From Bdellovibrionales bacterium (GTDB lineage: Bacteria; Bdellovibrionota; Bdellovibrionia; Bdellovibrionales; UBA1609): a stretch of 54,378 nucleotides of DNA. The notes beneath the pieces are model-generated. The model ran no database searches. It saw only the letters and a list, made by a program, of their open reading frames with translations, and was not told the DNA's origin. Location of the stretch: the NCBI GenBank assembly GCA_007128005.1, contig SKYF01000118.1:1-54378 (forward strand). Direction: 5' to 3'. Position 1 is the first letter of the stretch. Each line of letters starts with the position of its first letter. Of this stretch, positions 1-54,378 are shown one piece after another. A program made the translations under genes and the position numbers.

Positions 1-143
1 ATCACCTCTGCGCGCTCGGTGGCTGTGAGCTGTTGGGGTAGGGACTTCTGTGCCCATGCGGGAGAGGAAATAGCCAGGCCAATACTAAGAACAAAGAGCA
101 GCACAAAAAGGTGGCAGTGGAATGTGAGGCCAAAGCATTTCAT
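1..143 (-). CDS. secreted protein, N-terminal fragment (runs off the left edge)
   Basis: Forty-seven codons are visible before the window edge. The start of the protein (MKCFGL...) is followed by a hydrophobic stretch rich in Leu, Phe and Val and an apparent signal peptidase I site, SSPAWA before QKSLPQ, so it is very probably exported. An in-frame TGA lies just before GGA-ATG, so this ATG is the first possible start. The GAGGA sequence touches the ATG, which is an unusually short ribosome-binding spacing. It starts 36 nt after the end of the minus-strand gene at 180-1376 and is probably cotranscribed with it. The mature protein lies outside the window, so no function can be given. Confidence 0.6.
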   Translation of the reverse strand, partial: MKCFGLTFHCHLFVLLFVLSIGLAISSPAWAQKSLPQQLTATERAEV

Positions 144-179
144 TCCTCAATTTATGGGTCTCAGCTTTCAGGCGGTCAA

Positions 180-1376
180 CTAGAATTGGCTGACGGCGAT
201 CGTAGTGCCAAGAAGGTCCTCAAGATAGGTGAGCGTGGTTTGCGCTTGGGTGGTGATATCTTGGTCCGAGGCCTGCTCGGTGAGATTTCTGAGGGGGGCA
301 ATAAAGCGAGAAAAAACGATTTCAGCTTGGCTGGGTGAGGAATGAGCACTGGAATCTTGCTCTGCATCGAGGAGGCGTTGGCGACTATTTTGGAGGTGGA
401 ACTCAGCCGACACTAGAACCTGTGTGACGGCTAGTTGCAGGGTATGGTTAGAGTCTTCTCGCAGGAGCACATGCTCAAGGGCCAGGATGTAGTTGAGATC
501 CTTGTAGTAGGTCAGTCCCAACTCAAGGCTTTGGCGCAATGAGGAGTTATAGGCTTCCGTTTGCAGGAGAGTGGCAATTCGCACGAAGCTGGAAGAGCTC
601 GGTGTGCTCACCAGTGCAATTCCTGCCAGTCGCCGAATGTCTTCGCGTTCATCTGCGGACATCTGATCAACTAAGGAGTAAAAGACTGCAGCACTGATAA
701 GGCCAGATTGATACTCGGCAATGAGCTGAGTAAGAGCGGCAAAGTTGGGCTCAGTCAACAGCCTTTCAGCCCAGGCCAAAAGTGCTTTCTGGTCGAGAAG
801 ATCCCCTTCGTCAAGCTCATCAAGGTCTTCGTCTTGGCGGTCTTGAGGCAGTCCATATACGAAAGAGAGGGGTCTGTGGCTCAGATCTTCTCGTTCAGGA
901 AGAGACTCTCGTTGAGCTGAGGAAGAGGGAGGAGTGAGATCAGATTCGGGTGAAGTATCCGTCTCACCGGTCAGCAGTTCTTCTTCATCTTCGAGGTCCT
1001 CAGCTGTTTCATCAGACTCATCATGAGTAAACTCAGCCTTCTCTACAAGCTCAGCGAGCAGAGCTTGATTGGGGTCGTCTGAAGCAGCGGGCTGGCTTGG
1101 GGGCTGTGGCAGAGGGGGCTTGTTTTTGGAGGCTCCTCTTTGTGGGAGCAGATGGCTTGGGGAGGGATCAGAAGTAGCGGCTGAATCCAGCCTTGAGTTG
1201 CCGTGATCCCGGGATCGGCTGTAGGGAATAATATCACCCACAAGCAGCGCTCTTTGTCCATAGGAGCCTGGCTGTTGGCCTGAGTAGCGGGATTTGAGGC
1301 CCGTAAAAATCAGGCCTAAGGCTATCAGCAGAGCTGCAGCTATAAGTAGGCTTTTTTTCTCTGTCCAGTCGATCAC
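180..1376 (-). CDS. membrane-anchored acidic protein of unknown function
   Basis: I do not recognise a family. The start is placed at the GTG at 1376 because GGAGGA lies 8 nt upstream; an ATG at 1424 lacks such a site. The 398-aa product begins with a short basic region and one hydrophobic helix (about residues 7-27, LLIAAALLIALGLIF). A long low-complexity region rich in Pro, Ser, Glu and Asp follows (about 30-180), with several EDE/DLED clusters. The last ~200 residues look mainly alpha-helical, with Leu-rich segments that could form repeat-like helices. This suggests an inner-membrane protein with a long periplasmic linker and a helical C-terminal domain. It is probably in one transcript with the secreted protein downstream. 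Confidence 0.7.
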   Translation of the reverse strand: MIDWTEKKSLLIAAALLIALGLIFTGLKSRYSGQQPGSYGQRALLVGDIIPYSRSRDHGNSRLDSAATSDPSPSHLLPQRGASKNKPPLPQPPSQPAASDDPNQALLAELVEKAEFTHDESDETAEDLEDEEELLTGETDTSPESDLTPPSSSAQRESLPEREDLSHRPLSFVYGLPQDRQDEDLDELDEGDLLDQKALLAWAERLLTEPNFAALTQLIAEYQSGLISAAVFYSLVDQMSADEREDIRRLAGIALVSTPSSSSFVRIATLLQTEAYNSSLRQSLELGLTYYKDLNYILALEHVLLREDSNHTLQLAVTQVLVSAEFHLQNSRQRLLDAEQDSSAHSSPSQAEIVFSRFIAPLRNLTEQASDQDITTQAQTTLTYLEDLLGTTIAVSQF

Positions 1377-1582
1377 TTTTATAGTCCTCCACTCTGCTGA
1401 AGGGGCACAAAGTGTGCTCACCACTCACATCAGGATTAAGGGGTTGAAATAACTGGAAAAAAACAACTTACACAGGGGCTTAAGGGGCTAGATCCAGCTG
1501 TCTTGTTTTTAGACGCTGCGATCCTGAGCTGGACATAAGAATAAAAAAAATCTACTCTTTTTAATATCTTAGGAGATTGAAT

Positions 1583-2500
1583 TTGCCACAAAAAGCGGTG
1601 ACCAAAAACTGCCCTTTGCAGAAACAGGTCGAAAAGGCCTGTCGCGGAGACAGAGTGGCCTTGGCCAAAGCATTAAGTGAACTGGAGCGCCTTGGCGCAA
1701 GGGGCTTGGCAGAGGCTCCAGAACTTCTGACTTCAGAAAAACCAGCTCTGCGGGTGGGGATCACGGGCCCACCCGGAGCTGGCAAGTCCACCTTGGTTTC
1801 AGCTTTGATCCGAGAATTGAGGCGACAGGATTTACAGGTGGCTGTTGTGGCCGTAGATCCATCAAGCCCCTTGACCCATGGGGCGATACTGGGTGACCGC
1901 ATTCGCTATAGAGAGCACTTTTTGGATGAGAAGGTGTTTATTCGCTCGCTGGGGACTCGCGGCAGCCTGGGGGGTTTGAGTGCCTCAGCCTATTTGATGT
2001 TGCGGGCCTTTGATCTCTGTGACTTTGATGTTGTGCTGGTGGAAACCGTGGGAGTGGGGCAGAGTGAGATGGATGTCATGTATGTGGCCGACGAAGTTAT
2101 GGTGGTTTTAGTGCCTGAGTCTGGAGATGCCGTTCAGGCCATGAAGGCCGGCTTGCTTGAAATTGCCGACCTTTTTGTTGTCAATAAGGCCGATCGCCCA
2201 GGCGCTGACAGTTTGGTTCGCGAACTTGAACTCTCTGCCCAGCTTTCGGCAGAGGCGGGACAAAGGGTTGCCGAAGTCATTAAAACTGTGGCCACTGAGG
2301 GGCGGGGGTTAGAGCCCATAGCCCAGAGGGTTTTTACTGCTCTCAATAACAGAGCTGTCTGGGAAAAGCAGAGGCAAGCTCCCCAGCGTCTGCAACAGGA
2401 GGCCAGAGCCCTGCTTCGTCAAGACTGGGAAGAGCGGATTCACCGTCAAATTCAACAGGTTCGAGTCGCTCAAGATCTACTCAAAGTTATTCCCTCTTAG
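1583..2500 (+). CDS. meaB: MeaB/ArgK-family P-loop GTPase
   Basis: G3E-class GTPase of the MeaB family. Known members act as chaperones for B12-dependent acyl-CoA mutases, guarding cofactor loading and release. Visible motifs are a Walker A, GPPGAGKS (about residues 62-69), the DPSSP segment, the RSLGTRGSLGGLS switch region, the VETVGVGQSE G3 region and NKAD for guanine specificity. Length (about 305 aa) fits the family. The start is a TTG at 1583, which has AGGAG 7 nt upstream; a second in-frame TTG at 1577 is too close to that site. No mutase gene is in the window, so the client is unknown. The gene is divergent from the minus-strand gene at 1376. Confidence 0.9.
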   Translation: MPQKAVTKNCPLQKQVEKACRGDRVALAKALSELERLGARGLAEAPELLTSEKPALRVGITGPPGAGKSTLVSALIRELRRQDLQVAVVAVDPSSPLTHGAILGDRIRYREHFLDEKVFIRSLGTRGSLGGLSASAYLMLRAFDLCDFDVVLVETVGVGQSEMDVMYVADEVMVVLVPESGDAVQAMKAGLLEIADLFVVNKADRPGADSLVRELELSAQLSAEAGQRVAEVIKTVATEGRGLEPIAQRVFTALNNRAVWEKQRQAPQRLQQEARALLRQDWEERIHRQIQQVRVAQDLLKVIPS

Positions 2501-2547
2501 TTAAGGAAAGACTCTTCCCTTGAGTTGAAAGTTCTTGACATAATTAA

Positions 2548-2566
2548 TGCAGAATGTCATTTTGCA
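2548..2566. promoter_or_regulatory. operator-like palindrome upstream of the secreted Cys protein
   Basis: TGCAGAATG-T-CATTTTGCA is an inverted repeat with 9-nt arms and one G.T mismatch. It sits 35 nt before the ATG at 2601 and beside a TTGACA-like hexamer (2535-2540). Its size and symmetry suit a dimeric repressor site, but no regulator is identified. Confidence 0.35.
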
Positions 2567-2600
2567 GCTCCCTTGGAGAACTTTTGAGTGAGGAATCCCC

Positions 2601-3056
2601 ATGTTTTTTGTTTCACTGATAGTAGTTATAATGAGCTCTGCGAGCCCCTTACTGGCATCTTCTGCAAAGATCTATCCGGTGGAGCCGGTGACAGAGTTTT
2701 CTTGTCAGTATTTTTTTAAGGAAGTTCGTGGCCGTCAGGTGCCTTTTAAAGGCGACCGAATTTGCATCCATGGCACAGTTTATCCAAACCAGGCTTTTCA
2801 TGCCTATGGTCGGCAGTTGAAAAACTCGAGTCAGGAAAGAGCCACTCTCTATTCTTTTGTGATTGATGACAAACCGGGCTCCCAAGGGGAAGACCCCTTT
2901 ATCTGTGACAACTATTCAGGAAATTCCCCAATTTATCCTATATATGTGGCTGTAGTGAACGAGCTGGACATTGCCTGGGATTTGGGCCTAGGAGAAGGTC
3001 CTTACTGTCGCATTGTATTTGGCCCAGAGCCCATGTTCTGGGGTGAGGGCGAGTAG
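2601..3056 (+). CDS. small secreted protein with four cysteines, unknown function
   Basis: The 151-aa product starts with a signal peptide (MFFVSLIVVIMSSASPLLAS, cleavage likely after LAS-SA). The mature part has four Cys, in FSCQYF, RICIHG, FICDNY and PYCRIV, enough for two disulfides. It is rich in aromatic residues and Gly and lacks any domain I recognise. A periplasmic, surface or released location is inferred. A palindrome lies just upstream. It is followed by an AT-rich gap and the flagellar locus, but nothing in the sequence ties it to flagella. Confidence 0.7.
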   Translation: MFFVSLIVVIMSSASPLLASSAKIYPVEPVTEFSCQYFFKEVRGRQVPFKGDRICIHGTVYPNQAFHAYGRQLKNSSQERATLYSFVIDDKPGSQGEDPFICDNYSGNSPIYPIYVAVVNELDIAWDLGLGEGPYCRIVFGPEPMFWGEGE

Positions 3057-3124
3057 ATTCCAATCAAATAAGCCCAATAAAATAAAGAGCTTAAAAAAAT
3101 AAAAGCCCATTATAACGCTTCGCA

Positions 3125-3151
3125 TAAAGTTCTGGACTAAAGTGCCGATAC
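3125..3151 (+). promoter_or_regulatory. FliA (sigma-28) promoter for the 113-aa protein
   Basis: TAAAGTTC at 3125-3132 and GCCGATAC at 3144-3151 match the known FliA consensus TAAAGTTT-N11-GCCGATAA at 14 of 16 positions with exact spacing. By analogy with the mapped E. coli fliC start, transcription would begin about 8 nt after the -10 element, at or next to the ATG at 3159. Confidence 0.8.
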
Positions 3152-3158
3152 AGGGTCC

Positions 3159-3500
3159 ATGAAGCTGGCGTCTTTGGGGCCATTTGTGGCCCACCCAAAT
3201 CCAGAAGAGGATGGAGAGGCTGAACTTGCTGCCGAGGCCATTGCTGAGGAGCAAAAAAAGGTCCAGCCCATCCCACAACAGCGGGGCCAGGGCAGCTCCC
3301 TGGCTAGCTCTGCTTCGACTCAAAGTGAGAAAGAGCCCAAACTTATTCATCTGGAGGATTTTTTAGTACGGAAAAACAGACGGGGGGAGAAGACTGCCTC
3401 CGTTCGCATTCGTCTTAAAAAAATAAAAAAATTCAGGGCTTTTGAGGATCAAAGGGACTCGGAACTGGCTAGAGAGATGGGCTACAGCAAAAAAATCTAA
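3159..3500 (+). CDS. FliA-regulated small protein of unknown function, head of the flagellin locus
   Basis: A 113-aa soluble protein with no signal peptide or membrane helix. The N-terminal half is acidic, Ala/Glu-rich and then Gln/Ser-rich, so probably disordered. The C-terminal part (from about residue 60) is strongly basic (VRKNRRGEK, IRLKKIKKF). No family is recognised, and it does not resemble FlgM. The FliA-type promoter directly in front places it in the late flagellar regulon. If the predicted start of transcription is right, the ATG would be leaderless. An alternative is GTG at 3186, which has GGGG 6 nt upstream and would remove nine residues. Confidence 0.7.
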   Translation: MKLASLGPFVAHPNPEEDGEAELAAEAIAEEQKKVQPIPQQRGQGSSLASSASTQSEKEPKLIHLEDFLVRKNRRGEKTASVRIRLKKIKKFRAFEDQRDSELAREMGYSKKI

Positions 3501-3528
3501 AAAAATAACTCAAAGCATTATTTTTCCC

Positions 3529-3555
3529 TAAAGTTTTAACGCGACGTGACGATAG
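3529..3555 (+). promoter_or_regulatory. FliA (sigma-28) promoter of flagellin 1
   Basis: TAAAGTTT at 3529-3536, 11 nt, then GACGATAG at 3548-3555: exact consensus -35 and 6 of 8 in the -10. The implied leader to the ATG at 3670 is about 107 nt. Confidence 0.8.
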
Positions 3556-3583
3556 GATGTCTGACTGCTGAAACAAAAACCTT

Positions 3584-3633
3584 CTGTGGGCACTCGATGC
3601 CACAGGACCTTTTTTCCGGATGTGAGGCTCCGG
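3584..3633 (+). other. structured 5' leader of flagellin 1
   Basis: Two hairpins lie between the FliA promoter and the start codon. The first is CTGTGG-(G)-CA / TGCCACAG at 3584-3605 with a CTCGA loop and one bulged G. The second is CCGGA / TCCGG at 3616-3620 and 3629-3633. Such leaders can control mRNA stability or translation; that role is inferred. Confidence 0.4.
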
Positions 3634-3669
3634 AGTCAAAAAGAGATCCTGGGCAATAGGGGGTGCTCT

Positions 3670-4500
3670 ATGTCCTTTAAAATCAATGCTGAGTTTGTGT
3701 CCCTTAGGGCGCAAAGACACCTGTCTCAATCACAAAGACAGGTGGAAGGGTCTTTGGCCGCCTTGGCCTCGGGACGAAAGATCGTACGTCCTGGTGACGA
3801 TGCGGCAGGCTTTGCCATCTCTGAGTCTCTGCGGGGCCAGGTGTCTGGAAGTCGTCAGGCCAAGGCCAACGCCGAGCAGGCCATGGCTTTTATCCAGACC
3901 GCTGAGGGAGGACTCAACGAACAAAACAACATATTGATACGCCTCCGCGAGTTGGCAGTCCAGTCGGCCAGTGACACGGTCAGCAATAAAGAGAGAAGTT
4001 TCATAGAGATGGAGTTTACTCAGCTCAAGGAGGAGTACGATCGGATTTCTCAGTCCACTCGATTTGGCGAGCAGTCCCTGCTTTCAGGCTCAGGGCAAAC
4101 ATATGAGTTTCATGTGGGGCCTTTTTCGGGGCCAGAAAACACGATCTCTTTCCGTCTGGACGCCGACACATCTGCTCGGCGCTCGGGAATTGGTAGCAGC
4201 CAGGTGGACACACAAAGGGCTGCCCGCCGTTCTATTGAAGACATTGATCAGGCTATGTCAAAGGTGGCTGAGGTTCGAGCTCAGTTTGGCTCGGTTCACT
4301 CTCGCTTTCACTACTCCATCGACAATCTGGCCGTCCAGGCTGAGAATCTGGAAATGGCCAGGTCGCAGATTGTAGATGTAGACGTCGCTCGGGAGGTCTC
4401 TGAGTTGACTCGTCATCAAATTATCCAGGATATGGGGGTTTCTGTCCTCGCTCAGGCCAAGATGGACTCTGCGCGGGCTCTGCGACTCCTCACCATTTAA
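3670..4500 (+). CDS. flagellin 1 (divergent copy)
   Basis: Flagellar filament subunit of 276 aa, about the length of flagellins that keep only the D0/D1 core and lack the variable D2/D3 domains. Conserved D1 features are ALASGRKIV, DDAAGFAIS, EGGLNEQNNIL and IRLRELAVQSASDT. The C-terminal D0 helix runs from about residue 230 to the end. Compared with flagellins 2 and 3, the first residues read MSFKINAEF rather than MGLRI(S/N)TN, and it ends LRLLTI rather than LRL(L/I)G. The ATG at 3670 is chosen because an AGGGGG lies 6-7 nt upstream and flagellins begin there; an earlier in-frame start would add 28 unrelated residues. It has its own FliA promoter and terminator. Confidence 0.95.
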   Translation: MSFKINAEFVSLRAQRHLSQSQRQVEGSLAALASGRKIVRPGDDAAGFAISESLRGQVSGSRQAKANAEQAMAFIQTAEGGLNEQNNILIRLRELAVQSASDTVSNKERSFIEMEFTQLKEEYDRISQSTRFGEQSLLSGSGQTYEFHVGPFSGPENTISFRLDADTSARRSGIGSSQVDTQRAARRSIEDIDQAMSKVAEVRAQFGSVHSRFHYSIDNLAVQAENLEMARSQIVDVDVAREVSELTRHQIIQDMGVSVLAQAKMDSARALRLLTI

Positions 4501-4556
4501 TTCCCTAAGGATTTATCTATTCGTCGAGAATAAGGGCGGGCAAAAACCAAATTTCA

Positions 4557-4589
4557 GGCCGGGGGCTTTGGTAGCCTCCGGCCTTTTTT
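4557..4589 (+). terminator. rho-independent terminator after flagellin 1
   Basis: An 11-bp stem (GGCCGGGGGCT / AGCCTCCGGCC, one G/A mismatch) with a TTGGT loop is followed by TTTTTT. It ends the flagellin 1 transcript. Confidence 0.9.
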
Positions 4590-4709
4590 GCGGGCAGAGC
4601 TCTCAAGAAATGCACCGCATTAGGCCTTAAGGCGAATTTTTTTTCAAATTTGAATCCAGTGATTTTAGCGACAAGACGCATAGTGTCCTATTTTTCCTAG
4701 ACTTTGGGC

Positions 4710-4736
4710 TAAAGTTTCCTGGACCAAGGCCGAGAA
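4710..4736 (+). promoter_or_regulatory. FliA (sigma-28) promoter of flagellin 2
   Basis: TAAAGTTT at 4710-4717 and GCCGAGAA at 4729-4736: exact -35 and 7 of 8 in the -10, with the standard 11-nt gap. It lies in the 475-nt gap between flagellins 1 and 2 and implies a leader of about 230 nt. Confidence 0.85.
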
Positions 4737-4939
4737 GGCTCATGAACACGTTGGAGCACCAAAGAGGTTTTGTTTCAGCAGTCAACGAAAGAAAACCTTT
4801 CTTCTCTTACTCAAAGGGTCAGTCACCCCTTTCGAGTGGGAGGGTCTCCAAAAACAAATTTTATTAACCTGACAGGGAAGTCATTGGTCTGTCACCAATC
4901 GGCCGGAGGAAAGGCTGTGGGCAGGTGGTGGGTCAAACT

Positions 4940-4957
4940 ATGCAAATTGATTTGCAT
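4940..4957 (+). repeat. perfect inverted repeat just before the flagellin 2 ribosome site
   Basis: ATGCAAAT-TG-ATTTGCAT is perfectly symmetric and ends 8 nt before the GGAGG at 4966-4970. In RNA it can form a 7-bp stem with a UUGA loop, so it could tune ribosome access; as DNA it could be an operator. Confidence 0.6.
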
Positions 4958-4975
4958 GCAACAATGGAGGCTACC

Positions 4976-5803
4976 ATGGGCTTAAGAATAAATACCAATT
5001 TGGCGTCAATCAATGCGCAAAGACAGCTGACGACTCAGCAACATAGGTTAGAGCATGCGCAGGCAGCACTGGCATCGGGCCAAAGAATCGTCAATGCATC
5101 TGATGATGCTGCAGGGCTCGCCATTTCAGAGAATATCCGCGGACAGGTGGCGGGGATTCGACAGGCGCGAAACAACGCCTATAACGCTCAATCGCTAATT
5201 CAAGTCAGCGAAGGCGGTTTAAATGAGATTAACAATATCTTGATTCGTCTTCGGGAGTTGGGAGTGCAGGCAGCCTCGGACACTGTCAGTGACACAGAAA
5301 GGGGCTTTTTGAACCTAGAGGCTCAACAGCTTATAGAGGAGTCCAATAGGATTGCCGTGTCCACCCGCTTCGGAAACCAGACACTGCTGGATGGTTCTGG
5401 TAGGCAGCTGGAGTACCATGTGGGAGCTTTCTCTGGCCCGGAAAACGTGATCCGCTACAATATCACTGCAGATGCGACCAATCGTGCTCTAGGTATCCAG
5501 AGTGTCTCTGTTGGGGATCGAAATGGCGCCAGAAGAACTCTGGAGCAGGTAGACGAAGCCCTGGTAAAAATTGGGAGCCTGCGTGCAGATTTTGGAGCCG
5601 TGCAGAGTCGTCTGAACACGACAGTCAGCAACTTGGATATTCAGAATGAGAACCTCTCGGCCGCACGATCCAGGATTATGGACGCCGATGTCGCCCATGA
5701 AACCGCAGAGATGACTTCCGCGCAGATTCTTCAGCAGGCATCTATCGCCGTTTTGGCCAATGCCAACCAAAATGGAGCTGCAGCTTTGCGGTTGATTGGC
5801 TAA
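4976..5803 (+). CDS. flagellin 2
   Basis: Flagellar filament subunit, 275 aa, core D0/D1 type. It begins MGLRINTNLASINAQRQL and shows ALASGQRIV, DDAAGLAIS, GGLNEINNILIRLRELGVQ and the closing ALRLIG of the C-terminal D0 helix. The ATG at 4976 has GGAGG 5 nt upstream; an in-frame start 51 nt earlier would only add leader sequence. The middle (about residues 140-190) shares YHVGAFSGPENVIRYNI with flagellin 1 (FHVGPFSGPENTISFRL), so 1 and 2 look like closer relatives than either is to 3. Own FliA promoter and terminator. Confidence 0.95.
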   Translation: MGLRINTNLASINAQRQLTTQQHRLEHAQAALASGQRIVNASDDAAGLAISENIRGQVAGIRQARNNAYNAQSLIQVSEGGLNEINNILIRLRELGVQAASDTVSDTERGFLNLEAQQLIEESNRIAVSTRFGNQTLLDGSGRQLEYHVGAFSGPENVIRYNITADATNRALGIQSVSVGDRNGARRTLEQVDEALVKIGSLRADFGAVQSRLNTTVSNLDIQNENLSAARSRIMDADVAHETAEMTSAQILQQASIAVLANANQNGAAALRLIG

Positions 5804-5901
5804 GGTGACTAGGGTTTCTAGGTCCTTAAACTTTGTATTCGTTCAGTTTTTTTAGGTTTTGAGTAGTTGTGCCCACAGAAAAATAACTACTCTTAAGCCC
5901 G

Positions 5902-5934
5902 CCCTGGGGAGCCTCACTGCCCCCGGGGTTTTTT
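5902..5934 (+). terminator. rho-independent terminator after flagellin 2
   Basis: CCCTGGGG and CCCCGGGG pair over 8 bp (one G.U) around an 11-nt loop, followed by TTTTTT. Confidence 0.85.
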
Positions 5935-5988
5935 AAAAAAAGATAGTTCTTGTAGTCTGTGGTGGGTTCATTTGCTAAAAGATGAATC

Positions 5989-8739
5989 ATGAGCAACAAC
6001 CGAGCATGGCACTCCTTAGACACCCAGGAATCTTTAAGACATCTCAATTCACAGTTAGAAGGATTGTCCTCTCAAGAGGCAGAAGACAGACTAAAAAAAT
6101 ATGGCCCCAACCGCATCAACAGCAAGGCAGGGCGCTCGCCTTGGCTGAGACTTTTTGATCAAATCCATCAGCCCTTAGTTTACATCCTTATTTTTGCCGG
6201 ATTTATAACTATGGCGATGGCTCATTGGTTGGACTCTCTTGTGATTTTTCTGGTGGTGATGGTCAATGTGGTCATTGGCTTTGTTCAGGAGTCAAAGGCT
6301 CTTAAATCTATTCAGGCGCTGGCAAAAAGCCTGAGGTCTTCTGCCCATACCTTCCGTGATGGCAGTAAGCAGATGATTGATGCCGAGCAATTGGTCCCGG
6401 GAGATGTGGTTGAGCTACTTGCAGGGGACAAAGTTCCTGCTGACGGTAGGATTCTTCAGCAGCGGGACCTGAGAGTCGATGAGTCTGCTTTGACTGGAGA
6501 GTCTGTGGCCGTGGATAAGAGTGTTCAGACTCTAGGTCCTGAGATTGTTTTGGCTGACCGCCACAATATGGTCTTTGCCTCCACACTGGTCACCTATGGT
6601 CAAGCCCGGGTTTTGATCACTGAGACGGGGATGAGTACTGAAATTGGTCGGATCTCTGAAATGGTCTCCTCAGCCCAACAGATTCAGACGCCTCTGACTA
6701 TCAAGATAAAAGAGTTTAGTCATGTTCTCCTCTACGCGATACTTGGCTTTGCATCCTTGATGTTTGCTGTGGCCCTTTGGCGAGGCCAGAGCTTTACCGA
6801 TGCTTTTATGGCCGCTGTCGCCATTATGGTGGCCGCGATTCCTGAAGGCCTTCCGGCCACCATGACTATCATGTTGGCCATTGGGGTCTCAGTGATGGCC
6901 TCAAGGAGAGCCATTATCCGCAAGCTGCCAGCTGTGGAGACTCTAGGTAGTACTAATGTGATCTGCTCGGACAAGACGGGGACATTGACGCAAAATCAAA
7001 TGACAGTGTCTTCGATTTACGTACCCAAAGAGGGTTACTATTCCATTCAAGGAGTGGGCTACAAGCCTCAAGGCGACATTCAAGGCCCTAGTGATGAGGT
7101 GATAGAGAAGCCCGAGTCGGGACCTTTGAAAAGTGTGGCCCCCGGTCTGGAAGAGCTCCTACGCTGTGGACTGCTGTGCAATGACAGCCGTCTTATTCCG
7201 CCTAAATCGAGCGTAGAAGAAAATTCAGAGCTCTGGGGACTTGAGGGAGACCCGACAGAGGTGGCGTTGATTGTCTCGGCAGAAAAGGCCGGTTTAAAAA
7301 GCCAGGAACAAGGGACGCAGTGGCCTAGAATGGACCAGATTCCCTTTCAGAGTGAGTACCAGTACATGGCGACTCTCCACCAAGTGCCGAATAGCTCCCA
7401 AAAGGGGGGTGCCGAGCGGGTTGTCTACGTGAAGGGATCCTTTGAGGCCATATCAGCCCGCTGTTGGCCAGCTGGCTCATCAGAAGAGAAGGAGAAGGCA
7501 GAAGAAGCCCTGCGAAACCTGGGTGAGAGGGGTCTTAGAGTTTTGGCTTTTGCCAGAAAGTATCTGCCCGCCGACCAGGCTGGCATAGAGCACCAGGACT
7601 TGGAGCAGGGCTTGGAGTTTTTAGGTCTTCAGGGAATGATTGATCCACCTCGGAAAGAGGCCCAGAGAGCCATAGGGCTCTGTCATACAGCCGGAATCGA
7701 TGTCAAGATGATCACCGGTGATTATGCGCTGACTGCAGCGGTCATTGCACGGCAGCTGGGAATACTCCAGGCTGAGGAGGAGCTTCAAAAAGAAGTTGTA
7801 ACAGGAGCTGACATCGAAAGTATGTCAGACTCAGAGCTGCAGAAGAGAATCTCCGAAATTCATGTCTTTGCCCGGGTTTCCCCTGAACAGAAATTGCGCC
7901 TTGTGAAAGCCCTACAGGCTCAGGGCAAGATCGTGGCTATGACTGGCGATGGAGTCAACGATGCTCCAGCCTTGCGGCAGGCCAATATCGGAATTGCCAT
8001 GGGCCTGACCGGAACTGAGGTGGCAAAAGAGGCCTCGGATATGGTCCTGGCCGATGACAACTTTGGGACCATTGAAGCGGCGGTTGAGGAGGGGCGAGGT
8101 GTCTTTGATAACCTCAAAAAATTTATTGTGTGGACCATTCCCACGAATGTGGGAGAGGCATCTATTCTTATTTTTGCAATTTTTCTAGCACTACCCTTGC
8201 CGCTTTTGCCGGTGCATATACTTTGGATCAATATGACGTGTACAATATTTTTAGGTGTTACACTGGCATTTGAACCCAAGGAATCAGATATTATGAGCCG
8301 CCCGCCCCGTAATCCGGAGGCGCCTCTGTTGAATTTTTCCCTGGTAATGCGCAGTCTGTTTGTGGGGATCTATATCACTGCCGCAGCCTTTGCACTGTTC
8401 AAATGGGAGCTGTCGACGGGAGCAAGTGAAGCTTATGCCCGCACAGCAGTGGTTACGACTGTGATTTTGGTTGAGGCCTTTTATCTCCTCAATTGTAGAT
8501 CTTTGCGTCGCCCGCTGAAGGAGCTGGGCTACTTTAGCAATCCTTGGGTCTGGTACGGTATTCTGGGGATGCTCCTCATTCAGCTGGGCTTTGTTCACCT
8601 GCCATGGGCGAATGTTCTATTCCAGACAGAGGCTTTAGGGCTTTTGACTTGGGCAAAGATGGTAATGGCAGGGTTTCTACTATACATACTTATTAGTATA
8701 GAGAAGAGAGTCAGATCCTCTTTTGGTCTTGTCGACTGA
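5989..8739 (+). CDS. P-type (type II) cation-transporting ATPase
   Basis: Inner-membrane ion pump of 916 aa. It has the cation ATPase N-terminal domain (LSSQEAEDRLKKYGPN), an actuator domain with DESALTGES, the phosphorylation motif DKTGTLTQNQMT (Asp about residue 328), the nucleotide-binding lobe, TGDGVNDAPALR (about 652) and a C-terminal membrane block. M4 carries IPEGLP as in type IIA Ca2+ pumps. M6 reads NMTCTIFLGVTLAFEP, so the Asp that binds Ca2+ in SERCA-type pumps (NLVTD) is missing and the ion is uncertain. ATG at 5989 follows the flagellin 2 terminator, so it should be its own transcript. Its position between two flagellin genes is unusual. Confidence 0.93.
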   Translation: MSNNRAWHSLDTQESLRHLNSQLEGLSSQEAEDRLKKYGPNRINSKAGRSPWLRLFDQIHQPLVYILIFAGFITMAMAHWLDSLVIFLVVMVNVVIGFVQESKALKSIQALAKSLRSSAHTFRDGSKQMIDAEQLVPGDVVELLAGDKVPADGRILQQRDLRVDESALTGESVAVDKSVQTLGPEIVLADRHNMVFASTLVTYGQARVLITETGMSTEIGRISEMVSSAQQIQTPLTIKIKEFSHVLLYAILGFASLMFAVALWRGQSFTDAFMAAVAIMVAAIPEGLPATMTIMLAIGVSVMASRRAIIRKLPAVETLGSTNVICSDKTGTLTQNQMTVSSIYVPKEGYYSIQGVGYKPQGDIQGPSDEVIEKPESGPLKSVAPGLEELLRCGLLCNDSRLIPPKSSVEENSELWGLEGDPTEVALIVSAEKAGLKSQEQGTQWPRMDQIPFQSEYQYMATLHQVPNSSQKGGAERVVYVKGSFEAISARCWPAGSSEEKEKAEEALRNLGERGLRVLAFARKYLPADQAGIEHQDLEQGLEFLGLQGMIDPPRKEAQRAIGLCHTAGIDVKMITGDYALTAAVIARQLGILQAEEELQKEVVTGADIESMSDSELQKRISEIHVFARVSPEQKLRLVKALQAQGKIVAMTGDGVNDAPALRQANIGIAMGLTGTEVAKEASDMVLADDNFGTIEAAVEEGRGVFDNLKKFIVWTIPTNVGEASILIFAIFLALPLPLLPVHILWINMTCTIFLGVTLAFEPKESDIMSRPPRNPEAPLLNFSLVMRSLFVGIYITAAAFALFKWELSTGASEAYARTAVVTTVILVEAFYLLNCRSLRRPLKELGYFSNPWVWYGILGMLLIQLGFVHLPWANVLFQTEALGLLTWAKMVMAGFLLYILISIEKRVRSSFGLVD

Positions 8740-8823
8740 GGTCTTAGGACTCGTTTCAAGGCCAAGTTTATTGGATCTTAGTCCTTAAATCTAAAACCAA
8801 AGTCCAGTTTATTTCTGACTTAG

Positions 8824-8840
8824 GTCCAGTTCTGCTGGAC
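8824..8840 (+). repeat. small hairpin immediately before the flagellin 3 promoter
   Basis: GTCCAG-TTCTG-CTGGAC forms a 6-bp stem 5 nt upstream of the FliA -35 element. The 360-nt gap between the ATPase and flagellin 3 otherwise holds the promoter and leader, with no gene seen. It lacks a T run, so it is not a convincing terminator. Confidence 0.35.
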
Positions 8841-8845
8841 GAGAC

Positions 8846-8872
8846 TAAAGTGTCACCAGACCTCGCCGAAGG
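8846..8872 (+). promoter_or_regulatory. FliA (sigma-28) promoter of flagellin 3
   Basis: TAAAGTGT at 8846-8853 and GCCGAAGG at 8865-8872, correct 11-nt gap, 13 of 16 consensus positions. The implied leader is about 220 nt. Confidence 0.75.
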
Positions 8873-8999
8873 GTGAGATGCAAGTCGACGGGAACTATGA
8901 GTTGAAAAAGATCGATGAGTATTAGTCAGAGTGACTGCTGCCTAAAAACTCGCTTGAGATCCTAACAGCCAAAGGTCCTGTTCCAACGTGTTCAACCCA

Positions 9000-9076
9000 G
9001 CACCATCATGGTGCGGCTTGGGGAGTGACCCTTATAGGTAAAGGGCCTCCTTCAAGCTCAAAGAGGATGGATCCTC
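9000..9076 (+). other. structured leader of flagellin 3
   Basis: GCACC-ATCAT-GGTGC (9000-9014) and GAGGAT-GG-ATCCTC (9063-9076) are perfect short hairpins upstream of the AAAGGAGG ribosome site. The second ends about 10 nt before that site, like the inverted repeat before flagellin 2. Confidence 0.45.
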
Positions 9077-9098
9077 GCAACAACAAAGGAGGCAGACC

Positions 9099-9932
9099 AT
9101 GGGTTTGCGTATCTCTACAAACGTGGCGTCTATCAACGCCCAAAAGACAATGGCCTCAACTCAGAGGCATATCAACACCAGCTACGCTCAGCTGGCTTCA
9201 GGCAGCCGCATCACTAAGGCCGCTGATGATGCCGCGGGACTATCAATCAGTGAGAACCTGAAGTCGACAATTCGAGGCTACCAGCAGGCCCAGCGTAACG
9301 CCAACGACGGGATCTCAATGGTTCAGGTCGCAGAAGGCGGACTCGGAGAAATCAGCAATATGTTGACTCGACTTCGTGAACTTGGTGTTCAGGCATCCTC
9401 TGACACTGTAGGCAATGAGGAAAGAGGTTTCATCAATAAAGAAGTCCAACAGTTGAAAAACGAAATCCAGAGGATTGCCCAATCTACAAGATACGGAAAT
9501 ACCAATATGTTGGATGGAACTGGAGGGGAGTACGCTTTTCAGATTGATATCAATAATGACGATTTTAACGATCGAATTAGTTTTAATGCGAGTGAGCAGG
9601 TGGCAACCACTGCTGCTCTCAATATCGCCGACTTTGACTTTTCCAATAAAGCCAATGCTCGCTCTGCTCTGGAAAGACTTGAAGATGCTCAGAGGCAGGT
9701 CAATGGATATCGAGCCAATTTGGGTGCGATTCAGAACCGTCTGCAGAGTACGTCTGAGAATCTAGGGGTCGCTATTGAAAACTACGCCGCTGCCAACAGC
9801 CGAATACGTGATGCTGACCTGGCTTCAAGTACGGCAGAATTGGCAAAAAACAATATTTTACTCAATGCCTCGATTGGTGTTTTGGCCCAGGCCAATCAGT
9901 CTCCAGCTCAGGCTTTGAGACTTCTTGGATAA
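9099..9932 (+). CDS. flagellin 3
   Basis: Flagellar filament subunit, 277 aa, with the cleanest D0/D1 signature of the three: MGLRISTNVASINAQ, QLASGSRIT, DDAAGLSISENLKS, NDGISMVQVAEGGL, RLRELGVQASSDT, and C-terminal LRLLG. The central stretch (YAFQIDINNDDFNDRISF) differs from flagellins 1 and 2. The ATG has AAAGGAGG 7 nt upstream. It has its own FliA promoter and is followed by two stem-loops and then flaG. By context it may be the main filament subunit adjoining the cap genes, but relative abundance cannot be read from sequence. Confidence 0.96.
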   Translation: MGLRISTNVASINAQKTMASTQRHINTSYAQLASGSRITKAADDAAGLSISENLKSTIRGYQQAQRNANDGISMVQVAEGGLGEISNMLTRLRELGVQASSDTVGNEERGFINKEVQQLKNEIQRIAQSTRYGNTNMLDGTGGEYAFQIDINNDDFNDRISFNASEQVATTAALNIADFDFSNKANARSALERLEDAQRQVNGYRANLGAIQNRLQSTSENLGVAIENYAAANSRIRDADLASSTAELAKNNILLNASIGVLAQANQSPAQALRLLG

Positions 9933-9955
9933 GTTTAATCTGTATTTTTAAGATT

Positions 9956-10018
9956 GAGTGGGGCGCTCCTTTCCCCACTCGGTACTTACCTACCCAAGGA
10001 GGGCCTTTCCTCCTTGGG
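9956..10018 (+). terminator. two tandem stem-loops after flagellin 3
   Basis: GAGTGGGG / CCCCACTC (9956-9980, 8 bp) and CCCAAGGAGG / CCTCCTTGGG (9993-10018, 10 bp) are perfect stems. Neither has a good T run, so they may stabilise the 3' end of flagellin mRNA or act with Rho rather than be classic terminators. Confidence 0.6.
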
Positions 10019-10054
10019 GTGCTACTCTGAAGTCCGGTAAAGGGCCAGTTGGTA

Positions 10055-10082
10055 TAAAGGGTGAGACTGCAAGAGCCGATAG
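10055..10082 (+). promoter_or_regulatory. FliA (sigma-28) promoter of flaG-fliD
   Basis: TAAA at 10055-10058 and GCCGATAG at 10075-10082, with a gap one base longer than in the other sites. The -10 is 7 of 8. Transcription would start only about 3 nt before the flaG ATG. Confidence 0.65.
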
Positions 10083-10092
10083 GTAGGGTGAG

Positions 10093-10467
10093 ATGAATAT
10101 AAAGTCGATTAACGCCCTTATTCCATCCATTGAATCAGTCAAAGAGACAGACCCCATCCGACACGTGCGTTCAAATAAAGAAAGCAGCGCTGACCGAGAC
10201 CCCAATGGGCAGCAACAGGACAAACCACCAGAAAAGCGTCAACTGACTGACGCTGAGTTTTTAGAAGCCCTTGATAAGCTCAAGGATCTACCGGGGATAA
10301 AATCTCACAATTTGATTGTTCGGCATGAACTTCGAGGCCATAGTCGGTTTGTATTTATCGAAAGTCCAGACGGAAAGCTCGTCCGACGTCTAAGTGAGTT
10401 AGACCTTTGGGCCCTTCTTGAAGGTCAAGAGCAGACCACCGGTCACCTTTACCACAAGGCCATGTAG
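10093..10467 (+). CDS. flaG: FlaG-family flagellar protein
   Basis: A 124-aa protein with a Gln/Lys/Pro-rich disordered N-terminal half and a C-terminal domain (about 65-115) showing the FlaG pattern: a beta strand (SRFVFIESPDGKLVRRLSE) matching the family's V.I.D..G.V.R.I. Its place between a flagellin and fliD is the usual flaG position. FlaG proteins influence filament length; the exact role is not known. The C-terminal tail (QEQTTGHLYHKAM) goes beyond the typical domain. The GGGTGAG close to the ATG may lie mostly outside the mRNA if the FliA promoter is used as predicted. Confidence 0.75.
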   Translation: MNIKSINALIPSIESVKETDPIRHVRSNKESSADRDPNGQQQDKPPEKRQLTDAEFLEALDKLKDLPGIKSHNLIVRHELRGHSRFVFIESPDGKLVRRLSELDLWALLEGQEQTTGHLYHKAM

Positions 10468-10543
10468 CCCCTTACCGACATATTATTGACTCACAGAATA
10501 AGCCTCAGTTCTGTACAATTGGGGAAAGAGGGAGGAGTCTTCT

Positions 10544-11911
10544 TTGGCTGCAGGAATTTCCTTTGGAGGTTTAAAATCTGGCTTGCCACCAAACATCGTG
10601 GAACAGCTTATGGAAGCTGAGCGGATTCCTGTGCGCAATATGGAGGTGGACAAGGGGCGTAGTGAAGCTCGATTGCAGTTGGTCAACGAGCTTGAAGAAC
10701 TCCTTAGGGGTGTCCAGGGTCAGATCTCAGGATTAGCAGATGCACGAGGTTTTCAAGATTTTAAGCTAGAGAGTGGAGATATCAATATTGTCACGGGAAC
10801 TGTGGATCCTTCTGCTGCAACTAAAGGCAGTTGGAATGTAGAGGTACTAGAGTTGGCACAAAATGGCTCTGCGGTGACAAATGGCTTTGTGGACAGAGAC
10901 ACCACTCAGGCAGGAACTGGGTACTTTCGCTTTGATACAGCTCAAGGGCGCAAGGAAGTCTATATCAACTCTTCAAATAACACCCTGGATGGTATGGTCG
11001 CTGCAATTAACTCAGCGGGGATTGGAATTCGAGCCAGTGTTATAAATGATGCATCTAACCCAAGAGCTCCGTTTAGACTGATGTTATCTACCGAAGGTGG
11101 AGCTGACTTGGGAAAAATCAAGTTTCTAAGGCCCTACTTCTTAGGGGGTGACCAGGATGTTTTCTTTGAGAGCTCTTCAGCCCCCAAAAATGGACGAATT
11201 AAAATTGATGGCTTTGAATTTCAGATTCCAGGCAACAAAGTAGACGGGGTTATCCCGGGTGTTAGCTTAGATCTTCGGCAGGCAGCTCCTGGGCGTCAGG
11301 TCAATATCTCTGTTCAAGAGGACAGAGAGGTTGTGTCAGGAAGGATCAAAGAGTTTGTTGAGTCGATGAATAAGGTCTTAGGCTTTCTGCAGACCCAGAG
11401 CCGGATTGATGCCAATACGGACACCTCCCGAACTTTAGGAGGGGATGGGCTAGTGCGCAATATTGAGTCCAGATTAAGACGCCTCATTCAGGATCCCCAA
11501 TATGGAGTGGAGGGATCAATCAATCGCCTCAGTCAGATTGGAGTTACGTTTAACCGGGCAGGAACTTTGGAGTTCAACGAAGAGCAGTTCAATAGTGCTC
11601 TTATGAACAACTCTGAGGATGTGCAGAGATTTCTTGGAGGAGATGGCTTTACCACCGGATTTATTCCTGCAGTGAGAAGAGAGGTTGAAAGTACCGTGAA
11701 TTCGGTATTAGGCCCCATTGGAGTTCGCAAGAGGTCGCTTCAGCAGAGAATCAGCCAGATAGATGATCGAATAGCGAACCGGGAGCGACAGCTGGAGCGC
11801 AGGGAGCAGACACTTAGACGCCAGTTCTCGCGACTGGAGGAGACAGTCTCTCGACTTCAGTCCCAAGGAGGTGCTTTGGCGGCTATGGGAGCTGGATTTG
11901 GTGGGGGTTAG
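10544..11911 (+). CDS. fliD: flagellar filament cap protein FliD
   Basis: Filament cap protein (HAP2), 455 aa, which sits on the filament tip and folds incoming flagellin. It starts MAAGISFGGLKSGLPPNIVEQLMEAER, as FliD proteins do, has the central FliD region (SSNNTLDGMVAAINSAGIGIRASV) and ends with a long coiled coil (about 395-445, DRIANRERQLERREQTLRRQ). The start is a TTG at 10544 with GGAGGA 7 nt upstream. It follows flaG by 76 nt and is probably on the same transcript. Confidence 0.95.
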   Translation: MAAGISFGGLKSGLPPNIVEQLMEAERIPVRNMEVDKGRSEARLQLVNELEELLRGVQGQISGLADARGFQDFKLESGDINIVTGTVDPSAATKGSWNVEVLELAQNGSAVTNGFVDRDTTQAGTGYFRFDTAQGRKEVYINSSNNTLDGMVAAINSAGIGIRASVINDASNPRAPFRLMLSTEGGADLGKIKFLRPYFLGGDQDVFFESSSAPKNGRIKIDGFEFQIPGNKVDGVIPGVSLDLRQAAPGRQVNISVQEDREVVSGRIKEFVESMNKVLGFLQTQSRIDANTDTSRTLGGDGLVRNIESRLRRLIQDPQYGVEGSINRLSQIGVTFNRAGTLEFNEEQFNSALMNNSEDVQRFLGGDGFTTGFIPAVRREVESTVNSVLGPIGVRKRSLQQRISQIDDRIANRERQLERREQTLRRQFSRLEETVSRLQSQGGALAAMGAGFGGG

Positions 11912-11918
11912 AATTATT

Positions 11919-11945
11919 TAAGATTGCAGACAGATTGTCCGAAAA
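11919..11945 (+). promoter_or_regulatory. weak FliA-like promoter before fliS
   Basis: TAAG-N15-TCCGAAAA (11919-11945) keeps the FliA spacing but is degenerate: 3 of 4 at -35 and 6 of 8 at -10. fliS may also be read from the flaG-fliD transcript. Confidence 0.3.
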
Positions 11946-11971
11946 CAAGACAGTTTTAGAGAAGGAGAGAG

Positions 11972-12364
11972 ATGAAGAGCGCATACCAGAAATATAAAAA
12001 CACTTCAGTGCAAAGTGCTAGCCGTGAAAAGCTGTTGTTGATGATGTACGAAGCTGCGATTCGTTTCTCTAAGCAGGCCGTCAGTGCGATTGATGCTAAG
12101 AACATCGCAGACCGGGGCCTATATATAGGGCGGGCCTATGATATTGTTTTGGAGCTCAACAACACCTTGGATCATCAGGTGGGTGGGGACATTGCAGCTA
12201 ACTTAGAGCAGCTTTATATGTTTATCACTGAGCAGCTCACCCAAGCGAACGTAACGGGGGAGCGAAAATATCTTGAAAACGCAATTCGGGTTCTTGAAAT
12301 TCTTCACCAGGGATGGATGGAAGCCGTGGCTAAATTAAAAAAAGAAGACAGTTTAGATCGATAA
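11972..12364 (+). CDS. fliS: flagellin export chaperone FliS
   Basis: Cytoplasmic four-helix chaperone of 130 aa that holds the flagellin C-terminus before export. Diagnostic features are the AYQKYKNTSVQSASREKLLLMMYEAAIRF N-terminus (seen at residues 4-32) and LNNTLDHQVGGDIAANLEQLY in the middle. ATG has AGAAGGAGAG upstream. It stands between fliD and the FliT/FlgN-like gene, the standard order of cap-chaperone loci. Confidence 0.95.
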   Translation: MKSAYQKYKNTSVQSASREKLLLMMYEAAIRFSKQAVSAIDAKNIADRGLYIGRAYDIVLELNNTLDHQVGGDIAANLEQLYMFITEQLTQANVTGERKYLENAIRVLEILHQGWMEAVAKLKKEDSLDR

Positions 12365-12377
12365 ATTGGGGGGAGTT

Positions 12378-12782
12378 ATGGAGAACTTGATCGAGCTCTT
12401 GGAAGAGCGCAACCGACATCTTAGAAAATTCAAAAAAGTAAATGATGTGGAAATGGACAATTTCTGTCATGGAAATTTTGATAACTTGGAAAATTTCTAT
12501 AAGACCAGAGAAGGACTTCTTGATGTGATTCGTTCTTTGGATGAGTTGATAAGTGGTTCCAATCAAGAATTCATAGAAAGCAATGAAATTAACATGGACA
12601 CGAAAAAAGTAGTTGGTCGGGCCTTGAGTGAAAAAACTCGACTTGTGACAAGTATTTTATCCCAGGATCTTCAAATACTATCCTTTATTGAGCAGGCCAA
12701 GTCTGAGATGATCAAGGATCTCAGTGCTGTTAAAATAGCTAGAAGAGCAGTGGGAGCCTACAAAAGTCGGGGCCGGTCATAG
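12378..12782 (+). CDS. FliT/FlgN-like flagellar chaperone
   Basis: A 134-aa all-helical protein directly after fliS. It has heptad-like helices (NLIELLEERNRHLRKF; QDLQILSFIEQAKSEM) and a short basic tail (YKSRGRS). Position, size and helical pattern fit the FliT/FlgN export chaperones, which bind FliD or hook-filament junction proteins. Similarity cannot be measured here, so the call rests mainly on context. The ATG at 12378 is chosen because GGGGGAG lies 3-4 nt upstream; an in-frame TTG at 12366 is less likely. Confidence 0.65.
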   Translation: MENLIELLEERNRHLRKFKKVNDVEMDNFCHGNFDNLENFYKTREGLLDVIRSLDELISGSNQEFIESNEINMDTKKVVGRALSEKTRLVTSILSQDLQILSFIEQAKSEMIKDLSAVKIARRAVGAYKSRGRS

Positions 12783-12900
12783 GTTTTGCTCCAATAAGTT
12801 TTACAGTCATTGGCCTGACGCTAACATCATTATTCGAGTCAAATTCCCGGCACATCTACGCGCATTCTAGCTCTGGGTCCCTAGCAGATTCACTGCCGTT

Positions 12901-12917
12901 TTGGCACCGAACTTGCT
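12901..12917 (+). promoter_or_regulatory. sigma-54 (RpoN) promoter of the TPR-glycosyltransferase-kinase operon
   Basis: TTGGCACCGAACTTGCT matches the sigma-54 consensus YTGGCACGRNNNTTGCW at every position except one (C for G at position 8). The invariant GG (12903-12904) and GC (12915-12916) are exactly 10 bp apart. It lies 61 nt before the GTG of the TPR gene. The 195-nt gap upstream (12783-12977) could hold activator sites, but I see no clear one. Confidence 0.75.
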
Positions 12918-12977
12918 CACTTGCATATTACAGGTTTGCGTGCAGCGGTTGATCTGACCTAAAGCCTAGGGGGAGTC

Positions 12978-13613
12978 GTGGAAGAAGCCAAATATCAAAT
13001 AGAAGATATCCACATGAGTCAGGAGATTCAGGACGAGTTTACAATGTGGAAGAACTTGGGAAACCGATATGTTGAGCAGGGGCTTTATGAATTGGCCCAG
13101 CAAGCCTATGCCAACGCCCAGCTTCTTCAACCACAATCAGATGTGCTGATGGTCAATCTTGGCACTTTGGCTATTCAGCAAGAGGATCTTTCTTTGGCCG
13201 TGGAGTACTTTCGAAAAGCCGTAGCACTTAATGGGGCCAATGAGCGCGCATGGCTGGGATTAGCCCTTGTTCATCGCAGCTTTGGTGACTTGGAGTTGGC
13301 TTGGGCCAATCTAGAAAAGTGCTTAGACATCAGTTTAGACAATATGACGGCCCTGTGGCTCGCTGTAGATTGGGGGCATAAGGACTCGAGATCTAACCGA
13401 GTGATACAGAGACTGTTTGATCATATTCAACGGCACCCTCAAGACAGTCCATTTCGCTTGGTCTTGGCCAGGCTGTTGCTGGAGAGCGGAAGAATTTTTC
13501 AGGCTCGAAAGGAGGTCAAAATGGCCATTGAGATATGGGGAGAGTGTGAGGGTTCAAGGTCACTGCTTAAGGAGATCGGGGAAATTCTAAAATTACAGGG
13601 GCAGCGACCTTAG
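12978..13613 (+). CDS. TPR-repeat protein
   Basis: A 211-aa soluble protein of tandem tetratricopeptide repeats. Clear units include GNRYVEQGLYELAQQAYANA, LGTLAIQQEDLSLAVEYFRK and AWLGLALVHRSFGDLELAWANLEK (about residues 30-115), with a helical C-terminal part. TPR proteins are scaffolds, so a protein partner is expected, perhaps the glycosyltransferase or kinase of the same operon. GTG at 12978 follows AGGGGGAG; ATG at 13014 is an alternative start. First gene after the sigma-54 element. Confidence 0.8.
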   Translation: MEEAKYQIEDIHMSQEIQDEFTMWKNLGNRYVEQGLYELAQQAYANAQLLQPQSDVLMVNLGTLAIQQEDLSLAVEYFRKAVALNGANERAWLGLALVHRSFGDLELAWANLEKCLDISLDNMTALWLAVDWGHKDSRSNRVIQRLFDHIQRHPQDSPFRLVLARLLLESGRIFQARKEVKMAIEIWGECEGSRSLLKEIGEILKLQGQRP

Positions 13614-13639
13614 TCGAGTGATTCGTCAGAGGAGTGGGT

Positions 13640-13822
13640 ATGGATAATCAAGGTGAGCCCAAGTCATGGCAATCTGTGCTCGTTGAGGTGGGACAGAAAA
13701 AGGCCAATTTGCAAAAAAATGGCTACTCTTCCGAGCTTGAGATCGTCAAAATAATTGAAGAGTTTATCAGGGAGCAGGTGCAGAGTGAAGATTCTGGTTA
13801 TCCAACAGGCTCGTCTGGGTGA
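13640..13822 (+). CDS. small protein of unknown function overlapping the GT9 gene
   Basis: A 60-aa soluble protein (MDNQGEPKSWQSVLVEVGQK...) with a helical middle and an acidic C-terminus. AGAGGAG lies 5 nt before the ATG at 13640. It overlaps the next gene by 38 nt, which points to translational coupling. No family recognised. Confidence 0.6.
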   Translation: MDNQGEPKSWQSVLVEVGQKKANLQKNGYSSELEIVKIIEEFIREQVQSEDSGYPTGSSG

Positions 13823-15275
13823 TATTTACCTGAGCTGGCCGACCATAAGGGCCTTGCGTCGACACTATCCTCAAGGGGAGATTCATGTCTTAGTGAGATC
13901 TCGCTTTTCGGCGGCCCTAACGGGCCTAGATGCGGTGGATCGGATCTGGCATTTTCCTTCCCAGAGCCTTGCTGAGAGCCTTTTAAGTGGAGATCAAGGG
14001 CTTGAAGAAGCCGAGAAATGTGTCAGTGATTTTCTTGGTCAGCTCAAGGAGCAGAGCTTCGACTTGATTGCAAACCTCTCTTTCTCGCCCCTTTCGAGTT
14101 ACCTCACTCACAGAGTGTCCTCGGAAAACAGTCAAGTTCGTGGTTACACACGGCAGGCAGATGGCTATTTGAGTCTACCAGATGATGCCTCGAGCTACTT
14201 CTATGCTCAGGTGGGTCCTGGTCGAGTCAACAGGTATCACTTGGCAGACCTTTTAGCAGAGGTGGCGGGGGTCAGTCTTAAGGAGGAGGATTGGTTGGCC
14301 CCTTGGAGCTTTATAGAGCCCAGAGAGGTTCTAAGGGTCATTAAGCAAACGCCCATTCAACCCTTAGAGCCCTATATCCTTGTGCATGTGGGAGCAAGTG
14401 AAGAGCGAAAGTGTTATCCCCTGAGTCTGTGGAGTAAAGCTCTAGAGATATTGAATCAGCAGTGGGACGGACAGATTTTAGTTGTGGGAAGTGCTGAGGA
14501 AGCAGATAGGGGTGAACAGCTCTGCTCAGAACTTGAGTGGGCCTACAATTGGTGTGGCAAAAGCTCCTTGCCTGATCTTTTTGCTCTCTCCAAGGGGGCC
14601 GATCTTGTGGTGGGAGCCGACAGTGTGTTGATGCACATAGCTGCCCTGACAGAAACCCCCTGTTTGAATTTATCGGCCACTCGAATTGTCAATTTCTGGG
14701 AGACGGGACCTCGGAGCCAGGGAAGCCGGATTTTACTTGCCGAGAGGATGGAGGAAATTAGTCCCGCAGTGGTGAGTAGAGAAATTCAAAACTTGTTAAA
14801 TAAACAGCCAGCTAAGGTTCCACTTATGGAGAGAGTTAATAACTCCTACGTGGGGTCAGAGGGATTGTTTTCTTGCAGGGATTTCTCTTGGGATCTCGTT
14901 CAGGCAATCTATGCAGGAGGTGAAATTCCTATTTTAGAAGACTATTCTGTGTACTCGGCTTTAGGGCAATTGAATGAACTTTGTGAGTTGGCTTTGGCAC
15001 AGATTCAATCTTTGGGCTCTGCAGATCAGAAGTTGAACTTAGAGGTCATTCAACAGGTTGATCAATTGGTAGATCAAGTTGCGCGAAGGCAGCCGGAAGT
15101 AGCACCATTGGTTTCATGGTTTAAAACGGAGCTAATCAGGATTGGGCCGGCTTCGATTGATGTGGTCATAAACCGCACAGAGAAAGTCTACCAAAATTTT
15201 AAGCTTGTGTTGTCACAGTACTGTGGTTCACCTGCAAGTCAGTTGAGGGATAATGGACCTAAAGCTGAATTCTAA
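13785..15275 (+). CDS. glycosyltransferase family 9 (heptosyltransferase-like) with C-terminal extension
   Basis: Starting at the GTG at 13785 (MKILVIQQARLGDIYLSWP), the protein has the GT9 fold typical of ADP-heptose:LPS heptosyltransferases: the N-terminal Rossmann start with RLGD, then ILVHVGASEERKCYPLSLW and LVVGADSVLMHIAALTETPC, the conserved donor-binding region. At 496 aa it is about 150 residues longer than ordinary heptosyltransferases (about 320-350). The extra C-terminal part (from about residue 340) is helical and unrecognised. Placed directly after the fliC-fliD-fliS locus and with a TPR protein, it could modify flagellin or another surface protein rather than LPS. That is inference from context. 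Confidence 0.85.
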   Translation: MKILVIQQARLGDIYLSWPTIRALRRHYPQGEIHVLVRSRFSAALTGLDAVDRIWHFPSQSLAESLLSGDQGLEEAEKCVSDFLGQLKEQSFDLIANLSFSPLSSYLTHRVSSENSQVRGYTRQADGYLSLPDDASSYFYAQVGPGRVNRYHLADLLAEVAGVSLKEEDWLAPWSFIEPREVLRVIKQTPIQPLEPYILVHVGASEERKCYPLSLWSKALEILNQQWDGQILVVGSAEEADRGEQLCSELEWAYNWCGKSSLPDLFALSKGADLVVGADSVLMHIAALTETPCLNLSATRIVNFWETGPRSQGSRILLAERMEEISPAVVSREIQNLLNKQPAKVPLMERVNNSYVGSEGLFSCRDFSWDLVQAIYAGGEIPILEDYSVYSALGQLNELCELALAQIQSLGSADQKLNLEVIQQVDQLVDQVARRQPEVAPLVSWFKTELIRIGPASIDVVINRTEKVYQNFKLVLSQYCGSPASQLRDNGPKAEF

Positions 15276-17295
15276 GCCACAGATGTTGTGGTTGAGCTCG
15301 GTTCAGCCAGATCAAAGTTTTCAGATGGATGGGCTTAGAGGTTTGGTCGAAATTTGTTGGTCGACAAATTGGCGTCAGGCGCAAGCCGAGACAGAGCAAA
15401 AATTCTTTCCGGTCATTTTGATAGAACTTACGGACCATGTGGATGAAGACTGTTGGCAGTACTTGGCGAGTCTGCGAATCGACCTTCCCTTAACAGTGGT
15501 CATGGTCTTAGTCCGACAGCCCGACTTTAATTTAATAAGTTTGGCGATTCACCGTATAAAGCCATGGAGGATTCTGGAAGGCAAGATGTCGCTAACTGAC
15601 CTTCAAGGACACCTCAGTGAGGCCTTTTCTGAACACCAGCAGATTCTCAGTCAGAAGTCAGTTTTAGAGCGAGTGAAACAGCAAAATCGTCGGCTGGAGG
15701 AGATGACCTTAAACCTGGAAGGGTTGATTAGGGACCGCACGGAAGACCTCAATCGCTCTAAAGTGGAGACCGAACAGAATGTCAGAAAGATGTCTCGGCT
15801 GGTACATTTTGTAAATGAGGTCAATGGCCTGATGTCTCCAGAGGAATTGCTGCTAACCTTGCTTCATGAGGCAAAAGTGTTTCATAAGCTCAGTGAAGTT
15901 ATATTGGCTGTCGCCGGAGGACCGTCTGAAGCGAGAGCAGACTTGAGACTCATCTATGGACGAGGCCAAAGAGTCTACGTCAAGCAGGGTAACAATATGT
16001 GGGATCCAAGCTCCCGTATTCGAGTAGACACCAAGGAGGACAGCCTTTATTTGGCCAATGAATTTGGTCGTCCATTTTCCAAGGTTTTGGCATTTCCAAT
16101 TCAGCTGGATCGACCAGGAGTGTCGGCCATTTTGTTTTTCGAGCACTCTTTTGACGGCAACGAGGTGGAGGCCTTTATTGGCTTTATGGCCCAGAGGGTT
16201 CAAACTCTGAGCTTGGCTTTAGACAGGAGTCTTTTAGAGCAGGAGTTGCGCAGAGAAAGTCTTATATGGGAGCAGACATTTGATGGAATTGAAGACCCAG
16301 TGGCAATTATTGATAAAAACTGGCAATTGCTCAGAGCGAATCGCCACTTCACTGCCGAACTGGTGCCGGGGCGAAGCTGTTTTGAGCACTTCGCTGGTAG
16401 GCAGGCAGTCTGTCTTAACTGTCCATTGGATCAGGAGCGGCTCTCTCTTCAAGCGGCTCACTCTTTGGTAAAGCGCGGAGACCTTGCCTATGAGGTCTAC
16501 TCTGACCCCATTCAATTGAGGGAAAATCGGGCGGTGGCTTTTGTAAATCACTATGTGGATGTAAGTCTGCAGCAGAAACTTCAAGGACAGATGATTCAAA
16601 ATGAAAAAATGGTAGCCATAGGACATCTGGCGGGGCACATCGCCCACGAACTCAACAACCCCTTAACGGGCATCCAGTCCTTGTCCCAACTGATGAGGGC
16701 AGAGTTGCCAAAGGACTCTGAGTTGGCCGAAGACCTTTTCGAAGTTGAGAAGGCCGCGCTTCGCTCACAAAAGATCATTAACAACCTTTTATCTTTTGCA
16801 AGGAGACAGGAGGGAGGCTCGCAGGAATGCTTTGACCTGAACGGCCTTATTGAGAGCACCCTGCCTTTCCTAAAAACAGCGATGACGAGCTATCGCTGTG
16901 ATATTGACTTGGCCCCTACAGCTCTTAAGATCAGGGGAGACAGCCAACTTCTACAGCAAGTGGTCTTTAATTTAATAAACAATGCCTGCCAGGCCATGGA
17001 TGGAGAGGGCCGTCTGGACATAGCAACTCGAGTGATAGACAGTAAAAAGCCACAGGACTCTAGATCTTGGGTGGAGCTAAAAATTAAGGATAGCGGCCCG
17101 GGAATACCTCCCCATCTTTTACAGACTATTTTTGAGCCCTTTTTTACGACCAAAGGTGAGGGACAGGGAACTGGCTTGGGCTTGAGTCTCAGTCGGGATA
17201 TCATTGGAAAAATGGGAGGGGAGATTCGGGTGGAAAGCCGTCTGGGCGAAGGGGCTCAGTTCAGCATTTCCCTTCCCCTTGAGGAGAGAGTGTGA
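15253..17295 (+). CDS. sensor histidine kinase with pseudo-receiver, GAF-like and Cys-containing PAS domains
   Basis: A 680-aa cytoplasmic kinase with no membrane helix. Order: an N-terminal region that resembles a receiver fold but lacks an obvious phospho-acceptor (about 1-120), a coiled coil (about 130-180), a GAF-like domain (about 190-325), a PAS domain (about 340-440) with a Cys set, CFEHFAGRQAVCLNC, starting at C376, then the HisKA box GHIAHELNNPL (His 465), N box NLINNACQAM, G1 DSGPGIP, F box FEPFFTTK and G2 GTGLGLSLS. The Cys set is reminiscent of metal- or redox-sensing PAS domains. ATG at 15253 overlaps the GT9 gene by 23 nt and has GAGGGA upstream. Its likely partner is the receiver gene that follows. 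Confidence 0.92.
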   Translation: MDLKLNSKPQMLWLSSVQPDQSFQMDGLRGLVEICWSTNWRQAQAETEQKFFPVILIELTDHVDEDCWQYLASLRIDLPLTVVMVLVRQPDFNLISLAIHRIKPWRILEGKMSLTDLQGHLSEAFSEHQQILSQKSVLERVKQQNRRLEEMTLNLEGLIRDRTEDLNRSKVETEQNVRKMSRLVHFVNEVNGLMSPEELLLTLLHEAKVFHKLSEVILAVAGGPSEARADLRLIYGRGQRVYVKQGNNMWDPSSRIRVDTKEDSLYLANEFGRPFSKVLAFPIQLDRPGVSAILFFEHSFDGNEVEAFIGFMAQRVQTLSLALDRSLLEQELRRESLIWEQTFDGIEDPVAIIDKNWQLLRANRHFTAELVPGRSCFEHFAGRQAVCLNCPLDQERLSLQAAHSLVKRGDLAYEVYSDPIQLRENRAVAFVNHYVDVSLQQKLQGQMIQNEKMVAIGHLAGHIAHELNNPLTGIQSLSQLMRAELPKDSELAEDLFEVEKAALRSQKIINNLLSFARRQEGGSQECFDLNGLIESTLPFLKTAMTSYRCDIDLAPTALKIRGDSQLLQQVVFNLINNACQAMDGEGRLDIATRVIDSKKPQDSRSWVELKIKDSGPGIPPHLLQTIFEPFFTTKGEGQGTGLGLSLSRDIIGKMGGEIRVESRLGEGAQFSISLPLEERV

Positions 17296-17654
17296 AGATA
17301 CTGATTGTTGATGATGAAGCCATAGTCAGACGGTCTTTGCGTCGTGCTGCAGAGCACAGAGGACATGAGGCCATCGAGGCTGAAGGGGGGCAGCAGGGCT
17401 TGCAGCTGTGGTGTCAGGAGAGTCCAGATTTGGTCTTTTTGGATGTGCTTATGCCCGACCTCAGTGGCCCGGAGGTCCTATCTCGGCTGGGTGAGAAAAA
17501 GGGTCCTGCCAAGGTTATCTTGATTTCGGCCTATGCGGGGGACTATGATTCTGGGGCGGCTCAACAAATGGGTGCGGATTTGTTTTTACCAAAGCCTTTT
17601 GCAGATATTTTTAAAGTCATTGATTTGGCAGAGAAAATGGTGAACCGAGTATGA
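17292..17654 (+). CDS. single-domain response regulator
   Basis: A 120-aa CheY-like receiver with no output domain. Acid pocket DDE (residues 7-9), phospho-acceptor Asp51 in LVFLDVLMPD, switch Ser in LISAYA and Lys in LPKPF are all present. The GTG start overlaps the kinase stop by 4 nt (GTGA), so it is almost certainly the kinase's partner. With no DNA-binding domain, it should act by protein contact. Confidence 0.92.
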   Translation: MKILIVDDEAIVRRSLRRAAEHRGHEAIEAEGGQQGLQLWCQESPDLVFLDVLMPDLSGPEVLSRLGEKKGPAKVILISAYAGDYDSGAAQQMGADLFLPKPFADIFKVIDLAEKMVNRV

Positions 17655-18025
17655 ACACAAATGATGGAGGAGTAGTCAAGGTAAAACCTTACCCCTTTGA
17701 AGCCAGCTTTGAAAGTGCGCAACAGCAGAAATTTGTAGGAGAAGTTCTAAAATTGACCCTAAAGGGCTTTATCGTGGACCTTAAGAAAACTGTGGTTGTC
17801 GTGGGGCGTAATTATCAAGTCCGTTTTGTTTTACCAACGAAGAGATTTCCCCTTGAGTTTACGGCCAAAGTTATCAAAACTTACGATCAATTTCGCGGAA
17901 AGACTGAGAGTAATAAAGTCGATCACTTGGCGGAATTTCACTTTGTAAAACCCAGCGAGGGGAACTTGACTGAGATTAAGTCTTTTTTGCTGAAAATTGG
18001 GCAAATTTCAAGAGAGAGGCTGTGA
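17651..18025 (+). CDS. PilZ-like domain protein
   Basis: A 124-aa single-domain protein with a beta-rich pattern: GEVLKLTLKGFIVDL, YQVRFVLPTKRFPLEFTAKVIKTY, HLAEFHFV. This order of strands fits PilZ domains. The canonical c-di-GMP signature (RxxxR, then D/NxSxxG) is absent or degenerate, so nucleotide binding is doubtful. The ATG overlaps the receiver stop by 4 nt. Context suggests it is an output or adaptor for the kinase pair. Confidence 0.6.
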   Translation: MNTNDGGVVKVKPYPFEASFESAQQQKFVGEVLKLTLKGFIVDLKKTVVVVGRNYQVRFVLPTKRFPLEFTAKVIKTYDQFRGKTESNKVDHLAEFHFVKPSEGNLTEIKSFLLKIGQISRERL

Positions 18026-18573
18026 GGATTATCTCGGGTCAATATGGTGGAAGAAGGCTTGTAAGCTTTGAGGCAAAGCACCTCAGGCCCACTACGGATC
18101 GCACAAAGGAGTCCATCTTTTCTAAGATCGCAGAACTGATTCCACAGGCGAGAGTCTTAGACCTGTTTGCGGGCACAGGAAGCCTCGGCTTAGAAGCGCT
18201 ATCCCGCGGGGCAGATCATGTGGATTTTGTAGAGAGCCATAGAAAGTCCTTGAAAATCATAAAACAAAATATTCAACTTCTAGACATTCAAAGTGATTGT
18301 TATCAGGTCCACTTTATGGATGTTTTTAAATATCTTAAAGCCTACTCTGGCCCAGCTTATCAGATCATTTTTGCAGACCCCCCTTTTACAGAGAAAATCG
18401 CCGATCGTGTTGGACAAGCTGTTGGATCAAGTTCTGTAGGGCGGGCAGGCAGCATTTGGATGATGGAGTCAGGAGGAGCGGAGCTGGTCGGGGAGACCTA
18501 CGGTCCCTGGCAATTGATGGATCGCAGGGATTTTGGTGACAAAGTGGTGTCGTTTTTTGGACTTTCAGATTAG
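18022..18573 (+). CDS. rsmD: 16S rRNA (guanine966-N2)-methyltransferase RsmD
   Basis: SAM-dependent methyltransferase of 183 aa that modifies G966 of 16S rRNA. It has MRIISGQYGGRRL at the start, RPTTDRTKESIF, the SAM motif LDLFAGTGSLGLEALSRGA and the catalytic ADPPF. The GTG start overlaps the PilZ-like gene by 4 nt. coaD follows 10 nt later, a very common rsmD-coaD pair. Confidence 0.95.
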   Translation: MRIISGQYGGRRLVSFEAKHLRPTTDRTKESIFSKIAELIPQARVLDLFAGTGSLGLEALSRGADHVDFVESHRKSLKIIKQNIQLLDIQSDCYQVHFMDVFKYLKAYSGPAYQIIFADPPFTEKIADRVGQAVGSSSVGRAGSIWMMESGGAELVGETYGPWQLMDRRDFGDKVVSFFGLSD

Positions 18574-18583
18574 GTTGTAGAGT

Positions 18584-19063
18584 ATGTTGAGACATTGTGT
18601 TTATCCTGGAAGCTTTGACCCTGTGACCATTGGACATGTGGATATTATTCACAGATTGAGTCGTCTATTTGATAGAATTACAGTTCTGGTCGCTCACTCC
18701 TCGCAAAAGAATTATCTTTTCAGTGCAGAGGAAAGACGAGACTTGGTGCTCTCTTGTATGAAGGGTCTAAAAAATGTATCTGTAGAGATTCACGAGGGCT
18801 TGACGGTTGAGTTTGCGCAAAAGACCCAAGCCCAAGTCGTCATTAGGGGGCTGAGAGCTGTCTCTGACTTTGAGTACGAGCAGGCGATGGCCAATGTCAA
18901 CGCTCAGTTGGCTCCAGGTGTTGAGACCTTGATCGTCTTTACTCGTCCTGAGTATGGCCACATATCTTCGCGACTGGTGAAAGAGGTGGCCCAATTTGGT
19001 GGGGACTTAAAGGATTTGGTGCCGACGGATGTGGCTCAGGCACTCAGAGCTAAATTTGCGTAA
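18584..19063 (+). CDS. coaD: phosphopantetheine adenylyltransferase
   Basis: Fourth step of coenzyme A synthesis: 4'-phosphopantetheine plus ATP to dephospho-CoA. At 159 aa it is the normal length. Nucleotidyltransferase motifs are YPGSFDPVTIGHVDII (TxGH), VIRGLRAVSDFEYE and the closing YGHISSRLVKEVAQFGGD. Confidence 0.97.
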   Translation: MLRHCVYPGSFDPVTIGHVDIIHRLSRLFDRITVLVAHSSQKNYLFSAEERRDLVLSCMKGLKNVSVEIHEGLTVEFAQKTQAQVVIRGLRAVSDFEYEQAMANVNAQLAPGVETLIVFTRPEYGHISSRLVKEVAQFGGDLKDLVPTDVAQALRAKFA

Positions 19064-19116
19064 GGCAGAGAAGAAATGGATGCGATTGAAGGAAACCAAA
19101 TAACCTAGGAGTTGAT

Positions 19117-20319
19117 ATGTCATTCTTGTCCAACCGTGTACAGGCCTTAAAGCCCTCTCCCACCTTAGCTCTTGCTGCCAAGGCAAAGGCCCTGAAGGAC
19201 AGTGGGTTGGATGTGATTTCTCTCTCCGTGGGGGAGCCGGATTGGGACACCTTTGGCGAGATCAAAGACGTGGGCATAGAGGCCATTCAGCGGGGACAGA
19301 CGAAGTACACTGCGGCAAATGGTTTGCCTGAACTGAGAAAGGCAGTGGCAGAGCAGTTCTTGAGGGACTTTGGGGTCCAATATGAGGCTTCCGAGGTGAC
19401 TGTGGCCAGCGGGGCTAAGTTTGCGATTTTCAGCGCTCTTCAGGCTGTGATCAACCCCGGAGATGAGGTCTTGATTCCCTCGCCCTATTGGGTGAGTTAT
19501 CCGAGTATGGTGGAGTTGGCTCAGGGAAAGCCCGTCATTGTTCCCTGTGGAAGGGAGCAGAGCTTCAAGCTCAGCGCCCAGCAACTGCGAGCGCATATTG
19601 GCTCAAAGACAAAAATGCTTATCCTCAACTCTCCAAGCAACCCCACAGGGGGAATGTACTCAGATTCAGAGTGGGCTGAATTGGGGCAGGTGCTCAAGGA
19701 CAACCCCCAAGCTCTGGTCCTAAGCGATGACATCTACAACCGATTGGTGTTTAACCAGCGAGGAGTGGCCCCTCATTTGTTGGAAAGCTGTCCGGAGATG
19801 AAGAGTCGTTGCATTTCTATTAATGGTGTCTCTAAGAGCTACTCAATGACAGGGTGGCGCATTGGTTGGGCTTTAGGTCCCCAAGAGATTATTCAGGCCA
19901 TGAATAACTATCAGAGTCAGTCAACGAGTTGTGCAGCGGCCTTTTCTCAGATTGCAGCCACAGCCGCACTGGAGCGAGCCGAGGAGTCGGTGAAAGCATC
20001 TGTCCAGGTTCTCAGGCAGAGAAGAGACTTTATTGTCTCCGAACTGCAAAAAATTGCCGGTATCCAAGTCAACCCTCCGGAGGGGGCCTTTTACGTATGG
20101 CCTCAGGTGGATGCCTTTTTTGGGAAAAGGCTGGGAGGAAAAGAGATTCATGACTCCAAGGACTTTGCTCAAGCACTGCTGGAGGCTGAGAATGTGGCTT
20201 TGGTGCCGGGGGCGGAGTTTGGCCTTGAGGGCTTTGTGCGAATTAGCTACGCCTTGGAGCAGCCGCGTATGGCCGAGGCCGTTGAAAGAATTAAGCGATT
20301 TGTGAGCAATAGAACTTAA
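19117..20319 (+). CDS. pyridoxal-phosphate aspartate aminotransferase (class I)
   Basis: Fold-type I aminotransferase, 400 aa, of the AspB/AspC-like Igamma subgroup. Visible: SVGEPDWDTF near the N-terminus, NGLPELRKAVA, the substrate loop YWVSYPSM, LNSPSNPTGG, the PLP-contact SDDIYN, and the active Lys in NGVSKSYSMTGWRIGW. It interconverts aspartate and oxaloacetate; a broader specificity (for example prephenate) cannot be excluded. Ribosome site AGGAG lies 7 nt before the ATG. Confidence 0.93.
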   Translation: MSFLSNRVQALKPSPTLALAAKAKALKDSGLDVISLSVGEPDWDTFGEIKDVGIEAIQRGQTKYTAANGLPELRKAVAEQFLRDFGVQYEASEVTVASGAKFAIFSALQAVINPGDEVLIPSPYWVSYPSMVELAQGKPVIVPCGREQSFKLSAQQLRAHIGSKTKMLILNSPSNPTGGMYSDSEWAELGQVLKDNPQALVLSDDIYNRLVFNQRGVAPHLLESCPEMKSRCISINGVSKSYSMTGWRIGWALGPQEIIQAMNNYQSQSTSCAAAFSQIAATAALERAEESVKASVQVLRQRRDFIVSELQKIAGIQVNPPEGAFYVWPQVDAFFGKRLGGKEIHDSKDFAQALLEAENVALVPGAEFGLEGFVRISYALEQPRMAEAVERIKRFVSNRT

Positions 20320-20331
20320 AGGGGGTATTGT

Positions 20332-20883
20332 ATGAGATTTTTAGCTCTACTTTTGGCAGTTCAAACACTTTGTTTAGGTTTTTCGGCGCAAGCTCAATCG
20401 CAAGCTTATGTAGGAGGTTTAGCTGGACTGTCTGTTCCCAGGGCAGAGGACTCTAGTAGTCGACCAATTTATGGACTGTTGGCAGGAGCTCGTCTGGAGC
20501 GGGAGTGGGGTCTTGGGGCCTTTTTTCTAAGCTCTCAAAAGAATGAAAGCGTTGAGGGTGTGGATCGGAAGTTTAGCTTTGATCTCTATGGTTTTGAAGG
20601 GAGCTTTCATTTTGATAACGTGGCTGATGGGGCCGTTGTGGGGCTTCGCCTGGGGTTTGCAGAAGTGTCTCGGGAGTTGGCGGCAGGGACTTTGAAACTC
20701 ACTCCCGTCGTGTTTGGAGCCTTTTTTGGCTATGACCACTTTATCAGCTCTTTTTTCTCTGTTGGAGGAGAGGGAAGTCTGATGGTGATTACATCTGAAA
20801 AGGGCAGTTTGGCTGGCGTGAGTTTAGAGGAAAGTCGGTGGGCAATGCTAAACTTTAGTCTGGTTGGAAAATTCTGGTTTTAA
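20332..20883 (+). CDS. outer-membrane beta-barrel-like protein
   Basis: A 183-aa protein with a clear signal peptide (cleavage after SAQA-QSQAY). The mature part alternates polar and hydrophobic residues in strand-sized pieces with Gly turns and ends with a C-terminal aromatic (LVGKFWF), as outer-membrane barrels do. Probably a small barrel of about eight strands. It starts 12 nt after the aminotransferase. Specific function unknown. Confidence 0.7.
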   Translation: MRFLALLLAVQTLCLGFSAQAQSQAYVGGLAGLSVPRAEDSSSRPIYGLLAGARLEREWGLGAFFLSSQKNESVEGVDRKFSFDLYGFEGSFHFDNVADGAVVGLRLGFAEVSRELAAGTLKLTPVVFGAFFGYDHFISSFFSVGGEGSLMVITSEKGSLAGVSLEESRWAMLNFSLVGKFWF

Positions 20884-21005
20884 GGCCTCTTGACTTGAGT
20901 CGTGGAACAGGGTCGAAGACATCTGCGGGTGGGTTGCGTCATCGCTCCCTTGGCCTTAAACTTATTCAGAGGGTGTTCTTTCTTTGCAATAGATAGGGGG
21001 CGACA

Positions 21006-21872
21006 TTGAGTTCATGGGTCTTACTACAAATTATTTTTAATTTAGTGATTGCTGCAGGGCTGGTGGTTTTTTGGATTCGCTTAAAGAGGCCAGCCAAAGA
21101 TGACCCTCGGCTCAGTCGAGGCCTCCAGATTTTACAGAGCAAAATAGCTGTTCTAGAGGATCTAGCCGACCGCTCTGATCGGCAAGTTCAACAGCTGACA
21201 GAGCTCTTGGAGACCAAGGCAAGGCATCTCAATGGCAAACTGATTGAAGCCGATCAAAAAATACTAAAGATCGAGCAAGCTATGGATCGAAGTCTTGAAG
21301 TCGCAGAGATTTTTCAGGACAAAATACCTCACCATGAAATCATTGAGCGTCAAAATACCATTAAGTATGTGAAGGCAGCCAGAATGGCCCACGAAGGTGT
21401 GGGGATTGAGGCTATTGTGGATGAGCTGGACTTGCCTCGTGAGCAAGTTGAATTTATTGCCAAGGTGAATCGGGACCAGTTGATGTTTGATCAGGATCAG
21501 CTGCCTGAGTGGGCGAAGCGAGGTCTTGAGAACAAAGGCTTCGGTCAGGAAGATGATTCTCAAAGGGAATCCTTAAAAAAGCTGGGTGAAAATTTCCGTC
21601 TAGCTCAGAGCCAAGGCTTTGAGGAGCAACAGTCAGATGAGTCTACTCAGGCCCAAGATGTAACTGGTGAGGAGATCAGTGTCCCGGAGGAGTCAGATAT
21701 TTCAAGTGCTCCAAAAACTGAGAGCACCCCAAAGATTGAGAAAAGCTTTGTGACCCGCCCAGTGGTCTCTCCGGCAAAGCTGAGGTCTTCCCCTTTTTCC
21801 TTGCGAACGGTCAAGGAAGGTGAGGAGGCAATACGGCCCGTGAAATTTAGGCGTATTGACCTAGATCCATGA
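21006..21872 (+). CDS. membrane-anchored DUF2802-like protein
   Basis: A 288-aa protein with one N-terminal membrane helix (VLLQIIFNLVIAAGLVVFWI), a coiled coil (about 40-100), then a small helical segment (about 118-160: KYVKAARMAHEGVGIEAIVDEL and LPREQVEFIAK) matching the pattern of DUF2802 proteins, which often sit in flagellar loci. A disordered acidic tail follows and ends in a basic stretch. The start is a TTG at 21006 after AGGGGGCGACA. It overlaps the next gene by 4 nt. Confidence 0.6.
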   Translation: MSSWVLLQIIFNLVIAAGLVVFWIRLKRPAKDDPRLSRGLQILQSKIAVLEDLADRSDRQVQQLTELLETKARHLNGKLIEADQKILKIEQAMDRSLEVAEIFQDKIPHHEIIERQNTIKYVKAARMAHEGVGIEAIVDELDLPREQVEFIAKVNRDQLMFDQDQLPEWAKRGLENKGFGQEDDSQRESLKKLGENFRLAQSQGFEEQQSDESTQAQDVTGEEISVPEESDISSAPKTESTPKIEKSFVTRPVVSPAKLRSSPFSLRTVKEGEEAIRPVKFRRIDLDP

Positions 21873-22099
21873 AGCTGAGAGTCCATCAGTTGCGTGTGGG
21901 CGAGGTGGTGAAGGCTCAAGTGGTGGAGAACGTGAGCGCGGAGAACTTTATAGTGAGTTTTTCCGGAGATTTAATTCGAGTAAAAAACCAAACGGGGAAG
22001 CTCTTTGACATCGGTCAGCAGATTCACTTGAAGGTCACCAGTCTCAATCCACTGAGTTTTTCTTATTTTGCGCTCTCCCGGACAAATCGAGTCATATAG
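21869..22099 (+). CDS. small beta-rich protein of unknown function
   Basis: A 76-aa protein with an all-beta pattern (GEVVKAQVVENVS, FIVSFSGDLIRVKNQ, GQQIHLKVTSLNPLSF). The G..v.a.V...l.v.G..l...Gq.l.l.V pattern recalls the small beta domain near the N-terminus of FliK-type proteins, but this is weak. The ATG overlaps the stop of the DUF2802-like gene, so the two are coupled. Its 3' end overlaps the convergent gene by 37 nt. Confidence 0.6.
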   Translation: MKLRVHQLRVGEVVKAQVVENVSAENFIVSFSGDLIRVKNQTGKLFDIGQQIHLKVTSLNPLSFSYFALSRTNRVI

Positions 22100-22605
22100 T
22101 ACCTAACCAGATAACTTATATTTACTGGGTGATCTTTGTAAGTCCATTTGAGTTCGCCAAATGCGCCCCAGCGAGCTTTGAGTGTCTCCTCTTGAGGCTG
22201 TTGCTGTTGGGCTCCCAGGCCAGCAGGGCTGCCTGAAGACGGCTCTGCGCTTGCGGCAACGACAGGGCCTGGGATAAAGTGACTGCTCATGGTGTGCAGG
22301 CCAATGGCTATCAGTCCGGCTTGGCGTAGAGAAAAAATAAGTTTGTAGCCATTGCGAAACAGCATAAAATCCGCTTTTGTCCTCGAGATCCCGTAAATTT
22401 TTATCTGCCCTAAGGTGGATCCCTTCATTTGATTAAAGGCAGCAGCACTCTCCACGAATGCTGCCTTCAGGTCAGTGAGGAAATCCAGACTTTGGCTTTC
22501 GAGCAGCTGCTCAGGATCAAAGCCAGCTTTCATATCCACGATGCCAGACTCTTCCATCTGCTGCTCTGACAGGACAAGATCCCGAATCCACTGAATTTTA
22601 TCCAT
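22063..22605 (-). CDS. soluble protein of unknown function
   Basis: A 180-aa protein with no signal peptide or membrane helix. The ATG at 22605 (MDKIQWIRDL) has GGAGGGG 4 nt upstream; an earlier in-frame ATG would add 26 residues without a ribosome site. The N-terminal part looks alpha/beta (TLGQIKIYGISRTKADFMLFR), then there is a Gly/Ala/Gln-rich linker (about 110-140) and a C-terminal aromatic patch (WTYKDHPVNISYLVRYYMTRFV). No family recognised. It follows ssb on the same strand after 74 nt. Confidence 0.6.
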   Translation of the reverse strand: MDKIQWIRDLVLSEQQMEESGIVDMKAGFDPEQLLESQSLDFLTDLKAAFVESAAAFNQMKGSTLGQIKIYGISRTKADFMLFRNGYKLIFSLRQAGLIAIGLHTMSSHFIPGPVVAASAEPSSGSPAGLGAQQQQPQEETLKARWGAFGELKWTYKDHPVNISYLVRYYMTRFVRESAK

Positions 22606-22679
22606 TTCCCCTCCAAAGATTCTGCGCCTATAAATTATGGCGCACCTCATTACAATGGTTTCTTCTCTCCAGTCAAAAG

Positions 22680-23096
22680 TCAAGCGGGGACTGAAGGAGA
22701 GGCTGTGGGTTCGATCTCATAGTTGCTGGGTCTGACCTCTTTATCTCTATCGGTTCCTGGTCGGGACAAAAAGGTGACCTTGCGGCTCGTGATAAAGACG
22801 CGCTTCTCGAAGGGGCTTTCGGCCCCGAGCTCGACCGGGCGTTGGCTAGTGCTGAGATAGCCATCCACCATCAAGAGGGCTCCCACCTGGAGGCGGTCCA
22901 CACAGGTTTCTGCTTCTTTTCCCCAGACAGTAATGGAGTGCCAGTCTGTTTTCTCCTGCCATTCCCCTTCAGAGTCCTTCCAGCGCCTCTGAGTGGCGAG
23001 GTTGAGAAGGGTGTAGGTTCGATCCTGGCTTGACTTTCTGAGGATGGGCAAGCTGCCAAGGTGTCCAATCAGTAAAACTTTGTTCATTGTCCGCAT
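22680..23096 (-). CDS. ssb: single-stranded DNA-binding protein, short form
   Basis: OB-fold SSB of 138 aa. Family features: MNKVLLIGHLGSLP, LNLATQRRWKD, EKTDWHSITVWGKEAE and GALLMVDGYLST. The start MRTMNKV at 23096 is chosen because AAGGA lies about 9 nt upstream. Unlike typical housekeeping SSB, the C-terminus ends SNYEIEPTASPSVPA and lacks the acidic DDDIPF-type tip that recruits replication and repair partners. It may therefore be a secondary SSB. Confidence 0.9.
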   Translation of the reverse strand: MRTMNKVLLIGHLGSLPILRKSSQDRTYTLLNLATQRRWKDSEGEWQEKTDWHSITVWGKEAETCVDRLQVGALLMVDGYLSTSQRPVELGAESPFEKRVFITSRKVTFLSRPGTDRDKEVRPSNYEIEPTASPSVPA

Positions 23097-23153
23097 TGTC
23101 TTAAGTCCTTTCTCTTTATGGTTTGATGTTTCCCAGGACTGCTTGCAAATTCT

Positions 23154-23255
23154 AAGGGCAGCGGATCTGCCCTTTAGGGGGAGAAAGGCGTCCGACAGCG
23201 GACGGAAAGTGTTGACCACCGGCCAGCGCCCGCTAACGCCAAACGTCATTAGCGG
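23154..23255. repeat. cluster of three stem-loops in the divergent ssb-pal gap
   Basis: The 254-nt gap holds three inverted repeats: AAGGGCAG-CGGAT-CTGCCCTT (23154-23174, perfect 8 bp), CGTCCG-ACAG-CGGACG (23189-23204, perfect 6 bp) and CCGCTAA / TTAGCGG (23230-23255, perfect 7 bp with a 12-nt loop). None has a T run. They may belong to the ssb leader (minus strand) or to an unannotated RNA. Confidence 0.6.
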
Positions 23256-23350
23256 CTTTCTTTGCCTACTTGGCTAAGTGTTGATAATCTCCAGCCTAAA
23301 GTAGACCTTCTAGGGTAACACCAAAGTAATTATTTTAAGGAGAACAGAAT

Positions 23351-23857
23351 ATGATCCGCTACATTGCGATGGCCTTATTTGTGGGTGCGATGGCTTTCAA
23401 CGTTGGTTGCGCCTCGAAAAAGAAAGAAGTTGGAGTGGGAGACGTCGAAGCTGATCCTTCAATAGCGACTCGAGATATGTCTTTTGACCCCATGGGCAGT
23501 GACAGTGGGGAGATTGAGGGCTTGAGCACAGTGAACTTTGGCTTTGATAATTCCTCACTGAGCACAGAGGCCCGTCGACTTTTGGCGCAGAATGCCGAGT
23601 GGATGAGGGCAAATCCCCAAGTCACGGTGCAAATTGAAGGACATTGCGATGACCGCGGTTCCATTGAATACAACTTGGCTTTGGGTGAGCGCAGAGCTCA
23701 ATCTGCAAAGAATTACTTAGTGAGTTTGGGAGTGCCAGACAATCGCTTGACTATTATCAGTTATGGCAAGGAAAGACCTCTCGTAGCTCAGGCGCAAAAC
23801 GAAGCGGATCATTCGCGAAACCGTAGGGCAAACTTTGTGCCTATTCCCGTTCGATAA
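23351..23857 (+). CDS. pal: peptidoglycan-associated lipoprotein Pal
   Basis: Outer-membrane lipoprotein of 168 aa in the Tol-Pal system. It has a lipobox (FNVGC, Cys 20), a linker, and an OmpA-type peptidoglycan-binding domain with VNFGFDNSSL, IEGHCDDRGSIEYNLALGERRA and NRRANF. Ribosome site AAGGAG upstream. It starts the run pal, DUF4398 lipoprotein, cpoB-like, tsaD, rsmA, smpB. The other Tol genes are not in the window. Confidence 0.95.
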   Translation: MIRYIAMALFVGAMAFNVGCASKKKEVGVGDVEADPSIATRDMSFDPMGSDSGEIEGLSTVNFGFDNSSLSTEARRLLAQNAEWMRANPQVTVQIEGHCDDRGSIEYNLALGERRAQSAKNYLVSLGVPDNRLTIISYGKERPLVAQAQNEADHSRNRRANFVPIPVR

Positions 23858-23880
23858 GCGGGCTTTGAGGTAAAAGAAGC

Positions 23881-24186
23881 GTGTTGAAAATGTGGGGCAA
23901 GCTGGTGTTGTTGGGTGGACTGACCCTGGCTGGATGTGCAGCCCCTGCCCCCGTTGAGGAGTACAACATTGCTCGAACGGCCATCCAAGCTGCTCAGGCT
24001 GAGGGTGCGCCGCGAATGGCAGCGGCTTTTTGGATCAAAGCTGAAGACCATTACCGCAAGGGACAGAAGTATTACTCTGAGAGTGATTTTGGCCGGGCAA
24101 GGGAACAATTTGATCTTGCTCGCCAATACGCGGAACGAGCAGAAAATGCCACCCGATTAAGAAAACTTCAGTCTGGAGATTTTTGA
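23881..24186 (+). CDS. DUF4398-type lipoprotein
   Basis: A 101-aa lipoprotein: short signal sequence with lipobox LTLAGC, then a two-helix domain (YNIARTAIQAAQAEGAPRMA; EDHYRKGQKYYSESDFGRA; AREQFDLARQYAERA) with the pattern of DUF4398. The start is GTG at 23881 or ATG at 23890. The stop overlaps the next ATG by one base. Placement between pal and a CpoB-like gene suggests a cell-envelope role linked to Tol-Pal. Confidence 0.75.
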   Translation: MLKMWGKLVLLGGLTLAGCAAPAPVEEYNIARTAIQAAQAEGAPRMAAAFWIKAEDHYRKGQKYYSESDFGRAREQFDLARQYAERAENATRLRKLQSGDF

Positions 24187-24890
24187 TGTTCAAAGCCAAG
24201 AGTATGACGAGTGTTAAAGCTGTCCTCAAACCACTGGGTGTTTTACTATTTTCTGTTATATCTCTTGGCTCCCATATTGGCTGTGTAACGACACGAGCAG
24301 AGTTGCGTGGTGATGAGGGGTTGTCCGCAGCAAATCGACGCCCAGTTACGGTTCAGCAGCTCAGAGCTCAAGAGGCCCTCAGGGACCAGGAGTATCAAGA
24401 GCAACTTCGCGAGTTACATGGGCGGATTGAAAACTTGGAGCATCAGGTGCAGGTGGGCTTTAGAGACAAATTGCAAGATCTGGACAGCTCTCAGAAAGCC
24501 TTTATTGATGCTCGACTCAAGCTTTATGAGGAGGCCCTGGCCAATACAGAAAAGCAGCTTTCACAGATTCTTGCGGAACTCAGCGAGCTAAAAAAAAAAG
24601 AGGTCTCACCAGCGGTAGATAGGGCGGCGTCGGGCCCAGCTGCCGCATTCATAGCTGCTGAAAGGCTCTTTGAGCAAAAGAGGTGGCGCGAGGCCATTGT
24701 GGAGTACCAACGCTATAGAGAAGCTCAGCCTCGTGGGGAGCATTATCCTGAGGCAACCTACAAGATCGGTGTCTGTTTTCAGGAGCTCAATATGCTGGAT
24801 GAGGCTAGGGCCTTTTACCAAGAGGCCATCGATCGATTTCCCGGGTCAGGGGCGGCGCGAAGATCGTCCATTCGACTGCGGGGCCTTTAG
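24186..24890 (+). CDS. CpoB/YbgF-like coiled-coil TPR lipoprotein
   Basis: A 234-aa protein with a lipobox-like end to its signal sequence (SHIGC), a coiled coil (about 60-135) and C-terminal TPR repeats (about 150-230: AAERLFEQKRWREAIVEYQR, YPEATYKIGVCFQELNMLDEA). The arrangement matches CpoB (YbgF), which coordinates Tol-Pal with peptidoglycan synthesis during division, except that E. coli CpoB is soluble and this one appears to be lipidated. The ATG is fused to the preceding TGA. Confidence 0.8.
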   Translation: MFKAKSMTSVKAVLKPLGVLLFSVISLGSHIGCVTTRAELRGDEGLSAANRRPVTVQQLRAQEALRDQEYQEQLRELHGRIENLEHQVQVGFRDKLQDLDSSQKAFIDARLKLYEEALANTEKQLSQILAELSELKKKEVSPAVDRAASGPAAAFIAAERLFEQKRWREAIVEYQRYREAQPRGEHYPEATYKIGVCFQELNMLDEARAFYQEAIDRFPGSGAARRSSIRLRGL

Positions 24891-24892
24891 AG

Positions 24893-25954
24893 ATGGACAT
24901 TGTTCTAGGAGTTGAAACCAGCTGTGATGACACCTCTGTCTCGTTGGTGCGCAAGGACGGTTTTGTCCTCTCCTTATGTTCCGCCAATCAGGACTTAGTC
25001 CATAGGCCATTTGGGGGCATTGTTCCTGAAATTGCCAGCAGAAATCACACAGAGTATTTACTGCCCCTTGTTGAAAAGGCTCTTGAAGAGGCCAATATTG
25101 GATGGGACAAAGTCGAGGGCCTTTCAGTGACCTCTCGACCAGGGCTGATTGGATCGCTGATAGTGGGTTTGGTTACAGTTAAGACCCTGGCCCTGTCTAA
25201 GAAACTACCCTTTATTGGAGTCAACCACCTGGAGGCTCATTTACTTGCTCCCTTCCTTCAGGATGAATTGTATCAGCCACCTGAGGGCTTTGACTTTCCC
25301 TTTCTGGCTTTGGCAATTAGTGGCGGACACACTCACCTTTATCAGGTCAGGGCTCTGGGGGATTATTTGGTTTTGGGCCAGACAGTAGATGATGCCGCAG
25401 GTGAGGCCTTTGATAAGTTTGCCAAAATGTTGGGATTGGGTTTTCCGGGTGGGGTGCAAGTCGACAGGCTAGCTCAGCAAGGCCGGCCAGAGGCCTTCCG
25501 CTTCCCTCGGCCAAAGGCAAAGGAAGACAATCTAGATTTTAGTTTTTCTGGGCTTAAAACTGCGGCCCAAAGGCTTTTGGCAGAAATGTCTGTGGAGGAA
25601 AAGCAGCAAAATCTTGCCGATCTGTGTGCCAGTTATCAGCAAGCCATTGTGGAGAGCCTGCTGGCGAAGTTGGATCGGGCTGTTCGCTCCTTCAAGCCCT
25701 CGACAGTGATTTTGACGGGGGGGGTGAGTGCAAACTCGCGGCTGCGAGAGCTCGCTCAGAAGTGGGCAGATTCTTTGGGCCTGCTTCTAGTTGTTCCTCC
25801 CGTTCGGTTTTGCACGGACAATGCAGCCATGGTGGCCTACACAGGTCTTCAGAGGATGTTGAGAGGAGAGGTGAGCTCACAGAACTTAGCTCCCTCTCCA
25901 AGGCTGTATGAGGGAGACTTTAACTATACGCCTCAGTCGCCGCGGAGGAGATAA
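24893..25954 (+). CDS. tsaD: tRNA N6-threonylcarbamoyladenosine transferase TsaD
   Basis: Catalytic subunit for t6A37 in ANN-decoding tRNAs, 353 aa, ASKHA fold. Visible: VETSCDDTSVSLV, the metal-binding NHLEAHL and the HTEYLLP region, ISGGHTHLY, and GGVSANSRLR. It starts 2 nt after the cpoB-like stop and is followed 2 nt later by rsmA. Confidence 0.97.
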   Translation: MDIVLGVETSCDDTSVSLVRKDGFVLSLCSANQDLVHRPFGGIVPEIASRNHTEYLLPLVEKALEEANIGWDKVEGLSVTSRPGLIGSLIVGLVTVKTLALSKKLPFIGVNHLEAHLLAPFLQDELYQPPEGFDFPFLALAISGGHTHLYQVRALGDYLVLGQTVDDAAGEAFDKFAKMLGLGFPGGVQVDRLAQQGRPEAFRFPRPKAKEDNLDFSFSGLKTAAQRLLAEMSVEEKQQNLADLCASYQQAIVESLLAKLDRAVRSFKPSTVILTGGVSANSRLRELAQKWADSLGLLLVVPPVRFCTDNAAMVAYTGLQRMLRGEVSSQNLAPSPRLYEGDFNYTPQSPRRR

Positions 25955-25956
25955 GA

Positions 25957-26787
25957 GTGTCATCCCTCCTGCAAGAGGTAAAAGTCTTATTGGCTGAGCT
26001 GGGTCATTACCCAAAGAGATCTTTGGGGCAAAATTTTCTAGTGAATGAGCAAGTAATTGAGAAGATATTGCATCGGGCGAAATCTTTGGCTCCCCGGACT
26101 CTTGTTGAAATAGGGCCAGGCTTGGGGGCTCTCACAAAGGGGCTGGGCAGGGACTTTAGAGGGCGATTTCTTCTCATGGAGATGGACAAGAGGTTTTGTG
26201 AGCACTGGAGATCTGAGGGTTTTGAAGTTCATGAGGGGGATGCCCTCAGGCTTGATTGGAATGAGCTAGGCTTAGAACCACCGGCTCTTTTGGTCAGCAA
26301 TCTCCCCTATCAGATATCTTCAACCCTGGTGATCGATCGCTGTCTGGGGCCCGACTCAGTGCAGTTTATGCTGTTGATGTTTCAAAAAGAGGTGGCTCAG
26401 AGGATTGTTGCTCGTCCGCACAGTAGAGATTACGGACTGTTGTCGGTAATGGCGCAGGTCTTCTGGAAGATTGACTTTGTTTTGGAAGCTGGGCCAAGGG
26501 ACTTTTACCCAGCTCCTCAAGTGGCCAGTCGGGTCCTCAAATTCTGTAGAGTTGGAACCGGCTTAGGAGCTTGGTCTGCCCAGGATAGGCAAGGCTTTCT
26601 GAGTTTTTTAAAGACGACCTTTGCCCAAAGGCGCAAACTCCTTCTGAACAATTTAAAGCAAGTCCCAAGGCGGACGAATTGGGAGGCCTTGTTGGCTGAA
26701 ATGAATATTGATATCAAAGCCCGTGCCGAAAACCTGACCCCTAGTCAGTTTGTCAGCCTCTATCAAAGATATTTGGGGAAAATATGA
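25957..26787 (+). CDS. rsmA: 16S rRNA dimethyladenosine transferase RsmA (KsgA)
   Basis: Dimethylates A1518 and A1519 of 16S rRNA. The 276-aa protein has GQNFLVNEQV, the SAM motif EIGPGLGALTKGL, the catalytic SNLPYQISS, and the C-terminal helical domain (FLKTTFAQRRKLLLNNLK). The GTG start has GGAGGAG 6 nt upstream. It overlaps smpB by 4 nt. Confidence 0.97.
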   Translation: MSSLLQEVKVLLAELGHYPKRSLGQNFLVNEQVIEKILHRAKSLAPRTLVEIGPGLGALTKGLGRDFRGRFLLMEMDKRFCEHWRSEGFEVHEGDALRLDWNELGLEPPALLVSNLPYQISSTLVIDRCLGPDSVQFMLLMFQKEVAQRIVARPHSRDYGLLSVMAQVFWKIDFVLEAGPRDFYPAPQVASRVLKFCRVGTGLGAWSAQDRQGFLSFLKTTFAQRRKLLLNNLKQVPRRTNWEALLAEMNIDIKARAENLTPSQFVSLYQRYLGKI

Positions 26788-27239
26788 GTGGGATTAAAAT
26801 TATTACCGACAATCGGAAGGCGCGATTTGATTATGAGATTGTGGATACCTTGGAGGCAGGCCTGGTTTTGACGGGCAGTGAGGTGAAGTCCTTGCGCAAT
26901 GGTCAGGTGAATTTAAAAGACTCCTATGTTTCCTTTCAGGGGAATGAGGCCTTTTTGCAAAATGCTCATATCAGTGTCTATAAGGCTTCGAGCTATAACA
27001 ACCATGATCCTGAGCGACTGCGAAAGCTCCTCTTAAATCGTGTTGAACTCGATCGCCTCCAGGCCAAGATTCGTGAAAAGGGACTCAGTTGCATTCCACT
27101 GAAGCTTTACTTTAAGAAGGGTCTGGTGAAAGCTGAGTTGGCTCTAGCTCGGGGTAAGAAAAAGGGAGACAAGAGAGAGGATATTAAGAAGCGTGACGCG
27201 AGTCGGGAGATGGCAAGACATTCGGCTCGCCGGGGATAA
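26784..27239 (+). CDS. smpB: SsrA-binding protein SmpB
   Basis: Partner of tmRNA in trans-translation, 151 aa: FDYEIVDTLEAGLVLTGSEVKSLR, NLKDSYVS, NHDPERLRKLLL and the basic C-terminal tail that enters the decoding centre. The tmRNA gene itself is not in the window. Its last 56 nt overlap the convergent HAMP protein gene. Confidence 0.97.
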   Translation: MSGIKIITDNRKARFDYEIVDTLEAGLVLTGSEVKSLRNGQVNLKDSYVSFQGNEAFLQNAHISVYKASSYNNHDPERLRKLLLNRVELDRLQAKIREKGLSCIPLKLYFKKGLVKAELALARGKKKGDKREDIKKRDASREMARHSARRG

Positions 27240-27828
27240 TTTTAAAGCCCTGAATGGAGGCAAGATCCGCATTGCCCAATTGAGAGGCCTTAAGCTCCAT
27301 GAGTTCGATCCAAGCCCTGTGCGCGTCGCGACTATTCTCATCAATGGACAGCTTTTTGAGGAGATCGAGCTCCTTGTGAATATTGGCACGAAATGAATTA
27401 TAGAAGTAATTGTAGGAGTTGATAAGGTCTTGGAACTCATCTTTGTCGCGAATTTTAATTTGCCTCTGTTCCCAGTTGCCGCGGCTGAGGAGTTTAAGGT
27501 GGTTTTTCAACACTCTCAAAGGCCCTATTATTCGATTGGTCATACGTAAACCAAGAAAAGTAAAGAAAGCTCCGAGGGCTAGAAGAGCGGAAAACAAAAT
27601 GTTGTTGATCAGTAGTTTCTCTCGAGCAAGACTCTCTAGAAGCTCAGGGGCAACTTCATAGGCCAGACTGTAGAAAATTTGATAGTTTTGATGGGTCAGA
27701 TAGTAAATGGGCACGGTCACAGAGAGGACACCTAAAGCTGCCGCAAAAACAATGATGAGCGTATAGCGCAGCTGAAAATCGCTGTCGATAAGGTAGGATC
27801 TGCGTGTTGAGTATATGGCAGAGGTCAT
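27184..27828 (-). CDS. two-helix membrane protein with HAMP-like domain, no output module
   Basis: A 214-aa protein with two membrane helices (about 20-42 and 75-98) around a short periplasmic loop, then a HAMP-like segment (RMTNRIIGPLRVLKNHLKLL; DEFQDLINSYNYFYNSF). No kinase, cyclase or chemoreceptor tip follows, only about 60 more residues. The ATG at 27828 has GAGGAG 8 nt upstream, better than the ATG at 27861. It may relay a signal to a partner protein. Confidence 0.75.
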   Translation of the reverse strand: MTSAIYSTRRSYLIDSDFQLRYTLIIVFAAALGVLSVTVPIYYLTHQNYQIFYSLAYEVAPELLESLAREKLLINNILFSALLALGAFFTFLGLRMTNRIIGPLRVLKNHLKLLSRGNWEQRQIKIRDKDEFQDLINSYNYFYNSFRANIHKELDLLKKLSIDENSRDAHRAWIELMELKASQLGNADLASIQGFKIIPGEPNVLPSPDSRHAS

Positions 27829-27963
27829 ATGCTCTGCTCCTCGGCGTGACCACATATTCATCAGTTTAAATACAAGCAGTGAGTTTCCGAAGGCCAGTTG
27901 TCATTTAAAGCCAAAACTCTGAGCCAAGGTAAGAGGGAAAAAAATTCCCCAGGAAGGTTTTGC

Positions 27964-28812
27964 CTAGCGTTTAGACCAGGTTTTTGTCGTCTTTTTTCGC
28001 GCCTTTGCCTTGGCTTTGCTCTGGGGTTTTCCTGCAAGGGGAAGGTCGGAAGAGAGCGCCTTTTGTATATCTTTTGGGCCGAGAACCTTAAACTCACCCT
28101 TTTTAAGCTGACCCAATCTAAGTTGTCCTATGGCCACACGTCGCAGCTTGCGCACATCAAAGCCAATTTTTGCGCACATCTCTCGAACCTGGCGATGCTT
28201 GCCCTCAGCGATAACAATCTTAATCCAGTCGTACTGCTTAGATCCCTGGCTAAAGCGCTCCACTTTAAGGGCCCGAACCCGTCCTCCTTGGGGGATGCTC
28301 ACTCCGCGAAGCAGGCGCTGAATCTGCTGATCCGAGGGGCTGCCACTCAGTTTAACAAGGTATGTTTTATGAACCTCACCTTTGGGATGCATAATCTTCT
28401 GCGCAAAATCGCCATCATTGGTCAATAGCAACAGACCTTCGGAGTCCCAGTCCAGGCGTCCTACAGGAAACAATCTTACTCGCAGTTTGTGAAAGTAGTC
28501 GGCCACTGTCTTGCGTCCGTGGGGATCATCCATACTTGTGATCACATTCTCTGGTTTGTGAAAGGCAATATAAACCTTGGGCTCCTGAGGCTTAAGAGGT
28601 TTTCCCTTTACAAAAATCCGATCAGCTTGGGGGTTTACCTTGTGCCCAAGAGTGGTGACTCTCTTGCCGTTTACACTGACCTCTCCATCGAGGATGAGCT
28701 GATCTGCTCCTCGGCGGCTGGCCAGGCCGGCTTCCGCAATCAGGCGGTTCAATCGAATGGGCGCGGATGGGCTGAGATCTGTTAGGGGTCGAGAGGCTTT
28801 ATTTGCTGCCAT
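27964..28812 (-). CDS. 23S rRNA pseudouridine synthase, RluB/RsuA family
   Basis: A 282-aa protein with an S4 RNA-binding domain (RLNRLIAEAGLASRRGADQL), then the RsuA/RluB/RluE catalytic domain with VGRLDWDSEGLLLLTNDGD (catalytic Asp in GRLDWDSEG), KTYLVKL and GKHRQVREMCAKIG. S4 plus length favours RluB (23S pseudouridine 2605). The Lys-rich tail (KSKAKAKARKKTTKTWSKR-like) is a usual RluB feature. The start at 28812 has AAAGGA 5 nt upstream and overlaps the preceding gene by 31 nt. Confidence 0.92.
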   Translation of the reverse strand: MAANKASRPLTDLSPSAPIRLNRLIAEAGLASRRGADQLILDGEVSVNGKRVTTLGHKVNPQADRIFVKGKPLKPQEPKVYIAFHKPENVITSMDDPHGRKTVADYFHKLRVRLFPVGRLDWDSEGLLLLTNDGDFAQKIMHPKGEVHKTYLVKLSGSPSDQQIQRLLRGVSIPQGGRVRALKVERFSQGSKQYDWIKIVIAEGKHRQVREMCAKIGFDVRKLRRVAIGQLRLGQLKKGEFKVLGPKDIQKALSSDLPLAGKPQSKAKAKARKKTTKTWSKR

Positions 28813-29753
28813 GGCTGTCCTTTGTCGCTGGTCAGCATCCAATACTCGATATTCGTCACTAAGAGGAGTAAAAGCTTATCGCTGGGAAAAATATTCTTTA
28901 GAGCCAGCTTACCTCGGCGCAGGGCCTCTTGGGCCAGGTTAGGACCATCTGGATGACCTGAGGACACCAGTTGATAGGCCCTTTCCAGAAGAGCCACAAG
29001 TTCCTGGTAAAAGGGGTCTGATTTGGGGTTGATGTAGTGTCGCTCAAGGCGTTTGAGACTGTAAAACAGTTCAGGGTGTTGGCTGATGGAGCTCTGTCTC
29101 AGTGTCTCAAATTTTTGAAAGGTGTAACCTCGAATCAGAAGGCCTTCAACTCCCCCCTCTCGAAGGTAGAATTGCGCTGTTGTCAGCATGGAGGTGTCCA
29201 GCCAATGCTTTGCTTGGGGCAAAAGCTCCATTTGAGAATTGTACTCCAATTGGCTCAAGGCGGGCAGGAGCTCCAGGCGTCCATTAGAAATAAGAGCAAA
29301 ATGGGGGTGAACTCTGACCTTAAGGCAGCCTGAGGGGTTGAGCTTCAAGCTCATCGTCTGCTGAGTGGAGAGGCGCACCAGTTTCAAGCGGTCTCCGGGC
29401 CGGATTTCATTTTGGAGTTCGGCCTCAATAAGCCCTTGAACATCGCGGGCTTGTTCCAGTTGGACAACCTGAAGTTCATCCGCATGGCGGATGCGCTCAA
29501 GGTCCAAAGGCGCTTGAGTGTCGCGTAAAAAACTGGACAGATCATTGCGCAGAGTTTCGCCCAGTGTCTTTTGATGGGTCTGCCAGTATTGAAAAACAAG
29601 TGCTTTTCGGTAAAATTGATCAATCAAGCTCGCTGAGAGGTCCCCATTGATATCGCAGCAGTTTTTGAGGTAATGGTAAAGGGCCAGGCGGGCCACATTT
29701 TTTTGTGGGTCAAGCTGTAGAAGGTGTTGTGCTAAGTGGGTGACAGAGATCAT
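28782..29753 (-). CDS. soluble protein of unknown function
   Basis: About 323 aa from the ATG at 29753; a TTG at 29804 would add 17 residues, and neither has a strong ribosome site. No signal peptide or membrane helix. It looks mostly helical at both ends with a beta-rich middle (GDRLKLVRLSTQQTMSLKLN, VRVHPHFALISNGRLELLPAL). No family recognised. It is coupled to the pseudouridine synthase gene by a 31-nt overlap and divergent from the coiled-coil gene at 29815. Confidence 0.65.
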   Translation of the reverse strand: MISVTHLAQHLLQLDPQKNVARLALYHYLKNCCDINGDLSASLIDQFYRKALVFQYWQTHQKTLGETLRNDLSSFLRDTQAPLDLERIRHADELQVVQLEQARDVQGLIEAELQNEIRPGDRLKLVRLSTQQTMSLKLNPSGCLKVRVHPHFALISNGRLELLPALSQLEYNSQMELLPQAKHWLDTSMLTTAQFYLREGGVEGLLIRGYTFQKFETLRQSSISQHPELFYSLKRLERHYINPKSDPFYQELVALLERAYQLVSSGHPDGPNLAQEALRRGKLALKNIFPSDKLLLLLVTNIEYWMLTSDKGQPWQQIKPLDP

Positions 29754-29814
29754 CTTTAAACGATAAGTTGAAAGATGTGACGCGTCCAGAAAAAAAGTTC
29801 TCAAGGAGGGGATA

Positions 29815-30387
29815 ATGGCCAGAGAGTTAAATAAAGATTTATTTGCAGATCAGCCCACAGAGTCTCTCCAGGCTGTCTCTGCTCCGAAGTTAGGGCCAGC
29901 TGTAGGTGCTCCGCAGTGGGCTGCACCTCAAGCACCGCCCTTTCTTAAGGAGGAGGACTGGAAAATTCTACTCAGTCAGGTGGAGCAGCTGAAAAGGCGT
30001 CAAAAGGAGCAAGAAGCTCAAATAGATACCATGAACAACAGAATGACTGAGGTGATCAGTGGCATGAAGGTGCGCTTTGAGCGTCTGATGGGAGTAACCC
30101 AGCGGCTTGAAGAGTTTGTGAAGACAAGTCTTCAGGATATCCATGCCAAATTTGCGGGTCTTTCAAGTAGGGTTGCCGAGCGCAAATTGAGCGAAACGAA
30201 GGTGCAGGAGATGTTGGATCGACATATGAACTTGGTGCAACAGTTTGATTTGCGAATGAATCAGGTGCAGAAACTGGTGGCCGAGCAGGAGCTTCAGCTG
30301 ATGAATGCCAAGTCGGCTTTGAAAGAGACTCAAAAGGAGCTTATTCGCTTGAAAGGGCCCGACGCATTCTCTCGGCAAAAGCCCTAG
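29815..30387 (+). CDS. coiled-coil protein of unknown function
   Basis: A 190-aa protein with a Pro/Ala-rich N-terminal third and then near-continuous coiled coil (about 50-185; LLSQVEQLKRRQKEQEAQ, LVAEQELQLMNAKSAL). AAGGAGGGG sits 4 nt before the ATG. No signal peptide. Its last 47 nt overlap the convergent dsbD gene. Confidence 0.75.
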   Translation: MARELNKDLFADQPTESLQAVSAPKLGPAVGAPQWAAPQAPPFLKEEDWKILLSQVEQLKRRQKEQEAQIDTMNNRMTEVISGMKVRFERLMGVTQRLEEFVKTSLQDIHAKFAGLSSRVAERKLSETKVQEMLDRHMNLVQQFDLRMNQVQKLVAEQELQLMNAKSALKETQKELIRLKGPDAFSRQKP

Positions 30388-32182
30388 CGTCTTCAAAGCC
30401 GGTCAGTCGCAGATCATCTCGACGCTCACCTGAAGAATCATAAAATACAATAAACGGCAGTCCCAGCACATTGTATTTGCTCTGAAGCTGCCGAAACTCC
30501 TCACTGGTCTGCGTGGCATCAAACTTAAACAGTGCAAAATCTTGGGCCAGTTTTTGCACTTCAGGAGCAGAAAAGGTGTGACGCTCCAGTTCCTTGCAGG
30601 CTGCGCACCAATCTGCATCGAAGTCCAAAATCACAGGGCGTCCCATACTCAGGGCTTGATTCAAATCCTGTTCTGAGTAGGGCTGCCAGTCCAAACGGGC
30701 AAAGCTTGGTTCTGAAGACCGGAGTAATTCGCCTCCAAGGCGCCCATTGACAGCAGAAAGTCCCCAATGAGGAAAAAAAGCCTGAATCAACAGTCCAAGG
30801 CCGATAAAGAAGCTGGCCAGCAGCAGCCCTTTGCGAATCTGTAAAAGGGGGGTGGCCAGATCCCTATTGGGAGAAAAAGCTCCAAAAGCACTGCTAATTA
30901 AAATAATTGCTAGTCCCGCTAAAAAGTTCCAGACCGCAGCTCCTGTGATCGGCTCAATGAAATAGAGGGCAATGGCAATCATAGTTGTGCCAAAAACAAA
31001 TTTGATTCCATTCATCCAGGGGCCAGATTTGGGGAGGTAGGCCAGTAGTTGGCTAAAAGTACCCAGGATAAGAAACAAGACGCCCATCCCTAGGGCAAAG
31101 GTAAACATGAGGAAAAAGCCTAAAAATAAGTTCTGAGTTTGAGCAATGTAGGCGAGAACGGCAATCAAGACAGGGCCCACGCAGGGGCTGGCGACAACTC
31201 CTGCAACCAGGCCCGCAAAAAAAGCAGAGAGCCTGCCGCGATAGGGTGACTTGCCAATGTTCAGTCTAGAGGTGACAAAAGCCGGAGCCCGGACCTCAAA
31301 TAGTCCGTACATACTCAGAGCCATAATTACAAATACAATAGCCAGAGGGTAGACGACATAGGGGTGGCCCAGCAGTGCACCAAATAGACTTCCCGTTGAG
31401 GCTGCGGCCACGCCCAGAAGGGCGTAAGTCAGGGCGATTCCAAAAACATAGACAAGGCTTGTGACAAAACCTGCCCAATGTCCCCTTTGATTGGCAGTTG
31501 AGCCAAGAACGGCCAGGGTGATGGGGATCATGGGGAAGACACAAGGAGTGAGGCTGGTCAGCAGGCCCGCAAAAAAAACCAAAGCAAAGACCAACCACCA
31601 GCCCTGCTCCAGTTGTCGGGAAAAGGCCTGTGGATCTGTTATCTGCTGCCACCAAGAACCTCGAGAGGCTCTTGGTGGTAAAATCACTTGGCCATCGCTG
31701 CCCAGGCTAGCGACCACAAGGGGAACAAGAATTGTTTCGGTCTTTGGGAAAAGGCAATAGGCAGCTGTGCAGGCCTGATAGGTCAGGGCCACTTGGGCCA
31801 TATACTCCCCAGGGCTTATAGAATCAGACAGGGTGATACTGGCCTCCAAAAGGGCCTGCCCCTTGACTCCCAGTCGCTGCCTTTTTGAAAAGTGATCATA
31901 GAAATCAATAACTGGATCAATGTCCCAGCTGTCGAGCTCAAGACCCAGTGGATAGGTGATCTCAAGGGCAAAAACCTCCCTGTAAGCATAATGAGGAGGG
32001 TCGAGATCTAGGTCGAGCTGAAGGCTGAGAGTTTGTCCCGGGAGTGCGGGACTGGGTAAAAATTGTCCAGAAAAATTCAAGGGGTTTTCATTGATCTCCA
32101 CCCCCTGTGGGCCCTGCTCAGCTTGGGCTGAAAGAACCAGCAGCAAGGCCCCAAGAGTGAGCCAAAGCAAGGGTTTGTGCAT
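30341..32182 (-). CDS. dsbD: thiol:disulfide interchange protein DsbD
   Basis: Inner-membrane electron conduit that passes reducing power from cytoplasmic thioredoxin to periplasmic DsbC/DsbG or CcmG-type proteins. Order: signal peptide (LLLVLSAQA), N-terminal immunoglobulin-like domain with the reactive pair in TYQACTAAYCLFP, eight-helix domain with paired Cys in LTPCVFPM and SPCVGPVL, and a C-terminal thioredoxin domain with DADWCAACKELE. About 613 aa, normal length. Start is uncertain: ATG 32182 gives a normal signal peptide; ATG 32194 and TTG 32233 (AGAGG 6 nt upstream) are possible. Confidence 0.94.
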   Translation of the reverse strand: MHKPLLWLTLGALLLVLSAQAEQGPQGVEINENPLNFSGQFLPSPALPGQTLSLQLDLDLDPPHYAYREVFALEITYPLGLELDSWDIDPVIDFYDHFSKRQRLGVKGQALLEASITLSDSISPGEYMAQVALTYQACTAAYCLFPKTETILVPLVVASLGSDGQVILPPRASRGSWWQQITDPQAFSRQLEQGWWLVFALVFFAGLLTSLTPCVFPMIPITLAVLGSTANQRGHWAGFVTSLVYVFGIALTYALLGVAAASTGSLFGALLGHPYVVYPLAIVFVIMALSMYGLFEVRAPAFVTSRLNIGKSPYRGRLSAFFAGLVAGVVASPCVGPVLIAVLAYIAQTQNLFLGFFLMFTFALGMGVLFLILGTFSQLLAYLPKSGPWMNGIKFVFGTTMIAIALYFIEPITGAAVWNFLAGLAIILISSAFGAFSPNRDLATPLLQIRKGLLLASFFIGLGLLIQAFFPHWGLSAVNGRLGGELLRSSEPSFARLDWQPYSEQDLNQALSMGRPVILDFDADWCAACKELERHTFSAPEVQKLAQDFALFKFDATQTSEEFRQLQSKYNVLGLPFIVFYDSSGERRDDLRLTGFEDARAFAERMRRALSSE

Positions 32183-32275
32183 GAAGGTGAACATCCCCTT
32201 CAGTCTAGCATGACTAAAGCCCTGGGGAAACAAAGAAAGCCTCTGGACCTTTGGTGAGAATGAAGGGCTTTCGGC

Positions 32276-32319
32276 GGGAGAGCTCTTAACCTTTCTGCCT
32301 ACCTATCCGAAGAGCTCCC
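32276..32319 (+). promoter_or_regulatory. motAB promoter region: weak FliA-like site inside an inverted repeat
   Basis: TAAC-N15-TCCGAAGA (32287-32313) has FliA spacing but is degenerate. It is flanked by GGGAGAGCTCTT (32276-32287) and AAGAGCTCCC (32310-32319), which are inverted copies differing by two bases. The arms overlap both promoter elements, so a bound dimer would block them. Confidence 0.4.
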
Positions 32320-32335
32320 TGAGAGGTGAAGCCAT

Positions 32336-33199
32336 ATGGGATTTATAGGTGGAATCATTGTTTTTTTATGTGTGTTTGGGGGCTATGTTCTAGCCGGTGG
32401 ACACTTGCATGTGATCTGGCAGCCCTTTGAGGTGTTAATTATTGGTGGAGCGGCTGTGGGGGGCTTTATCATTGCCAACCCCATGGGCACTCTAAAAATG
32501 GCGATCTCCAAATCTCTTCATGCTCTGATAGGCTCTGGCACAATCAGCAAAAAGGACTATCTCGAGCTTTTGCAGATGCTCTTTCAACTCTTTCAAGTGG
32601 CCAGAAAAGATGGTCCCCAAGCCATTGAAAAGCACATTGAAGAGCCCAATTCATCTGAGATCTTCAAAGCCTATCCATCTTTCCTTAAAAACCATCATGC
32701 CGTGGAATTTCTCTGCGATACAATGAAGATCACCCTGTCTGCAGATCTGTCGCAGTATGATGTGGATGATCTCTTGGATCAAGACATCAAGTCGGCCCAC
32801 GAGGAAGAGCATGCTGCCCAGCACGCCATCCAGTCTGTTGCCGATGCTCTTCCAGGACTGGGAATTGTGGCTGCGGTTTTGGGGATTGTGCACACCATGG
32901 ACTACTTGACAGAAGGGGTGGAGAAGATTGGCTCCTTGGTGGCGATCGCTCTGGTGGGAACTTTTCTGGGGGTTTTTGCCTGTTATGGTTTTGTAGGCCC
33001 CCTGGCGACTAAAATGAAAAACGATATGGACAGCGAGGGGCGTTATTTGAGCGTGATCAAGGCGGCAATGGTGGCCTTGCAAAAGGGAGCTCCTCCTTTA
33101 GTGTGTGTGGAGTTTGCAAGACGGACCATCTATCCCACGGAGCGCCCCACTTTTGATGAGATGGACACCGCTACAAAAGAGGGCAAGAAAGCCGCTTAG
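32336..33199 (+). CDS. motA: flagellar motor stator protein MotA
   Basis: Inner-membrane stator subunit, 287 aa, four membrane helices. Conserved features: the cytoplasmic charged loop ARKDGPQAIEKHIEEP that contacts FliG, and the channel region ADALPGLGIVAAVLGIVHTM with Pro173, the same number as the key E. coli Pro. The protein is of the H+-type MotA class. ATG 32336 follows GAGAGGTGAAGCC. motB follows 17 nt later. Confidence 0.95.
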   Translation: MGFIGGIIVFLCVFGGYVLAGGHLHVIWQPFEVLIIGGAAVGGFIIANPMGTLKMAISKSLHALIGSGTISKKDYLELLQMLFQLFQVARKDGPQAIEKHIEEPNSSEIFKAYPSFLKNHHAVEFLCDTMKITLSADLSQYDVDDLLDQDIKSAHEEEHAAQHAIQSVADALPGLGIVAAVLGIVHTMDYLTEGVEKIGSLVAIALVGTFLGVFACYGFVGPLATKMKNDMDSEGRYLSVIKAAMVALQKGAPPLVCVEFARRTIYPTERPTFDEMDTATKEGKKAA

Positions 33200-33216
33200 G
33201 ATAAGGGAGACAGACA

Positions 33217-34077
33217 GTGGCCGAGAGGGAACCAGTCATAGTCATCAAAAAAATCAATGTGCAGGCCGCAGGAGCCCATGGAGGGTCCTGGAAGGTGGCC
33301 TTTGCCGACTTTATGACAGCCCTGATGGCTTTTTTTCTGGTGATGTGGCTTATTGGGCAGTCGGATGAGGTCAAGGAAAATGTGTCGGACTACTTTTCAA
33401 CTCCCAGTGTGATTGAGTATTACTTTGCCAACTATGGAGTCGAGCTGACCTTGGAGAAAATGTTTTTGGACTTGATCAATGAGCCGCTCAAATTTTTCCA
33501 GTCTTTCATTCGACCGATTGATTCCATGCCCGACTTTATGGCCATGGGCTCAAAGAGGATCGTAATGCAGCATTTGGCCAACGAGCTGGAAGACAAGGCC
33601 ACCAATGTCGAGGTGCATTCCGATGAGATGAGCTTTGAAATTCCTGATCACTTTTTGTTTCAGAGAGGCTCGGCAATGACCACCAGTGACTTTGTCCATA
33701 TTATGCAGAAGGTTCAAGGAATTTTGGGGGGACTCAACGATTCTATTATTTATGTAGATTCAAAAATTTTACTCTCCTCGGTGGATGGTCAGCGATCCCG
33801 AGCCCAGGCAGTGGCAGAGGAGCGCATGGACCTGGTGTCAGAAAAAATTCGCTCACGTTTAGAGAACGACACAGTGGATATCTTTGCCCGTCCAGTGATT
33901 GAAGGGCGGGATACAGATGCTCAAGGCCGCCCCACCCAAGGCAGCATTCGCATCCGCGTAAAACAGAAGGAGTTGCGCTCCGATGGCAGAAAGCCCCGCC
34001 AGATGCGCCAAATCTTTGGTCGTCCTGTGGAGGGAGTCAATGCCTATGAAAACTTTGTGCGCCAATTGACACAGTAG
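33217..34077 (+). CDS. motB: flagellar motor stator protein MotB with degenerate peptidoglycan-binding domain
   Basis: A 286-aa stator subunit. The single membrane helix carries the proton-binding Asp31 in FADFMTALMAFFLVMWL. A plug/linker region follows, then an OmpA-like domain (about 140-270). Where most MotB proteins have a GHTD motif, this one reads IIYVDSKILLSSVDGQRSRAQAV; only the RxRA part is kept. A GTG start has AAGGGAG about 8 nt upstream. Confidence 0.93.
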   Translation: MAEREPVIVIKKINVQAAGAHGGSWKVAFADFMTALMAFFLVMWLIGQSDEVKENVSDYFSTPSVIEYYFANYGVELTLEKMFLDLINEPLKFFQSFIRPIDSMPDFMAMGSKRIVMQHLANELEDKATNVEVHSDEMSFEIPDHFLFQRGSAMTTSDFVHIMQKVQGILGGLNDSIIYVDSKILLSSVDGQRSRAQAVAEERMDLVSEKIRSRLENDTVDIFARPVIEGRDTDAQGRPTQGSIRIRVKQKELRSDGRKPRQMRQIFGRPVEGVNAYENFVRQLTQ

Positions 34078-34101
34078 CCACCTTCAGTCAATCTCCCCTT
34101 C

Positions 34102-34962
34102 ATGTCAGAACAAAAGCAGGGCCAATGGGCTTTAGACACTCCTTGGAAAGACTGCAGTTTTGTGGCCTTTGACTTGGAGACTTCAGGCAAGTATCCTTTG
34201 GAGGCAGAAGTCTGTGAGATGGCTGCTGTGAAGTGGGCATCCGGCCAGATAGTGGACCGCTGGCAGACTTTGATTCGCCCCCGCAAAATCATGTCCGATG
34301 AGGTCATTGCGATTCATCATATTACCAATGAAATGGTGGCTGAGGCTCCGCCGATTGAGGACCAACTGGGCGGCTTTTTGGAGTTTATGGCCGACTCCGT
34401 AGGGATTGCCCACCATGCCCCCTTTGATATGGGTTTTTTGATGGTGGACATCGAGAGGTTGGGGCTGCCCCCTCCCATCTCTCCGGTTTTGTGCACCAGC
34501 CTGTTGTCTCGCCGCTTGATCCCCGAAAGTGGCAACCACCGGCTAGGCACTCTCACCCGCCTTCTGGGTCTGCCCGAGGGGCAAAGCCATCGCGCCCTCT
34601 ATGATGCGGAGACCTGCCTGGCTGTGGCCCTTGAGTGTTTTACGAGGCTGGGTGAGGCGGCCAGCTTAGATAAAATTATCCAAGTCCAGGAGGTGAAGTT
34701 GAACTGGAGGGACTATTCGGTGCAGAGTCTGTCCGGGCGTCCTGGCTTTCAGCATCTCATCTCAGCCACTCAGTCCGGGCAGAAGGTGGATCTCACCTAC
34801 GCTGGAGGCTCAAGGCCGGGCAAGAGCCGCCGAGTTCTGCCGATCGGTCTCGTGCGCAACCCTCGTGGCGACTTTTTAGTGGCCTGTGAGGAAGGGCAGC
34901 AGCAGAGCAAGAGGTATCTTCTGGATAAGATTCAGGCGGTCAGCCTCAGTTCTTCAGATTAG
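34102..34962 (+). CDS. DnaQ-type 3'-5' exonuclease fused to a WYL-like domain
   Basis: A 286-aa protein. Residues about 18-190 form a DEDDh exonuclease: ExoI FDLETSG (Asp24, Glu26), ExoII AHHAPFDMGF, ExoIII HRALYDAETC. Residues about 216-283 (FQHLISATQSGQKVDLTY, RRVLPIGLVRNPRGDFLVACE, KRYLLDKIQAV) follow the strand pattern and conserved Arg/Pro of WYL domains, which usually sense ligands or nucleic acid in transcription factors. The eponymous WYL triplet is DFL here. The exonuclease half is similar to DNA polymerase III epsilon. The fusion is read directly from the sequence; the WYL assignment is by pattern. Confidence 0.85.
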   Translation: MSEQKQGQWALDTPWKDCSFVAFDLETSGKYPLEAEVCEMAAVKWASGQIVDRWQTLIRPRKIMSDEVIAIHHITNEMVAEAPPIEDQLGGFLEFMADSVGIAHHAPFDMGFLMVDIERLGLPPPISPVLCTSLLSRRLIPESGNHRLGTLTRLLGLPEGQSHRALYDAETCLAVALECFTRLGEAASLDKIIQVQEVKLNWRDYSVQSLSGRPGFQHLISATQSGQKVDLTYAGGSRPGKSRRVLPIGLVRNPRGDFLVACEEGQQQSKRYLLDKIQAVSLSSSD

Positions 34963-35023
34963 GAGGCCGTTTCAATTTTGGGCTTGGCGGACAAAGGGGC
35001 GGCGTGTTAAGGGTTTGGGCCTT

Positions 35024-36064
35024 ATGAAGCCGAGTTTTTTTGAATTCACACTGGACGAGCTCAAAGGCCATTTACAGAGTCTTGGCAAAGAGGGCTTTCG
35101 CTCCCAGCAGCTCTTTCGCTGGGTCTATCAGATGAGGGTCAGTGATTTCTCCCAGATGACCAACCTGTCCAAGGACTTTCGTAGGGAGTTGCCTGAGATG
35201 TTAGACCTCAGTGTGCCTCGAGTTTTGACAGAGGCCAAGAGTCTTGATGGCACGCGAAAGTTCTTATTTGATGTGGGCGAGGGGCAGAGTGTGGAGTCCG
35301 TACTGATTCCCTCTAAAGACCGCTTGACCCTTTGTGTGTCCTCTGAGGTGGGCTGCAATATGGCCTGCAAGTTCTGTTACACGGCCAAGCAAAAACTCAA
35401 GCGCAGACTCTCTGCGGGTGAAATCGTCGGGCAGTTTTTGGCCGTGGCAGACCGCCTTCCCGAGGGGCAAAGAATTACCAACATTGTCTTTATGGGAATG
35501 GGCGAGCCCCTGGACAATCCGGATGCAGTCTTTAAGTCAGTAGAGATCCTGCACAGCCCTTGGGGTGTGGGCTTCTCCAAGCGAAAGGTCACGGTGTCGA
35601 CCTCTGGGATTGTGCCCCTGATTCCCAGAGTGACTGAGGCGGGAGTCAGGTTGGCGGTGAGTCTGAATGGGGTCAATGATGATGTGCGCAGCCGGATTAT
35701 GCCCATCAACAAGCGTTGGCCCATTGCTGAACTGATGAAGGCCTGTCGTCAGCACACGGAGGAGTCTGGGGACAGAGTGACTTTTGAATATGTGTTGCTC
35801 AAGGATGTGACAGACTCCTTGGAGGATGCCAGGGCTCTTTATCGCCTCACTCGCAGTGTTCCCTGTAAAATCAATATTATCCCCTTTAACGAGCACCCCA
35901 ATTCGGGCTTTCATCGGCCCAGCGAGGCCCGCATCGAGCGCTTTCAAGAGGAGCTGATGCGACTGGGCGCTCATGTTTTACGGCGAAAAACCATGGGCCG
36001 AGATATTTACGCAGCCTGTGGGCAGTTGACAACGGCGGCCAATCCGGCACCAATAGCTCTTTAA
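35024..36064 (+). CDS. rlmN: dual-specificity RNA methyltransferase RlmN
   Basis: Radical-SAM enzyme that makes 2-methyladenosine at A2503 of 23S rRNA and A37 of some tRNAs. The 346-aa protein has the CxxxCxxC cluster in GCNMACKFCYT (Cys111, 115, 118), the N-terminal four-helix region (FTLDELKGHLQSLGKEGFRSQQ) and the second catalytic Cys near the end (DIYAACGQL). ATG 35024 is chosen because the family begins with this region; in-frame starts further upstream overlap the exonuclease gene. Confidence 0.96.
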   Translation: MKPSFFEFTLDELKGHLQSLGKEGFRSQQLFRWVYQMRVSDFSQMTNLSKDFRRELPEMLDLSVPRVLTEAKSLDGTRKFLFDVGEGQSVESVLIPSKDRLTLCVSSEVGCNMACKFCYTAKQKLKRRLSAGEIVGQFLAVADRLPEGQRITNIVFMGMGEPLDNPDAVFKSVEILHSPWGVGFSKRKVTVSTSGIVPLIPRVTEAGVRLAVSLNGVNDDVRSRIMPINKRWPIAELMKACRQHTEESGDRVTFEYVLLKDVTDSLEDARALYRLTRSVPCKINIIPFNEHPNSGFHRPSEARIERFQEELMRLGAHVLRRKTMGRDIYAACGQLTTAANPAPIAL

Positions 36065-36077
36065 CAGGGAGATAGTC

Positions 36078-36980
36078 ATGTCAGATATACTTGTGGTTGG
36101 AAGTGTGGCCTATGATAGCATTGCAACGCCTCTTGGAGAGGTCGACAGGACCTTAGGGGGTTCAGCCAATTACTTTTCTCTGGTGGCCTCTTTGTTCTCC
36201 CCAGTTAAGGTGGTGGGAGTCGTAGGTGAGGATTATGAAGACAGAGACCTAGAGCTGTTGCGCACGCGCTCGGTGGACCTGGAGGGCTTAAAGAGGGTTG
36301 TGGGTAAGACCTTTCACTGGCAGGGTCGCTATGAAGCCGATATGAATGAGGCCATCACTTTAAAAACCGAACTCAATGTGTTTAAGGATTTTAACCCCAC
36401 TCTGCCTAAGACCTATTCGAACTCCAAATATGTGTTTTTAGCAAATATAGATCCTGAGCTTCAGATTAAAGTTCTAGATCAGGTCAGTGAACCTCGTCTG
36501 GTTGGGGCGGACACGATGAACTTTTGGATTGACTCTAAGAGGCCTCAGCTGCTGGAACTGCTCAAGCGCATTGATGTTCTGTTGATCAATGAGGCCGAGG
36601 CCAGGCAACTGACGGGGCAATGGAATATTGTGCAGTCGGTAAAAACTTTGACTGAGTGGGGGCCTAAGGCTGTTGTGGTTAAACGGGGGGAGTATGGCTT
36701 TGTCCTCTTTAGTGAGGGCCGTCATTTTATTTTACCAGCTTTTCCGGTGGCCGAGGTCAAAGATCCAACTGGGGCAGGGGATAGCTTTGCTGGAGGATTT
36801 TTTGGCTATCTGTCACGAGTAGACAAGGGGTTGAGTTGGCCCGATCTAAAGCAGGCCTGTATGAATGGCTGTTTGCTGGCCTCCTTTACAGTCGAAGATT
36901 TTGGCTTGTCCGCTCTCAGGGGTCTAAAATGGCCTGCTATTGAGGGGCGCAGAGCTCAATATGAGGAAGTCATTCGCTAA
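36078..36980 (+). CDS. PfkB-family carbohydrate/nucleoside kinase
   Basis: Ribokinase-fold kinase, 300 aa. First motif LGGSANYFSLVASLF, second motif DPTGAGDSFAGGFFGYL with the catalytic Asp. Phosphoryl transfer from ATP to a sugar or nucleoside is expected; the substrate cannot be told from sequence. GGGAGATAGTC precedes the ATG, 13 nt after rlmN. Confidence 0.9.
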   Translation: MSDILVVGSVAYDSIATPLGEVDRTLGGSANYFSLVASLFSPVKVVGVVGEDYEDRDLELLRTRSVDLEGLKRVVGKTFHWQGRYEADMNEAITLKTELNVFKDFNPTLPKTYSNSKYVFLANIDPELQIKVLDQVSEPRLVGADTMNFWIDSKRPQLLELLKRIDVLLINEAEARQLTGQWNIVQSVKTLTEWGPKAVVVKRGEYGFVLFSEGRHFILPAFPVAEVKDPTGAGDSFAGGFFGYLSRVDKGLSWPDLKQACMNGCLLASFTVEDFGLSALRGLKWPAIEGRRAQYEEVIR

Positions 36981-36981
36981 G

Positions 36982-37030
36982 GCTCCTAGGGACCTTTGTC
37001 GACCCAAGGAGCTAAACTTTAACTCCTTTT
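36982..37030 (+). terminator. terminator-like hairpins after the PfkB gene
   Basis: GCTCCTAGGG / CCCAAGGAGC (36982-37012, 9 bp with an A/A mismatch) and the overlapping AAGGAG / CTCCTT followed by TT (37006-37030) are mutually exclusive stems. The weak T run makes termination uncertain. Confidence 0.4.
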
Positions 37031-37118
37031 GGGTTCCAAGCTGGACCTAAGTCTCAAAAAAGGCTGATTTTGCTGCTGGGCTTTATCGTTTTTCCAGATT
37101 TTCCGATGGTTTAACTGG

Positions 37119-38174
37119 ATGACTGGAAAAAAAGGCAGAGCCTTAGCCCACGAGCTTATGGATTCTCTTTTGGACGAAGACCAAGAGTTGGATCTCGAAG
37201 TTGATAGCGAAGGGGCTATGGACTCAGAACATTCTAAGACTTCAACAGCTCAGAGTTTAACTGAGCCTGTGGACTCTATTGCCGATGCCCAAGCCAATGA
37301 AGCGGAGGACGATTCCAATTTTGACTTCAGTGCGGTGGCCTCAGATGTTCATGAGAATGACTCAGATGAAGGCTCTAGAACCATTAGGATCAGTTCAGCA
37401 GAGGGAGGGCTGTCCACAGCACCACAAAAACCGCCGGTGCCCCAGTCTTCTCCCCTTGAACCGGATAAAACAGAAGTCATTCAGTTTACCGGAGGTGCAG
37501 CTCCGGACATTGAAGATAAGGTGAGAGCCTCAGTTGGCAGGTTTGCAGGTCTGTCTAGCGGGGGTCGAGTGAGCCCAGTAGATGCAAGTCTAGCTCAATC
37601 AGAGAACCTACGTCTAGCTCAGCAGAGGATTTTGGATCTAGAGCAGGAGCTGGAGCGATTGAGGACTGAGAATGAGGAATTGGCAGCAGCGGGTGAGACA
37701 TTTCGTCGAAGGGCGGATGAACTGTCCTCGCGAGAGCAAATATTAGAGCGCAAAGTGGAAGAACAGCTGAGTCAGATGAAGGATGAAAAAGAGGTTTTGT
37801 TGAAGTCCATGCAAGACAAGGATGCCCAGCTGCGGGGTCTAAAAAGAAAGCTCGAGGAGATGGAAGCTCGGCTTTCAACAAACATCCAGAAGATTCGCGT
37901 GCGAGAGCGGGAATTGGAAAATCGTTTGGAGTTGGTTCGCATGGAAGGTGCGACTTTGGTTCGCAGTAAAGATGAGATGATTTTGGACTTGAAACGACAA
38001 ATTGATCAACTCAATCAAGAATTGGAAAATTATCGCAATAAGGGGCAGGAGCTTCATCAGCAGATTGGTGAGAAGCAGGAGACTTTAAAGAGAACAGTGA
38101 AAACCTTAAGGCTGGCTTTGTCACTTCTCGAAGAGAGTGACCAAGTCAGTGAGATCTTGAAGAAGGCAAAGTGA
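37119..38174 (+). CDS. acidic coiled-coil protein of unknown function
   Basis: A 351-aa cytoplasmic protein in two parts: an acidic, low-complexity N-terminal half (about 15-150, DEDQELDLEVDSEG and similar), then a long continuous coiled coil (about 155-345, LEQELERLRTENEELAAAG, ELENRLELVRMEG). Such proteins act as scaffolds or spacers, for example at cell poles; that is only an analogy. There is no clear ribosome site at the ATG. It overlaps the GGDEF gene, which suggests functional coupling. Confidence 0.75.
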   Translation: MTGKKGRALAHELMDSLLDEDQELDLEVDSEGAMDSEHSKTSTAQSLTEPVDSIADAQANEAEDDSNFDFSAVASDVHENDSDEGSRTIRISSAEGGLSTAPQKPPVPQSSPLEPDKTEVIQFTGGAAPDIEDKVRASVGRFAGLSSGGRVSPVDASLAQSENLRLAQQRILDLEQELERLRTENEELAAAGETFRRRADELSSREQILERKVEEQLSQMKDEKEVLLKSMQDKDAQLRGLKRKLEEMEARLSTNIQKIRVRERELENRLELVRMEGATLVRSKDEMILDLKRQIDQLNQELENYRNKGQELHQQIGEKQETLKRTVKTLRLALSLLEESDQVSEILKKAK

Positions 38175-39496
38175 TGATGATGGCAAAGGTGTTGGTGCTA
38201 GGAGATTCAACAAAACTTTCTCAAAGCGTCAGGTCCTGCCTGTTGGCCGAGGGCCTTGCTGTTGTTAGCGACTCAAGTGAGCCCATTGATTTGGTTGTCT
38301 ACCTGGAGTCGGAGGGCAAGGAGGGGTGGCGGAAATTACAGAATTTAATGGCTCAACACCCCTGGCTGCCTCAAATATACCTGATTAAAAAGACCCACTT
38401 TAGCTTTAATTGGATTCCTCATTCTGAGCTGAGTTTGTGGCTTCATCCCACCCAGGGACAAGCAGAGCTCACTCATTGGGTAAAAAGATTTATCGCCTTG
38501 GGACAGATGGCCAAACAGTCCATTCATCACCGCCCACTTATTGATAGTTTGAGTCTAGAGGAGGTCTTGGACAGACTATTGTTGAGCTTTGGCCAAAAAA
38601 TAAAATGCAGCAATGTTCACTGGGTTTCTCTGGAGCTCTGGGAGAGTTTAAAAAAGTCAGGGGATGAGGAACTTAAGATCATGGCCCATGCCTCTCAGCG
38701 TAGAAGCTGTTCTTGGAGGGCCGCTGTAGATCAGGATATAGCCAGAAACTTTGCCTTTTTGAGGCGTATGAGTCATTTAGTTTCCTTCTCTCAAGGCCTT
38801 AGTTCGCAGGAACAGTGGTTTGGAAATCACTTGGTTTTGTTTCCGCGAAAAAGAGAGGGTGGCGATCCTATGGGGTACTTTGTCTTTGAAGAGGTTGGGG
38901 AGTTCTACGATCAACAGATTCTCTCCAGGCAAGTCTTGCAGAGTATGGGCCTCTATCAACCCTATCTTGAATTTGCTCTTCAGCATTGGAGAGCCCTGTC
39001 CCAGACCTATCTGGATGACTTGACGGAGCTGCACAATCAGCGCTATCTGCCCATGGTCTTAGAGCAGGAGGTGTCCCGCGCGCGGCGTCAAGGTCAAAAT
39101 TTCTCAGTGTTATTTATGGATGTGGACTTCTTTAAGACAGTTAATGACACAAAAGGGCATTGGGTGGGCTCCCAATTGCTGGTTGAGATAGGGAGGCTGC
39201 TGAAGGCCTGTCTGCGCACCTGTGACTACGCCTTTCGCTATGGCGGCGATGAGTTCATTGTGGTACTTGTCAACACAGGGGCTCCGGAGGCTGAAGGAGT
39301 TGCTGAGCGAATTCGTGAGACAATAGAAAAAACTCACTTTTTGATCGAGGGCAATAAAGTGCAAGTGACAATGAGCATAGGATTGGCTTCCTACCCACAG
39401 CATGCTCAGAGCAAGGAGCAGTTGATAAAAATGGCCGATGAAGCCATGTACTATGGGAAAAACAAAAGTCGCAACATAGTCTATGTAGCCAGTTGA
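38174..39496 (+). CDS. diguanylate cyclase (GGDEF) with receiver-like N-terminus
   Basis: A 440-aa protein. Residues about 1-115 look like a receiver fold (KVLVLGDSTKLSQSVRSCLL, DLVVYLES) but lack the usual phospho-Asp context. The middle (about 130-270) is GAF-like. The GGDEF domain (about 275-438) has DDLTELHNQRYL, MDVDFFKTVND, YGGDEF and an upstream RTCD product-inhibition (I) site five residues before GGDEF. So it should make c-di-GMP with feedback control. ATG 38174 shares its A with the TGA of the coiled-coil gene. Confidence 0.92.
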   Translation: MMMAKVLVLGDSTKLSQSVRSCLLAEGLAVVSDSSEPIDLVVYLESEGKEGWRKLQNLMAQHPWLPQIYLIKKTHFSFNWIPHSELSLWLHPTQGQAELTHWVKRFIALGQMAKQSIHHRPLIDSLSLEEVLDRLLLSFGQKIKCSNVHWVSLELWESLKKSGDEELKIMAHASQRRSCSWRAAVDQDIARNFAFLRRMSHLVSFSQGLSSQEQWFGNHLVLFPRKREGGDPMGYFVFEEVGEFYDQQILSRQVLQSMGLYQPYLEFALQHWRALSQTYLDDLTELHNQRYLPMVLEQEVSRARRQGQNFSVLFMDVDFFKTVNDTKGHWVGSQLLVEIGRLLKACLRTCDYAFRYGGDEFIVVLVNTGAPEAEGVAERIRETIEKTHFLIEGNKVQVTMSIGLASYPQHAQSKEQLIKMADEAMYYGKNKSRNIVYVAS

Positions 39497-39521
39497 TTGA
39501 GCAGTGAGTCTTGGGAAGAGC

Positions 39522-40610
39522 ATGGCAGTAAAAAAACGCATCAAAATTGTGGTTAGCGATTTACACCTGGGAGTGGGACGAACCCTGGAGTCGGGGCAGC
39601 TGAACTCCTTAGAGGAGTTTTATTTTGATGAAAAGTTCGTGGAGTTCTTGCACTACTACTCTACGGGAAAATACGCGGATGCTGAAGTAGAGCTCATTCT
39701 CAACGGAGACATTTTTAACTTTTTGCAAGTGGACTATAGAGGTCATTATGTCACGGCCATCACCGAGTCCATGACTTTGGAAGTCATGAAGCGAATTGTG
39801 AATGGACATCAGCTCTTCTTTAGAGCCTTGAAGGAGTTTGCTGCTCGAGAGGGTCGTCGTATTACCTATGTCGTGGGCAATCACGATCAAGGTATGATGT
39901 GGCCTTCTTGTCGTGCCTATCTCAATGAAATTGTGGGAACGGATATTTATTTTAAAAATCTGGTCTATTTTTTTGATGGTGTTCATATTGAACACGGGCA
40001 TATGCATGAGGCCGCGAATCGTCTAGATCCAAAAAAGTTTTTTCTCAAAAGAGATCTGCCCGAGCCCATTTTGAACCTTCCTTTTGGCTCTCATTTTTTT
40101 GTAGACTTTGTTTTACGAATTAAACACAAGTATCCGCATGTGGATAAGATCCGGCCCTTTGACCGAATGTTGAGGTGGGCCTTAGTCAATGAGACCTGGT
40201 TTACTGTGAAGGGCTTTTTTGCTCTCGTCTATTATTTTATTCAGTCCATTTTTGTCAAAGACCCAAGAAGGGGCTTTCCCTTTCGCAGGATTCTCCAAGT
40301 GATTGCTGAGAGTGCTGTGTTTCCCGATCTCGGAGAGGCTGCTCGGAGAGTTTTGCGCGACGAGAGAGTGCACACAGTGATTTTTGGACACTCCCACGTC
40401 TACCAGTACCGCCAGTGGGCTCAGGATATGGAGTACTTCAATACCGGAACATGGACGGATATTACATCTTTAGATATTTCCTCTTTAGGAAAAATCACTA
40501 AACTGACTTATGTTTTATTGGAATATCCAGAGGATCAGCAGCGGCCTAGGGGGCGGTTGAAGGAGTGGCACGGTTATCACAGAATTGAAGAAGACGTTGT
40601 TATTGCGTAA
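39522..40610 (+). CDS. calcineurin-like metallophosphoesterase
   Basis: A 362-aa enzyme with the full metal-binding set: SDLHLG, LNGDIFNFL, GNHDQ, the EHGHM motif and FGHSHVYQ near the C-terminus. It is related in pattern to LpxH-type UDP-diacylglucosamine hydrolases but about 100 aa longer, with an aromatic insert (about 215-250, LVYYFIQSIFVKDP) that might touch a membrane. ATG 39522 with GGGAAGAG just upstream. Substrate unknown. Confidence 0.88.
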   Translation: MAVKKRIKIVVSDLHLGVGRTLESGQLNSLEEFYFDEKFVEFLHYYSTGKYADAEVELILNGDIFNFLQVDYRGHYVTAITESMTLEVMKRIVNGHQLFFRALKEFAAREGRRITYVVGNHDQGMMWPSCRAYLNEIVGTDIYFKNLVYFFDGVHIEHGHMHEAANRLDPKKFFLKRDLPEPILNLPFGSHFFVDFVLRIKHKYPHVDKIRPFDRMLRWALVNETWFTVKGFFALVYYFIQSIFVKDPRRGFPFRRILQVIAESAVFPDLGEAARRVLRDERVHTVIFGHSHVYQYRQWAQDMEYFNTGTWTDITSLDISSLGKITKLTYVLLEYPEDQQRPRGRLKEWHGYHRIEEDVVIA

Positions 40611-40644
40611 CCAGAGGGACAGACTTCAAAAGGGGAGTGTTTAA

Positions 40645-41877
40645 GTGTTGAACTTGAATGTATATGCGCCACCACCAAGCCCTGCTCTGAGAGAAAAGGC
40701 AGATTTGGCCTTCCAAAGCTTGATGGCTAGAGGGGATCTCGGCTTTTTACAACTACCAGAAAGGTCAAAGCTCTGGTTGGCTTCCCAGAAGCGAGGAGAT
40801 GAGATCCTAGCTGCTGCGAACCAAGTGTGTGTGGTGGGAATTGGGGGCTCTAGCCTTGGAGCCAGGGCCATGGCCGATCTCAGTCTTGATCCTTCCAGTA
40901 TTCTTTTCTTTGACTCACCGGACCCCAAAAGATTTCTGCTTCAGTGGGGCCACCTAAAGGATCTGTCCCAAGTTCACTGGCTTTGGGTTTCCAAAAGTGG
41001 GTCGACTTTGGAGACACTTTCCCTTCTACAGATAGTGCTCCAGCATTACAAACAGAGAGGGTTGTGTTTGGCATCCCAAAGCACAGTGATTGTTGATCGC
41101 AAGCAAAGTCCTCTGGCTTCTTGGGCCGCCCAAGAGAAAGTTGTCTGCTTAGATATTCCTGAAGATGTGGGAGGAAGGTTTTCAGCCTTAACTCCCGCGG
41201 GACTGCTGCCAGCTCGGCTGCTGGGCTGGGACCTGGATGATCTGAGAAAAGGAGCTTTGTGGGGCCGAGAGCAAAGGGAGTTAATCGGTCTGCTCGCAGC
41301 CCTCAGTTTAGAGAGCTTTCAGAGGCAGGAGTGGGTCACTCTTATGTGGGCCTATGGGGATGCCTTGATGTCTTCGGCTTATTGGTGGCAGCAGCTTTGG
41401 TCAGAGTCGCTAGCCAAGGCCCACAGTCGGCTTGGTCAAGCTGCTCCTCGCGTGAGCAGTCCTTTTGTTCTACAGGGGGTTCAAGATCAACACTCTCTCT
41501 TGCAGCAGGTGATGGAAGGAGAGCGGGACAAGTTTATCTGGTTTTTAAGTTTTGAAAAATCGGGGCCCTCGGCCGACGACCTAAAGATTGAGAACATGGA
41601 CTATGACTGGGGCTGGCCCTTGGTCAAGAGATCCTTAAGCGATATTTTTGAGGCAGAGCGGATGGCCACTCAGACAGCCCTTAAGGACCAGGGGGTGAGC
41701 CTTCTGGATTTAAAATTGTCAGACTCATCGCCCGCCAGCTTTGGGGCTTATGTCATGGTGATGGAAATGCTTATTGGCGTGCTAGGAGAACTGCTCGAAA
41801 TCAATGCCTTTGATCAACCCGGGGTCGAGTCTGGAAAGAAAATAGTTCGTAAAATTCTTGCGAAGCCTGTTGTCTGA
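40645..41877 (+). CDS. pgi: glucose-6-phosphate isomerase, short form
   Basis: Interconverts glucose 6-phosphate and fructose 6-phosphate. At 410 aa it is shorter than most bacterial enzymes (about 440-550). Motifs: VVGIGGSSLGARAMADL, VSKSGSTLETLSLL, the DVGGRFSALTPAGLLP region, and QDQHSLLQQVMEG. GTG start with AAGGGGAG about 9 nt upstream. Confidence 0.92.
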   Translation: MLNLNVYAPPPSPALREKADLAFQSLMARGDLGFLQLPERSKLWLASQKRGDEILAAANQVCVVGIGGSSLGARAMADLSLDPSSILFFDSPDPKRFLLQWGHLKDLSQVHWLWVSKSGSTLETLSLLQIVLQHYKQRGLCLASQSTVIVDRKQSPLASWAAQEKVVCLDIPEDVGGRFSALTPAGLLPARLLGWDLDDLRKGALWGREQRELIGLLAALSLESFQRQEWVTLMWAYGDALMSSAYWWQQLWSESLAKAHSRLGQAAPRVSSPFVLQGVQDQHSLLQQVMEGERDKFIWFLSFEKSGPSADDLKIENMDYDWGWPLVKRSLSDIFEAERMATQTALKDQGVSLLDLKLSDSSPASFGAYVMVMEMLIGVLGELLEINAFDQPGVESGKKIVRKILAKPVV

Positions 41878-41905
41878 GAGGAAAGAGGCCGATAGAATTA
41901 TAGAG

Positions 41906-42835
41906 ATGTCTGACAACGATGAAGATGTATCAGAAAAAACCAGTATTATTCAGAGTGAGACCTTTAAGCTTCGACTGGCTGAGGCAGGTCAGGCTCCCCC
42001 TTGTCTGATTCTGCTGGTTGGACCCGCTCAGCTAGTGGGGCGTCAGTGGCCTATTGAGGACACGGATCGGATTTTAGGTCGAGCACCGAGCAGTCATATT
42101 TTTGTGGATGACAAAAGTGTCAGTAAGTCTCACGCTAAAATCATTTTAGCAGGGGGAGATGTTTCGATCATAGACCTAGAGTCTACCAATAGAACAGTTG
42201 TCAACGGGAAGCTGGCCGAACCCTTAAATCCCATCACGTTGAGTAATAATGACCAAATCAAAACGGGAAATGTGATCTTTAAATTTCTAGAGAGAGGCAA
42301 TATTGAGACCGTGTCCACCGCGCAGACATTTGATCGCAGTCAGACAGATGCCCTGACAGGGATTGCCAACCGGGGGGCCTTAGAGAGTAAAGGTCCTGAG
42401 TTATTTAAGCGCTCAGATCTTTTGGGAATACCTTTAAGTCTCATTGCCTTTGATATTGATCACTTCAAACCGGTCAATGATACCCATGGTCATCTGGCGG
42501 GCGATCATGTGCTTAAAGAAATTGCCAAGATAGTGAGAGATAAACTCATTCGTGAAAACGATTTTTTTGCACGGACGGGAGGCGAAGAGTTCACTCTCTT
42601 GCTCCTGGGATCCAATCTGCAAACTGCAAGTGATGTGGCCGAGAGGATTCGCCAGACCATTGAATCTCACCAATTCGTCTTTGAAGGGACTCAGATTCCA
42701 ATTACCATTTCTTGTGGGGTGACCATCAAAAACCCCCAGGACAAGACTTGGGTGGAGGTCTACGAGCGAGCCGATCGGGCTCTCTATGAATCTAAGAACT
42801 CCGGGCGAAACCGAGTCACAGTTTACTCCAGTTAG
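41906..42835 (+). CDS. FHA-GGDEF diguanylate cyclase, DgcB-like
   Basis: A 309-aa protein: a short N-terminal tail with an acidic stretch and Thr12 (DNDEDVSEKTSII), an FHA domain (about 40-135: DRILGRAPSSHIFVDDKSVSKSHAKI, STNRTVVNG), then a GGDEF domain (about 155-308) with TDALTGIANRGAL, FDIDHFKPVND, RENDFFARTGGEEF (I site and active GGEEF). This arrangement is that of Bdellovibrio DgcB, in which a phosphorylated Thr in the N-terminal tail is read by the FHA domain and which is needed for prey entry. Orthology is inferred. ATG 41906 starts inside the end of no other gene and lies 29 nt after pgi. Confidence 0.9.
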   Translation: MSDNDEDVSEKTSIIQSETFKLRLAEAGQAPPCLILLVGPAQLVGRQWPIEDTDRILGRAPSSHIFVDDKSVSKSHAKIILAGGDVSIIDLESTNRTVVNGKLAEPLNPITLSNNDQIKTGNVIFKFLERGNIETVSTAQTFDRSQTDALTGIANRGALESKGPELFKRSDLLGIPLSLIAFDIDHFKPVNDTHGHLAGDHVLKEIAKIVRDKLIRENDFFARTGGEEFTLLLLGSNLQTASDVAERIRQTIESHQFVFEGTQIPITISCGVTIKNPQDKTWVEVYERADRALYESKNSGRNRVTVYSS

Positions 42836-42932
42836 ATTTCAACCCTGCAGTTTGTTAAAGGACCATCTATTTTTAGGCCATGGTGGCGGTTTGACACTAG
42901 GGGCAAAGAATCAAAGAGGTAAAAAAACTGGA

Positions 42933-42963
42933 GGGCCCTCTGATCACAGAGGAAGGCCCTTTT
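42933..42963 (+). terminator. rho-independent terminator after the DgcB-like gene
   Basis: GGGCC-CTCTG-ATCA-CAGAG-(GAA)-GGCCC: a 10-bp stem with a 3-nt bulge, followed by TTTT. The 274-nt gap to the sigma factor gene holds this terminator and no gene that I can support. Confidence 0.7.
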
Positions 42964-43109
42964 GGGGGCGATTTGACACCATCTTTACTGGCCCAGGGCT
43001 TGCTTTAGTCTAGTCTCGGGAACGCTTTTCTTCTCAGCCAAGCAACAAAATCCCAAAAATTTTTAACCTAACTGGTCTTGGGGCCAGTCTAACAAGGAGC
43101 TATGAGCTG

Positions 43110-43688
43110 ATGAAAACAGATCAGGAGCTAGTTGAAGAGGTCAGAAAAGGGGGAAGGGCTGCTTTCTCTGAGCTCGTCTGTCGACACCAGAAGACAATGC
43201 TGAGGTTGGCGCTGCGGGTGACGCGAGACTTGCCCCAGGCGGAGGATGTTGTGCAAGAGAGCTTTTTGAAGGCCTATGAAAAAATCGATCTATTTGCTGG
43301 CAGGTCCAGCTTTCGCAGTTGGCTTTACCAAATCACTTTAAACACAGCCAGAAATCGGCTCCGAGGGGCGGGCCGAGAGACTCTAGGCCTGGAAACTGAG
43401 AACTTGGCTGTCAAAGAAAAAGCCGAGGCGGGCCTTATTAAAAATGATTTGCAGCGCTTTATTGAGGGGCAGGTGGAGATGCTCCCAGAACGGCAAAAGA
43501 TAGCCTTAACCATGAGAATTTTTGATGACTTGAGTTTTAAGGAGATCGCAGAGGTTATGGGCTGTCCCTATGACACGGCAAAGGCCAATTACAGGCATGC
43601 CCTTTTGAAGTTGAGAGAGAGAGTTTTAAGCGATTCGTTTATAAGGCAAGAGGGAAGTTTAGGAAATCTATTACAGGAGGTTGAGTAG
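43110..43688 (+). CDS. ECF-type RNA polymerase sigma factor
   Basis: A 192-aa sigma-70 family protein. Region 2: AFSELVCRHQKTMLRLALRV, QAEDVVQESFLKAYEKI, FRSWLYQITLNTARNR. Region 4: LPERQKIALTMRIFDDLSFKEIAEVMGCP with the helix-turn-helix, then DTAKANYRHALLKLRE. The length and lack of regions 1 and 3 mark an RpoE-like extracytoplasmic function sigma. ATG at 43110 has AAGGAGC upstream. The small gene next to it may control it. Confidence 0.93.
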   Translation: MKTDQELVEEVRKGGRAAFSELVCRHQKTMLRLALRVTRDLPQAEDVVQESFLKAYEKIDLFAGRSSFRSWLYQITLNTARNRLRGAGRETLGLETENLAVKEKAEAGLIKNDLQRFIEGQVEMLPERQKIALTMRIFDDLSFKEIAEVMGCPYDTAKANYRHALLKLRERVLSDSFIRQEGSLGNLLQEVE

Positions 43689-43689
43689 T

Positions 43690-43980
43690 ATGAGACTAAA
43701 CAGTTTGAATGAAAGTAATGTTGATGGTTGGTGGGTGGATTTTATTGAGGCCGAATTGGACCCCTCGATCCTGGAGGATGTGCGCTGGCTATTAAAACAC
43801 TCCCCGAGTGATCGAGAAACCGTCAGAGAGTTTCAGGAGCTGCGTCAGGCCCTAGCTGACTGTGATTGGGGAGAACCTTATTGGCGAGAGGAAGACTGGA
43901 AGCGTCTGCATGACAAGATTGTGCTCAATGTGTGGAAGACAGCTGATTCTGCAGAGTCTCAATCTTCTGCTCAAGTCTGA
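43690..43980 (+). CDS. small acidic protein, possible partner of the ECF sigma factor
   Basis: A 96-aa soluble protein rich in Trp, Glu and Asp (WWVDFIEAELDPS, RETVREFQELRQAL, EEDWKRLHDKI). ATG 43690 lies 1 nt after the sigma stop, with AGGAGG 9 nt upstream, so it is cotranscribed and coupled. Anti-sigma factors often sit here, but this one has no membrane helix and no HxxxCxxC zinc motif. The last 56 nt overlap the convergent gene. Confidence 0.65.
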   Translation: MRLNSLNESNVDGWWVDFIEAELDPSILEDVRWLLKHSPSDRETVREFQELRQALADCDWGEPYWREEDWKRLHDKIVLNVWKTADSAESQSSAQV

Positions 43981-45016
43981 GTTGAGGTTGTGGGTCCCTT
44001 TGGATTCCAACAAAAAAAGACATATATTTTTCAAGGTTCCTGTCCAACAGATCATAGAGTTGCTGAAAATCATCGAGGTTATAGTAGTAGGTTTTATAAC
44101 TGAGTAGGAGAGCATTATTGAGGTTGAGTTCAGAAAACCTCAAGTAGGCATTGGTCTTCAGTTGAGGAGCGAGCTCACTTTTAAAAGCCTCTTGAATGAG
44201 TGAAAATTTCTCCTCTCGTTCCACAAGAGCTCTCTCCGGGCTGACGCTCTCATACCAGATTTTAAGTTCTTCCAGTCTTGAGGAGATAAAATCTGAAAAT
44301 AATTGGTGATCGTGATTTTCTGCGGAAATCTGCTTGAGGGTTTCAGAGTCTGGGCCCTCCAGTTGAAGGTAGTACAGCTCTGTGCCGAGGTTTCCCAAGA
44401 AAGTGGCCAGCCTTTCATTGAAATCAGCATTACTTTTAATAAAAACAGTGGCGTGGACGGTTTCGTGGATGATCAGATTGACCAAACGATGATCTTGAGA
44501 GCGGAGCATACTACTCAAGATGGGGTCCCTAAACCAGCCCAGAGTGCTGTAAGCAGTCACCCCCCTTACAAAGGTGTCAAGATCTCTCTTCTGCAGCCTC
44601 TTGGCTTCTGCCTCAGCTCGTTGTTTTTGAAAGTATCCTTTGTAGGGCAGGGCACCAACAATGGGGAAGCGCCAAAGATGGTGTTCTAGTCGAGTCTTAG
44701 GAGCCGCGTGAACGATATAGGAGACATGGGGGCCGTCGAGTTGGACAAAGCTCGTGTAGTTTTTTGTGCGCGCAAGACCCATCTCATCTTCAGCAAATTG
44801 ACGGGCACTTTGTGCGAGCTGCAACTTGTGGCGAGTGGTTTCACTAAGTGTAGGGTCTTGAAGGGCTTTTTCTAAGGGTACTCTGGAGCTCAATAGGCGA
44901 CCTTGGTGGTAGGCGCTTTGAGCGTAGTAGCCAAGCTGGCAACCGAGCTGAGTGAGACTTAGTCCTAGGAGACAAGCCAGGATTAGATTCTGGCCGGTCA
45001 CCTTTAGAACATCCAT
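43925..45016 (-). CDS. lipoprotein putative aminopeptidase (PF10023-like)
   Basis: A 363-aa protein with a signal sequence ending in TQLGC (Cys26), so a lipoprotein. The middle carries a zinc-protease motif, LIIHETVHATVF (His184, Glu185, His188), with NERLATFLG downstream offering another acidic ligand. The motifs and overall pattern fit the putative aminopeptidase family PF10023. It should act in the periplasm on peptides. The start overlaps the preceding barrel gene by 13 nt. Confidence 0.8.
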   Translation of the reverse strand: MDVLKVTGQNLILACLLGLSLTQLGCQLGYYAQSAYHQGRLLSSRVPLEKALQDPTLSETTRHKLQLAQSARQFAEDEMGLARTKNYTSFVQLDGPHVSYIVHAAPKTRLEHHLWRFPIVGALPYKGYFQKQRAEAEAKRLQKRDLDTFVRGVTAYSTLGWFRDPILSSMLRSQDHRLVNLIIHETVHATVFIKSNADFNERLATFLGNLGTELYYLQLEGPDSETLKQISAENHDHQLFSDFISSRLEELKIWYESVSPERALVEREEKFSLIQEAFKSELAPQLKTNAYLRFSELNLNNALLLSYKTYYYNLDDFQQLYDLLDRNLEKYMSFFVGIQRDPQPQLRLEQKIETLQNQLSSTH

Positions 45017-45588
45017 GACACTCCTGCCCGAGCAGCATAGTCCAAAATCAGTGGCCGTTCATTTAAAGGATTTGTCCAGCTATCAAAGCCCACTCGCAAG
45101 GAGAGAGTTTCGGTCATAAGCACTCTAAAACCCAAGCCTGCGCTAGGAACAAGGCCCGAGCTCTCTGCAATCAGTGTGGAATTAAATCCAGTCAGTTGGC
45201 GGTAAATCTTTTTATTGATAAACGCGGATCCTAGTTTCACATAGGGCTGAAAGGGTGCGCGGCGGTCTGCAAAGCTTGCCACCAAATCAAGGCCAATGAG
45301 GCTAAAATAACTTTGGGTCAGCATTCTGTCATTGGGCAAATCCGGTGGGCGGACACTGAGTTCAGAGAGTCCTTGTGTGTAGCTCAACTCAATGGCTGAA
45401 GTTTGCCAAAAGTAGTAGGAAAAAGAACCGGTATAACTGAGAGTCTGCTGCCAATTGCCTTCGTCGATGGAGGACTTGCGAAAATTCGCAGTAAAGCCGA
45501 TTTCACTGTAGGACTGGGCAATGGCAGGTAAAGAAGTAAAAACCAAAGACACAAGGAAGAGGGCAAAATATTTGGAGAGGCTATTCAT
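45004..45588 (-). CDS. outer-membrane beta-barrel-like protein
   Basis: A 194-aa protein: signal peptide (cleavage after PAIA-QSYSE), then alternating strands (YSEIGFTANFR, LSYTGSFSYYFW, FSLIGLDLVASFA) and a C-terminal aromatic (ARAGVSWMF), typical of a small outer-membrane barrel. ATG 45588 is chosen because the signal peptide starts there. Between a TonB-like gene and a lipoprotein peptidase on the same strand. Confidence 0.75.
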   Translation of the reverse strand: MNSLSKYFALFLVSLVFTSLPAIAQSYSEIGFTANFRKSSIDEGNWQQTLSYTGSFSYYFWQTSAIELSYTQGLSELSVRPPDLPNDRMLTQSYFSLIGLDLVASFADRRAPFQPYVKLGSAFINKKIYRQLTGFNSTLIAESSGLVPSAGLGFRVLMTETLSLRVGFDSWTNPLNERPLILDYAARAGVSWMF

Positions 45589-45642
45589 GTTCCGTAGGCT
45601 ACCAGAAAACTTCCATAATTGTGAGATCAACCCCGATTTTGG

Positions 45643-46452
45643 TCAAGGCGCTGATGCAAAGACAGGGCTTAGGATGAGGACAAACTGATATTTGAGGCGA
45701 ATGTAGCCATCTTCCTTGACCATTTCTTGAGGAGGGTTGTTGAAGGGGGCACTATTGTGAAGGGCATGGATGGCTGCCAAATCAATGCTGCGATAACCAG
45801 AGCTTTTCTGGAGAGTGATCTCTTCAATAGCACCCTCTGGAGAGAGAATGACTTCGATCACTGAACTCAGCTCCCTTAGCAAGCTCGATCGCGTGAGTTC
45901 GGGGCCCAGTTGCGCAGTGGCAAGGCGCAGTTGAGGGACCCATCGGTTGAGGATCTGCTCATTGATGCGCCTAAAAAAACTATAGTAGCTGAATTGATCC
46001 GAGTTCAAAGCCGTAAAGTGACCCTGTCTGACGCCCGGGATGAAGTCGGCAACTTGAGGCTTAAAGACTCCAGATCCAGAAAATCCTGTCTTAGACTCTG
46101 AAGATGAACTGGGACTGCTCTGAGGGGATTCCAAGGGACCTGCTTGAATGAGCTCTTCTCTCACCCGCCGGGTTTGACGAGAGAGTCTTCGCACCTCCTT
46201 AAGGAGAGCTTCCGCAAGATCCTTATCATCCAACTCAACCTCTGGAGGGGGCTGGGTGTCAGCGACAATCGTCTTGGGGCCTGAGGTCTCAGAGGGCTCC
46301 CGCCACTCAAACTCCACTTGAGTTTCTGGTTTCAGCATGGGCCCCTCTTGGCCTTGGGGAAGGGAAATCAAAATCAGTACAGTGAGCCCATGCAGTGCCA
46401 GGCTCAGTAAAAGAGCCAGAAAGCTGCGATCTTGATGATGGGGGTGGGGCAT
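45643..46452 (-). CDS. TonB/TolA-like energy-transducing protein
   Basis: A 269-aa protein with an N-terminal membrane anchor (SFLALLLSLALHGLTVLILI), a Pro/Glu/Ser-rich linker, and a C-terminal domain (about 150-260) with FRRINEQILNRWVP, VIEVILSPEGAIEEITLQKSSGYRSID, AAIHALHNSAPFNNPP. That is the TonB/TolA C-terminal pattern. The His at the membrane (LALHGL) matches TonB and TolA anchors. No exbB/exbD or tolQ/tolR lies nearby. GGGAG 7 nt before the ATG. Confidence 0.85.
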   Translation of the reverse strand: MPHPHHQDRSFLALLLSLALHGLTVLILISLPQGQEGPMLKPETQVEFEWREPSETSGPKTIVADTQPPPEVELDDKDLAEALLKEVRRLSRQTRRVREELIQAGPLESPQSSPSSSSESKTGFSGSGVFKPQVADFIPGVRQGHFTALNSDQFSYYSFFRRINEQILNRWVPQLRLATAQLGPELTRSSLLRELSSVIEVILSPEGAIEEITLQKSSGYRSIDLAAIHALHNSAPFNNPPQEMVKEDGYIRLKYQFVLILSPVFASAP

Positions 46453-46567
46453 GTAGATCTCCCTTCATTGAGCACTATAGACACTTCAATTAAAAATAGC
46501 TAGATCCTTCAGGTGAAGAAAAAATATAAGTAGTTTCAATATCTTAACGGATCGCATAAAAAAATTT

Positions 46568-46594
46568 AAAGTTGAGGGGAAATCTGCCGATACC
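46568..46594 (+). promoter_or_regulatory. FliA (sigma-28) promoter of the PilZ gene
   Basis: TAAAGTTG at 46568-46575 and GCCGATAC at 46587-46594, 11-nt gap: 14 of 16 consensus positions, as good as the flagellin promoters. The leader to the GTG at 46638 would be about 36 nt and contains GGGGAGGG. Confidence 0.8.
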
Positions 46595-46637
46595 TCTTTA
46601 AGGACGCCAGGTCCAACACTTTTGGGGAGGGTAGGCT

Positions 46638-47183
46638 GTGAGTAAGAACAATGTCATTGATCTATTTTCACGTCAGAGGATCAAGGGGCCCGTCAAGACG
46701 AGTCCAGCAAAAAAGCAATCCAAAAGGCAAAAACCAAAAGGCAATTCAGGGGTTTTGGACCTGACTCAAAGGCGTCAGGATCTGATCAATGAAGAGCGGC
46801 GCCAAGTCAAAAGAACCATTTTAACAGAGTTCATTGGAGCCTTTGCGGTGGTTCCTAAAAAGGGCCTGATAAAGGTGTCCATCTCGGATATTTCAGATCA
46901 GGGGCTTGCCTTTGATCTGAGCGAGGACATGGGTGAGTTTCGCTTAGGAGAAGAAGTGGCTATGAGGGTTTATTTGAACCACAAGACCTATTTTCCTTTT
47001 GTCGTTAGAATCCAGAATGTTCGCAAGGAAGAGCAGGAACAGGTGCAGCGTCATGGAGCTCACTTTTCAAAAGACACTGTGAATGAGGAAGCCCTCCGAC
47101 ATTTTGTCAAGTTTATTGAGAGTGTCAGCGCCTCTTTAGAGACCGATGGGGGCGATATTATGGTCTCCAACTTAGGTCGCTGA
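46638..47183 (+). CDS. PilZ-domain protein under FliA control
   Basis: A 181-aa soluble protein. The N-terminal 50 residues are basic (KKQSKRQKPKG), then a PilZ domain (about 55-165) with the c-di-GMP signature: ERRQVKRTIL (Arg pair) and VSISDISDQGLAFDL (D-x-S-x-x-G). GTG start after GGGGAGGG. With a FliA promoter in front and no operon partner, it is a candidate flagellar brake or c-di-GMP receptor acting on motility, in the manner of YcgR, but it lacks the YcgR-N domain. Confidence 0.85.
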   Translation: MSKNNVIDLFSRQRIKGPVKTSPAKKQSKRQKPKGNSGVLDLTQRRQDLINEERRQVKRTILTEFIGAFAVVPKKGLIKVSISDISDQGLAFDLSEDMGEFRLGEEVAMRVYLNHKTYFPFVVRIQNVRKEEQEQVQRHGAHFSKDTVNEEALRHFVKFIESVSASLETDGGDIMVSNLGR

Positions 47184-47241
47184 TTTTCGTGTACATATCT
47201 TCCAGAATACGCTCGAATAATAGTCTATAGGAGGGACTCTG

Positions 47242-48570
47242 ATGACTTTTATGAGCCGCTGCGAACGTAAAATCATTCTTGATACCAACGTGATACTCTT
47301 TGACGCTCTTGCGATTACCAAGTTTCGAGATGCCGATATCTTCGTCCCCTTTTCGGTGATTGAGGAGGTGGATCGCTTTAAGAGAGACTTGGGTGAGAAT
47401 GGGCGCAACGCGCGTCATTTTAGTCGTTTTATTGATGTTTTGCGCGAGCAGGGAGCTTTGGCCGAAGGTGTTCCTCTGGAGAAGACGCAGAGTTATTTTT
47501 ATGTGAATACGGACATGCACTTTTCGGGACTGCCTCAGGAGCTCGATCTTCACAAGGCGGACAACCGGATTTTGGCCACGGCCCTGGCTTTGAAAAATGA
47601 GTACCCCCAGGCACAAGTGGAGCTCATCACTAAGGACATTAACCTGCGGATCAAAGCAGATGTCTTTGGTATTGAGGCCAACGACTATGATCCTGAAGAC
47701 ACTCATTTTGAAGATATGTACACAGGGCTGAAAGAAGTGGATGTAGATCCAGATGCCATTGATCGATTCTATCGCGAGAAGTCAGTGGTCATGGAAGAAG
47801 GAGTGCGCCTCCTCGCCAATCAGTACATTATTTTAAAAGACCGCACCAATCCCAACCACAGTGCCATTGGTCGCTTCAGTGAGCGAGACAATAAGGTGGT
47901 TCCATTGATTTGCCCCACAGAAAGCATTTGGGGAATTCACCCCCGCAATGTGGAGCAGAGTTTTGCCTTGGACTGTTTGCTCAACGATGAAATTCTGTTC
48001 GTCTCTCTGGTGGGCAAAGCGGGAACAGGGAAGACTTTGATGGCACTTGCTGCGGGCCTTTACAAAACTCTTGACGAGGGAACCTTTAAGCGGCTTTTGG
48101 TCAGTCGCCCCATCTTCCCCATGGGTAGGGACATTGGCTATTTGCCCGGAGATGTGGAGCAGAAACTCAACCCCTGGATGCAGCCCATATTTGACAACGT
48201 GGAGTTCCTTATGGGTGCAGACAAGAAGGCCGCAGGACGGGCTCAGGAGCTCATCAACCAGGGCATGCTCAACATAGAGCCGTTAACTTATATCAGAGGG
48301 CGAAGTATACCCAATCAGTTCCTGATTGTCGATGAGGCTCAGAACCTGACTCCCCATGAGATCAAAACCATTGTCACTCGAGCTGGGCAGAACACCAAAG
48401 TGGTGCTGACAGGGGATTGCTACCAAATTGACAACCCCTATGTGGACTCGGCCAGCAGTGGTTTGACCTATTCGGTGGAGCGGTTTAAGGGGCAGAGCAT
48501 TTCAGCTCATGTCACTCTGTCAAAAGGTGAGCGCTCGGAATTAGCAGAGCTGGCTGCGAATATCCTCTAA
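47242..48570 (+). CDS. PhoH-like protein with N-terminal PIN domain
   Basis: A 442-aa PhoH2-type protein. PIN domain (about 8-140): KIILDTNVILFD, VIEEVDRF, LVLITKD-type EVEL/LITKDINLRIKA acid residues. PhoH ATPase domain (about 235-440): Walker A GKAGTGKTL (about 257), FLIVDEAQNLTP (Walker B) and VLTGDCYQID. PIN-PhoH proteins are reported to be RNA helicase/nucleases. GGAGG before the ATG. Confidence 0.92.
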   Translation: MTFMSRCERKIILDTNVILFDALAITKFRDADIFVPFSVIEEVDRFKRDLGENGRNARHFSRFIDVLREQGALAEGVPLEKTQSYFYVNTDMHFSGLPQELDLHKADNRILATALALKNEYPQAQVELITKDINLRIKADVFGIEANDYDPEDTHFEDMYTGLKEVDVDPDAIDRFYREKSVVMEEGVRLLANQYIILKDRTNPNHSAIGRFSERDNKVVPLICPTESIWGIHPRNVEQSFALDCLLNDEILFVSLVGKAGTGKTLMALAAGLYKTLDEGTFKRLLVSRPIFPMGRDIGYLPGDVEQKLNPWMQPIFDNVEFLMGADKKAAGRAQELINQGMLNIEPLTYIRGRSIPNQFLIVDEAQNLTPHEIKTIVTRAGQNTKVVLTGDCYQIDNPYVDSASSGLTYSVERFKGQSISAHVTLSKGERSELAELAANIL

Positions 48571-48614
48571 CAAGAGCGAGACTTTAGGCGGGTCTGGATT
48601 GCCAAATTCCAGCT

Positions 48615-48641
48615 TAAGCAGTCGTCTGAGAATGACGATAA
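48615..48641 (+). promoter_or_regulatory. candidate FliA promoter of the UGT-like glycosyltransferase
   Basis: TAAG-N15-GACGATAA (48615-48641): 3 of 4 at -35 and 7 of 8 at -10, exact spacing. The extended -35 (TAAGCAGT) is poor, so this is weaker than the flagellin sites. Leader about 14 nt, with GGAGGG. Confidence 0.45.
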
Positions 48642-48662
48642 GTCGCTAGTTGGAGGGTGGAC

Positions 48663-49910
48663 ATGTCAAAGAAGCAGAGGTTTCTAATATTTGTAGAGGC
48701 TGTATCGATGGCCCATGTCACCCGCTCTTGGTCTTTGGCTCAAAGGCTGGTGGAGTTGGGACATGAGGTTCATTTTGCCTGCCCTATTCAGTGGGTGGGC
48801 GTCCTCAATGCTGAAGCCATAGCGCAAAGGCTGGAGATAAAGTGGCATCAATTAAACAGCATGACCCCTGGTGAATTTGAGCGGGCCATTGAATGGGGAC
48901 TGCCCTTTGCGGATGAGCCTAAGATTAGCCTCTATGTTGAAGAGGAAAAAAAGCTGATTGAAGAGGTGGAGCCGGACTGGGTGGTAGGGGACTTTCGAAT
49001 GAGTTTAAACTTCAGCTCCAAGGAGATGCAGGTTCCCTACATCACCCTGGTGAACGCCTATTGGACTCCTGAGGAACAAAGCGAAATCAACCACGTACCC
49101 TGTTCAGGCTACGAAAGATATCTAGGAGTGCGACTAAACCGTATGATATTCCAACTCATAGGAAAAGGAAAAATGCAGGGGATGATGGAACCCTACAACT
49201 CTGTGGCTAGGAGGCGCGGAATGAGACCTTTTACCTCTCTGCAGGATCTCTACTCCTCTGGAGATGTTCGGTGGTATGCAGATGTGGCCTCACTTTTTCC
49301 TGCAGCATCTCAAAAGCCCCAGAGTTTTTTCGTGGGTCCATTGAGCTGGGCGTCTGAGCTCTCAGATCCACCTTGGTGGTCGGACTTTCTCGACTCACAG
49401 GGCAAGCCAAAAGTTCTTATTTCCCTTGGGTCAACTGGTGATCACCGTCTGCTTCAGCGGTGGATTCAACACACCTTGCCCAGCTTGCCCTTTCAGTTTG
49501 CGGTCACCACCTCTCAGCGCAGCTCCTTGTTAGGGCGAAAGAGTCAGAATGTGTTCGTCACAGACTTCCTCAACTTTGAAAGAGCCTCTCAGTTCATTGA
49601 TGTTGCCGTGACCAATGGAGGAAGTGCCTCCAGTTATCAGATCTTGCGTTCAGGTGTTCCTGTTTTGGCCGTTTGTAGGAATCTGGATCAGATGTTTTTT
49701 TCTGAGCGGCTACAGGCCTTTGGGGCTGGCCTGGCGATCAGATCTCCCGATGGAAAGACACATACCTTTGTGAAAAGCCTTGAGAGTCTTTTGGAAGGTC
49801 AATTTAAAAGTCGAGCCCGGTCTTTAGTCCCGAAAATCGCATTCTATCAGAGCTATGACATGGTGGGGGATTTGAGCTCTTTAAACAGTTCTCCTGCCAA
49901 AAGCGCTTAG
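48663..49910 (+). CDS. UGT/MGT-type glycosyltransferase (GT1/GT28 fold)
   Basis: A 415-aa GT-B enzyme. The N-terminal half has AVSMAHVTRSWSLAQRLVELGHEV (acceptor domain start), the C-terminal half has VLISLGSTGDHRLLQRWI and TNGGSASSYQILRSGVPVLAVCRNLDQ, the nucleotide-sugar site of UDP-glycosyltransferases. Acceptor unknown: lipid, small molecule or protein. ATG 48663 has GGAGGG 5 nt upstream. The possible FliA promoter hints at a flagellar role. Confidence 0.85.
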   Translation: MSKKQRFLIFVEAVSMAHVTRSWSLAQRLVELGHEVHFACPIQWVGVLNAEAIAQRLEIKWHQLNSMTPGEFERAIEWGLPFADEPKISLYVEEEKKLIEEVEPDWVVGDFRMSLNFSSKEMQVPYITLVNAYWTPEEQSEINHVPCSGYERYLGVRLNRMIFQLIGKGKMQGMMEPYNSVARRRGMRPFTSLQDLYSSGDVRWYADVASLFPAASQKPQSFFVGPLSWASELSDPPWWSDFLDSQGKPKVLISLGSTGDHRLLQRWIQHTLPSLPFQFAVTTSQRSSLLGRKSQNVFVTDFLNFERASQFIDVAVTNGGSASSYQILRSGVPVLAVCRNLDQMFFSERLQAFGAGLAIRSPDGKTHTFVKSLESLLEGQFKSRARSLVPKIAFYQSYDMVGDLSSLNSSPAKSA

Positions 49911-49968
49911 GTCACTTAAGTTGTCAGGCGAGTTGTCCGAAAAGGAATCAAGACGGAGGACTTTGCCT

Positions 49969-50247
49969 ATGTATCTACAGGGGAATCTTCAGACAATTTT
50001 TGATGCCCTTTATCACCTTGGGGTGATTGACCCTGTTTTAGAGATGGACTGGAGTCAAGCCCTTGAGCAGCTGCCGCACCACCAGGAAAAAGTCAGCCAA
50101 GTTGTGGCTGTAGCAAACTCGTTTCAGCAGGATGTGCAAAAATTGATGGGGGAGCTCGAAAAATTTGATCCCCAGTCACTGGGTTATTTGGCTATGGAGG
50201 TGGCTCGTGAGTATGCAGACTTTCACGCCCGCGAAGATCTTCATTAG
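49969..50247 (+). CDS. small helical protein of unknown function
   Basis: A 92-aa protein (MYLQGNLQTIFDALYHLGVI...), acidic and helical, no signal peptide. GGAGGA 8 nt before ATG 49969 supports this start over the TTG at 49921. Overlaps the next gene by 41 nt if that begins at 50207, pointing to coupling. No family recognised. Confidence 0.6.
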   Translation: MYLQGNLQTIFDALYHLGVIDPVLEMDWSQALEQLPHHQEKVSQVVAVANSFQQDVQKLMGELEKFDPQSLGYLAMEVAREYADFHAREDLH

Positions 50248-50743
50248 GCTCAGTTTGGCCATGGGGTTTACTGTCTCCAGTGTGGCCGTGGGGCAGGGGT
50301 GGAGAGTTGACTTTTCACGTCGCACGTCTGTTCAGGCTCAATCTCAGGTTCACAGCGAAGCTGCTTCAAGGGAACCAGCCAGCCGTTCCAGCTCTGGTTT
50401 TTTAAGCTCCCTGCGTTTGGCGGGGGAGCCTGTCCATGAAATCGTGATTTTAAACACGGAAGACGGTTTTGTGCCTGCCAGAGTGAGTTTGCAGATCGAT
50501 CAAACCTACAAAATTCATGTCGTGAACGTAAATGCTAAAAACAAAAATGTCAGCTTTATCGTCGATGCCTTCTCTCAGCACCACGGCACTTATTTTGGAG
50601 AGATCAAGAGCTTTCTCATTCGCCCCAGTCAACCGGGGATTGTCACCTTCCAGAGCCCCGAGACCTCAGCACAGGGGCAGATGATGGTCTTCTCAAGTCA
50701 AGACCTACCTAAAGCCGATGTCCGTCAGCCGGCTTCAAGGTAG
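50207..50743 (+). CDS. secreted cupredoxin-like protein without obvious copper site
   Basis: About 178 aa from GTG 50207 (GGAGG 6 nt upstream); ATG 50213 is an alternative. Signal peptide likely (IRLSLAMGFTVSSVAVGQG), a Ser/Gln-rich linker, then a beta domain (about 85-165: HEIVILNTEDGFVPARVSLQ, YKIHVVNVNAKNKNVSFIVD, SFLIRPSQPGIVTFQSPE) resembling cupredoxin_1 folds. The usual C-x-H-x-M copper ligands are not seen. It lies directly before cpaF. Confidence 0.65.
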   Translation: MSMQTFTPAKIFIRLSLAMGFTVSSVAVGQGWRVDFSRRTSVQAQSQVHSEAASREPASRSSSGFLSSLRLAGEPVHEIVILNTEDGFVPARVSLQIDQTYKIHVVNVNAKNKNVSFIVDAFSQHHGTYFGEIKSFLIRPSQPGIVTFQSPETSAQGQMMVFSSQDLPKADVRQPASR

Positions 50744-50758
50744 GAGGAGCGAAGCAAA

Positions 50759-51883
50759 GTGAGTCAAACCAGCGACGAACTTCAAGAGAGTGTCTTTCAG
50801 AATGCGATCAAAAACTTCTTAGCTCCCATAGCTCCATTTCTGGATGACGAAAAGGTCAGTGAAGTGATGATCAACGGACCCAATGATATATGGATCGAGG
50901 TGGGGGGCAAAATCCAGCGGGCCCAGGCTAGCTTCGCAGATGAGGATTCACTCAGAGCTGCAGTCAATAACATTGCCCAGAGTGTTGGCCGCAGAATAAA
51001 CGATGACGAGCCCAGGCTGGATGCACGACTGCCCAATGGCTATCGAATTCATGCTGTTATACCCCCTTGTGCTCGAAACGGCACAACGGTGGCCATACGC
51101 AAGTTTGCAAAGGTCCAGATGACTTTTAAGGATTATATCCGACTGGGTGCCATGACTGCAGATGCGGCCCAGTTCCTTGATATCTGTATGAAGCTTGGCA
51201 AGAACATTCTGGTGAGTGGGGGAACAGGCTCGGGAAAGACCACCCTTCTGAGTGTGCTGTGCAACCGCATTCCCACCGGTCAGCGAGTCATAGTGATCGA
51301 GGATTCAAGTGAACTGCAGATGAGTTATGAGCATGTGGTGTTCTTTGAAACCCGTATGCCCGATGAGATGGGAAAGGGAGAGGTGAGCATTCGAGACCTG
51401 CTCAAGAGCTCGCTTCGACTGCGTCCGGATCGCATCATTGTAGGGGAGGTGCGTGGAGTCGAGGCCCTGGAGTTGATTCAGGCCATGAACACCGGCCATA
51501 AGGGATGCTTGGGAACGATTCATGCCAACTCAGCCTCAGATGCCTTGGTGCGTTTGGAGGCCCTGGCGCAAGGAGGGGATGGTCAACTCAGCGAGCGGGC
51601 TCTCCGACAGCAGGTGGCCTCTGCAATAGATCTTGTGGTGCAGATTTCTCGCTACTCGGACGGCTCAAGGCGCTTAGCGTCAATTCATGAGGTCTTAGGC
51701 TTTCAAGCCGACGGAACTTACCATTCAGAGCCTATTTATCAGATGGGTCGCCTCTTAAAAACTGCCGAGGGTCGTCTTCAGGGACAGATTCAGCCGACCG
51801 GGACCCTGCCTTCTTTTGTGGACGAAATCGAGGACAATCAAATTCCCTTTCCTCGCAGTAAATTTTCCATTGTGTTGCCCTAG
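50759..51883 (+). CDS. cpaF: CpaF/TadA-type secretion ATPase
   Basis: A 374-aa type II/IV secretion ATPase of the Tad pilus class. N-terminal domain with [33 protein letters not shown]; Walker [12 protein letters not shown] (about 153), Asp box VIEDSSELQ, Walker [16 protein letters not shown], His box [15 protein letters not shown] start 50759. It normally powers pilus assembly, but no other Tad genes are in the window. The Arg/Gln-rich C-terminal tail is a usual variation. Confidence 0.93.
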
Positions 51884-51904
51884 AGCTCTAGGTAAAAGGG
51901 CTGG

Positions 51905-52954
51905 GTGTACTTTAGCGGCAAAATTACCAATTCTTTTTTGAGCTTTTTGGATCGTCAAGGTCCAGATCAGGAGCGTCTATTTGAACTCACTCACTTGCCG
52001 ACAGAGTTTTTGCGTGATTCCAGCTGTTGGCTAAAGGCTCAGGATGTAGAGAGCTTTTTAGAGGTTGTTGAGCAGGAGTATGGGGCCCGCTCCCCCGATG
52101 GACCCCTGGTCACCTGGGTGGGCCACCAGTCTGTGAGCCTGAAGGCCTGGGGTGTTTTAGATAGTGTCTTAAAAATGATGCAGAAGCCTCAGGATATCTA
52201 CGCCCAACCTCAGCGCTTTATCTCCTACTTTGTGTCTCCAGCTCCACCAGTGGGCAATCTCACTCGGGAACAAGAGGCCATCGCCTTTGAACTGCCGATC
52301 TCAGCCCAAGAGTTTCCCTTGGTGACAGAGTATTTGCGGGCGGCTTTTGAGTCCTTGCCCCTTTATGTGGGGCGTCCCATGGCCTCCGTTCGCTGGACCC
52401 AGAATAAGATTCGCATTTCTTGGTCGGAAGCGCAGGAGAGTCTCTTAGGCGAGGGGGAAATGACCCCTCACTTTCGACCTGAATTTGTACAGTCTTTGGT
52501 GGACTCACTGGAGCAAGCCCAGAGAGAGCTTGAAGAGAAACAAAAAGAGCTTCTACTCAAGGATCAGGAGCTGGCAGAGTCTAAAAGAGCGAAACCGCAA
52601 AATCTGGAGGAGGTCTGGTCAGAGGCTAAAGTCATTCGTGACAGTCTCAATCAGTTGAGGTCCCAAGTGATGCGATTGGCTGATTATTTGGGGCGCTCCC
52701 AACAGCTGGTGACATTGCTTGTAGGTCAAAGCCGAATGGATCGTCAGGTTCAGGAAGCTATGCGTCGTGTAGATTGGGAGTTTGTTCGCACTCAGTTTCC
52801 CCAAGTGACCCGAGAGGCTATCAATCACATTGAAAAGATTAAGAAAAAAGTATCCCAAGAAGAGGTCTCGGAAGCTGTTTTGCAGGGCCCACCAAAAAAA
52901 TTGGGGAAAAAGGATGTGGGAGTGACCCCTGATCTTTTTGATCAGGGCTTTTAA
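51905..52954 (+). CDS. two-part protein with coiled coil, unknown function
   Basis: A 349-aa soluble protein. Residues about 1-190 form a globular domain (FLSFLDRQGPDQERLFELT, WLKAQDVESFLEVVEQEYG, RFISYFVSPAPP) that I do not recognise with certainty. A coiled coil follows (about 200-240, SLEQAQRELEEKQKELLLKDQEL), then helices and a basic tail. GTG start after AGGTAAAAGGGCTGG. Lies 21 nt after cpaF and 34 nt before eno. Confidence 0.65.
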   Translation: MYFSGKITNSFLSFLDRQGPDQERLFELTHLPTEFLRDSSCWLKAQDVESFLEVVEQEYGARSPDGPLVTWVGHQSVSLKAWGVLDSVLKMMQKPQDIYAQPQRFISYFVSPAPPVGNLTREQEAIAFELPISAQEFPLVTEYLRAAFESLPLYVGRPMASVRWTQNKIRISWSEAQESLLGEGEMTPHFRPEFVQSLVDSLEQAQRELEEKQKELLLKDQELAESKRAKPQNLEEVWSEAKVIRDSLNQLRSQVMRLADYLGRSQQLVTLLVGQSRMDRQVQEAMRRVDWEFVRTQFPQVTREAINHIEKIKKKVSQEEVSEAVLQGPPKKLGKKDVGVTPDLFDQGF

Positions 52955-52988
52955 TTCAGGGCTTTAAAACTTTATTATAAGAGGCGTT

Positions 52989-54260
52989 ATGGGAAAGATA
53001 GTGGCCCTAAAGGCAAGAGAGATTTTAGACAGTCGAGGCCAGCCCACCCTTGAGGTGGACCTCAGTTTGGACAACGGAAGCATTGCTCGAGCCGCTGTTC
53101 CTTCGGGAGCCTCTACAGGGCAGTATGAGGCCCATGAGCTGCGCGATGGGGACCCAGGGCGATTCAAGGGCAAGGGCGTTCTCAAGGCTTGTCAAAATAT
53201 TGAAAGTCTCATTTTCAAGGGCATTCGAGGAATGAATGTCGAGGATTGGAAGCTATTAGATGCAAGACTCTTGGAGCTGGATGGGACAGAAAATAAGAGT
53301 AATTTAGGAGCCAATGCTATATTGGCAGTCTCCTTGGCCTGTGTTCGAGCCGCCGCTATGAGTTGTGGCAAGGAACTATTCAGCTTTTTGGGAGGGGAGA
53401 GGGCTTGTCGTCTTCCCGTACCTTTAATGAATGTGATCAATGGTGGGGCCCATGCCAATAATGGTCTCGATGTTCAGGAGTTTATGATTGTTCCTGTAAC
53501 GGGGGGGAGCTTCAAAGAGGCACTTCGTGCAGGGGCAGAAATTTTTCATACACTGAAGAAGATATTGGCGGAAAAGGGATTTTCCACAGCAGTAGGAGAC
53601 GAAGGGGGGTTTGCGCCCCAGTTTAAGACCAATCAGGAGGCCTTAGACTACCTCATCCAGGCCATTGAAATTGCAGGCTACCGCCCTGGGAAGGACATAT
53701 TTTTGGCACTGGATGTCGCCGCTACTGAACTGCAAGTCGAGGGCGGCTACTCTTGGCAGCAGCAGATTATCTCTGCGGAGCAGATGACGGAGGTTTATCG
53801 CCAATGGGCTGGACAATATCCCCTTATCAGCATCGAGGATGGCCTGGGTGAGGACGACTGGCAGGGCTGGCAGGGCTTGACCCAGGCCTTAGGTCAGCAG
53901 GTGCAGCTGGTGGGCGACGATCTGTTTGTTACCAATGTGGATCGATTAAAAATAGGAGTTGAGCAAAGAGCTGCCAATGCCATCCTCTTGAAGGTCAATC
54001 AGATAGGGACCTTGAGCGAGACTCTTAAGACTGTTGAGTTTGCTGACGCCCATTCCTTTGCAAAAGTCATCTCTCACCGCAGTGGTGAGACCGAGGATAC
54101 GACGATTGCTGATCTGGCTGTGGCCTTTGACTGTCAGCAGATAAAAACAGGAAGTCTTTGTCGCTCGGAACGAACAGCAAAATACAACCAGCTTCTGCGC
54201 ATTGAGGAAAGTCTGGGGTCTAGGGCAGAGTTCTGGGGAGATGGGGCTTTTGCAAAGTAG
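52989..54260 (+). CDS. eno: enolase
   Basis: Glycolytic 2-phosphoglycerate dehydratase, 423 aa, standard length. Motifs: [60 protein letters not shown], the Mg2+ ligands in [20 protein letters not shown] and VGDDLFVTN, and [18 protein letters not shown]. Ribosome site AAGAGG upstream. Confidence 0.97.
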
Positions 54261-54265
54261 TGACT

Positions 54266-54378
54266 GGCGCGAAACCGCCAAATACAGCGTTGCTCGTCTC
54301 AAATCTCACTCCAACGTACCGCTCAAGTACGCCTCCGTTCGATTTGAGCCGGGCGCCTTGTCTTTGGCGGTTATCGCC
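54266..54378. repeat. long imperfect inverted repeat downstream of enolase
   Basis: AACCGCCAAA (54273-54282) pairs with TTTGGCGGTT (54363-54372), and CTCAAATC (54298-54305) pairs with GATTTGAG (54341-54348). Outside these, GGCG (54266-54269) matches CGCC (54375-54378) at the window edge. The loop holds two GTAC copies. It may be a folded 3' structure or an extragenic repeat element, and may continue past the window. Confidence 0.65.

Follow-up and report, generated by a model that had tools for sequence, protein, structure and literature searches.

A PilZ protein with a conserved FliA promoter as a probable c-di-GMP receptor of the attack phase in Bdellovibrionota

A gene for a 181-residue PilZ protein (46638–47183, plus strand, GTG start) follows a FliA (sigma28) promoter sequence that is conserved before its orthologs. 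Its product fairly likely serves as a cytoplasmic receptor for c-di-GMP while the cells swim freely in the attack phase; FliA would transcribe the gene, and the protein would change swimming upon binding c-di-GMP. The window, which is the whole stretch of 54,378 nucleotides that was analyzed, belongs to a bacterium of the Bdellovibrionota with a genome of 2.57 Mb in 212 contigs. New are the class-wide conservation of the promoter, the near-universal single-copy occurrence of the gene, its fixed link to dgcB, its adjacency to phoH and its persistence in some aflagellate lineages, as well as the conserved short N- and C-terminal motifs that flank a variable linker.

Architecture of the PilZ protein

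A ribosome-binding site read from the sequence (GGGGAGGG, 46624–46631, plus strand) lies 6 nt ahead of the GTG, and a search for an RNA element in the leader of the gene found none. The Pfam PilZ profile scores 34.5 bits (E-value 2.7e-8) against a curated cut-off of 22.5, and the domain, which is delimited by Pfam, alignment and fold match, spans 46794–47108. Both parts of the c-di-GMP signature named in the original prediction are intact, RxxxR as R55–R59 (RQVKR) and DxSxxG as D84–G89 (DISDQG). These motifs are retained in the orthologs, the residues R55, R59, D84 and G89 even in distant homologs, and they mark the protein as a predicted c-di-GMP receptor, one of 12 PilZ matches in the source genome.

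In the orthologs, a short N-terminal motif leads into a linker that differs in length and charge from one protein to the next; the PilZ domain follows, and the C-terminal part consists of a helix and a conserved D-x-GD tail. In the protein described here, the N-terminal motif (MSKNNVIDLFSR, 46638–46673) has a V-I-D-[LIF] core that is conserved in an alignment of 17 orthologs, and the linker (46674–46754), variable in the alignment and modeled with low confidence, is basic. The helix (residues 150–169) and the conserved tail ETDGGDIMVSN, both taken from the alignment and the model, are encoded at 47085–47183. The basic N-terminus that had first been proposed as a hallmark is real in this protein, but it belongs to the variable linker and is not conserved, and its standing as a hallmark is not supported; what is conserved is the V-I-D-type motif and the C-terminal tail.

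The predicted structure has a mean pLDDT of 72.6 with core blocks above 90, confidence being limited to the core, and the residues ahead of the PilZ domain are mostly of low confidence. The modeled fold matches PP4397/FlgZ, MotI/DgrA, VCA0042 and YcgR, with PP4397/FlgZ and MotI as the top structural matches, and a search for sequence relatives in the PDB found none. The PilZ fold is shared with the two-domain brakes YcgR, FlgZ and MotI, but the protein does not belong among them, since the YcgR-N domain, whose absence had been foreseen, has no match in the Pfam search, which found no second domain beside PilZ. PilZ-only regulators of the motor are known, namely MotL of Shewanella putrefaciens, DgrA of Caulobacter and McrA of Sinorhizobium (PMC8203827), and have in common with the protein a PilZ domain without YcgR-N and, as predicted here, control of motility. 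The present protein differs from them by its additional N-terminal motif, linker and conserved C-terminal tail, and the likeness is drawn without a claim of orthology.

A FliA-type promoter conserved before the orthologs

The promoter sequence TAAAGTTGAGGGGAAATCTGCCGATA (46567–46592, plus strand), composed of the −35 box TAAAGTT and the −10 box GCCGATA at their usual spacing, is an exact match to the sigma28 consensus and is separated from the GTG by 45 nt. It is the TAAAGTTG-N11-GCCGATAC element of the original prediction, which proved correct as described, although the site begins one base further upstream. Within the window, a 26-base pattern allowing up to two mismatches gave 12 matches against 2.8 expected, a number reached in none of 100 shuffles; the sites at 3125, 3529 and 4710 fall in the flagellin gene region, where the latter two precede flagellin genes (at 3586 and 4925). 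Genome-wide, a strict pattern gave 8 matches as compared with 0 for the reversed control, and the combination of TMAAGTT and CCGATA at fixed spacing occurs twice in the source genome, both times within the window. FliA itself is encoded in this genome with a score above the cut-off (G000:C125, 1.9e-80).

Of the 53 distinct upstream regions collected from orthologs, 49 have a FliA site, whereas shuffled sequences averaged 0.46 and the opposite strand gave 0. The resulting consensus is TAAAGTTGARAC-N7-GCCGATA. The four regions without a clear site include that of the aflagellate genome G014. Because of this conservation, control of the PilZ gene by FliA is strongly predicted.

In B. bacteriovorus, 92 of the 140 attack-phase promoters that have been mapped contain the FliA motif, and FliA has been proposed to be the global regulator of the attack phase (PMC3627812). 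A deletion of Bdellovibrio FliA was not obtainable, and in E. coli the factor activates TAD and flagellin promoters (PMC5430801). The PilZ promoter fits the published consensus and the gene class of this regulon, whereas the assignment of the gene to it is made from sequence. Since FliA has been described in print as a global regulator of the attack phase in Bdellovibrionota, a FliA promoter remote from flagellar genes is to be expected and says "attack phase" rather than "flagellum"; the significance initially attached to the distance from the flagellar cluster is not supported.

The ortholog in B. bacteriovorus HD100

The best relative in B. bacteriovorus HD100 is 61% identical over 141 residues and shares its neighbors and promoter with the PilZ gene of the window, which places it in the same ortholog group. 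The FliA site, the neighboring genes (TonB, PhoH and an upstream DgcB) and the protein motifs are all the same; TMAAGTT with CCGATA at fixed spacing occurs three times in the HD100 genome, once as the site of this ortholog, TAAAGTTGAAACACATTCTGCCGATA. The two loci differ in the linker, which is longer and basic here, and in the distance to dgcB, which is 3.8 kb here and 15 kb in HD100. The HD100 gene is located at 721,317–721,826 (721.3 kb). As it is the sole one of about 18 PilZ genes to lie between 598 and 953 kb, between the DgcB gene bd0742 (705,116–706,033) and a PilZ gene at 953 kb that fits Bd1007, it is very probably Bd0760, a locus tag inferred from position and uniqueness. For the MIDAS gene Bd0767, considered as a further position anchor, Pfam gave no identification in two candidate ORFs.

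A 2024 paper presents bd0760 and bd1007 as homologs of the YcgR flagellar-brake c-di-GMP effector that control attack-phase swimming, and does so second hand, by citing Sathyamoorthy 2021 (PMC11323537). The PilZ gene of the window is thus the ortholog of a gene that, as very probably Bd0760, has already been discussed in the literature, and the motility role foreseen for it gains support from this paper. The suggestion of a hitherto unrecognized kind of effector, on the other hand, is not supported, both because the probable Bd0760 is named there as a brake homolog (PMC11323537) and because MotL, DgrA and McrA are known (PMC8203827).

Occurrence in flagellate and aflagellate genomes

Nearly all genomes of the class carry a single copy of the PilZ gene. 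Flagellin is missing from 14 of the 119 genomes, and FlhA is absent from all 14. The PilZ gene is absent from nine of these aflagellate genomes and from 2 of the 105 flagellate ones; Fisher's test gives p of about 1e-8, but the losses are clustered on the tree, and a sign test over the tree is not significant. On the FliA tree, which is a weakly resolved single-gene tree with long branches, the losses fall mainly in two reduced groups and lend no independent support to a link with the flagellum. The association of gene losses was ruled out as proof of a flagellar role on account of the clustering and the sign test, and a strict tie between gene and flagellum was ruled out as the sole rule by the five aflagellate genomes that retain the gene. 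The gene is therefore not strictly flagellum-bound and may have a role other than a flagellar one.

FliA scores above the family cut-off in 12 of the 14 aflagellate genomes (G014, G107, G177, G185, G212, G225, G237, G249, G275, G296, G297 and G305), which fits a regulator that outlives the flagellum. At least three of the five aflagellate genomes that keep the PilZ gene have a FliA-like site before it: the site is perfect in G249, has a spacing longer by one base in G107 and G185, is degenerate in G303 and was not seen upstream of the gene in G014. In G303 (L032, L097), 169 bp separate the end of dgcB from pilZ, and given this gap and the degenerate FliA site, co-transcription of both genes is possible in this genome. 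Aflagellate genomes that have both the PilZ gene and FliA offer a direct route to ask about the roles of FliA and c-di-GMP without a flagellum.

Proposed function and gene neighborhood

In the attack-phase swimming model, FliA would transcribe the PilZ gene along with flagellins and other attack-phase genes; rising c-di-GMP would be bound by the PilZ domain, and the protein would then alter swimming. Contact with the motor or stator, the putative target, would most likely be made through the C-terminal helix and tail or the N-terminal motif, in the manner of PilZ-type brakes. This reading is supported by the site in 49 of 53 upstream regions, FliA in the genome, the receptor motifs, the brake-like fold, the cited role of Bd0760 and the distribution of losses (9/14 vs. 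2/105), and it is weakened by the five aflagellate keepers, at least three of them with a FliA-like site, the clustering of losses on the tree and the lack of a sequence match in the PDB. The gene is single-copy and near-universal, almost always has a FliA site before it and invariably lies downstream of dgcB; it is therefore a good candidate for a receptor that joins prey-contact or starvation signals to swimming. To our knowledge, few partners of the HD100 PilZ genes are known.

The protein might instead be an effector that serves mainly non-flagellar purposes in the attack phase, a possibility that can be entertained only tentatively: it would sense the c-di-GMP that DgcB produces upon contact with prey and act on invasion, gliding or pole machinery, and changes in swimming would be a side effect. 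The DgcB ortholog (FHA-GGDEF, 41858–42835, plus strand) is a conserved neighbor: in all 77 genomes that carry both genes on one contig, it lies upstream of the PilZ gene on the same strand, at distances of 0.17–24 kb that are smallest in aflagellate genomes, and conserved order is no proof of a pathway. DgcB is required for prey invasion and is thought to have further targets besides CdgA (PMC6733907), and the five genomes that keep the PilZ gene without flagellin and FlhA, among them G249 with its perfect FliA site, point the same way. However, conservation of gene order is not function, and here the entire neighborhood is conserved, the divergent gene for a TonB-family protein (45643–46452, minus strand) being one conserved neighbor and the divergent TonB, outer-membrane and lipoprotein genes being mostly retained around the orthologs. 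Moreover, the shrinkage of genomes draws genes nearer to one another, and a swimming role has been claimed in print for Bd0760 (PMC11323537). In a broader version, which is likewise conceivable but rather unlikely, the receptor would serve the attack phase throughout the class, be coupled to DgcB and have a non-flagellar essential task, and FliA would still control it in lineages without a flagellum. The same conserved neighborhood includes a gene for a CpaF/TadA-type secretion ATPase at 50759–51883.

Another explanation, which is improbable, places the PilZ and PhoH2 genes in one attack-phase operon in which the PilZ protein controls PhoH2 and not motility. PhoH2 is predicted to be an RNA helicase that carries a PIN domain. 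The phoH2-type gene (47242–48570, plus strand) begins 58 nt downstream of the PilZ gene, and phoH adjoins pilZ in 16 of 16 first-found ortholog loci. At this locus, neither a terminator-like nor a plus-strand sigma70-like site was found in the gap, and since no terminator-like site separates the genes, co-transcription is possible. Against control of PhoH2 stand the gap between the pilZ and phoH matches, which reaches about 290 nt in relatives, the fact that no PilZ–PhoH contact is known and the weakness of adjacency as evidence by itself.

That the promoter-like sequence arose by chance or is read by a different sigma factor is very improbable, for although a consensus match alone is no proof and four upstream regions, aflagellate G014 among them, have no clear site, the exact sigma28 consensus, the FliA gene in the genome and the excess over shuffles (49/53 vs. 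0.46) speak against it, and chance was ruled out by the genome-wide control and the footprint over the orthologs.

Two further sites in the window precede short ORFs for which Pfam gave no match. A perfect sigma28 site (3125–3150) lies 9 nt before a 113-residue ORF (3159–3500) that adjoins the flagellin genes, and a sigma28-like site (10055–10081) lies 12 nt before a 124-residue ORF (10093–10467) in the flagellin/FliS region. An origin of the FliA site before the PilZ gene as an old phylum-wide trait was ruled out, as distant homologs outside the class mostly lack it. In other classes of the phylum (L068–L091), these are single PilZ homologs that nevertheless retain an N-terminal V-V/I-D-F motif and a C-terminal D-K-G-E/D tail.
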